34,073 nt of DNA from Bacteriovoracaceae bacterium (GTDB lineage Bacteria; Bdellovibrionota; Bacteriovoracia; Bacteriovoracales; Bacteriovoracaceae), in contig JAGSHI010000028.1 of assembly GCA_023954635.1 (NCBI GenBank), forward strand, positions 1 through 34,073. The letters are read 5' to 3'. How positions within the stretch are numbered: position 1 is the first letter of the stretch; each line of letters starts with the position of its first letter. The position numbers and the translations under genes are program-made. Below, piece after piece: positions 1 to 34,073 of this stretch. Under the pieces are notes generated by a model that was given only the letters and a program-made list of their open reading frames with translations, was not told the DNA's origin and did no database searches.

Positions 1-1
1 A

Positions 2-868
2 ATCATTAAATTTAATGGTTGTTACCATGGTCACGTCGACTCAATGCTAATCAAGGCAGGATCAGGATTGGCCGGTACAGCTGAAGCGTCTTCGGCCGGA
101 GTTCCAAGCGGAACAGCTGACGATACTCTAATACTTGAACTCGGAGACATTGAAGAAGTTCGAGCTTGTTTTAAAGATCATAAGGACCAAATCGCGGCCA
201 TAATTGTTGAACCTCTTCCTGCTAATAACGGACTTTTAGTTCAAGATAAGAAATTTCTTGAAGGATTAAGAGAAATCACAAAAGAGAATGACTCTCTTCT
301 TATTTTTGATGAAGTTATTTCAGGATTTAGAGTTGCCTTTGGTGGGATGGCCGAAAAGACAGGAATTATTCCAGATATCGTTACATACGGAAAGATCATT
401 GGCGGTGGACTTCCTGTTGGTGCCCTTGCTGCAAAAACAGAAATAATGAATCACTTGGCTCCTGTAGGATCTGTTTATCAAGCAGGAACTTTGAGTGCGA
501 ACCCTCTTGCAATGGTAGGCGGTCTGGCCACATTAAGAAACCTAACTCCTGATACTTATAAAAAAATCTCAAGCAATACAGAAGCGATCGTTGCCCTCTT
601 TAGAAGATGGTTTGCAGAATACAACAATGGCGAATTTAAAGATGCAAAAATTGTTCAAAATGAGAGTCTCTTTTGGATTGTTTCAGAGGAAGGAATTAAT
701 AGAGCATGTGACATCCCTACTGACTTAGGTGAAAAGTTTACTCCTCTCTTTGAAACTCTTCTTGAAAAGGGAATCTATATTGCACCTAACGCTTATGAAG
801 TTGGATTTTGTTCTCTAGCTCATGACGAAAAAGTTTTAGCTGAGATGGAGAGGAGACTGTTCAATTGA
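2..868 (+). CDS. hemL: Glutamate-1-semialdehyde 2,1-aminomutase, C-terminal part (5' end outside window)
   Basis: This PLP enzyme converts glutamate-1-semialdehyde to 5-aminolevulinate in the C5 pathway of heme synthesis. The frame is open from base 2, and the residues before the first internal ATG (base 44) still match the family (a GCYHGHVDS-type stretch just before KAGSG), so the ATG at 44 is internal and the gene starts upstream of the window. The aspartate of IFDEVISGFR should contact the PLP pyridine. The lysine in YGKIIGGGLPVGA (codon 392-394) is the expected Schiff-base lysine. The C-terminus looks complete. The stop TGA overlaps the TTG start of the next gene by 4 bp, so the kinase downstream is probably co-transcribed and translationally coupled. 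Family assignment is firm; ordinary class III aminotransferases are the only near alternative. Confidence 0.95.
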   Translation: MIKFNGCYHGHVDSMLIKAGSGLAGTAEASSAGVPSGTADDTLILELGDIEEVRACFKDHKDQIAAIIVEPLPANNGLLVQDKKFLEGLREITKENDSLLIFDEVISGFRVAFGGMAEKTGIIPDIVTYGKIIGGGLPVGALAAKTEIMNHLAPVGSVYQAGTLSANPLAMVGGLATLRNLTPDTYKKISSNTEAIVALFRRWFAEYNNGEFKDAKIVQNESLFWIVSEEGINRACDIPTDLGEKFTPLFETLLEKGIYIAPNAYEVGFCSLAHDEKVLAEMERRLFN

Positions 869-1770
869 GGAAAAGCCAAAACTTCGTACCTTTTCTATCA
901 GTACTATGGGCCATGAGTTTATTAGCACTCGGCTCATGGTGGCTTTATTTAATTTTGAAGTTTTCAAAAGAAGGTCTTCCTTCAAGCACAATTGAACAAA
1001 AAAGAATCTACAATATGATTACATGGGAAGGAGGGACTTTTCTTGTTCTTCTAATTCTTCTGTCAGCAACCCTAATCTCTTATTTTCTTAAAGATCAAAA
1101 GAAAACAAAGGCATTACAGGCCTTCTTTGCTGGGCTTACTCATGAGCTCAAGACACCTTTGGCCTCAATGAGGCTACAGGCCGAGGTTCTTAAAGATGTT
1201 ATCGATAAAGAAAGCCCTGATACAGATAGAGTTCGTAAACTTTCAGGTAGGATGATCGAAGATGTTATGAACCTTGAGACTCAGATGGATAAGATTCTGC
1301 AGCTCTCGAGACTAGAAAGAGGTGGTACTTTAAATATTACAAATGTATCTCTCTCTGCTCTTCTATCAAAACTTATAGAACAATTTGGGGAAGGGATTGA
1401 AATCTCAACAGACCTTCCTAAGGATAGTTATGTTATTCAAGCCGATGAGTTTGCACTCGAACTAATATTTAAAAACCTTTTTGAAAACACAAGAATTCAT
1501 TCAAAAAAGAAGAAAGTAAATATTACTTTAAGTGGTGATGAGAAAGTTATCGTTCGCTATGACGATGAAGGTGCTGAGTTTGCAGGAGACTTTAATAAAC
1601 TCTCTAAACTTTTTTACAAACATAACTCAGCTCGTGGATCAGGTATCGGACTCTATCTCGTTAGCCAAATGATGACTTTAATGAATGGAAAGTTAAGAAC
1701 TTTCCTAGGTGCCAACAAGGGACTACTTTTTGAGCTTCACTTTAAAAAAGGAGATGCTCATGCCCACTGA
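865..1770 (+). CDS. Membrane sensor histidine kinase inside the heme operon (HemK-like by context)
   Basis: Two hydrophobic segments (about residues 10-32 and 53-74) enclose a short extracytoplasmic loop of roughly 20 residues, so the periplasmic sensing surface is very small. The H-box is GLTHELKTPLAS with phospho-accepting His93. An N-box (KNLFENTRIHS) and a G2-type box (GSGIGLYLVSQ) show a HATPase domain; the usual DxGxG motif is degenerate (DDEGAEF). The start is TTG, preceded by a purine-rich GGAGAGGAG at 846-854, and it overlaps the hemL stop by 4 bp. The response regulator gene overlaps its 3' end by 11 bp. The position between hemL and hemE recalls the HemKR system of the Leptospira heme locus. 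A role in sensing heme or iron is inference from context only. Confidence 0.9.
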   Translation: MRKSQNFVPFLSVLWAMSLLALGSWWLYLILKFSKEGLPSSTIEQKRIYNMITWEGGTFLVLLILLSATLISYFLKDQKKTKALQAFFAGLTHELKTPLASMRLQAEVLKDVIDKESPDTDRVRKLSGRMIEDVMNLETQMDKILQLSRLERGGTLNITNVSLSALLSKLIEQFGEGIEISTDLPKDSYVIQADEFALELIFKNLFENTRIHSKKKKVNITLSGDEKVIVRYDDEGAEFAGDFNKLSKLFYKHNSARGSGIGLYLVSQMMTLMNGKLRTFLGANKGLLFELHFKKGDAHAH

Positions 1771-2455
1771 TGGAATACTTATTGTTGAAGATGAGAAAAA
1801 CCTTGGCCAAACATTAGAAGAATACCTTCAGGGAATTGGTCATCATTGTAAACTTGCAATGACAGCAAAAGAGGCCAGAGAGATTTTCAATATGACTACT
1901 CCGTCTGTTGTATTAATGGACATAGGTCTTCCCGATGGCAATGGACTAGATTTAGCGAGAGAGTTTCGAGGACTTCGAAAAGATTTTTCTCTTATTTTTC
2001 TTTCAGCTTTGAATGATCCTGAAACAAGGGTTGAAGGTCTAGAGATTGGTGCAGAGGATTACATTACAAAACCATTTGCTCTAAAAGAATTAGTCTTAAG
2101 GCTAGATCGAATTAATAAGTTTAGAGTTCAGACAGAAACTCTTCCAGATGAAATAATACTGGGCGATTTAAAAATTTCTTTTAATAAGTTCGAACTGACA
2201 AATGCACAGGGTGAACAGATTCCTCTTTCTCAAAAAGAATGTGCCATTTTGGAACTTCTTTATAAAAACAAAAATGAAGCTGTTAACCGAGAAACCATTA
2301 TTGAAGAAGTATGGGGTTTAGATAAATTCCCTTCAAATAGAACTGTAGATAATTATATTGTAAAACTAAGAAAATGGGCCGAGACTGATCCAAATGAACC
2401 AATTGCTATTGTTAGTATTAGAGGTGTTGGATACAAGTTAGTTATTAAGGCCTAA
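1760..2455 (+). CDS. OmpR-family response regulator of the heme operon (HemR-like by context)
   Basis: This is a two-domain transcription regulator of 231 residues. The receiver has acidic residues in VEDEKN, a phospho-acceptor Asp in VVLMDIGLPDGNG and the conserved lysine in YITKPFALKEL. The C-terminal winged helix has the typical NRTVDNYIVKLRK recognition-helix segment and ends with RGVGYKL. The ATG at 1760 is chosen because AAGGAG (1747-1752) sits 7 nt upstream and the protein then begins directly at the first receiver strand; an in-frame ATG at 1709 would add 17 residues read from the kinase-coding region. It overlaps the kinase gene by 11 bp and is followed after 12 bp by hemE, so it is very likely the partner of the kinase and part of the heme operon. 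Targets are unknown. Confidence 0.92.
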   Translation: MPTDGILIVEDEKNLGQTLEEYLQGIGHHCKLAMTAKEAREIFNMTTPSVVLMDIGLPDGNGLDLAREFRGLRKDFSLIFLSALNDPETRVEGLEIGAEDYITKPFALKELVLRLDRINKFRVQTETLPDEIILGDLKISFNKFELTNAQGEQIPLSQKECAILELLYKNKNEAVNRETIIEEVWGLDKFPSNRTVDNYIVKLRKWAETDPNEPIAIVSIRGVGYKLVIKA

Positions 2456-2467
2456 AAGGAAAAATTC

Positions 2468-3505
2468 ATGGGTTTATTCAATGATAGAACAAAAAAAGAT
2501 GGCAAGACTGGTGTTCCTGCTTGGTTTATGAGGCAAGCTGGTCGATACCACTCACACTACCAAGGGATCAAAAAAGATTCTGACTTTATGAGTATGTGTA
2601 AGACTCCTGATCTTGCCATTGAAGTGACAATGGGTCCTATTCGCGACTTTGATTTTGATGCTTCAATTCTCTTTTCAGATCTTCTCTTTCCTCTAGAGCA
2701 GTTGGGAATGGGTCTTAAGTATGCACCAGGACCAATCCTTGATCTAAAAATTCAAACGAAAGATGATCTAAAGAAACTTTCCGTAACTGCTCCAGCAAAT
2801 GAATTTTACGAATTTCAAAAGAAGGCCTGTCTAGGTCTTCGAACAGAACTTCCAAAAGAAAAAACTCTCCTAGGATTTGTTGGTGCCCCCTGGACACTTT
2901 ATAGCTATGCTGTTGAAGGTGGTCATAGTGGAAACCTAACAAGTAGTAAACTTGGTCTTCACGATGGAAGATGGGAAGGTTTTTGTGACATCTTGATTCC
3001 TGAGCTTGTAGCGAATATGGAAGAGCAGGCAAAAGGAAATATCGATGCGATTTGTCTTTTTGATACTGCAGCTGGGGAACTTGATGTGTTTGACTACACT
3101 CAATTTATTCTTCCGAAGCTTCGAAAAGTGACAAAAGAATTTAAACAAAAATATCCAAATATTCCGATCATCTATTACTCAAAACATACTCATGTGCAGT
3201 ATTTTAGAGAAATCCAAGATGATAACATTTCTGTTCTTGGAATTGATTGGAGAATGGATCTACCAAGTACACTTAAAGAGTTCTCAAAAGACTATATGAT
3301 TCAAGGAAATTTTGATCCTTCTCACCTCCACCTACCGTGGAACTTACTAGAGGGAAAACTAAATGACTTCTTTGAAAGAGTTCAATCTGCAGATGTTGAT
3401 ATGAGTCGTTGGATTATGGGACTTGGACATGGTGTTCTTCAGCATACTCCTGAAGATAATGTGAGAAATACTATCAAACTTATTCACGATAGATTCTTAT
3501 ACTAA
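2468..3505 (+). CDS. hemE: Uroporphyrinogen decarboxylase
   Basis: This cytosolic enzyme removes four carboxyl groups from uroporphyrinogen III to give coproporphyrinogen III, the substrate of the next gene's product. The family signature is near the N-terminus (PAWFMRQAGRYHSHY), followed by the ILFSDLLFPLEQLGMG segment that carries the catalytic-site Asp. Other typical segments are GFVGAPWTLYSYAVEG and, near the end, IMGLGHGVLQHTPEDNV. Its 345 residues equal the usual family length. The ATG at 2468 is preceded by AAAAGGA at 2454-2460. The gene lies 12 bp after the response regulator and its stop is one base before the hemN start, so it is a central member of the operon. Confidence 0.97.
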   Translation: MGLFNDRTKKDGKTGVPAWFMRQAGRYHSHYQGIKKDSDFMSMCKTPDLAIEVTMGPIRDFDFDASILFSDLLFPLEQLGMGLKYAPGPILDLKIQTKDDLKKLSVTAPANEFYEFQKKACLGLRTELPKEKTLLGFVGAPWTLYSYAVEGGHSGNLTSSKLGLHDGRWEGFCDILIPELVANMEEQAKGNIDAICLFDTAAGELDVFDYTQFILPKLRKVTKEFKQKYPNIPIIYYSKHTHVQYFREIQDDNISVLGIDWRMDLPSTLKEFSKDYMIQGNFDPSHLHLPWNLLEGKLNDFFERVQSADVDMSRWIMGLGHGVLQHTPEDNVRNTIKLIHDRFLY

Positions 3506-3506
3506 T

Positions 3507-4808
3507 TTGAGTACTAATCCGATCCAAACATTTAATGAATTTAAAAGATTGGCCAGACCTGGAAGCAGGTTTGGTTATTTCCCTCCAGTTTCTATGTGGA
3601 GTGTGGATAAATTAGATTCTGAAGTTCTAAAAGAGTCATATAGCTCTCTTTCAGGAAACACTTCTCTTTATTTTCATATTCCTTTTTGTGAGCAACTTTG
3701 TAGTTTTTGTGGATGTAATATAAAAGTAACTCCAACTACTGAAAGTCATTCGCCGTATGTGACAAAACTCTTAGCAGAATGGAAAGGTGTAGCAAGTGAG
3801 GTAGAGACTGATATCTCAAATATTCATTTGGGAGGAGGTACTCCAAACTTTCTTTCATCAAAAGATTTAGACACTCTTCTTTCAGAGTCACTTTCTTTTA
3901 AAAAGCTTACATCAAACTTCTATGGAGCAGTTGAAGTTGATCCGAGACTTCTTACGACTGAGAAAGTTAAAATTCTTGAAGCTCATCGTTTTTCAAAAGC
4001 AATCTTGGGTGTTCAGGACTTTGATCAAAAAGTTCTTCAAAATGTAAATCGAACTCAAAGTTTTGATGATGTTTGCAAAGCTAGTGAGATTCTATCCCAA
4101 AATAACTTTGAGGATATTTCTCTCGAGTTTATTTACGGGTTACCGTTTCAAACTGTTCAAAGTTTTGTTGAATCAGTTGGTAGGGCCACAGAGCTTCCAA
4201 TAAATGGAATTATTCTTTATCCATTGGCCTTGGCGCCATGGCAAAAAGGGACGCAATCTGCGCTTGGCCATTTTCCTGAGCCTGATCTTGAGCTCAATTT
4301 TACTATGTATAGAGAAGCGAGAGATCTTCTTCTGTCGCGTGGTTTTATCCATTTTGGTTTTGGTCATTTCTACAAAGCGGATAATCCATTGATAGCTTCT
4401 AAGGAAGATGGTTCTCTTTCTCGTAATATTACAGGGTTTAAAAAATCGAAGTCAGATTCATTATTGAGTTTTGGTGTGTCGGCCATTAGTCATTTGCCAG
4501 GATTGCATCTTCAAAATCAAAGGATTTTTGAAAAATATCAATTTCAATCTGGTAAAGAGCTTTTGACAGAAAGGCATCACATGCTCTCTCCTCAACAGTT
4601 ATTTTTCCAAGACTTTACGAGAGAAATTATTTGTACTCATAAAATTAGTCAAAATCTTCTCAATCAGTATGAAGAAATTTTCGAAAGGTCTACTGATCCT
4701 GTTATGAACATACTTAAGCATAATAATTTGATTGAACTTGAACAAATTACTCCTAAAGGTGTTGATGTTTTGAAGTCAATTTGTCTTGAGTTTCTAACTA
4801 CTTCTTAG
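3507..4808 (+). CDS. hemN: Oxygen-independent coproporphyrinogen III dehydrogenase (radical SAM)
   Basis: This enzyme oxidatively decarboxylates coproporphyrinogen III to protoporphyrinogen IX without O2, using S-adenosylmethionine and a 4Fe-4S cluster. The cluster motif is PFCEQLCSFCGCN, with Cys61, Cys65 and Cys68 in the C-x3-C-x2-C spacing plus the extra Cys of the HemN signature. HLGGGTPNFLS (SAM site) and EVDPRLLT follow as in HemN. Its 433 residues are slightly shorter than the Escherichia coli enzyme. The start is TTG one base after the hemE stop with no clear Shine-Dalgarno site, so translation probably depends on coupling to hemE. HemN rather than a HemW-like chaperone is favoured by the PFC..CGCN signature and by the operon. 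An oxygen-independent enzyme suits the cbb3-type microaerobic respiration encoded further on. Confidence 0.93.
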   Translation: MSTNPIQTFNEFKRLARPGSRFGYFPPVSMWSVDKLDSEVLKESYSSLSGNTSLYFHIPFCEQLCSFCGCNIKVTPTTESHSPYVTKLLAEWKGVASEVETDISNIHLGGGTPNFLSSKDLDTLLSESLSFKKLTSNFYGAVEVDPRLLTTEKVKILEAHRFSKAILGVQDFDQKVLQNVNRTQSFDDVCKASEILSQNNFEDISLEFIYGLPFQTVQSFVESVGRATELPINGIILYPLALAPWQKGTQSALGHFPEPDLELNFTMYREARDLLLSRGFIHFGFGHFYKADNPLIASKEDGSLSRNITGFKKSKSDSLLSFGVSAISHLPGLHLQNQRIFEKYQFQSGKELLTERHHMLSPQQLFFQDFTREIICTHKISQNLLNQYEEIFERSTDPVMNILKHNNLIELEQITPKGVDVLKSICLEFLTTS

Positions 4809-4815
4809 GTATCTT

Positions 4816-4837
4816 AGGTACGTCACACCTTTTACGG
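4816..4837 (+). repeat. Left copy of a perfect 22-bp inverted repeat
   Basis: The 22 bases here are the exact reverse complement of 5540-5561. The shared unit has AGGT and ACCT arms around an ACGTCAC centre, so each copy can also fold on itself. This copy starts 7 bp after the hemN stop. The pair brackets a 746-bp block holding a single small gene (4880-5404). It may be the end of a small non-autonomous mobile unit or a dispersed REP-like hairpin; the sequence alone does not decide. Confidence 0.8.
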
Positions 4838-4879
4838 TACATGCGTCAAAAAAGCACACATTTATGATAAGATTTATCT

Positions 4880-5404
4880 ATGAAAGTTATCCTTGGACTT
4901 TTATTCATTTTTGCATCCTTTAAAGCTCAAGCCGGCATGATTGGTTTTGGTTTTGGAAGTATTACAACTCACTATACGACGGTTGATAAAAATGTTCACT
5001 ACTGTCGAAACATCAAAGATACAGGTGTCATTCTTAATCAAAATCATTTTATTCGTTTTGGTTTTGGAAATGATGCAATTGCATTTCTTAAAGGCAAAGA
5101 TAGTATTTGCTCCCCTATTTTTGGTGCTGTTTATTCTCGCTACATTACCGGTTCAAAGAATTGGGATCTCAACTTTCTTTTTGGGGGTTACGAATTTAGA
5201 AAGCGAAATTGGGATCGTTATGCTGAAACAGTTCCCAATGGGCGAATTCCTCCTGAGCCTGTTTATATGCGCTTTGGTGGCACAACAATTGTTCCTGTTG
5301 TGGCTATTGCTCTTACATTTAGAATTTGGGGAAACCTTTGGCTGAACAATGCTATTGCACCCATCATTACGAATCATTCTTTTGAGTATCGAATTTACTT
5401 TTAG
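4880..5404 (+). CDS. Small exported protein, probable outer-membrane beta-barrel, function unknown
   Basis: The 174 residues begin with a clear Sec signal peptide (hydrophobic VILGLLFIFASF, likely cut after AQA near residue 18). The mature part is rich in glycine and aromatic residues in alternating patterns (MIGFGFGSITTHY, FIRFGFGNDAIAFL, WDLNFLFGGYEF) and ends with Phe, the usual final residue of outer-membrane barrels. The size suits an eight-stranded barrel such as the PagP or OmpW class, but no family signature was recognised. Two cysteines (in VHYCRN and SICSPIF) could form a disulfide. It is alone between the two arms of a 22-bp inverted repeat, on the same strand as hemN but 71 bp after it. 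No convincing Shine-Dalgarno site precedes the ATG. Confidence 0.72.
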   Translation: MKVILGLLFIFASFKAQAGMIGFGFGSITTHYTTVDKNVHYCRNIKDTGVILNQNHFIRFGFGNDAIAFLKGKDSICSPIFGAVYSRYITGSKNWDLNFLFGGYEFRKRNWDRYAETVPNGRIPPEPVYMRFGGTTIVPVVAIALTFRIWGNLWLNNAIAPIITNHSFEYRIYF

Positions 5405-5539
5405 GTGGAAGGATTATAATCCCTAACTCCAAAAAATAGTTTCATATAATAGACTCCATATATGAAAATCATAACGTATTCATGGACTTAACGCAGACTA
5501 CATTTACGTGCACGTAACTCGCGTCAATTGACACAGCTG

Positions 5540-5561
5540 CCGTAAAAGGTGTGACGTACCT
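5540..5561 (-). repeat. Right copy of the 22-bp inverted repeat, with hairpin
   Basis: Exact reverse complement of 4816-4837. Here the flanking bases extend self-pairing to an 8-bp stem (5543-5550 with 5558-5565, 7-nt loop), so it could act as an RNA hairpin just at the stop codon of the Crp-type gene read leftwards. No T-tract follows, so a standard intrinsic terminator is doubtful. Just inside lie two more short perfect palindromes, TTACGTGCACGTAA (5504-5517) and GTCAATTGAC (5523-5532). A further one, GGATTATAATCC (5411-5422), follows the barrel gene. Confidence 0.8.
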
Positions 5562-5562
5562 T

Positions 5563-6141
5563 TTATTTCATTTTTTTAAGTAAACGATTAAAAGATTCTG
5601 GAGTCATCCCCAAATAACTAGCAACTTGATACTGAGGAATTTGATCGACTAGTTCTCCAAACCTCTCATAGAATTTCTCAAGCCTTTCACCCGCTGAAAG
5701 TTGCAGCAACATATACTCACGTTGCTCCTTCTCCATAAAATTTTCTTCGGCCATCTTACGACCAAGAATTTGCCACTCTGGAAACTCCTCCATCATTTGC
5801 TCATAGAAGGCATAATTAAAAGATAAGACCTTCACATCAGTTACGGCCTGAATAAAATAAAGACTCGGAACATCTTGTAGTATTTCGGCATACGGACCTA
5901 TTAAACCAGAAGGACCACGAAAGGTTTTTGTATATTCTCGACCATTTTCATCAAGACAATAATTTCTAACAACTCCCTCCATAACGATATAGAACTTTCG
6001 ATCCATAGAACCCGGACGAAGCATAAAGTCAGACTTTTTGAAATCATGGAAATCTAATTTGTTCTCAAACTTTTCCCAAGATTCCTTAGTAATAGGGGCC
6101 TTTTTACGAACAATTTCAAAGTAATCATAAAGTTTCGGCAT
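5563..6141 (-). CDS. Crp/FNR-family transcriptional regulator
   Basis: An N-terminal cNMP-binding-type beta-roll (about residues 30-120, with FYIVMEGVVRNY and a degenerate effector-pocket region) is followed by a dimer helix and a short C-terminal helix-turn-helix (QVASYLGMTPESFNRLLKK) with the Glu-x3-Arg pattern of Crp/FNR recognition helices. At 192 residues it is the short type in which the protein ends right after the recognition helix. It has no cysteine cluster, so it is not an Fe-S FNR. The ATG is at 6139-6141; its weak ribosome site lies inside an FNR-type palindrome (6145-6158), which suggests autorepression. The divergent neighbour is a fatty-acid hydroxylase, a candidate target. 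The effector is unknown. Confidence 0.85.
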   Translation of the reverse strand: MPKLYDYFEIVRKKAPITKESWEKFENKLDFHDFKKSDFMLRPGSMDRKFYIVMEGVVRNYCLDENGREYTKTFRGPSGLIGPYAEILQDVPSLYFIQAVTDVKVLSFNYAFYEQMMEEFPEWQILGRKMAEENFMEKEQREYMLLQLSAGERLEKFYERFGELVDQIPQYQVASYLGMTPESFNRLLKKMK

Positions 6142-6144
6142 ATC

Positions 6145-6158
6145 TTGACCTAGATCAA
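6145..6158. promoter_or_regulatory. FNR-type palindrome TTGAC-N4-ATCAA
   Basis: The 14 bases TTGACCTAGATCAA match the FNR consensus TTGAT-N4-ATCAA at 9 of 10 defined positions. The site starts 4 bp upstream of the ATG of the Crp-type gene and overlaps its ribosome-binding region, a position suited to repression. Towards the hydroxylase, a TAATTT at 6182-6187 would place a start near 6193 and the site centre (6151.5) at about -41.5, the classic activating position. Whether it is bound by the adjacent Crp-type protein or by the FNR-like protein encoded at 16504 is open. Confidence 0.55.
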
Positions 6159-6217
6159 TTCAGAGTTAGCTTAATGAAGTGTAATTTTAACACATTGTGA
6201 CTCAAAAGGAGAAGTTT

Positions 6218-6265
6218 ATGGCAATGTATAGTCGTGAAATATGGATAGGAGGCAACAAATGCTAA
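6218..6265 (+). CDS. 15-codon leader ORF overlapping the hydroxylase start
   Basis: A strong Shine-Dalgarno site AAGGAG (6206-6211) lies 6 nt before this ATG. The frame encodes MAMYSREIWIGGNKC and stops at 6263-6265. Its last codons contain the AGGAGG that serves the next gene, and its stop overlaps the ATG at 6259. This is the layout of translational coupling or a short upstream regulatory ORF. It may alternatively be a chance frame. No known leader peptide was recognised. Confidence 0.4.
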   Translation: MAMYSREIWIGGNKC

Positions 6266-6780
6266 TAGCAATGATTTTAGGATTACTCTTCTGGTCTCCA
6301 CTCGAATATTGTATCCATAGATTCCTAGGCCACGACTGGACCTTTAGAAATAAATTTCGAACAGAACATCAAAAACATCATTACCTTAAAGACTATTTCG
6401 CAGGACCTCTCGATAAATTAATGGCGGCGTTCCCTGTCATGGTTGTCTTTTTTGTTGTTGGCCTTCTTGTTGTCTCTTGGCAAGTAAGCTTAACATTTTC
6501 ATTTGCCTTTCTTGTTTCATATTTATTTTATGAGAAAGTTCACAAAGATCTTCATGTCAAAGAACCAAAGACTAGATTTGGAAAGGCCCTTAGAAAACAT
6601 CATTTCTATCACCATTTTACTGATCCCTCAGTAAACCATGGAGTAACAACTGTATTTTGGGATATTGTTTTTGGAACCTATGTCGTTCCCGATCAGGTTG
6701 ATGTTCCAAAAAATTATCAAATGATTTGGCTTACTGAAGACAATCCCGATTATCAGATTGTAGAAAGCCGACCGGCCTAA
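6259..6780 (+). CDS. Membrane fatty-acid hydroxylase / sterol-desaturase-superfamily protein
   Basis: This is a small integral membrane di-iron oxygenase-type protein with the histidine boxes of the superfamily: HRFLGH near the N-terminus, HQKHH soon after, and HHFYHHF plus NHGVTT near the C-terminus, separated by two hydrophobic hairpins (about residues 57-95). It probably hydroxylates or otherwise modifies a lipid acyl chain or carotenoid-type lipid; the substrate cannot be read from sequence. The start at 6259 is preferred because AGGAGG (6247-6252) is ideally spaced; an in-frame ATG at 6241 would add six residues and lacks a site. It is divergent from a Crp-type regulator and preceded by a tiny ORF. 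A bidirectional-looking hairpin follows directly. Confidence 0.85.
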   Translation: MLIAMILGLLFWSPLEYCIHRFLGHDWTFRNKFRTEHQKHHYLKDYFAGPLDKLMAAFPVMVVFFVVGLLVVSWQVSLTFSFAFLVSYLFYEKVHKDLHVKEPKTRFGKALRKHHFYHHFTDPSVNHGVTTVFWDIVFGTYVVPDQVDVPKNYQMIWLTEDNPDYQIVESRPA

Positions 6781-6789
6781 TTCTTATTC

Positions 6790-6812
6790 AAAGACCCTTA
6801 AATAGGGTCTTT
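6790..6812. terminator. Hairpin terminator between convergent genes
   Basis: A 9-bp perfect stem AAAGACCCT / AGGGTCTTT with a 5-nt loop is followed on the + strand by TATATTTTTTT. It lies 9 bp after the hydroxylase stop and touches the stop codon of the leftward cold-shock-type gene, so it can serve both, with the better U-tract on the + strand. Confidence 0.8.
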
Positions 6813-7225
6813 TATATTTTTTTAACATGAATAGCACAAGGTCCTTTAGGACTTTCACTTAATTCAAACTCTACTCGATCTTCATCAGTCACTTCATCAC
6901 CTGAAACGGCCGTGCCATGAAAGAAGAGGTCGTCCATATCTTCGTCTGGAGCAATGAATCCAAATCCTTTTGTGTCGTCAAAGAACTTAACTTCTCCTGT
7001 GAAAATTAAATTCTTTCTTTCTTTTTCTTTTCTAATATTTTCTTGAATTTGCTCTTCGTCCCAAGTCAATTCATGAATGGTGACAACCTTTTCACCTTTA
7101 TGAATTTTTTCAAGTTGGGTACGGACGTCTCTTTCACTCTTTCCATCGACAAGAAAGTCTTTCCGTTTACGTTTTTTGGTTTTATCCATATCGTAAGAAA
7201 CAAATTTTACTTTTACTTTTCCCAT
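6812..7225 (-). CDS. Cold-shock-domain protein with basic N-terminal extension
   Basis: The C-terminal half (about residues 73-137) is a cold-shock domain: TGEVKFFDDTKGFGFIAPDE carries the RNP1-type KGFGFI motif and LFFHGTAV the RNP2-type motif, so single-stranded RNA or DNA binding is expected. The first 72 residues are unusual for a cold-shock protein. They hold a strongly basic patch (KTKKRKRKDF) and then a charged helical segment ending in a lysine/glutamate-rich linker. The total of 137 residues is twice the size of a classic Csp. It is the last gene of the leftward fabI-mazG-dsbB-dsbA-csp row, 29 bp after dsbA, and ends in the hairpin at 6790-6812. The role of the extension is unknown. 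Confidence 0.85.
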   Translation of the reverse strand: MGKVKVKFVSYDMDKTKKRKRKDFLVDGKSERDVRTQLEKIHKGEKVVTIHELTWDEEQIQENIRKEKERKNLIFTGEVKFFDDTKGFGFIAPDEDMDDLFFHGTAVSGDEVTDEDRVEFELSESPKGPCAIHVKKI

Positions 7226-7254
7226 TAGTTAATCACCACTTTTTCTTTTTATCT

Positions 7255-7908
7255 CTAGTAAGCTTCTTTTACAGCTTCTTGGATTGCTTCTCTTAAGGCA
7301 TCAATACCAAATCTTGCAACAGGCTTTCCATTAACAAAAAATGTTGGAGTACCACGTACATTAAGTTTTCGAAGATCAGCAATATCCTGAGCAATCATCT
7401 TTTCAATATCAGGGTTTTTCATATCAGATCTTACTCGATCCATATCAAGACCAAGCTGAGGTAAAATCTCAAAGATTTTTTCCGGTTGAGGATTATGATG
7501 ACTTCCCCATTCTGGTTGATGCTTGAAAAGAAGTTCTAATGCCTCCCAGTACTTACCTTGATTCTTGGCCCCATCAAGTGCCCTAATCGCAATCTTTGAA
7601 TTTCGATGAAAAGGAGCATAACGAACGACAAGTTTAACTTTATCTCCAAATTCTTTGAGTAGACTTTTTACTTGAGGGTAAAAAAGACGACAACTTTCAC
7701 ATTCAGGATCTAAAAACTCGATTAAATATACTCTAGCATCTTTGTTTCCATACTGAGGAGAATGGTCACGAATGAAAACTGAGGCATTTTCCTGTGCCAG
7801 AAATCCAATTCTCTCACTTTCATAATTTTTATAAAAATTCGCGGCGAGAGCAAAGATGACAACGAGAACAACTGCAGCTCCTGCAAATAAAACTTTTTTA
7901 TTTTTCAT
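7255..7908 (-). CDS. DsbA/BdbD-type thiol-disulfide oxidoreductase
   Basis: An N-terminal transmembrane anchor or uncleaved signal (residues 6-24) is followed by a thioredoxin fold with a DsbA-like helical insert. The redox motif is PECESCRLFY (Cys70-x2-Cys73), and the cis-proline loop is RGTPTFFVNGKP. The protein should introduce disulfides into exported proteins. The start overlaps the end of the dsbB-like gene by 11 bp, so the two form an oxidase/recycler pair like BdbC-BdbD. Its 217 residues are normal for the membrane-anchored type. Cys-containing exported proteins in this window, including the giant lipoprotein at 27709 with two cysteines per repeat, are possible clients (inference). 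Confidence 0.9.
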   Translation of the reverse strand: MKNKKVLFAGAAVVLVVIFALAANFYKNYESERIGFLAQENASVFIRDHSPQYGNKDARVYLIEFLDPECESCRLFYPQVKSLLKEFGDKVKLVVRYAPFHRNSKIAIRALDGAKNQGKYWEALELLFKHQPEWGSHHNPQPEKIFEILPQLGLDMDRVRSDMKNPDIEKMIAQDIADLRKLNVRGTPTFFVNGKPVARFGIDALREAIQEAVKEAY

Positions 7909-8341
7909 AGAAATTTTTCCTTTTTAAATTAATTAAAATTCCAAGAATAATCGAGAATGAAATAAACGACAGCATTGGGATCGTAATAAAACCAAACCAA
8001 TTTATATAAACTGTTGAACATGATACGCCTTCAAGACAAGGAGAGGCCGTTTCAGGAACAATCTCATAATGAAGAAGGTTGTGATAAAGAGCAATGATCC
8101 ATCCCGTAATCACGAGAGGTAGTGCAAAGGAAAAAGTAACTCTAGCTGGTTTAAAAGAACCTACTAATAAAATAAATACGAGTGGGTACATAGCGATTCT
8201 TTGATACCAACAAAGTACACACGGAGGAAACTCCATGACTTCACTAAAAAAGAGACTTCCCAATGCGGAGATTGCAGCAATTATCCAGCAGATAAAAACT
8301 GGCCACCATGATTTATTATTTTCTATATTTTCTATTTGCAT
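7898..8341 (-). CDS. DsbB/BdbC-type quinone-linked disulfide oxidase
   Basis: This four-helix inner-membrane protein re-oxidises DsbA and passes electrons to quinone. The first periplasmic loop has the Cys pair PPCVLCWYQRI (Cys41, Cys44) with the adjacent Arg typical of the quinone site. The second loop has Cys102 and Cys108 (SPCLEGVSC). Its 147 residues match the short BdbC form. The ATG at 8341 is chosen; a TTG at 8371 would add ten residues but lies inside a hairpin (8363-8380). Upstream is only A-rich sequence, so the ribosome site is weak. The gene overlaps dsbA by 11 bp. Confidence 0.9.
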   Translation of the reverse strand: MQIENIENNKSWWPVFICWIIAAISALGSLFFSEVMEFPPCVLCWYQRIAMYPLVFILLVGSFKPARVTFSFALPLVITGWIIALYHNLLHYEIVPETASPCLEGVSCSTVYINWFGFITIPMLSFISFSIILGILINLKRKNFYEK

Positions 8342-8362
8342 TTTTTTATTTAGAAAAGTTAA

Positions 8363-8380
8363 GACCCTCAATAGAGGGTC
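8363..8380 (-). terminator. Hairpin after the mazG-like gene
   Basis: A 7-bp perfect stem GACCCTC / GAGGGTC with a 4-nt loop lies 8 bp after the stop of the leftward gene at 8388. The leftward transcript continues with TTAACTTTTCT, a poor U-tract, so attenuation rather than complete termination is likely. The stem core (AAGACCCT..AGGGTC) is similar to that of the hairpin at 6790-6812. Confidence 0.55.
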
Positions 8381-8387
8381 CTAAGAA

Positions 8388-8777
8388 TTAGAATTGTTGT
8401 TTTTCTAGAATTTCTCGCTCTTTCGTTAGGTTTCGAGTTTCAGCGTTTTGTTCGCTAAACTTTTCTCCATATCTGGCCTTAAGTTTTTCAATATTTCTGT
8501 CCATAAGAGATTCAAACTCAACACCAAGCTCATCACAAGCAATTGCAAGATACCAAAACATATCACCCATTTCTTCAGCTAAGTTTACTCTATCAAGCTC
8601 TTTCCCATAGAAAATGTGCTTTTTAAGAGCATCTAAAAACTCTCCGGCCTCAGTTGAAAGTCCAATTCCAGCATGAAGAAGTCTCTTTGTTCCATCTTCA
8701 CCAAGTCTAGTGTCCATAGAAGAAAAATCTGTTGATTCTGTTTTAATTGCATCTTTAATATATTCAGTACTATTCAT
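8388..8777 (-). CDS. MazG-like nucleotide pyrophosphohydrolase-family protein
   Basis: The 129 residues form one all-alpha MazG-type domain. The metal-binding acidic pattern is present: STEAGEFLDALKK gives the E-x2-E pair and NLAEEMGDMFWYLA gives the E-x2-D pair after a short insert. Members hydrolyse non-canonical or excess (d)NTPs to monophosphates and pyrophosphate, but the substrate of this one cannot be told. The start ATG at 8777 has AAGGAG upstream, made of the fabI stop region (9-bp gap), so it is coupled to fabI. A hairpin follows its stop. Confidence 0.85.
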   Translation of the reverse strand: MNSTEYIKDAIKTESTDFSSMDTRLGEDGTKRLLHAGIGLSTEAGEFLDALKKHIFYGKELDRVNLAEEMGDMFWYLAIACDELGVEFESLMDRNIEKLKARYGEKFSEQNAETRNLTKEREILEKQQF

Positions 8778-8786
8778 TAATTCTCC

Positions 8787-9551
8787 TTAAGCCATGATGG
8801 ACATACCAGAGTCCACATATAAGATTTGACCAGTAACACCTGTTGAAAGATCACTAGCAAGATAGACTGCTGTTCCACCAACATCTGTTGGAGTTACATT
8901 CTTTCTCATTGGAGCTTTCTCTTCAACAATGTCGAAGATTGATCTAAGTCCAGGAACACCAGAAGCTGCTAACGTTCTGATTGGCCCAGCAGAAATACAG
9001 TTAACTTGAATTCCATCTTGTCCAAGATCGTCTGCAAGGTATCTAGTTGACGCCTCAAGAGCTGCCTTAGCAACACCCATAACGTTATAACCTTTCATTA
9101 CTTTTTGAGACCCGTGATAAGTCATGGCCAACACTTTAGCGTTGTCATTCATTAGAGGTTTTAAGTGATGACAAAGACCGATTAAAGAGAAGGCCGAAAC
9201 ATCACAGGCCAACTTAAATCCGTCTCTTGAAGTATCAGCAAAACGTCCCTTCAGGTCGTTTCTATCAGCAAAAGCAAGAGAGTGAACGAGAATATCAAAT
9301 TTCCCCCACTTTTCTTCGACTGTTTTCACCATATTCGTATAGTGATCTTCGTTGGTTACATCCATTTCAAAAATAAAGTCTGCACCCACTTCTTCAGATA
9401 AAGGTTCTACCCTTTTTTTCAGTTGATCATTAAGGTAAGAAAGCGCCACTGAGGCACCCTGTGCTTTTAAGGCCTGTGTAATTCCCCAAGCGATTGATTT
9501 GTCGTTTGCGATCCCCAATACGAGGGCCTTTTTTCCATCTAAAATTCCCAT
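8787..9551 (-). CDS. fabI: Enoyl-[acyl-carrier-protein] reductase (NADH)
   Basis: This enzyme catalyses the last reduction of each fatty-acid elongation cycle. It is a short-chain-dehydrogenase-fold protein of 254 residues with the FabI-type N-terminus GKKALVLGIANDKSIAWGI, an atypical nucleotide loop, and the Tyr-x6-Lys catalytic pair in YNVMGVAKAALE. The C-terminal GQILYVDSGMSIM is also typical. The start at 9551 is chosen because AAGGAG lies 6 nt upstream and homologues begin at this GILDGKK position; an in-frame ATG at 9593 would add 14 residues without family support. It heads the leftward row with mazG 9 bp behind. A single gene outside a fab cluster is normal for fabI. Confidence 0.95.
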   Translation of the reverse strand: MGILDGKKALVLGIANDKSIAWGITQALKAQGASVALSYLNDQLKKRVEPLSEEVGADFIFEMDVTNEDHYTNMVKTVEEKWGKFDILVHSLAFADRNDLKGRFADTSRDGFKLACDVSAFSLIGLCHHLKPLMNDNAKVLAMTYHGSQKVMKGYNVMGVAKAALEASTRYLADDLGQDGIQVNCISAGPIRTLAASGVPGLRSIFDIVEEKAPMRKNVTPTDVGGTAVYLASDLSTGVTGQILYVDSGMSIMA

Positions 9552-9728
9552 GGATAACTCCTTGGATTTTGTATTCATAGGTTCATTTGCCACCTAACCT
9601 ATCAAAAATTTGAGGGAACGACACCCTTTTTTGCTCCACTCAATGCATCATGCCATCTGTAATCTTTACAACAACTTCCCCATTTTAGGAGTAATTTAGT
9701 ATGTTGTGTCATGTAACGGAGACCATAA

Positions 9729-10181
9729 ATGTTTAGATTACTACGAAATTTCTTTGTCATACTGTTTCTGACAATAGCGTCAGTTTCGATGGCCCGTGCA
9801 ACGGATACAGTGGTTCAGGTCGCTGACAGTGAAGCAATGGCTACAGAGGCCCTTCGGATTTTCACCAATCACTCATCTATGGATACATTAGTTGAGAAAC
9901 TAAGAAGTTTAAAGTCAACTCAATACCCAATAGATAAATGTGAGTGGGTTTCTACTGATAAAATTCAAATTATCGAGACTTCAAAAATAGTAGTAGAAAG
10001 TGGATCGCAAAGAAAGTTTTTTGCTAACCGAAAATTCACATGTGAAAATCAAAAGATTTCGACATCATTAAGTGCCATCATAACTTTAAGACAAGAGTTT
10101 TCAGAAGAGCAAAGTAAAGTTTCTCTAGAAGGACTTGATGGACTTGACCTAAACGTAGATGACCTCGTTCACAATTTCTGA
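9729..10181 (+). CDS. Exported protein of unknown function
   Basis: The 150 residues start with a Sec signal peptide (basic MFRLLR, hydrophobic FFVILFLTIASVS, likely cut after ARA near residue 24). The mature part is about 125 residues, with two cysteines (DKCEW and FTCEN) that could pair, and a mostly polar sequence ending in an acidic stretch. No domain was recognised. GGAG 6 nt before the ATG (9729) supports the start. It is a single + strand gene between leftward fabI and the leftward response regulator, whose stop lies only 5 bp beyond its own; no terminator hairpin separates them. Confidence 0.75.
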   Translation: MFRLLRNFFVILFLTIASVSMARATDTVVQVADSEAMATEALRIFTNHSSMDTLVEKLRSLKSTQYPIDKCEWVSTDKIQIIETSKIVVESGSQRKFFANRKFTCENQKISTSLSAIITLRQEFSEEQSKVSLEGLDGLDLNVDDLVHNF

Positions 10182-10186
10182 TTCAA

Positions 10187-10891
10187 TCATTCAACATTAA
10201 AGACATATCCAACTGATCGAAGACTCGTGAAGAAAACAGGATTTTTAGGATCCTCTTCAAAGTACTTTCTAAGCCTAACTATAAAATTATCTACTGTTCG
10301 GCTATTGGCAGACTCATGATAACCCCAACCTTCTTGAAGTAGGTCTCCTCGTGAAAGAGGTTTTCCAATATTCTTAATGAAAATTTTTATGATTTTTATT
10401 TCCTGAGCGGTTAATTGAAATTCTTCACCATTACGAGTTGCTTTATTTGTAACAAAGTTAATTTGGTTCGGCCCAAAAGAAAAGTTTTCTTGAGCGTCTT
10501 CTTTCTTATCTTCGTTTGACCATCCAGAGCGAGTTAAAAGTCTTTCAACTCTAAGTAAAAACTCATCTAAGTTAAATGGTTTTGAGAGATAGTCGTCTAC
10601 ACCACCCGCCAAACACTTAATTTTATCTCTCGCTGCATCTTTGGCCGAAAGAACAAGGATTGGAAGTCTCTCATCTTCTGTTCTAATTCTATCGAGAACG
10701 CTATAGCCATCCACACCAGGCATCATCAAATCTAAAACGATAAGGTCTGGGGACCAGTTTTTCCAAAGCTCAATCCCTTTAATTCCATTGGGAGCAATTT
10801 GAACATCATAACCTTGTAGCTCAAGATTTAATTTCACACCTTCTGCAATATGTGGCTCATCATCAATGACTAGTACTTTCTTGGTATCCAT
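10187..10891 (-). CDS. OmpR-family response regulator
   Basis: This 234-residue regulator has a receiver with DDEPH, a phospho-acceptor Asp in LIVLDLMMPGVDG and a lysine in DDYLSKPFNLDEF, followed by a winged-helix domain with NSRTVDNFIVRLRK and RSVGYVF. Its gene overlaps the upstream kinase gene by 29 bp, a strong sign that the two are partners. The sequence around the recognition helix and the C-terminal wing is close to that of the regulator in the heme operon (1760-2455), so the two pairs look paralogous. No target is evident from the neighbourhood. Confidence 0.92.
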   Translation of the reverse strand: MDTKKVLVIDDEPHIAEGVKLNLELQGYDVQIAPNGIKGIELWKNWSPDLIVLDLMMPGVDGYSVLDRIRTEDERLPILVLSAKDAARDKIKCLAGGVDDYLSKPFNLDEFLLRVERLLTRSGWSNEDKKEDAQENFSFGPNQINFVTNKATRNGEEFQLTAQEIKIIKIFIKNIGKPLSRGDLLQEGWGYHESANSRTVDNFIVRLRKYFEEDPKNPVFFTSLRSVGYVFNVE

Positions 10892-11852
10892 CTCTGGCGA
10901 CTCCGGTCTGCTCTAATTTACTAGGAAGTTCTAAAATAAAACTGCAACCTTTTCCAAGCCCTTCACTATAAACTCGAATACTTCCTTTATGTAGTTTTAC
11001 AATTTGTTGTACAAAATAAAGTCCTAACCCACTACCTTTAGCTGTTTTACCGACTTGATAGAACTTTTTAAATATTTTTTTCTGTTCACTTTTATTGATA
11101 CCAATACCATTATCTTTAAAAACGATTTCTATAAAATTATCAGCTCGTCTCATAATGATATCTAATTTACGATCTTCTAAATCATTATACCGAATAGCAT
11201 TGGTCACCATATTCATCAAAAGCATTTCCATCATATTTCTATTTACTGGAAATGAAGTGGGTCCTTTGATTCTATTTTCAAATTGGATATCAATTTCATC
11301 AAACAAATGTGGAGAATTATCTAAGAATTCAGTGATAAATATTCCTAGATCAGTAAAAACAGATTCTTCAAGTTGATCTTTATCTTCAATTTTGGCGAGG
11401 TTTAAAATGAGACTTACATTATCAGATAATCTCTCAGTATCTCGCTTCATAAAGTTTAAATACTTAAGTTGTTGATCTCGAGTTAGCTCGTGCTTAGTAA
11501 ATGTTTCTAAAAATAATTTCAATGAAGCAACGGGGGTTTTCAATTCATGGGTAAATCCATTAATAAAATTTTGTTGCTGTCGATAGAGAATTCTCATCTT
11601 TTGATAATATACATAAATCAAAATCATCCCAATAATAATCAAAGAGACCAGAATCGATAGCGTCAAGATCATCACCCAGGCTTGAGAGTCATACATTACG
11701 GAAGGATTTAATTTATGCTTCACAATGAAGGCCTCAAAGGCCTCATTAACTCTCAAATAACTATGGATATAGAGGTAAAGGCTGGTAAACAGCGCAAGTA
11801 ATGAAAAGATAAATATGGTGAGTGGATGAATCCACCATCGACTACGAGTCAT
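10863..11852 (-). CDS. Membrane sensor histidine kinase
   Basis: Two transmembrane segments (about residues 10-30 and 58-83) frame a short extracytoplasmic loop of about 28 residues. The H-box GFTHELKTPVASLK carries the phospho-accepting His. The HATPase domain has an N-box (LLMNMVTNAIRYND), a complete D-box (FKDNGIGI), an F-box (KKFYQVG) and a G-box (GSGLGLYFVQQ). The architecture and H-box resemble those of the heme-operon kinase at 865. The ATG at 11852 has no clear ribosome site. The stop lies inside the response-regulator gene (29-bp overlap). The signal is unknown; the small loop suggests sensing within or near the membrane. Confidence 0.92.
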   Translation of the reverse strand: MTRSRWWIHPLTIFIFSLLALFTSLYLYIHSYLRVNEAFEAFIVKHKLNPSVMYDSQAWVMILTLSILVSLIIIGMILIYVYYQKMRILYRQQQNFINGFTHELKTPVASLKLFLETFTKHELTRDQQLKYLNFMKRDTERLSDNVSLILNLAKIEDKDQLEESVFTDLGIFITEFLDNSPHLFDEIDIQFENRIKGPTSFPVNRNMMEMLLMNMVTNAIRYNDLEDRKLDIIMRRADNFIEIVFKDNGIGINKSEQKKIFKKFYQVGKTAKGSGLGLYFVQQIVKLHKGSIRVYSEGLGKGCSFILELPSKLEQTGVARDGYQESTSH

Positions 11853-11911
11853 AGGCTGAAGCTATCAATTTGAGAAGAACGTGGCCAGAGTGATCATTGG
11901 CACTAAGCATA

Positions 11912-12946
11912 CTATTTTCCAAAGAAATCAATAGGTAATCCACCCATATGATTCAGTTTCCCCATATTTTTAGGGACAATTCCTTGAAATTCTAACTTAT
12001 CTTCTTCATAGGTAGCAATAGTTTGAGAAAGAACAGTGGTTCCCTCCATCCCTGTTACTTCTTGAATTTGGTGGATGACTCTCTTCCCTTCACGATTTCT
12101 AGAGATCTGGATGATGAAGTCAACAGCAGTTGAGATTGAACGTCTTACGACATGGAAGGGAACTTCAAAACCTGCAAGCAAAAAGAGAGTTTCCATTCTA
12201 TTAATACACTCTCCAGGACTATTTGAGTGAATAGAAGTCATTGAACCATCGTGACCAGTATTCATTGCCTGTAAGAGATCAAATAATTCTCCGCCTCTAA
12301 TCTCACCAATGATTATTCGATCAGGTCTCATTCTTAATGTATTTTTAACCAAATCCCTAGGCCCAATTGTGGCCCCTCCTACTTGTGCCTTAGCTTCAAG
12401 GCGGACAACATTAGGAATATTAAGACTTAGTTCAATTGTATCTTCAATTGTTACAATTCTTTCAGCAGGACTTAACTCTTTTAGAAGTAGGTTCATAAAA
12501 GTTGTTTTACCAACTCCAGTTCCCCCTGAAACAACAATATTCATTCGAGCACTTACCGCTGCCTTTAAAAACTCAATCCAATCTGGCGTTAAATCAAAAA
12601 CACCTGGGTTGTCATCAAAGCTCTTAATCGTTTTCATATATTTTCTAATCGATATTGAAGGTGAACCAGAGGCGTAAGGTTCAATAATGCAATTTATCCT
12701 AGATCCATCAGGCATGTTTCCATCAAGGATTGGAATCTGTTCGTTACACTCTTTTTTATTATATGCTGCAATTTCATGAATAAAAGAATACATATCTTTT
12801 TTGCTTAAATGCACACTCAACTGAATAAACTGTCCTTGCCTTTCGACAAACACTTGCTTAGGTCCATTGATAACAATTTCGGAAATACCTTTTTTTGAAG
12901 CCAATTCGTTTACTAATCCCCAAACTGAATTCTCTGCATCTGCCAT
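11912..12946 (-). CDS. CpaF/VirB11-type secretion ATPase (solitary)
   Basis: This is a hexameric traffic ATPase of the type II/IV secretion superfamily, 344 residues. It shows Walker A VVSGGTGVGKTTFMN, an Asp/Glu box VTIEDTIELS, the MRPDRIIIGEIRGGE Walker B region and the TGHDGSMTSIHSNSP His-box, in family order. The N-terminal domain (ISEIVINGPKQVFVERQG) is as in CpaF/TadA. The ATG at 12946 has GGAG 7 nt upstream; a TTG at 12961 would add five residues. None of the usual Tad or type IV secretion partners (TadB/C, secretin, pilin) is in the window. The preceding gene, 28 bp upstream, is an unknown cytosolic protein and may be its partner. Confidence 0.9.
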   Translation of the reverse strand: MADAENSVWGLVNELASKKGISEIVINGPKQVFVERQGQFIQLSVHLSKKDMYSFIHEIAAYNKKECNEQIPILDGNMPDGSRINCIIEPYASGSPSISIRKYMKTIKSFDDNPGVFDLTPDWIEFLKAAVSARMNIVVSGGTGVGKTTFMNLLLKELSPAERIVTIEDTIELSLNIPNVVRLEAKAQVGGATIGPRDLVKNTLRMRPDRIIIGEIRGGELFDLLQAMNTGHDGSMTSIHSNSPGECINRMETLFLLAGFEVPFHVVRRSISTAVDFIIQISRNREGKRVIHQIQEVTGMEGTTVLSQTIATYEEDKLEFQGIVPKNMGKLNHMGGLPIDFFGK

Positions 12947-12974
12947 TCTTTTCTCCAGCAATTCTCAAATTTAA

Positions 12975-13655
12975 CTAAACTGTTTTTGAATAAAAAACTT
13001 CTTCATCTCCTATGGAGTAGCCATAGGAGAGAAGATTTTCCATCATTGTATTTTTTTGTTCTTCTGTAAGTTTTGAATAAATTTTTTCAAATCCAATTTC
13101 TTTATCGAAATTAGACAACAACATATCGCGACCTAAAAAACCTTCTAAATGATAAAGCGACAATAAAAGCCAATCTACTTTTACAATTTTTATTTTACTT
13201 AGTTTTAATAGTTTTATGAGCTCATCTGTCATTAAGGAAAAGTCCTTTCCTGATTTTTCTTGTTGAACTTGAGCCATTCTTAAGTAAAAACCTAAAAGAA
13301 AACCTCTAGAGTAACCTGCAACAGTAAATGGTTTTAAGTCTTCTTCTAAATCAATCATCAAAGAAATATTGCGAGTATTTGGTGTAGTTGGATATTCCCC
13401 ATACATAGCATAATCAACATAAGCATTTGCTAATCTATTTCTAAAACCTGTCCACCCTACTGCCTTCACAATTGAAGTAAGGTCTAGTTTATTACCAAGA
13501 TCTTGAAAGATAATCTGCACTAAAGTTAGGAGCGGTTTTTGAGAAGTAATATACTCCCTCATATTAGAAAATCCCTGACCGCTCATCTGCATATTCGCCC
13601 GTAAAAGACTAGTGTATTGGTAAGGTAAATTGACTGTAGGAAAGTTTGAACTCAT
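12975..13655 (-). CDS. Conserved-looking cytosolic protein of unknown function, upstream of the CpaF-type ATPase
   Basis: The 226 residues have no signal peptide or membrane segment and no recognised domain. The C-terminal half looks helical and charged (DELIKLLKLSKIKIVKV, KLTEEQKNTMMENLLSYG). The ATG at 13655 is the only good start, but its ribosome site is poor. It precedes the CpaF/VirB11-type ATPase gene by 28 bp on the same strand, so co-expression is likely. A role as an ATPase partner or regulator is only a guess from this position. The gene at 13742 starts divergently 86 bp away. Confidence 0.65.
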   Translation of the reverse strand: MSSNFPTVNLPYQYTSLLRANMQMSGQGFSNMREYITSQKPLLTLVQIIFQDLGNKLDLTSIVKAVGWTGFRNRLANAYVDYAMYGEYPTTPNTRNISLMIDLEEDLKPFTVAGYSRGFLLGFYLRMAQVQQEKSGKDFSLMTDELIKLLKLSKIKIVKVDWLLLSLYHLEGFLGRDMLLSNFDKEIGFEKIYSKLTEEQKNTMMENLLSYGYSIGDEEVFYSKTV

Positions 13656-13741
13656 TAAATTATTGTAACCGGAGGGGCCCTGTATCCCAATTGAAATCTC
13701 TAGTTTTGCTCAATGAAAAGGTTTATAATTTATGAGAGGTA

Positions 13742-14263
13742 ATGATGAGAATCCCAATATACGAAGAAATTAGCCCTGAAGAATTTGAGTTAAGTTATCT
13801 TTGTAATCTGTTTTCAACAAAGAAAATCGGCAAAGTTCCTATGTATATAGTGCTCCATCAACTAACTGGAGAGGAATTAGAAACTGCTCTTACCAATATT
13901 ACAGAAGCATTAATCATGCTTAGTATTCACCCAAAGTTTCCTTACCCTTTATACATAGTCTCTAATAGTATCGACCACCATAAAGACTTATCTGTTGTCC
14001 CTTCGGTAGACGCACTTCCCCGTCACTTTCATCAAAAAGCAAGAAGATTAAAATCAAAGGAGCTGGGACTTCTTTCAAAGTGCTCAATCTTGAGTAAAAA
14101 AGTCCAAAACTTAAATATACATCAGCGCTTTAGACAAATAACAAAAAGTGCAACTCCTCAAAGACAATTATTTGATAAATGTAAAGAAGTTTACTTCTAT
14201 GAGAGAATTACTGACGGTATTTACAATAGAAAAAAAGAAATAGAAGAAGAGGACAAATCTTGA
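13742..14263 (+). CDS. Protein of unknown function (173 aa)
   Basis: This soluble protein has no signal peptide and no recognised domain. The N-terminal half (MRIPIYEEISPEEFEL to about residue 100) is mixed alpha/beta in look. The C-terminal half is basic (KARRLKSKELG, IHQRFRQITKS) and ends in an acidic tail. GAGAGG precedes a double ATG at 13742/13745, so the exact first codon is uncertain by one residue. The stop overlaps the TTG start of the next gene by 4 bp, so the two are translated together. The pair is divergent from the cpaF-type unit. Confidence 0.65.
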   Translation: MMRIPIYEEISPEEFELSYLCNLFSTKKIGKVPMYIVLHQLTGEELETALTNITEALIMLSIHPKFPYPLYIVSNSIDHHKDLSVVPSVDALPRHFHQKARRLKSKELGLLSKCSILSKKVQNLNIHQRFRQITKSATPQRQLFDKCKEVYFYERITDGIYNRKKEIEEEDKS

Positions 14264-14640
14264 GTGATAAGAAATCAAAACTAAAACTTCCTGCACATAA
14301 ACAAGCAAACCTGAAAGGTTTTGAAGATGTCATCGACATTTTTCTTGAAGAACAGGAAGCAGAAGAAAGAGATAAGAATAAAAAAGAATTTGAAAAGCAC
14401 TCCTCTACTCACGAGCTTTTTGATTTTTTGGAAAAAGAGAAGAATAGACTTGATTGTATGGATAAATTTTTTGCAGAGAAGTTACCCAACTTAATGAATA
14501 ATCCTCAAATCGATCTCTTACTAAAAAATCAAAATGAAAAAGCATTTTTCAAAAGAGATGAAGTCATTAAAGCTATTAAAGCTCCAAAATCAGATTTTAT
14601 AAATTACATTTCGAGAGTATTTGATCAATCTTTTGGTTAG
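14260..14640 (+). CDS. Small, highly charged protein of unknown function (126 aa)
   Basis: The protein is rich in Lys and Glu and looks almost wholly helical, with a coiled-coil-like middle (EEQEAEERDKNKKEFEKH). No domain was recognised. It starts with TTG in a TTGA overlap with the previous stop, the same junction form as hemL/kinase; a GTG two bases later is out of frame. The gene ends one base before the convergent gene at 14642. A short GGTTA-GAT-TAACC dyad (14635-14647) spans this point but is too weak to be called a terminator. Confidence 0.6.
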   Translation: MSDKKSKLKLPAHKQANLKGFEDVIDIFLEEQEAEERDKNKKEFEKHSSTHELFDFLEKEKNRLDCMDKFFAEKLPNLMNNPQIDLLLKNQNEKAFFKRDEVIKAIKAPKSDFINYISRVFDQSFG

Positions 14641-14641
14641 A

Positions 14642-16354
14642 TTAACCTACAAGTAGTATTGGTCCACCAACGTGTTTGAAGTCTTCAGTTGAAAGATTCG
14701 TGTAATCGTACCCTTCCATTTGTTCCGTTAAAATACCTAATAGGTAATTATCAAGACCCAATACATTATTCATTCCAAATTTCTCAATAAAGGCATCAAT
14801 TTTTTGACCATTTTCAGAGTTCTTATCAACTTTTCCGTCAGCCATTAATCCGTCTGAGAAACGTTTGTATTCATCGACAGTTAATCCCATCCTATTTACA
14901 TTTTCTTTATCAAAATTCCCTAGTACAAAATTAGCGAATGTACTCATGAGGATAGATTCTAAGTCAATTTCATCTACGTTATAGTTAAGATAAAACTCAT
15001 CTCTTATTTTTGATGATTCAGTCAGATCTTTATAATTAAGAAAAAACTGATCTGCAAAAGGAAGTAAATTAATCAATGTTTGTACTCTTTGCTCCCAATT
15101 TAAGAAGAGGCTTTGGTTAACAACTGCTTTGGGTTTACTACCAGCTCCGTAAATATCAACAAACTTCACAGGGAAGTCGAATGAATTATCTATGAAATCG
15201 GCCCAATACCTACCTAGAAAACCATCTTGTCTAGAGAGGGCGGTTTTAGCGATTGAATTTTTTAAGTCTTTTTGGTTGTTACAAATTAAAGAATTTCCAA
15301 CTTTAAAAATGTCAGTGAAATCAAATTTTTCAAAGATATTAGAATTCTTGTTCCCTTCGAAATTCATAATATAATCGTAGCCTAGTTCAAGCATAGATCT
15401 TGTTCTTTTTCCGACTCTCGTCATGGCCACTGTTCCATGTCTCATAGCATCTTCAAGAGTAAGTCCACTATTAATCATTCTTAGAAAATTGAAATGAAGA
15501 TAGTCCTGTCTTTTCTCATCATCTATCTCAGATAATTGTTCACTCATACCAGAAATTTCATTTTTAAAGGCTATAAGTGAGTTCTCTGGAAGAGTCTGGC
15601 AACGTCCAATTGACTCAATAGTCGCAGTTAAGGCTATTTTCTTTTTAATGAAGTTGTCTAAGAGTTGTCTTGATGGAAAATTATTATGTATTTCTAATGC
15701 TTCTATCCAATCCACAAAGCCCAGTTCTTTTAATCTAAAACACTTATCTTGATATTCATCTTCTTGAACAATTAAGTAACTCTCGACAAGAACTTTAAAC
15801 AAATGGGTATAGGCCATTTCTACACCAAGTTCAGAGTAAAGGTTTTTAACTAGCTCTCGGGCCTCTGAGACATATTCATAATCTTTGTGAAACTCAAATA
15901 GTAAGAGGCTATCTTCAGTCAAAAAGTAATTATCGTGATCAGGATAAAGAGGATCTTCAACATCAAAAGTCCAAACATTGAAAACACCTTTCAAATATAA
16001 GGCGAACTGGTTACCTTGAACAAACTCTTGAATGATTTCATCATTATCAGTCTTATTATAAATATCAATCCAGTTTCCGAATTGATTTACATCAAGGTCA
16101 TCTTTTGCCCATAAGTCGAGATCTAAAAAGCTTTGCCTTTGATCCTTACTCATTCGAGGTAAAAGTTCCGAGATTTCCTGAGAAGGGAGACTTCGAATAG
16201 CATGATAAAGTGGCTGGATAGGGATATGAGTTAAATCCATTCCCTCTTGAATCAGTGATTCAATCATATCCATATTTTTGTAAGCACTTGATTCCAGAAT
16301 AATCTTCTGTATTAAGTCTTTTTTATCTGAGCTCATGACCAGATGTATTAACAT
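14642..16354 (-). CDS. Large soluble protein of unknown function, possibly DUF6178-like
   Basis: The 570 residues lack a signal peptide, membrane segments and known catalytic motifs. The segment IRSLPSQEISELLPRMSKDQ followed by FLDLDLWAKDDLD, and later KCFRLKELGFVDWIEALE, resemble the pattern of the DUF6178 family found in delta-type proteobacteria. This match is from memory and unverified. Two start codons are possible, 16354 and an ATG six codons later (16336); neither has a clear ribosome site. The gene runs alone leftward, divergent from the FNR-like gene at 16504, and shares a 149-bp intergenic region with it. Confidence 0.7.
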   Translation of the reverse strand: MLIHLVMSSDKKDLIQKIILESSAYKNMDMIESLIQEGMDLTHIPIQPLYHAIRSLPSQEISELLPRMSKDQRQSFLDLDLWAKDDLDVNQFGNWIDIYNKTDNDEIIQEFVQGNQFALYLKGVFNVWTFDVEDPLYPDHDNYFLTEDSLLLFEFHKDYEYVSEARELVKNLYSELGVEMAYTHLFKVLVESYLIVQEDEYQDKCFRLKELGFVDWIEALEIHNNFPSRQLLDNFIKKKIALTATIESIGRCQTLPENSLIAFKNEISGMSEQLSEIDDEKRQDYLHFNFLRMINSGLTLEDAMRHGTVAMTRVGKRTRSMLELGYDYIMNFEGNKNSNIFEKFDFTDIFKVGNSLICNNQKDLKNSIAKTALSRQDGFLGRYWADFIDNSFDFPVKFVDIYGAGSKPKAVVNQSLFLNWEQRVQTLINLLPFADQFFLNYKDLTESSKIRDEFYLNYNVDEIDLESILMSTFANFVLGNFDKENVNRMGLTVDEYKRFSDGLMADGKVDKNSENGQKIDAFIEKFGMNNVLGLDNYLLGILTEQMEGYDYTNLSTEDFKHVGGPILLVG

Positions 16355-16425
16355 TTAATCACTCACAAGGGAAGCTTCAAGCGTGTTTAAGTCCTTATTT
16401 ATTGGAGAACACAAGTGCACTAATC

Positions 16426-16454
16426 TTGACTTAGAGCTAAATAAAGATTAAAAA
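16426..16454 (+). promoter_or_regulatory. Candidate sigma-70-type promoter for the FNR-like gene
   Basis: TTGACT (16426-16431) and TAAAAA (16449-16454) are separated by 17 bp. The -35 matches five of six consensus bases; the -10 is weak. It would give a leader of about 40 nt before the ATG at 16504. No FNR-type palindrome was found next to it. Confidence 0.3.
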
Positions 16455-16503
16455 ACAGCTATAAACAATGAATTTTACAAACTATGCCTAGCCGAGAGAG
16501 AGC

Positions 16504-17217
16504 ATGAAAAAGAAAGGTACAGCTACATGTGAAAACTGCCTATCAAGAATGAGCGGAGTATTCTGTGATCTTGAAAATGATGACCTAGCTACAATATCTG
16601 GGCACAAAGTCACAAACGTTTATAAAAAAGGTCAAAACCTTTTTGTTCAAGGAAATCATCCTTACGGTCTTTATTGCGTTAGCAAGGGGAATATCAAAGT
16701 TTCTAAAGTTGGAGCCGATGGTAAAGAAAGTATCGTAAGAGTCGTTAAAGGTGGAGATATTATTGGTCACAGAAGTCTTTTCACTGACCAAAACTACACT
16801 GCAACCGCAACTGTGATGGAAGATTCAACTGTTTGCTTTCTAGACAAAAAATTTATTATGAAGGCCATTCAGGACCTCCCATCTGTCGCCATGAACATTA
16901 TTGAAAAGCTTAGTCGAGATATGGGTGCAGCTGAGAATAAAGTTTCTTCGTTCCATCAAAAGAATGTTAGAGAGAGGCTTGCAGAACTTTTACTTCTTTT
17001 AAAAGAAAGTCATGGTGAAGCAACTGAAGACGGTAAGGTAAAGATTAATATCAAACTCACCAGAGAAGAGATGGCAACCATGATTGGAACTGCCAACGAA
17101 ACCCTTATTCGCTTTATTTCAGAATTTAAAGATGAAGGGCTAATTGAACAAGAAGGAAAGTTTATTGTTATTAAGGACGAAGATGCCTTAATGGAATGGG
17201 CTGACGTTAACCTTTAA
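16504..17217 (+). CDS. FNR-like oxygen-sensing transcriptional regulator
   Basis: The protein (237 residues) has a cysteine-bearing N-terminus (CENCLSRMSGVFC: Cys9, Cys12, Cys21), a cNMP-type beta-roll, a dimer helix and a helix-turn-helix (LTREEMATMIGTANETLIRF). Cys111 in STVCFLDKK aligns with the fourth cluster ligand of Escherichia coli FNR (Cys122), so a 4Fe-4S oxygen sensor is plausible, though spacing is C-x2-C-x8-C instead of C-x2-C-x5-C. In the recognition helix Glu and Arg are kept (NETLIR), but the FNR Ser is replaced by Ile, so the first base of the half-site may be less restricted. It stands first in a row leading into the cbb3 oxidase genes, the classic FNR/FixK target. Confidence 0.87.
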   Translation: MKKKGTATCENCLSRMSGVFCDLENDDLATISGHKVTNVYKKGQNLFVQGNHPYGLYCVSKGNIKVSKVGADGKESIVRVVKGGDIIGHRSLFTDQNYTATATVMEDSTVCFLDKKFIMKAIQDLPSVAMNIIEKLSRDMGAAENKVSSFHQKNVRERLAELLLLLKESHGEATEDGKVKINIKLTREEMATMIGTANETLIRFISEFKDEGLIEQEGKFIVIKDEDALMEWADVNL

Positions 17218-17293
17218 AAAAAACCAATAAATTTTCTACTAAAACCTGATTTATATTATATTTCCATTAGATCCTATTGGCTAAGATGGCAGT

Positions 17294-17677
17294 ATGAAAA
17301 AAACGAAATATCCCATCACAAGTTTAAAAACAGAATTAATTGAAAAGATTAAGTCTGTGGCACCGATTCATAAATACACAGTCCAATCTGATCTATTTTA
17401 TGAGGGTCAAACCCCAGTTGTTGCCTTTCTCCTTCTCGATGGTCACGTTCAACTCGTTAAGAATAAAAAGATCAAAAAAGTATTAAGCTTTGGTGACCTC
17501 ATTGGCCTTAAAGAATTAATACATCACCTTCCTTATCCTCTCTCAGCTCAAGTACTGCCAAACACAGAGATGGTCTTCCTTGATAAAAGTACTATTTTAG
17601 AAATTTTAAACCTTGTTCATGACCAGGAATTATCAGAAGTTTTCAAAGAAATTATCTCAGAAGATCAGGCCGTCTAG
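17294..17677 (+). CDS. Stand-alone Crp/FNR-type sensor domain without DNA-binding domain
   Basis: The 127 residues contain only a cNMP-binding-type beta-roll (about residues 25-105: FYEGQTPVVAFLLLDGHVQL, FGDLIGLKEL) and a short C-terminal helix. The dimer helix is short and the helix-turn-helix found in the preceding FNR-like protein is absent. The region after the stop shows no continuing HTH in other frames, so this looks like a compact gene rather than a fresh frameshift. The consensus cyclic-nucleotide pocket Arg is not evident. It lies 76 bp after the FNR-like gene and 125 bp before the stress-protein gene. It might modulate the FNR-like protein or bind a ligand alone; no function is proven. 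Confidence 0.75.
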   Translation: MKKTKYPITSLKTELIEKIKSVAPIHKYTVQSDLFYEGQTPVVAFLLLDGHVQLVKNKKIKKVLSFGDLIGLKELIHHLPYPLSAQVLPNTEMVFLDKSTILEILNLVHDQELSEVFKEIISEDQAV

Positions 17678-17735
17678 CTTATGTTAGACAACAGTCTTTC
17701 CCTTTATATAAACTGAAATCAATCTAATAATTTTA

Positions 17736-17751
17736 TGTGACAAATGTCATG
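17736..17751. promoter_or_regulatory. Crp/FNR-type operator, TGAC-N4-GTCA core
   Basis: The 16 bases TGTGACAAATGTCATG hold a perfect TGACA-AA-TGTCA dyad. They fit both a Crp-like TGTGA-N6-TCACA pattern (8 of 10) and an FNR-like TTGAC-N4-GTCAA pattern (8 of 10). A TAGGAT at 17773-17778 would place transcription start near 17785, with the site centre (17743.5) at -41.5, the usual activating position. The stress-protein gene and the cbb3 genes lie downstream. The site is well suited to the FNR-like protein encoded at 16504 (inference). Confidence 0.55.
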
Positions 17752-17802
17752 TTTTTTCACGCTCATGGGAACTAGGATGAGTGTATAGAAAGGAGTTAAA
17801 TC

Positions 17803-18243
17803 ATGAAAAATGTAGTAATCTGTGTTTCACTAAACGATGAGTGTTTAAAAAGCTTAGAGCACCTCAAAAGTGACCCTGTTCTCGACAATGCTCGCGTTCA
17901 TTTAGTTCATTGCTTTGAAGTTCAAGTCTACACTAGTGACTTTTCACCATATATTTACCCAACTGAAGAGAAGTACCCAGAAATTGAAGCTGCTTCATTG
18001 AAGATCCTAGAGGGTCTAGAAGCGAAACTTGGCCTGAATGGTAAAGCTGTTAAGAAGTGCTTCTTTAGTCAGTCTCCTAAACAAAGATTAAGAGACTATT
18101 TAGAGGAAGAGAATGCAGACTTATGTGTTTTGGCCACTAGAGGGAAACATGGTATTAAAGGATTATTCTCCAGTTCATTTGCTGAACATTTGGTTAAATA
18201 TTCTCCATGTAGTCTTCATATATTAAGACCTGAAGAGTCTTAG
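17803..18243 (+). CDS. Universal stress protein (UspA family)
   Basis: This single Usp domain of 146 residues begins with strand VVICVSLNDE and ends with the C-terminal nucleotide-loop region ATRGKHGIKGLFSSSFAEHL, which corresponds to the G-x2-G-x9-G(S/T) ATP motif with some deviation, followed by the usual VKYSPCSLHIL strand. GAAAGGAG is well placed before the ATG at 17803. The gene lies 9 bp before ccoI and downstream of a Crp/FNR-type operator, so it probably opens the cbb3 transcript. Usp genes are commonly part of FNR-type low-oxygen regulons. Its biochemical role here is not known. Confidence 0.88.
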   Translation: MKNVVICVSLNDECLKSLEHLKSDPVLDNARVHLVHCFEVQVYTSDFSPYIYPTEEKYPEIEAASLKILEGLEAKLGLNGKAVKKCFFSQSPKQRLRDYLEEENADLCVLATRGKHGIKGLFSSSFAEHLVKYSPCSLHILRPEES

Positions 18244-18252
18244 GGTAATAAA

Positions 18253-20691
18253 TTGGAGAGAGACAACCACACATATGTTACTGAGTCCTCGCTTGCATGC
18301 TCCCATTGTGGAGAGAAGGTTATCTCTGAATTTAAAAATTTAGATGATAACCTCCATGTTTTCTGTTGCTCAGGCTGTCGAGCTGTCTTTAACATTCTCT
18401 CCTCAAAAGGTTTAAGCGAATATTATGAATTAAAGCAAAAAGGTCCAACCTTTCGTGCACGTAGTCCTATTAAAGAGGTTCAAGAGTCTTATCGATATAT
18501 GGACTCAAAAGAGTTTGAAGAAGAATTTGCTAATTATGATTCAACCACAAAGACAAAGAGTGTTCGCTTTTATTTAGAAGGAATCCACTGTCTGGCCTGT
18601 TTATGGTTGCTTGAGAAACTTCCTGAAATTAATAGAGATGTAAAGTCATCCCGACTAGATTTAAGTTCATCAGTGTTTCATGTAACTGTGGATGAAAAGA
18701 GTTATCTCTCAAATATCGCCAGAGAGATTGCAGAACTTGGCTATCCTCCTCACCCTCTTTCAAGCAATGCTGATTTAGATGCTCTTGAAACAAAAGAAAA
18801 TAGAAAAGACCTTTCAAGGATTGGAGTCTCGGCCTTTTGTGCTATGAATATTATGCTTTACTCCGTTAGCCTCTATGGAGGTGCATCAGGAGCCTTTGCC
18901 TCAAAGTTTGGTTGGACAACATTTTTTCTTTCATTACCTGTAATGTTGTATTCGGCAATACCTTTTTATAAAAATGCATGGAGTACTTTGAAAAAAGGTA
19001 TTCCTTCTATTGACCAGCCAGTTGCCTTAGCCCTGATTGTTGGTACAATCGCTGGTTTTATTGAACTCTTACAAGGTAAGAATGAAACCTATTTTGATTC
19101 CTTAAGCGTTCTTGTTTTTCTATTACTTTTTTCAAGATACATTCTTAAAAAAGCACAGAAAAAAGGTCTCGACTCTTCTTTAGCTGGTAGTTTTTTTGGA
19201 AACTCTCAAACCAGGCGTTGGAACCCAGACAAAGGAACCTTTGAAGAAATATATTCACGTTTCCTAAAGAAGTCCGATCTTATTAAAGTTATGCCAGGAG
19301 AGATCTTTCCGGCAGATGGAGTTATGACCAAAGGAGAAACTTATGCTGATTTGAGTCTTCTCTCTGGTGAGTCTACTCCTCAGCAGTTAAACGTAAATCA
19401 AAATGTATTCTCAGGTACAACGAATCTCACCAACCCTGTCGAGATGAAAGTAGACTTTACTTCTCATGAAACTCGATTAGGAAAGATACTAGAAAAAATT
19501 CAAACTGATAGAAGTGAAAAATCGCCTCTTCTGACTACTGTAGATAAATTCTCTCATAAATTTATTATTTCTCTCTTTATCCTATCAGCTATTGTTTTAG
19601 CTATTAACTGGATATTGCTCGGAGCTTCAACTGCGATTTCAAGAACATTAAGTTTGATTATTGTGACATGCCCTTGTGCTCTTGCCTTGGCCACACCACT
19701 CGCACTTAGTAGAAGTTTAAATTTAGCGGCAAAAGCTGGAATAATTATAAAGTCCTTCGATGTGATTGAACGTATTGTAAGGGCCAAGAAAATCTTTTTT
19801 GATAAAACAGGTACTCTTACCTATGGAACTTTAAGTATTGACACTTGGGAAGACCTGACAAAAATAGATGTCCCTACAAAAGAGATCATATTCTCTCTTG
19901 AAAAACAATCTAAGCATCCTGTTGGAGTTTCTATTTACTCTCAATTAAAAGAGGAAGGTACTAACGAACTCCCTGTTACAGATTTTTTTGAACATGCTGG
20001 TCTTGGTGTTTCAGGCACTATAAATGGACAGACTTATCAAATTAAAAAACTAGACCAAAATTTCAAACAGGAAAACTTAAATACAGTTGGTCTCTTTCGA
20101 AATGATGACTTGCTTACAATTATTGGTCTAAAGGACTCACTTAGACCTGAAGCAAGAGATCTCATTGGCAAAATCAGAAAAATGAACAAATCGCCCTATA
20201 TTGTCTCTGGTGATAATGATGAAAATGTCTCAAGGATAGGTTCTGAACTTGGTGTGAATAGAGAGAATCTTTATTCAAATTACTCTCCAGAGGAAAAGCA
20301 CCAACTTGTTTCGAGTAGTGAAGATCTTATAATGATTGGAGATGGGGCCAATGATGCAATGGCATTACAGAAGTCTGACGTTGGAATTGCAGTAAGTGGA
20401 AGTGTTGAAGTATCACTAAGAGCAGCTGACGTTTATATTACGACTCCAGGAATTAAATCAATTTCGAATTTAATGGAGCTCTCGAGTGAGACTATTAAAT
20501 TAATAAAAAGAAATTTAATCATCTCAATTTTCTACAATTTAATTGGTGCAACAGCAGCTTCTATGGGTTTTATTACTCCACTAACGGCGGCAATACTGAT
20601 GCCAATTAGCAGCTTAACAGTTCTCTACTCTACAATTTATGGAACAGGCTGGCTTAGAAGATGGATTAAAACAACTGAGGTTACTCTATGA
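18253..20691 (+). CDS. ccoI: Copper-exporting P1B-type ATPase for cbb3 oxidase assembly
   Basis: The protein (812 residues) pumps copper for the maturation of the cbb3 oxidase. The N-terminus has the Cys-rich segment of CcoI/FixI (Cys16, Cys19 and FCCSGC at 37-42), then a heavy-metal domain with GIHCLACLW (Cys113, Cys116). The pump core shows SGEST (actuator), the intramembrane CPC (Cys473, Cys475), DKTGT with phosphorylated Asp517, the KHPVG nucleotide-site motif and GDGANDA at about 697. Start is TTG at 18253 with AGGG upstream, 9 bp after the stress-protein gene. Its stop overlaps the ccoS start (ATGA). The Cys-rich N-terminus plus the neighbours separates it from a general CopA. Confidence 0.96.
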   Translation: MERDNHTYVTESSLACSHCGEKVISEFKNLDDNLHVFCCSGCRAVFNILSSKGLSEYYELKQKGPTFRARSPIKEVQESYRYMDSKEFEEEFANYDSTTKTKSVRFYLEGIHCLACLWLLEKLPEINRDVKSSRLDLSSSVFHVTVDEKSYLSNIAREIAELGYPPHPLSSNADLDALETKENRKDLSRIGVSAFCAMNIMLYSVSLYGGASGAFASKFGWTTFFLSLPVMLYSAIPFYKNAWSTLKKGIPSIDQPVALALIVGTIAGFIELLQGKNETYFDSLSVLVFLLLFSRYILKKAQKKGLDSSLAGSFFGNSQTRRWNPDKGTFEEIYSRFLKKSDLIKVMPGEIFPADGVMTKGETYADLSLLSGESTPQQLNVNQNVFSGTTNLTNPVEMKVDFTSHETRLGKILEKIQTDRSEKSPLLTTVDKFSHKFIISLFILSAIVLAINWILLGASTAISRTLSLIIVTCPCALALATPLALSRSLNLAAKAGIIIKSFDVIERIVRAKKIFFDKTGTLTYGTLSIDTWEDLTKIDVPTKEIIFSLEKQSKHPVGVSIYSQLKEEGTNELPVTDFFEHAGLGVSGTINGQTYQIKKLDQNFKQENLNTVGLFRNDDLLTIIGLKDSLRPEARDLIGKIRKMNKSPYIVSGDNDENVSRIGSELGVNRENLYSNYSPEEKHQLVSSSEDLIMIGDGANDAMALQKSDVGIAVSGSVEVSLRAADVYITTPGIKSISNLMELSSETIKLIKRNLIISIFYNLIGATAASMGFITPLTAAILMPISSLTVLYSTIYGTGWLRRWIKTTEVTL

Positions 20692-20864
20692 GCATCATAT
20701 ATATACTTGCACCGATTGCCCTATTCTTAGGATTATTTGGAGTTGCTGCCTTCTTATGGGCCGTAAACAAAGGTCAGTTTGATGACTTAGAAACACCCGC
20801 AAATAGAATGTTAATTGAAGACGAACCAATAAATAAGAAAAATAACAAAGGAAAAGAGTTATGA
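20688..20864 (+). CDS. ccoS: cbb3 oxidase assembly protein CcoS
   Basis: This is a 58-residue one-helix membrane protein. It starts MSIIYILAPIALFLGLFG, continues to FLWAVNKGQFDDLETPANRM (the typical CcoS GQFDDLExPxxRML motif) and ends in a basic tail. CcoS is needed to load heme and copper into CcoN. The ATG overlaps the ccoI stop and its own stop overlaps the ccoN-ccoO start, both as ATGA, so translation is chained. The long charged tail after the motif (about 17 residues) is usual in length. Confidence 0.95.
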   Translation: MSIIYILAPIALFLGLFGVAAFLWAVNKGQFDDLETPANRMLIEDEPINKKNNKGKEL

Positions 20865-23041
20865 GTACAGAGCAAGTATCTCATCAAGGGGAGATGGAAC
20901 AGTTCTCCTATGATGATAAAGTTGTTAAAAAGTACATTCTAGCCTCTCTGTTTTGGGGTTTTGCCGCCTTATTAGCAGGGGTTACAATTGCTTTTCAATT
21001 ATCGAGTTGGAAGTTCAACTTTGGCCTTGAGTGGTTAACGTTTGGAAGACTTAGACCTCTCCATACGAATGCTGCCATTTTTGCATTTGTTGGGAATGCT
21101 ATTTTTGCAGGTGTGTTTTACTCACTTCAAAGATTAGCAAAGGCGAGATTATTTAACTCCTTTATGGCCAATTTTCAGTTTTGGCTATGGCAACTTATTA
21201 TTGCTGGAGGTGGACTCTCACTTCTACTCGGATACTCTCACGGTAAAGAATATGCAGAATTAGAATGGCCGTTTGATATTGCTATTGCAATTGCATGGGT
21301 TCTATTTGGAGTAAATATTCTTGGTACGTTATGGAAAAGAAGAGAGAAACATATCTATGTTGCGATATGGTTTTATATTTCTACTTTTGTAACTGTCGCT
21401 GTACTTCATATTGTAAACTCAATCGAGATTCCAGTAAGTCTTATGAAGTCGTATCCTGTCTATGCGGGTGTTCAAGATGCATTGGTTCAATGGTGGTACG
21501 GACACAACGCTGTGGCCTTTTTCTTAACGACACCATTTCTTGGTTTAATGTATTACTTTGTTCCTAAAGCGGCTAATAGACCTGTCTACTCATATAGATT
21601 ATCTATTATCCATTTCTGGTCTTTGATTTTCCTCTATATCTGGGCAGGACCGCACCATCTTCTTTATTCAACTCTTCCAGAGTGGGCCCAAACAGTAGGT
21701 ATGGTTTTCTCTGTCGCACTATGGGCACCGAGTTGGGGTGGGATGATTAACGGTCTTCTAACTCTTAGAGGAGCTTGGGACAAAGTTAGAAGAGACCCTG
21801 TTCTTAAGTTTCTAGCGACTGCAGTAACATTCTACGGGATGGCAACTTTTGAAGGCCCTCTCATGTCAATCAAGTCTGTAAACCATTTAGCTCACTTCAC
21901 GGATTGGGTTGTCGGACACGTCCATTCAGGAACTATTGGTTGGAACTATATGATGGTTGCCGGGATCTTTTATTTTATGATCCCAAGAATTTGGAATACA
22001 ACACTTTATTCTGTTAAATTAGCAAACTTGCAATTCTGGACTGCGACTATTGGGCTTCTCATGTACATGATGTCTATGTGGACAGCAGGTATCACTCAAG
22101 GATTAATGTGGCGTGCTCTTGATGATGGAGGTCGATTAGTCTATCCACAGTTTATTGAAACTGTTGTAAAAATTATTCCAATGTATTGGGTAAGAGCATT
22201 TGGTGGAGTTCTCATTCTCATCGGATTTATGTTCATGCTTTACAATATTTTTAAGACTATTCAACAGGCGAAAAAAGAAGAAGAGCCGGTTTATCAAGCC
22301 CCTGCACTTTCAAGTGCCAAGCCAGAGGCCCATGCTGGGACCCATAGAAAGCTTGAAGGGATGCCAATGGTTTTTACCATTCTCGCACTTCTTGCCATCT
22401 TAGTTGGATCACTTATAGAACTTGTACCAACTTTAACTAGCCATAAGTATTTGGCTCAGAAAACCTTCATGAAACCTTACTCACCTCTTGAGTTAGTTGG
22501 TCGCGATGTTTACATCAAAGAAGGTTGTTATGTTTGTCACTCACAACTCGTTAGACCTTCTCCAGATGAGTATATTCGATATGGAACTGTCTCTTTAGCA
22601 GAAGAGCATGTTTACGATAGACCTTTTCAATGGGGTTCTAGAAGAATTGGACCAGATTTGGCGAGAGTTGGAGGAAAATACAACCATATGTGGCATTACA
22701 AACATATGATTGATCCTCGAGCAGTCACCCCAGGCTCAATTATGCCTGTCTACGATTGGCTTGAAACTAAAAAGTATGATCATAAGACTCTTCGTAAAAA
22801 AATGAAAGTTATGGCCTCACTTGGTGTTCCTTACTCTGAAGACGAAATTGATAATGCAATAGAAAATGCAAAGGCCCAAGCCATGGGTATTGCAAATGAA
22901 CTTTCTGAAAGTGGTGTCTCAAAAGACATTGCTGATAAAGAAATGGTTGCATTAATTGCTTATCTTCAAAAACTTGGAGCTGATGTAAAACAAGCGATTA
23001 AAGATGGAAAAGTTATTGATAAAGCAGGAGGTGCCGAATGA
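20861..23041 (+). CDS. ccoNO: Fused cbb3 cytochrome c oxidase subunits I and II (CcoN-CcoO)
   Basis: The 726-residue protein joins two subunits. The first about 470 residues are CcoN, the heme b/b3-CuB core with about 12 helices: RPLHTNAAIFAF (low-spin heme b His), VQWWYGHNAVAFF and GPHHLLYSTLPEW (CuB and active-site region) and HFTDWVVGHVHSGTIGWN (heme b3 and b ligands). After a polar linker (about 470-500) one further helix anchors a CcoO domain with a single c-type heme: CYVCHSQLVRP (Cys556, Cys559, His560) and a Met ligand in SIMPVYDW. Separate CcoN and CcoO are the usual state; fusions of this order are known in several other lineages. The reading frame is uninterrupted. It overlaps ccoS and ccoQ by ATGA. 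Confidence 0.96.
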   Translation: MSTEQVSHQGEMEQFSYDDKVVKKYILASLFWGFAALLAGVTIAFQLSSWKFNFGLEWLTFGRLRPLHTNAAIFAFVGNAIFAGVFYSLQRLAKARLFNSFMANFQFWLWQLIIAGGGLSLLLGYSHGKEYAELEWPFDIAIAIAWVLFGVNILGTLWKRREKHIYVAIWFYISTFVTVAVLHIVNSIEIPVSLMKSYPVYAGVQDALVQWWYGHNAVAFFLTTPFLGLMYYFVPKAANRPVYSYRLSIIHFWSLIFLYIWAGPHHLLYSTLPEWAQTVGMVFSVALWAPSWGGMINGLLTLRGAWDKVRRDPVLKFLATAVTFYGMATFEGPLMSIKSVNHLAHFTDWVVGHVHSGTIGWNYMMVAGIFYFMIPRIWNTTLYSVKLANLQFWTATIGLLMYMMSMWTAGITQGLMWRALDDGGRLVYPQFIETVVKIIPMYWVRAFGGVLILIGFMFMLYNIFKTIQQAKKEEEPVYQAPALSSAKPEAHAGTHRKLEGMPMVFTILALLAILVGSLIELVPTLTSHKYLAQKTFMKPYSPLELVGRDVYIKEGCYVCHSQLVRPSPDEYIRYGTVSLAEEHVYDRPFQWGSRRIGPDLARVGGKYNHMWHYKHMIDPRAVTPGSIMPVYDWLETKKYDHKTLRKKMKVMASLGVPYSEDEIDNAIENAKAQAMGIANELSESGVSKDIADKEMVALIAYLQKLGADVKQAIKDGKVIDKAGGAE

Positions 23042-23220
23042 GAGATCAAGTACTGAATCAATTTGAACACCCATGGCTTATGGTCGTCGGTATGATTTTA
23101 TTTATCATGGTCTTCATTGGTGTCCTCTATATGGTCACTGGAAAGAAAAATAACTCTAGTTTTTCAGAAGCAGAACAATTACCTCTTGAAGATGGTCAGA
23201 AGATAGGAGGTGCGAAATGA
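23038..23220 (+). CDS. ccoQ: CcoQ-like small subunit of cbb3 oxidase
   Basis: This 60-residue protein has one helix (about residues 13-34, PWLMVVGMILFIMVFIGVLY) and a short charged C-terminal tail. Size, single helix and position between ccoO and ccoP identify it as CcoQ; sequence similarity in this family is low. It overlaps both neighbours by ATGA. It probably stabilises the oxidase complex. Confidence 0.8.
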   Translation: MRDQVLNQFEHPWLMVVGMILFIMVFIGVLYMVTGKKNNSSFSEAEQLPLEDGQKIGGAK

Positions 23221-23819
23221 GCACTGAAAATAAATCGGAAAACATAATTTTGGATGATGAGAAAGCACTCGTTCTTGATCATGATTATGATGGGATTCAA
23301 GAACTGGATCATCCTCTTCCTTCTTGGTGGATAGCGACCTTTGTAGGAACAGTTGTCTTTGGAGTACTCTATGGAATGTACTATCTTTGGGCCGGAGGTC
23401 TAACGCTAGAAGAAGAGTATGCTCAAGATATGCTGAAAATTAATAAAGCCAAAGCTGAGTTAGCATCTAAGGTCGATGTCTTTGATCAAAAAGCATATTC
23501 AACTTGGACAACAAAAGTAGGTCTAGCAAAAGGTGCTGAAGTTTTTGAAGAAAACTGTATGACCTGCCATGAAGAAAATGGAAAAGGCGATATTGGACCA
23601 AACTTAACTGATGAGTACTGGCTTCTTTCAGATGGAACAGCTGAGTCAGTTTACTCAATCGTAAACAAAGGGAATGAAGATAACGGGATGCCCGCGTGGG
23701 GAGAAGTTATCTCAAAAGATGAGATGTATGCCGCAACTGCATATGTCATGAGCATACAAGGTTTTGAGCATAAAAGTGGTGCTAAAGAACCTCAAGGTAA
23801 GAAAATACCTCGAAAATAG
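23217..23819 (+). CDS. ccoP: cbb3 oxidase c-type cytochrome subunit, monoheme CcoP
   Basis: The N-terminal cytoplasmic stretch contains the CcoP signature DYDGIQELDHPLPSWW, followed by one helix (about 39-60). The periplasmic part has one heme c site, CMTCH (Cys114, Cys117, His118), with GPNLTDEYWL and a Met158 ligand in NGMPAWGE. Standard CcoP is about 300 residues with two hemes; this one has 200 residues and only one CxxCH, so one heme domain is missing. The frame is intact and the missing domain is not seen in other frames, so the short form is probably native. It is the last gene before a strong hairpin (23827-23853). Confidence 0.93.
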   Translation: MSTENKSENIILDDEKALVLDHDYDGIQELDHPLPSWWIATFVGTVVFGVLYGMYYLWAGGLTLEEEYAQDMLKINKAKAELASKVDVFDQKAYSTWTTKVGLAKGAEVFEENCMTCHEENGKGDIGPNLTDEYWLLSDGTAESVYSIVNKGNEDNGMPAWGEVISKDEMYAATAYVMSIQGFEHKSGAKEPQGKKIPRK

Positions 23820-23826
23820 GTTAAAC

Positions 23827-23853
23827 ATGCACTTGAGAAAATCTCAAGTGCAT
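23827..23853 (+). terminator. Strong hairpin after ccoP
   Basis: A perfect 12-bp stem (ATGCACTTGAGA with its complement) closes a 3-nt loop and is followed by TCCTTTGCTTT. It begins 7 bp after the ccoP stop and 50 bp before ccoG. The U-tract is interrupted, so partial read-through into ccoG, or stabilisation of the ccoNOQP message, is possible. Confidence 0.8.
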
Positions 23854-23875
23854 TCCTTTGCTTTAAAATATAATT

Positions 23876-25312
23876 ATGAGAAAGCCAAATAAGTTTGAAA
23901 GACATGAATCTCGACTTGCTACGACAGATGAGCAGGGTCACAGAGTTTTTCTTTACCCGGAAGATGTAAAAGGGAAATGGAGAAATAAAAGAACAATCTT
24001 TTTTTGGTTTCTAATACTACTTTACCTAGTTCTTCCTTGGATTCACATTGGTGGAAAGCAATCTATTCTCCTTAATATTGCCAAACGAGAATTTACATTT
24101 TTTACGCACACTTTCTATAGTCACGACGCTCCTCTACTTATTTTTATTTTTCTAGGAATTCCCCTTTTCTTTGCTTTTGTTACAAGTATATGGGGTAGGG
24201 CCTGGTGTGGCTGGGGCTGTCCTCAAACTGTTTTTATCGATGCTATTTATCGACAGATTGAACTTTGGACAGAGGGTAAGTCCAGACAACGAGAGGCCCT
24301 AGATAAAGCTCCTATGAGTTTGCTCAAGGCCGCGAAGAAGTTATCCAAATGGATTCTCTACCTGCTAGTCAGTATGCATATAGCGCACTCATTTATCGGC
24401 TACTTTGTCGGAACTTGGGAGTTATATGAAATTACTCTTGCTCCTCCTAGTTCAAATTTTGGAATCTTTACTGCAACTTGGATTACAGTTGCCATTATCT
24501 TGATAGATTTTGGTTGGTTTAGAGAACAGTTCTGCATCATTGCTTGTCCCTATGGAAGAATGCAAAGTGTAATTATGGATGATCATTCAATGGTCGTCAC
24601 ATACGATGAAAAAAGAGGTGAACCAAGAAGGCTTTCGGAAGAAAGTAATAGCGAAAGCCCCGTGCTAGAGGGCGATTGTATCAATTGCTATCATTGCGTA
24701 AAAGTCTGCCCAACCGGAATAGATATAAGAAGAGGTACTCAGCTTGAATGTATTGCTTGCACCAATTGTATAGATGCATGTGATGAAATCATGACCAAAG
24801 TTGGAAAACCAGAAGGTCTCATTAGATATGATACAGAGCTTGGAAAACAAGGAGTTAAAGTTAAAAAAATTGGTCTTCGATCAATTATTTATTTAACACT
24901 TATGACAATCGTTTTTGGTGGCTTCATATATATGCTCAATCAACAAGATCGCTTAAGAGTAATGATGTTAAGAGGTAGTAAATCACCTTTTCAAATTGTT
25001 AGAACCACCGAAATAGAAGAAATTGCAAACCATTATAAAATAGCAATTGACTACAATGGTGAAAAAGTTCAAAAACTCTTTTTTATGATCAAGGACCCGG
25101 TGTTAGCGAAAGCTATCAGAGTTGCTACACCACGAGCGCCTTGGCAGTTAAAAAAGGGTCATAATAAAGCAAATATTTTTTTCCGCTTTAATAAAAAAAT
25201 ATTGATTAAGGGTAATAGAAAAATCATATTACTGATTAAGAATGGTGATACAGAAAAAGAAGCAACTCTAGTACTTGAACAGGAGGTAAACCTTGCAGGA
25301 CCTCTACGCTAG
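23876..25312 (+). CDS. ccoG: cbb3 oxidase accessory protein CcoG (FixG/RdxA)
   Basis: This membrane iron-sulfur protein of 478 residues is thought to reduce copper for delivery to the oxidase. N-terminal helices surround an intramembrane motif WCGWGCPQT (Cys111, Cys115), and a second pair lies in FCIIACPYGRMQ. Two ferredoxin-type clusters follow (Cys268, Cys271, Cys274, Cys278, and Cys292, Cys295, Cys298, Cys302), then a final helix (about 336-355) and a C-terminal Ig-like domain. All family parts are present. The ATG at 23876 follows the ccoP hairpin by 22 bp with no obvious promoter, so read-through transcription is likely. Its last 20 bp overlap the next gene. Confidence 0.95.
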   Translation: MRKPNKFERHESRLATTDEQGHRVFLYPEDVKGKWRNKRTIFFWFLILLYLVLPWIHIGGKQSILLNIAKREFTFFTHTFYSHDAPLLIFIFLGIPLFFAFVTSIWGRAWCGWGCPQTVFIDAIYRQIELWTEGKSRQREALDKAPMSLLKAAKKLSKWILYLLVSMHIAHSFIGYFVGTWELYEITLAPPSSNFGIFTATWITVAIILIDFGWFREQFCIIACPYGRMQSVIMDDHSMVVTYDEKRGEPRRLSEESNSESPVLEGDCINCYHCVKVCPTGIDIRRGTQLECIACTNCIDACDEIMTKVGKPEGLIRYDTELGKQGVKVKKIGLRSIIYLTLMTIVFGGFIYMLNQQDRLRVMMLRGSKSPFQIVRTTEIEEIANHYKIAIDYNGEKVQKLFFMIKDPVLAKAIRVATPRAPWQLKKGHNKANIFFRFNKKILIKGNRKIILLIKNGDTEKEATLVLEQEVNLAGPLR

Positions 25313-25991
25313 CTTTGAATCAAATTCTCTTTTCGCTATTATCTGGGCCTCTTTGCTCATAGGTCTTGGCGGGAGTCTGCATTGTGTGGGAATGTGCTCC
25401 CCTCTCACAGCTACTTTAACCAAAGGGAAGGTTGAAAACCTTCTCTATCAACTTGGAAGACTTCTAGCATACTTACTATTAGGATTGAGTGCAGGTTGGC
25501 TAACATCTCTCATAAATATTAAGCAAGACTCCCCTTTAATCAATTCTCTGCCTTTACTGACACTTGGTTTTGCAATTCTTTTCATTGGTATTAAAGGACT
25601 AGTTTCAAAAGGAAAAAATCTAACCAATACATCTTCAACTATACATACTCTTTATTCTCAGGCATTAGTAAAGTTGAATAAACTTGGTAAGTTTTCAATT
25701 ATACCAATTGGGTTTATGACGCTTTTATTGCCTTGTGGTTTACTCTATGGCGTTGTCTTGATTGCAGGCGTAACAGGGAACCCTCTGCTTGGGGCAACCT
25801 CACTTTTCTTTTTTTGGTTGGGTACATTACCTGCAGTTAGTTTTGGAAGTGAGATAATAAATCTCATATTTAAGCCAATTAAAAATAAAATACCAAAATC
25901 ATCCTCTGCATTTCTTATTGTTATAGGATTATTTACAATTACTTATCGACTTTATAGTCTCTACGGAACAGATGCTCCACTTTGTCACTAA
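25293..25991 (+). CDS. SafE/UreH-like six-helix membrane protein of the cbb3 locus
   Basis: This integral membrane protein of 232 residues carries the family motif GLGGSLHCVGMCSPL near the N-terminus, YQLGRLLAYLLLG in the next helix pair and MTLLLPCGLLYGV in the second half, each containing the Cys or Pro-Cys expected for the DsbD-like/UreH fold. Proteins of this type are often encoded after ccoG and ccoI and are thought to handle copper or reductant during oxidase assembly; direct function is uncertain. The start is TTG at 25293 with a perfect AGGAGG (25281-25286), 6 nt away, and lies within the ccoG gene. The following small gene begins 8 bp after its stop. Confidence 0.87.
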   Translation: MQDLYASFESNSLFAIIWASLLIGLGGSLHCVGMCSPLTATLTKGKVENLLYQLGRLLAYLLLGLSAGWLTSLINIKQDSPLINSLPLLTLGFAILFIGIKGLVSKGKNLTNTSSTIHTLYSQALVKLNKLGKFSIIPIGFMTLLLPCGLLYGVVLIAGVTGNPLLGATSLFFFWLGTLPAVSFGSEIINLIFKPIKNKIPKSSSAFLIVIGLFTITYRLYSLYGTDAPLCH

Positions 25992-25999
25992 GAGGAATT

Positions 26000-26143
26000 A
26001 TGAGCGAAGAACAAAAATCAAAAGATGACTCAAAACTTCAAGGATTTGAGGGAAAAGTATTAAAGATTCTTTTCTTTATGACTATCGCAGGAATACCAAT
26101 AGGTAGTGTTGTGGCGTTAATTTGGGCCACAAAGCAACATTAG
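26000..26143 (+). CDS. Small one-helix membrane protein of unknown function in the cbb3 locus
   Basis: This 47-residue protein begins with a charged segment (MSEEQKSKDDSKLQGFEGK) and continues with one hydrophobic helix (VLKILFFMTIAGIPIGSVVAL) and a short WATKQH tail. AGAGGAA precedes the ATG at 26000. It lies 8 bp after the SafE/UreH-like gene and is the last gene of the row. The topology resembles CcoQ or CcoS but no signature matches, so it may be an extra small subunit or assembly factor. Confidence 0.7.
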   Translation: MSEEQKSKDDSKLQGFEGKVLKILFFMTIAGIPIGSVVALIWATKQH

Positions 26144-26179
26144 ACTATCAACTTAAAGATCTCATGATAAAATAAAATC

Positions 26180-27178
26180 ATGAAAAAACTTTTAAAGTCA
26201 CTTCTTGCATCTCTACTCTCAGTTTTATTGGTTCTATTTTTATTTCAATTAATTTTAGTGGCCCAAAATCATATCAAATTTAATACTGGGTTCAGCTCAC
26301 CTTTTTCTATTGAATCTAGTTCAGAATTAGGTTGGTCTCCAAAAGAAAACTTCAATTTAAATTACAAATCAAAAGATCTTACTGGAAATGTTTTTATAGT
26401 AGATTATCAATCCATAAAATATGGCTTTAGAGCATATGGAAATATAGATTCACAGAAGAAGAAATTATTTTTCATAGGAGATAGTTTCACTCACTCTCGA
26501 GATATTGAAACGAGCAAAACATTCTATGGTTTACTATCAGATCGTTATGAAGTTTTCGCATTTGGATCTAGTGGATACGGGACATGGCAAGAATACTTAG
26601 TCTTAAAAAAACATGTTGATATTATCAAACCTGATTTAATTATTTGGCAGCACCATGTAAATGATTTTTTTGATAACGATTACGAACTAGATAAAAAAAT
26701 TGGTTACAGTGGATTTATTTTTGATCGTCCCTATAAAAATGGAACTAGATTTCAAGAAAATTTTTCATTAAGTTTTCTTTCTAGGTTAGGACAACTACAA
26801 ATCTTTTATTATTTAGGTTCGAGATTCTATAATTTAATATCTAAAGATTTCTCAGATAATGCCTTTCAGTTTTTGAAAGAAAACCCAGATGAACTTAAGA
26901 GGGCTTCCATGTCCACTTTGGAGGCACTTAAAGAGTTCGATAATTTCACAAAAAACAAATTTAAGACTCTTCATTTTACAGTCACTCATGATGAATACTT
27001 TGATAAAAAGATGAAAGAGCTCATTGGGGAGAGATCATATATTGAGAATTTTTCTACAAACGTGGGAATTAAAGACAATGGTTTAAAAGTTGACAAACTT
27101 GGCCATTGGAATTTCAAAGGTCATAAGAAAGCTTCCACAATTCTTTTACCAAAAATAAATAAAATCTTAAAAAAATAG
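26180..27178 (+). CDS. Membrane-anchored SGNH/GDSL-type hydrolase
   Basis: A single N-terminal hydrophobic segment (residues 8-28) anchors or exports the protein. The rest, 332 residues in all, has SGNH hydrolase blocks: block I FFIGDSFTHS with nucleophile Ser102, the block II Gly in FGSSGYGTWQ, the block III Asn in IIWQHHVNDF and a C-terminal His in KLGHWNFKGH. It should act outside the inner membrane, perhaps removing or transferring acyl groups on a glycan or envelope polymer; the substrate is unknown. The ATG at 26180 follows the small cbb3-locus gene by 36 bp with no visible ribosome site, so transcription with the cco genes is uncertain. The closing Asp-x2-His is modified (Asp and His are separated by different spacing). 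Confidence 0.8.
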   Translation: MKKLLKSLLASLLSVLLVLFLFQLILVAQNHIKFNTGFSSPFSIESSSELGWSPKENFNLNYKSKDLTGNVFIVDYQSIKYGFRAYGNIDSQKKKLFFIGDSFTHSRDIETSKTFYGLLSDRYEVFAFGSSGYGTWQEYLVLKKHVDIIKPDLIIWQHHVNDFFDNDYELDKKIGYSGFIFDRPYKNGTRFQENFSLSFLSRLGQLQIFYYLGSRFYNLISKDFSDNAFQFLKENPDELKRASMSTLEALKEFDNFTKNKFKTLHFTVTHDEYFDKKMKELIGERSYIENFSTNVGIKDNGLKVDKLGHWNFKGHKKASTILLPKINKILKK

Positions 27179-27505
27179 AACTGTGCACTTTTCAGTATAT
27201 TTGTTGTCCAACTTCGTGACATGCTCCAAGCGCTAAACCGTCCTCTTGGGATGTACAAGTTATTGTCTGAAAAATGCTTTATCTCCTAGGGGGATTCATT
27301 TTTCCTATCAGGGTTTTTCGATCCTACGTTATTACTAGTACTTACAAAGGTTTTCCGAAGGTAAATCCTGCCTATCGGTTTTGAAAAATTGGTCTTGTAA
27401 GTTGCTGTAATTTCATATTGAAGCCTTTTTTATTGGGCATTTATCGAAATTCAATAAAATTACACTATTTTTACTGTCAACAAAATTCATAATTATATAA
27501 AAAAA

Positions 27506-27536
27506 TTGACAATAATTTTGTAAATAACTCTATGAT
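27506..27536 (+). promoter_or_regulatory. Candidate promoter of the giant lipoprotein gene
   Basis: TTGACA (27506-27511, perfect -35) and TATGAT (27531-27536, five of six) are 19 bp apart, slightly long. Transcription from here would give a leader of about 165 nt containing the 12-bp dyad. A second possibility is TTAACA (27610-27615) with GATAAT (27634-27639), 18 bp apart, which would put the right arm of the dyad in the promoter spacer. The sequence does not decide between them. Confidence 0.4.
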
Positions 27537-27585
27537 ATCAACAGCTTACACAACTCACTTATAAATAAGTCTAAATCTAGCCATT

Positions 27586-27627
27586 TTGCGTCATTATATA
27601 CCCTTTTTTTTAACAATAATGACGCAA
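27586..27627. repeat. Perfect 12-bp inverted repeat with 18-bp spacer
   Basis: TTGCGTCATTAT (27586-27597) is the exact reverse complement of 27616-27627. The spacer carries a run of eight T. The dyad lies 82 bp upstream of the giant gene's ATG. It may be an operator for a dimeric regulator or a stem-loop in the leader RNA. It is not a normal terminator because the T run is inside the loop. Confidence 0.75.
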
Positions 27628-27708
27628 GTGGTCGATAATATATATATATAGAAAGGATTCTCCGAACGTTGCTTTGTCTTCGTTCTAAAAAACTTAACGA
27701 GGAATGTG

Positions 27709-30700
27709 ATGAAAGAACGTGGTTCATCAAACATTCGTAATAAATTTTGCGCTGGTGTATCCACCGGCCAGAACTCGTTTCATTTTTTTCAAATCATCTT
27801 GCTTTCATTTTTTCTTTTCAGTTGTGGACGAGCTGGTAATAAAGCACTCGACCCTGATGGCCTTACAATTGGAGGAGACAATAAAAGTAATCCGAATATT
27901 ATTCTTTGTTATACCGGCCAACCATGTTCACAAGACTTAGTTCTTCGCGCAGTTTCTGGAAGTGATGGTCTTCCAGGCCTTCAAGTTACTTTTACAGAAC
28001 AAACCAGTGCAGGACTTCTTATTCAAACACCAGTTTTAAATACAGATCTCGATGGATACGCAAGAACTAGTATAATTGCTCCTCTCTTTCCTTACACAGA
28101 TGCAGTTGTTAACGGAACAATAGATGGATATGCTGACCCTACCCCGTTTACTGTCACAGTAAAACTAGGAGCTCACCATTTTCTTTTAACTCAAGGTAAT
28201 TCTCAGTCAGCGGTAGTTAATCAAGCTGTAGCTCTCAATCCTATGGTTAGGGTTGTCGATATAACAGGAACACCAGTACCAAACTGGGATGTTGTTGTTA
28301 CTGTAACGAGTGGCAATGGTTCTGTTTCTCAAAGTTCATTTAAAACAGATAGTAGTGGGTTTGCTCAAGTGACTTGGACTCTTGGAAGTACTATTGGAAC
28401 AAATACAATTAACTTCTCAGCACCTATCATCTTTGGTGCTCCATCGAGTATGAGCTTTACGGCAACAGGGACTCCAGATGCTCCACATAACTTTTTATTA
28501 AGTGGAACAAATAGTTTTGTCGCAGGAACATGTAATGCCTACACTGTATACTCGCGTGATCAATTCAATAACCTCTCTCCTGCGACTGCTCCAATATCTG
28601 TAAATTTAACAGGAGCAGCAAGTGGAACTTTTTATTCAGACAGCTCATGTACTGGTGGTAATGAAATCACTTCAACAACAATTGGAATAGGTAGTGACAA
28701 TAATGTTTTTTATTATCGAAATACTGTTCGAGAGTCCGTTACTTTAAATGTTGATGATGCTGGAGCTTTAATTGCAGCAACACTTGGGGTTAGTATTGTT
28801 TCAGATGTTGCTGACCATATTGTGATTTCATCTGGCAATGGGCAAAGCGGAGTAGCAAGCACGACGATAGCATCAAATCCAGTTGTTCAAGTTCAAGATC
28901 AATTTAACAACCCTGTTGAAAATGAAAGTGTCACTTTTGCAGTTACTGCTGGTGGTGGCTCAGTAACTCCTTCTAATGCAACAACAGACAATAATGGGCA
29001 AGCTAGTTTTAGTTTAACTCTTGGAACTGTTATAGGACTGAATAGTGTTCTTGCAACTTCTGTAAATGCTGTAGGGGCTCCAAGTTCCGTGACCGTAAAT
29101 GCAACAGCTTCATCTGATGTTCCTCACAATATTCTTTTTACTGGAGTTGATCCTATCGTCGCTGGAGTCTGTTCAGGGCCTTATACATTAACTTCACGGG
29201 ATCAGTTCAATAATTTAACCGATGCCATTTCTAATATTACATTAACCCTTTCTGATCTAGGTAGCTCTACTGCTTATTCTGATGCTTCTTGTACTGGAGG
29301 AAATGAAGTTACAAGTAGAATCATCACAACGGGAACAAATAATATAACATTTTATTTAAGAGATACCCTGGCCGAAACAATTACAATCGCTGCAGATGAC
29401 GGAGGTGCTCTCGTTGATTCAACTTTTGGAGTGACTGTTAATCCAGCTCCCGCAAATCATTTAGATCTTGCTGGTCCGACACCCATTCCAACAAGCACTT
29501 GTTCAGGCCCTTACACAATTGTGAGTCAGGATCAGTTCAATAACAATTCGAACCTCACTTCAAACACTACAATTAATATTACTGGTGGCGGAGCTGGAAC
29601 TTTTTACAGTGACTCTGCTTGTACTGGAGGTAATGAAGTTACTAATGTTCAGATTTCTACTGGAACTTATACTCAGTCGTTTTACTTTTCAGATCCAACT
29701 GGTCAAGGTCTCACATTAAATGTAGATGATGCTGGAGCATTAATAGCCGGAACCCTTCCAATCGTTGTTGATAATGGTCCTCCTACTGACAATACTGCAA
29801 ACCTTCAGTTTACTAATCAATATGAAGCAACTGGAAATAATATTGCTGTTACTTGGACTGCATTCACTGATGATGATTTAACCGATCATAAACTAATCAC
29901 CTATACTGACAGTAACTGTATAGCAGGAGCTGATGATCATGGTTATACCAGTTCAACCGTAAACAATAACAACGTAGTCATTGATGGACTCACCGATGGT
30001 CTCTATTGGGCGAAAGTTGTAGCTAGAGATAACGCAACCAATGAAACGACCTCTGCTTGTTCGACAGATTTCATTACCATCGATTTAACAAACCCAACTG
30101 ACAATACTGCCAACTTGCAATTCACAAATGCCTACGACAATGACGGTAACGATGTTGCTGTTACTTGGACTGCTTTCACCGATACAAACCTTTCTGATCA
30201 TCGACTTACGACTTACACAGATTCGGCGTGTTCAGTTGGGCAAGTAGTTCATCCACTGACTGGTAGTATCTCAAATGTAAATAGTACTGTAATTGATGGA
30301 CTAGCTGATGGAATTTTTTACGCAACAGTGACTGCTATTGACTTTGCTGGAAATGAAACGACATCTGCCTGTAGTTCAGATTCAATTATTATTGACTCGA
30401 CTTCTCCAACTGACAACACTGCTAACCTTCAGTTCACTAATGCTTATAACAATACTGGAAATAATGTCGCCATTATTTGGACGGCCTTTACAGATCTCTA
30501 TCTTACAGATCATAGAATCATTACCTATACAAATGCAGCTTGTTCAACTGGGGCAAACGATCATGGGCTTATTTCGGGGAATGGAAACTCTGATTCCGTT
30601 ATCGTTGATGGACTCACTGATGGTATTTATTATGCGACAGTGACAGCTTACGATGCTGTCGGTAACTCTACAGTTTCAGCTTGTTCAACTGATACGATTG

Positions 30701-33700
30701 AAATTGATAGAATTTCTCCAACTGATAATACTGCAAATGTTCAGTTCACAGATTTATTCGAGGCCACTGGAAACAACCTTGCAGTTACTTGGACTGCCTT
30801 TACTGATATCAATTTAAGTGATCACCAAATATATACTTACACTAATGGCTCATGTTCAAGTGGTGAAGTTGATCATGGTCTAACTGGATCAACAACCAAT
30901 AGTAACAATACAATTATAGACGGTTTATCTGATGGCCAGTACTGGATAAAAGTTAAGGCCATCGATATAGCAACGAATACTACCACATCTGCTTGTTCTA
31001 CTGATTTTATTACTGTCGACTTAACAAACCCGACCGACAATACTGCGAATCTACAATTTACTGATACGTATGATAATGATGGAAATAATATTGGGATAAC
31101 TTGGACAGCGTTTTCAGATACCAACCTTTCCGATCATCGACTTACAACTTATACAGATTCTGCCTGTTCACTTGGACAAGCAGTTCATCCATTAACAGGC
31201 AGTACTACTAATGCAAATAGTACTGTTGTAGACGGACTCGCTGATGGAATATTTTATGCTACTGTAACCGCAATCGATTCTGCAGGTAATGAAACGACAT
31301 CGGCCTGTAGTTCTGATTCAATAATTGTGGATTCGACAGCACCAACAGATAACACAGCGAATCTTCAATTCACTAATGCTTACAACAACTCTGGTAACAA
31401 TGTTGCGATTACCTGGACGGCGTTTACTGATCTCTATCTCACTGATCACAGACTTATTACTTATACCAATGCCGCTTGTTCAACAGGGGCGAATGATCAT
31501 GGCCTCATCGGTGGATCTGGAAATTCAGACTCAGTCATTGTTGATGGACTCACAGATGGAGTTTATTACGCGACAGTGACTGCTTACGATGCTGTTGGAA
31601 ATTCTACAGTCTCAGCTTGTTCAACGGATACAATTGAAATTGATACAACTCCTCCAACAGACAACACGGCTAACCTTCAGTTTGCTGATGTCTACGATAT
31701 TGATGGGAATAATATTGATGTCAGTTGGACGGCCTTCACGGATTCAAACTTAAGTGACCATACTCTTTTCACTTATACTGATTCAGCTTGTAGTACGGGA
31801 GAAGTCAATCATGGACTCATTGGTGGGTCTGGAGATACAAACAATACGATAATCGATGGCCTCAGTGATGGAATATATTATGCAAAAGTTAGAGCACATG
31901 ACTTAGCGACAAATACGACGACGAGTACTTGTTCATCAGATTCAATTATTGTTGATACAACTGCGCCGACTGATAATACCGCCAACCTTCAGTTCACAAA
32001 TATATACGACAACGATGGAAATGATATTGCTGTTACTTGGACCGCCTTCACTGATACCTATTTAAGTAATCATAGAATAATTACTTATACCAATGCTACT
32101 TGCTCAGCAGGTGCTAATGATCATGGTCTCATTGGTGGAACTGGAAACTCTGATTCAGTGATTGTTGATGGTCTTATTGATGGAACTTATTATGCCACAG
32201 TAACTGCTTATGATGCTGTTGGAAATTCTACAGTCTCAGCGTGTAGTACAGATACTATTATTGTGGATTCGACTGCTCCAACAGATAATACTGCAAATCT
32301 TCAGTTCACTAATGCTTACAATAATACTGGAAATAATGTTGCGATTACTTGGACGGCGTTTACTGATTCTTATCTTTCGGATCACAGGCTTATTACTTAT
32401 ACCAATGCCCTATGTTCTACTGGAGCGAATGATCATGGACTCATAGGAGGATCTGGAAATTCTGACTCAGTCATAGTTGATGGACTCACAGATGGCGTAT
32501 ATTACGCGACAGTGACTGCTTACGATGCTGTAGGAAATTCAACAGTCTCAGCTTGTTCAACGGATACGATTGAAATTGATACAACTCCTCCAACAGATAA
32601 TACGGCTAACCTTCAGTTTGCTGATGTCTACGATATTGATGGGAATAATATTGATGTCAGTTGGACGGCCTTTACCGATTCTAATTTAAGTGACCATACT
32701 CTTTTCACTTACACAGATGCTTCTTGTACAACTAGTGAAGTTAACCATGGATTGATCGGAGGTTCTGGAAATACAAACAATACGATAATCGATGGTCTCA
32801 GTGATGGAATATATTATGCAAAAGTTAGAGCTCATGACTTAGCAACGAATACAACGACAAGTGCATGTTCTACTGATTCGATTATTGTTGATACAACTGC
32901 TCCAACAGACAACACCGCTAATCTTCAGTTCACAGATGTTTATGACAATGACGGTAATGACATCGCTGTTACATGGACGGCCTTCACAGACACCTATCTT
33001 TCTGATCATAGACTTATTACTTACACAGACAGTGGTTGTTCAGTTGGTGCCGATGATCATGGACTCATTGGAGGGTCTGGAAATTCTGATTCAGTCATCA
33101 TCGATGGTCTTATTGATGGTACTTATTATGCCACAGTAACTGCTTATGATGCTGTTGGAAACTCTACAGTCTCAGCGTGTAGTACAGATACGATTATTGT
33201 AGATAGCACTGCTCCAACGGACAACACAGCGAATCTGCAGTTTACTAATGCATACAACAACACTGGAAATAATGTCGCCATTACTTGGACGGCCTTTACT
33301 GATACCTATCTTTCTGATCATCGTCTAATCACTTACACTAATGCAGCTTGTACTACTGGAGCGAATGATCATGGACTCATCGGTGGATCTGGAAATTCTG
33401 ACTCAGTCATAGTTGATGGACTCACAGATGGCGTATATTACGCGACAGTGACTGCTTACGATGCTGTTGGAAATTCTACAGTCTCAGCTTGTTCAACTGA
33501 TACAATTGAAATTGATACAACTCCCCCAACCGACAATACGGCGAACCTTCAGTTTACGAATGTCTACGATATTGATGGAGATAATATTGATGTGAGTTGG
33601 ACAGCGTTCACTGATTCAAATCTTTCTGATCATAGACTTTATACTTATACAGACTCAGCTTGTTCAGCTGGAGTTGTTGATCACGGGTTGATTGGTGGGT

Positions 33701-34073
33701 CTGGAAATACGAATAATACAATCATCGATGGATTAACAGACGGTCAGTACTGGGCGAAAGTTGAGGCCGTTGACTTGGCAACTAATACAACTGTCTCCGC
33801 CTGTTCAAGTGATTCAATTATTGTTGATACAACTGCACCAACAGATAACACCGCTAACCTTCAGTTCACAAATGTTTATGACAACGACGGTAATGACATC
33901 GCTGTTACTTGGACCGCCTTCACAGACACCTATCTTTCTGATCATAGACTTATTACTTATACCGATAGTGGTTGTTCAGCTGGAGCGGATGATCATGGAC
34001 TGATCGGAGGAACAGGAAATTCAGACTCAGTGATTATCGATGGTCTTGTTGATGGAACTTATTATGCAACTGT
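27709..34073 (+). CDS. Giant repetitive lipoprotein, Ig/FN3-like modules (3' end outside window)
   Basis: One uninterrupted frame of 2121 codons runs to the window edge. The ATG has GAGGA (27699-27703) 5 nt upstream. A long basic N-region precedes a hydrophobic segment and a lipobox LFSC (Cys39), so it is probably a lipoprotein exposed on the cell surface or in the periplasm. Residues 155-258 and 365-468 are Big_1/invasin-like modules (QDQFNNPVENESVTFAV). Three other modules (about 259-364, 469-580, 581-691) share DQFNN, CTGGNE and a Cys pair. From residue 692 on, 104-residue repeats continue to the end, each with VTWTAFTD, a HGLIGGSGN-type loop, DGxYYAxV and two Cys. It resembles large adhesins; ligand and full length are unknown. 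Base use is like the neighbours, so transfer is not indicated. Confidence 0.92.
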   Translation, partial: MKERGSSNIRNKFCAGVSTGQNSFHFFQIILLSFFLFSCGRAGNKALDPDGLTIGGDNKSNPNIILCYTGQPCSQDLVLRAVSGSDGLPGLQVTFTEQTSAGLLIQTPVLNTDLDGYARTSIIAPLFPYTDAVVNGTIDGYADPTPFTVTVKLGAHHFLLTQGNSQSAVVNQAVALNPMVRVVDITGTPVPNWDVVVTVTSGNGSVSQSSFKTDSSGFAQVTWTLGSTIGTNTINFSAPIIFGAPSSMSFTATGTPDAPHNFLLSGTNSFVAGTCNAYTVYSRDQFNNLSPATAPISVNLTGAASGTFYSDSSCTGGNEITSTTIGIGSDNNVFYYRNTVRESVTLNVDDAGALIAATLGVSIVSDVADHIVISSGNGQSGVASTTIASNPVVQVQDQFNNPVENESVTFAVTAGGGSVTPSNATTDNNGQASFSLTLGTVIGLNSVLATSVNAVGAPSSVTVNATASSDVPHNILFTGVDPIVAGVCSGPYTLTSRDQFNNLTDAISNITLTLSDLGSSTAYSDASCTGGNEVTSRIITTGTNNITFYLRDTLAETITIAADDGGALVDSTFGVTVNPAPANHLDLAGPTPIPTSTCSGPYTIVSQDQFNNNSNLTSNTTINITGGGAGTFYSDSACTGGNEVTNVQISTGTYTQSFYFSDPTGQGLTLNVDDAGALIAGTLPIVVDNGPPTDNTANLQFTNQYEATGNNIAVTWTAFTDDDLTDHKLITYTDSNCIAGADDHGYTSSTVNNNNVVIDGLTDGLYWAKVVARDNATNETTSACSTDFITIDLTNPTDNTANLQFTNAYDNDGNDVAVTWTAFTDTNLSDHRLTTYTDSACSVGQVVHPLTGSISNVNSTVIDGLADGIFYATVTAIDFAGNETTSACSSDSIIIDSTSPTDNTANLQFTNAYNNTGNNVAIIWTAFTDLYLTDHRIITYTNAACSTGANDHGLISGNGNSDSVIVDGLTDGIYYATVTAYDAVGNSTVSACSTDTIEIDRISPTDNTANVQFTDLFEATGNNLAVTWTAFTDINLSDHQIYTYTNGSCSSGEVDHGLTGSTTNSNNTIIDGLSDGQYWIKVKAIDIATNTTTSACSTDFITVDLTNPTDNTANLQFTDTYDNDGNNIGITWTAFSDTNLSDHRLTTYTDSACSLGQAVHPLTGSTTNANSTVVDGLADGIFYATVTAIDSAGNETTSACSSDSIIVDSTAPTDNTANLQFTNAYNNSGNNVAITWTAFTDLYLTDHRLITYTNAACSTGANDHGLIGGSGNSDSVIVDGLTDGVYYATVTAYDAVGNSTVSACSTDTIEIDTTPPTDNTANLQFADVYDIDGNNIDVSWTAFTDSNLSDHTLFTYTDSACSTGEVNHGLIGGSGDTNNTIIDGLSDGIYYAKVRAHDLATNTTTSTCSSDSIIVDTTAPTDNTANLQFTNIYDNDGNDIAVTWTAFTDTYLSNHRIITYTNATCSAGANDHGLIGGTGNSDSVIVDGLIDGTYYATVTAYDAVGNSTVSACSTDTIIVDSTAPTDNTANLQFTNAYNNTGNNVAITWTAFTDSYLSDHRLITYTNALCSTGANDHGLIGGSGNSDSVIVDGLTDGVYYATVTAYDAVGNSTVSACSTDTIEIDTTPPTDNTANLQFADVYDIDGNNIDVSWTAFTDSNLSDHTLFTYTDASCTTSEVNHGLIGGSGNTNNTIIDGLSDGIYYAKVRAHDLATNTTTSACSTDSIIVDTTAPTDNTANLQFTDVYDNDGNDIAVTWTAFTDTYLSDHRLITYTDSGCSVGADDHGLIGGSGNSDSVIIDGLIDGTYYATVTAYDAVGNSTVSACSTDTIIVDSTAPTDNTANLQFTNAYNNTGNNVAITWTAFTDTYLSDHRLITYTNAACTTGANDHGLIGGSGNSDSVIVDGLTDGVYYATVTAYDAVGNSTVSACSTDTIEIDTTPPTDNTANLQFTNVYDIDGDNIDVSWTAFTDSNLSDHRLYTYTDSACSAGVVDHGLIGGSGNTNNTIIDGLTDGQYWAKVEAVDLATNTTVSACSSDSIIVDTTAPTDNTANLQFTNVYDNDGNDIAVTWTAFTDTYLSDHRLITYTDSGCSAGADDHGLIGGTGNSDSVIIDGLVDGTYYAT
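29782..34073 (+). repeat. Tandem array of 312-bp coding repeats (13 complete, 1 partial)
   Basis: Units begin with the codon for Pro in PTDNTANLQF at 29782, 30094, 30406, 30718, 31030, 31342, 31654, 31966, 32278, 32590, 32902, 33214, 33526 and 33838. Every step is exactly 312 bp (104 residues) without any indel. Units at a distance of three resemble each other more than neighbours do, giving a 936-bp higher-order period, clearest from 31654 on. Residues 46 and 93 of each unit are Cys, and residue 25 is Trp in the units read. The array continues beyond the window. Confidence 0.97.

Follow-up and report, generated by a model that had tools for sequence, protein, structure and literature searches.

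The gene at 16504-17217 (+) in the 34,073-nucleotide stretch of DNA that we analysed (hereafter the window) probably encodes a low-oxygen activator of the Crp/Fnr superfamily that works in an FNR-like mode and belongs to a separate subfamily of Bdellovibrionota-type bacteria and Bacteroidota, in which the third cysteine of a predicted Fe-S cluster is movable and the operator carries the word CATGA. FNR is the textbook oxygen sensor, and its cysteine requirement and its reading of the outer operator base are classic questions; its oxygen-labile [4Fe-4S] cluster controls dimerisation, and it binds the operator TTGAT-N4-ATCAA in class II position. For the regulator described here, we infer the cluster and its type, the response to oxygen, the activation of transcription and the binding to the sites from comparisons of protein and DNA sequences.

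The regulator and its gene neighbourhood

The regulator and the genes of the window that bear on its function are:

16504-17217 (+): Crp/Fnr-family regulator, 237 amino acids (Pfam, homologues)
17294-17677 (+): lone cyclic-nucleotide-binding-domain (cNBD) protein, 127 amino acids, with no DNA-binding domain and no cysteine (Pfam)
17803-18243 (+): universal stress protein (usp; PF00582, 1e-16)
18253-20691 (+): heavy-metal P-type ATPase, CcoI/FixI-like by its position before the cbb3 genes (domain search, context)
20861-23041 (+): cbb3 oxidase CcoN-CcoO fusion (COX1, FixO)
23217-23819 (+): cbb3 oxidase CcoP (FixP_N, Cytochrome_CBB3)
23876-25312 (+): CcoG-like membrane ferredoxin (Fer4_18, Fer4_5)
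5563-6141 (-): second short Crp/Fnr-like gene, 192 amino acids (HTH match below the Pfam cut-off)

The stretch 16504-17217 is a genuine open reading frame from ATG to stop with Crp/Fnr architecture, while its antisense strand contains many stops in the frame that we read. Pfam finds a cNMP_binding domain (PF00027, 8.7e-21) followed by HTH_Crp_2 (PF13545, 2.6e-19), both above their gathering scores, and this succession of a cNMP-binding domain and a Crp-type helix-turn-helix is the one that defines the superfamily. The Foldseek matches of the regulator are MtbCRP, GlxR and FNR; its AlphaFold model has a mean pLDDT of 77, with values below 50 for residues 1-7 and of about 60 for residues 11-30. 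The NCBIfam models for Fnr (81.2 bits against a cut-off of 228) and FnrL (88 against 300) are both missed. Relatives on named genome contigs come from Bacteriovoracaceae, Halobacteriovorax, other Bdellovibrionota and some Bacteroidota, and the host genome itself is Bacteriovoracaceae-like.

The first-pass annotation of this DNA had called the regulator FNR-like, and this is supported; classic low-oxygen genes lie beside it, with the cbb3 genes downstream. The lone cNBD gene follows directly 3' of the regulator gene in 29 of the 36 fetched loci, Bacteroidota included; one might speculate that its product modulates the regulator by pairing with it. Elsewhere in the window, the second Crp/Fnr-like gene (5563-6141) faces a fatty-acid hydroxylase gene (stretch to 6780), and an FNR-type palindrome, TTGACCTAGATCAA, lies between the two at 6145-6158. 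This palindrome may be read by the 5563-6141 paralogue, which has an E-S-F-N-R helix, and would then offer a natural contrast to CATGA.

Candidate cluster cysteines across the family

Five cysteines, at positions 9, 12, 21, 58 and 111, make up the complete set of the regulator, none of them C-terminal of 111:

16528-16539 (+): Cys9-X2-Cys12 codons, candidate cluster ligands (aligned with FNR Cys20 and Cys23)
16564-16566 (+): Cys21 codon, labile, alternative or fifth candidate ligand (92/163 family rows, 14 tree changes)
16675-16677 (+): Cys58 codon, cNBD strand 55-61, favoured third candidate ligand (FNR Ala70; 149/163 family rows, 1 tree change)
16834-16836 (+): Cys111 codon, cNBD strand 108-114 (aligned with FNR Cys122)

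It had been proposed in the first-pass annotation that the cysteines at 9, 12, 21 and 111, spaced CX2CX8C, replace the four ligands of FNR. All four are present in the translation at this spacing and amount to a full candidate Fe-S set, but the list overlooks Cys58, the more widely conserved of the Cys21/Cys58 pair. In a BLAST alignment with E. coli FNR, at 25% identity, Cys9, Cys12 and Cys111 are matched to Cys20, Cys23 and Cys122, the cluster ligands of FNR, and Cys58 to Ala70. Cys58 and Cys111 sit on the sensor-domain strands 55-61 and 108-114 of the AlphaFold model, which, going by the jelly roll of CRP, are presumably neighbours.

We aligned 197 rows (60 of the homologues had been hand-picked from longer homologue lists) and read the residues at 9, 12, 21, 58 and 111. 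The patterns were CCCCC (78 rows), CC.CC (71), CCC.C (14) and CC..C (2), next to 22 rows with none of these cysteines and 10 with other combinations. Cys9, Cys12 and Cys111 thus occur together in 165 rows; the two CC..C rows among them are E. coli FNR (CX2CX5C) and L164 (CX2CX4C), which carry an FNR-type third cysteine. The remaining 163 family rows have both Cys21 and Cys58 (78), Cys58 only (71) or Cys21 only (14), and none lacks both. The third cysteine at X5 that marks the Gram-negative FNR motif is absent from the regulator, and its Cys21 is not conserved in the subfamily: the 71 rows without it have Lys, Ser, Ala, Arg or other residues in its place and keep Cys58. In a tree of 170 of the 197 rows (a quick tree with a simple model), Cys21 changed 14 times and Cys58 once. 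All 14 CCC.C rows stand on one side of a single branch (support 97); these Bdellovibrionaceae-like members have Thr or Ala at position 58 and a cysteine set of exactly 9, 12, 21 and 111.

The counts of tree changes and of rows favour Cys58 as the usual third ligand, with Cys21 as its substitute. The finding that one or the other is always present is a weak test of this, since Cys58 was lost only once, and the absence of rows with neither is no independent test, since the exchange of Cys58 for Cys21 is confined to one clade (14 rows, one event); independent quartet gains or losses were likewise few, with 1 pair on starred branches (97/99 rows). From these sequence patterns, the third ligand is more likely Cys58, and Cys21 an alternative or fifth one. 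The opposite assignment, with Cys9, Cys12, Cys21 and Cys111 binding the cluster and Cys58 as a bystander or a structural residue, agrees with the retention of Cys21 in nearly all Bacteriovoracales rows and describes the Bdellovibrionaceae-like clade exactly, so that the proposed third ligand holds for these 14 members. We nevertheless regard it as unlikely for the family, in which Cys21 is missing from 71 of the 163 rows, all of which keep Cys58, while Cys58 is missing from only 14, and in which Cys21 changed 14 times against the single change of Cys58. A role for Cys58 as the sole third ligand, with Cys21 irrelevant, was also considered, and is overturned by the Bdellovibrionaceae-like rows, which have Cys21 and no Cys58. 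Proteins with all five cysteines, the window protein among them, may represent an unfinished swap of ligands, or one ligand may replace another while oxygen converts the cluster.

The conservation of the cysteines would fit equally well if they bound zinc or acted as a thiol/disulphide switch that senses redox conditions or oxidative stress with no cluster at all, and FixK2, a member of the same family, reacts through a single cysteine according to the available part of PMC12937710. This seems rather improbable to us, given that Cys9, Cys12 and Cys111 align with the cluster ligands of FNR and that the neighbours and predicted targets (cbb3 oxidase, metal ATPase, [NiFe] hydrogenase) are low-oxygen functions. 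An Fe-S cluster with Cys58 as its usual third ligand is the reading that we carry forward.

Two further groups stood out in the alignment. In L157 and L158, which are Bacteroidota sequences found among cysteine-bearing homologues, all candidate ligands are gone together, and they are possibly cluster-free descendants. A related group (L026, L027, L031, L159-L163, L166) has open frames of about 350-370 amino acids with an extra N-terminal part before the Crp/Fnr region and lacks the N-terminal cysteines.

Recognition helix and operator word

The DNA-reading elements of the window comprise the recognition helix and two predicted operators with their promoters:

17095-17112 (+): recognition helix N198-E199-T200-L201-I202-R203 (alignment, BLAST against FNR)
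17241-17264 (+): predicted operator preceding the lone cNBD gene, AAAACCTGATTTATATTATATTTC, core 17247-17258 (matrix score 16.0, the best of the window)
17282-17287 (+): predicted -10 TAAGAT, class II spacing, offset 23 (as in 23/30 loci)
17732-17755 (+): predicted operator upstream of usp, TTTATGTGACAAATGTCATGTTTT, core 17738-17749 (matrix score 13.7, orthologous place)
17773-17778 (+): predicted -10 TAGGAT, site centre at about -41.5 (sequence, 40-site comparison)

A helix with Glu and Arg, but with Ile at the Ser position of FNR, had been noticed before, and the alignment bears this out: E199 and R203 are in place and I202 is aligned with Ser212, giving E-x-x-I-R where FNR has E-x-x-S-R. 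To regard the Ile as an unusual alteration is mistaken, however, as it is the family norm (153/165 rows) in a helix that is near constant (E199 in 165/165, R203 in 164/165). The expected consequence of that alteration, a relaxed reading of the outer base, does not agree with the operators either.

The core TGAN6TCA occurs at 1.68 per kb between the open reading frames of the window and 36 loci and at 0.55 per kb within them, a threefold difference. We collected 40 orthologous sites, 24 upstream of the regulator gene and 16 upstream of usp or the ATPase gene, by requiring an exact core in one of these two places; the window, L035, L039, L041, L051, L054 and the Bacteroidota loci have no such core in the upstream place and contributed no site there, and the second sites of L038, L043 and L060 were omitted. 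The promoter-proximal half reads ATGA in 37 of the 40 sites, mostly as CATGA, and never TTGA (as for FNR) or GTGA (as for CRP); its outer base is A in 37 and C in 3. The distal half is more varied at this position (C 18, A 16, G 5, T 1). The 210 TGAN6TCA sites in all coding open reading frames of the window and the 36 loci served as controls: outer A was found in 37/40 proximal halves against 138/420 control halves (Fisher 7e-14), and outer T in 1/80 halves against 164/420 (Fisher 3e-14). With the smaller control of sites inside the regulator open reading frames, which number only 10, the outer-base test gave p = 0.09. By these base counts, DNA reading in the family is shifted to CATGA rather than relaxed, and looseness is found in the distal half only.

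The same word is present in Bacteroidota and in other Bdellovibrionota-type loci. Among 141 sites within 250 bases of family genes, the outer base was A in 185 of 282 halves, C in 52, T in 29 and G in 16, and the group with Cys21 only had A in 18/18 halves of its 9 sites near the gene. Genome-wide counts were rejected as proof of the outer base: with up to one mismatch, the 25 family genomes contain 83 A-type and 86 T-type matches (reversed-pattern controls, 34 and 76, respectively), totals that do not separate the two words. The symmetric form ACATGAYN4RTCATGT was likewise dismissed as the word of this species, having no exact match in the host genome and matches in only 4 of 39 searched genomes, so we worked with the asymmetric form instead.

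A matrix built from 36 of the 40 sites (the window, L035 and some others omitted) located a third place, in the gap that separates the lone cNBD gene from the regulator gene. All 30 of 30 loci have a site there (no value above 0.015 when compared with 200 shuffles), with a proximal triplet TTA in 21/30 and outer base A in 28/30. At offset 22-23, 28-29 of the 40 sites are accompanied by a -10-like hexamer (maximum in 1000 shuffles, 12/40), and the third-place sites have one at offset 23 in 23/30. Such a -10-like element at fixed spacing, which places the site centre near -41, implies class II activation, as far as promoter sequence can tell.

The window's third-place site (17241-17264) had escaped the first-pass annotation, which singled out a site at 17736-17751 as having exactly one changed outer base, GTGAC for TTGAC. 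The sequence there is TGTGACAAATGTCATG, and its outer base does differ from that of FNR; it is not just one base that is changed, though, since the left half is GTGAC, the right half gives CATGAC when taken as a half-site and neither has the T of FNR. Both window sites score low (13.7 and 16.0) next to the training sites (12.1 to 31.5), and shuffled windows reached these scores in 4/30 cases for 17732-17755 and in 2/30 for 17241-17264. By score alone the usp site is no better than chance in the window, and its support is positional and comparative; judged by its sequence, it is a weak copy of the family word. The matrix scan recognised no site in the window upstream of the regulator gene, where most relatives have one, or upstream of ccoNO. 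With the predicted -10 at 17282, transcription of the lone cNBD gene would begin at about 17294, directly on its ATG, and this points to an mRNA without a leader or to a start codon that has been wrongly placed.

In five Bacteroidota genomes, the exact word AACATGAYN4RTCATGTT occurs 7 times. Three copies are seed sites beside the regulator gene, one non-seed copy lies before the gene for a [NiFe]-hydrogenase small subunit and another before a gene with no assigned function. The other two of the 7 represent a single site shared by closely related genomes, where it precedes a gene of unassigned function that is followed by a Cu-ATPase-like open reading frame. One-mismatch copies precede a usp gene and ccoN in Bacteroidota; with up to two mismatches, the Bacteroidota counts were not above the reversed-pattern control in 3/5 genomes. 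In the Roseivirga loci (L064, L065, L068), two palindromes, 22 bases apart, lie about 15 and 37 bases past the regulator stop, the second being TGATRCCMATCA, an arrangement as if two dimers sat on one face of the DNA; the gene that follows the seed sites of Roseivirga had no Pfam match in the one copy scanned (L126).

CATGA sites could in principle be read by a different Crp/Fnr protein, as the genome contains further Crp/Fnr-like open reading frames, the one at 5563-6141 in the window among them. We consider this about as improbable as the cluster-free switch: the sites occupy three fixed places around the regulator gene in Bacteriovoracales, lie near it in Bacteroidota and Bdellovibrionaceae-like bacteria and so track the gene across far lineages, and E199, I202 and R203 are nearly constant in the family. 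The subfamily regulator remains our preferred reader of these sites.

Proposed mechanism and known systems

When oxygen is scarce, Cys9-X2-Cys12, Cys111 and a third cysteine (Cys58 in most members, Cys21 in the Bdellovibrionaceae-like ones and either in the window protein) would hold an oxygen-labile Fe-S cluster, most likely [4Fe-4S], that maintains the dimer in a state able to bind DNA. This dimer would read an asymmetric palindrome, approximately AAN(C/A)TGATNTANRTCATGTTTT, with CATGA as the strong half, in class II position about 41 bases ahead of the start of transcription. It would thereby switch on the lone cNBD gene, the usp-ATPase promoter that leads towards the cbb3 oxidase and, in most relatives, the regulator's own gene as well.

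The regulator resembles FNR of E. coli and Aliivibrio fischeri in its two-domain fold, the N-terminal CX2C and the central cysteine in the same places, the Glu and Arg of the recognition helix, the TGAN6TCA core, the low-oxygen genes and the predicted class II position. It differs in its overall sequence (25% identity), in CX2CX8C without the third cysteine at X5, in Cys58 for Ala70 and Ile for Ser212, and in CATGA for TTGA(T). Judged by motif, helix, operator and NCBIfam score, it is not an FNR orthologue; the sequence comparisons suggest a further version of the FNR-type sensor with another third-cysteine position and another DNA word. E. coli CRP shares the fold, the TGA/TCA core and the Glu and Arg of the helix, but the Arg-Ser pair with which it binds cAMP (Arg82-Ser83) corresponds to Tyr98-Thr99 in the regulator, and the outer base here is A, not G. 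Bacillus Fnr, a superfamily member that, like the regulator, lacks the Gram-negative motif, senses oxygen with an Fe-S cluster (PMC12937710, available part), but this cluster is C-terminal, whereas the regulator has no cysteine past 111. The closest solved sequence is PgCRP of the Bacteroidota species Porphyromonas gingivalis (PDB 2GAU; phmmer 5.6e-26), described as effector-independent in the part of PMC12937710 at hand; the match starts at residue 40, so the N-terminal CX2C is outside it.

The accessible text of that 2026 structural review lists Gram-negative FNR, Gram-positive FNR and FixK2 as the ligand-free oxygen sensors of the family. More tentatively, we propose that the subfamily represents a third mode of cluster holding in the Crp/Fnr superfamily, by Cys9, Cys12 and the neighbouring-strand Cys58 and Cys111 with an interchangeable Cys21, in a CATGA-reading cbb3 activator of Bacteroidota. 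Homologues from Flavobacteriales and Saprospiraceae, which may or may not belong to the subfamily, are assigned to carbon sensing in the excerpted text of PMC8510549; PMC9723704 describes an induction of cbb3 when oxygen is limiting, and the term 'Crp' does not occur in its available portion, and these portions of the two papers name no cluster-type FNR in such organisms. Searches of an open-licence paper library brought up neither this ligand set nor a CATGA operator.

If our reading is true, one ligand has been relocated in a widespread subfamily, out of the N-terminal loop and into the sensor domain, which would show how the position of a cluster can change while its function is preserved; members carrying both Cys21 and Cys58 would be natural intermediates, and the family would supply natural mutants. 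In many Bacteroidota, the subfamily would provide a hitherto unassigned activator of the cbb3 genes at low oxygen, with CATGA as its own operator word, and this word would make it possible to predict low-oxygen regulons in Bacteroidota as well as in predatory bacteria.
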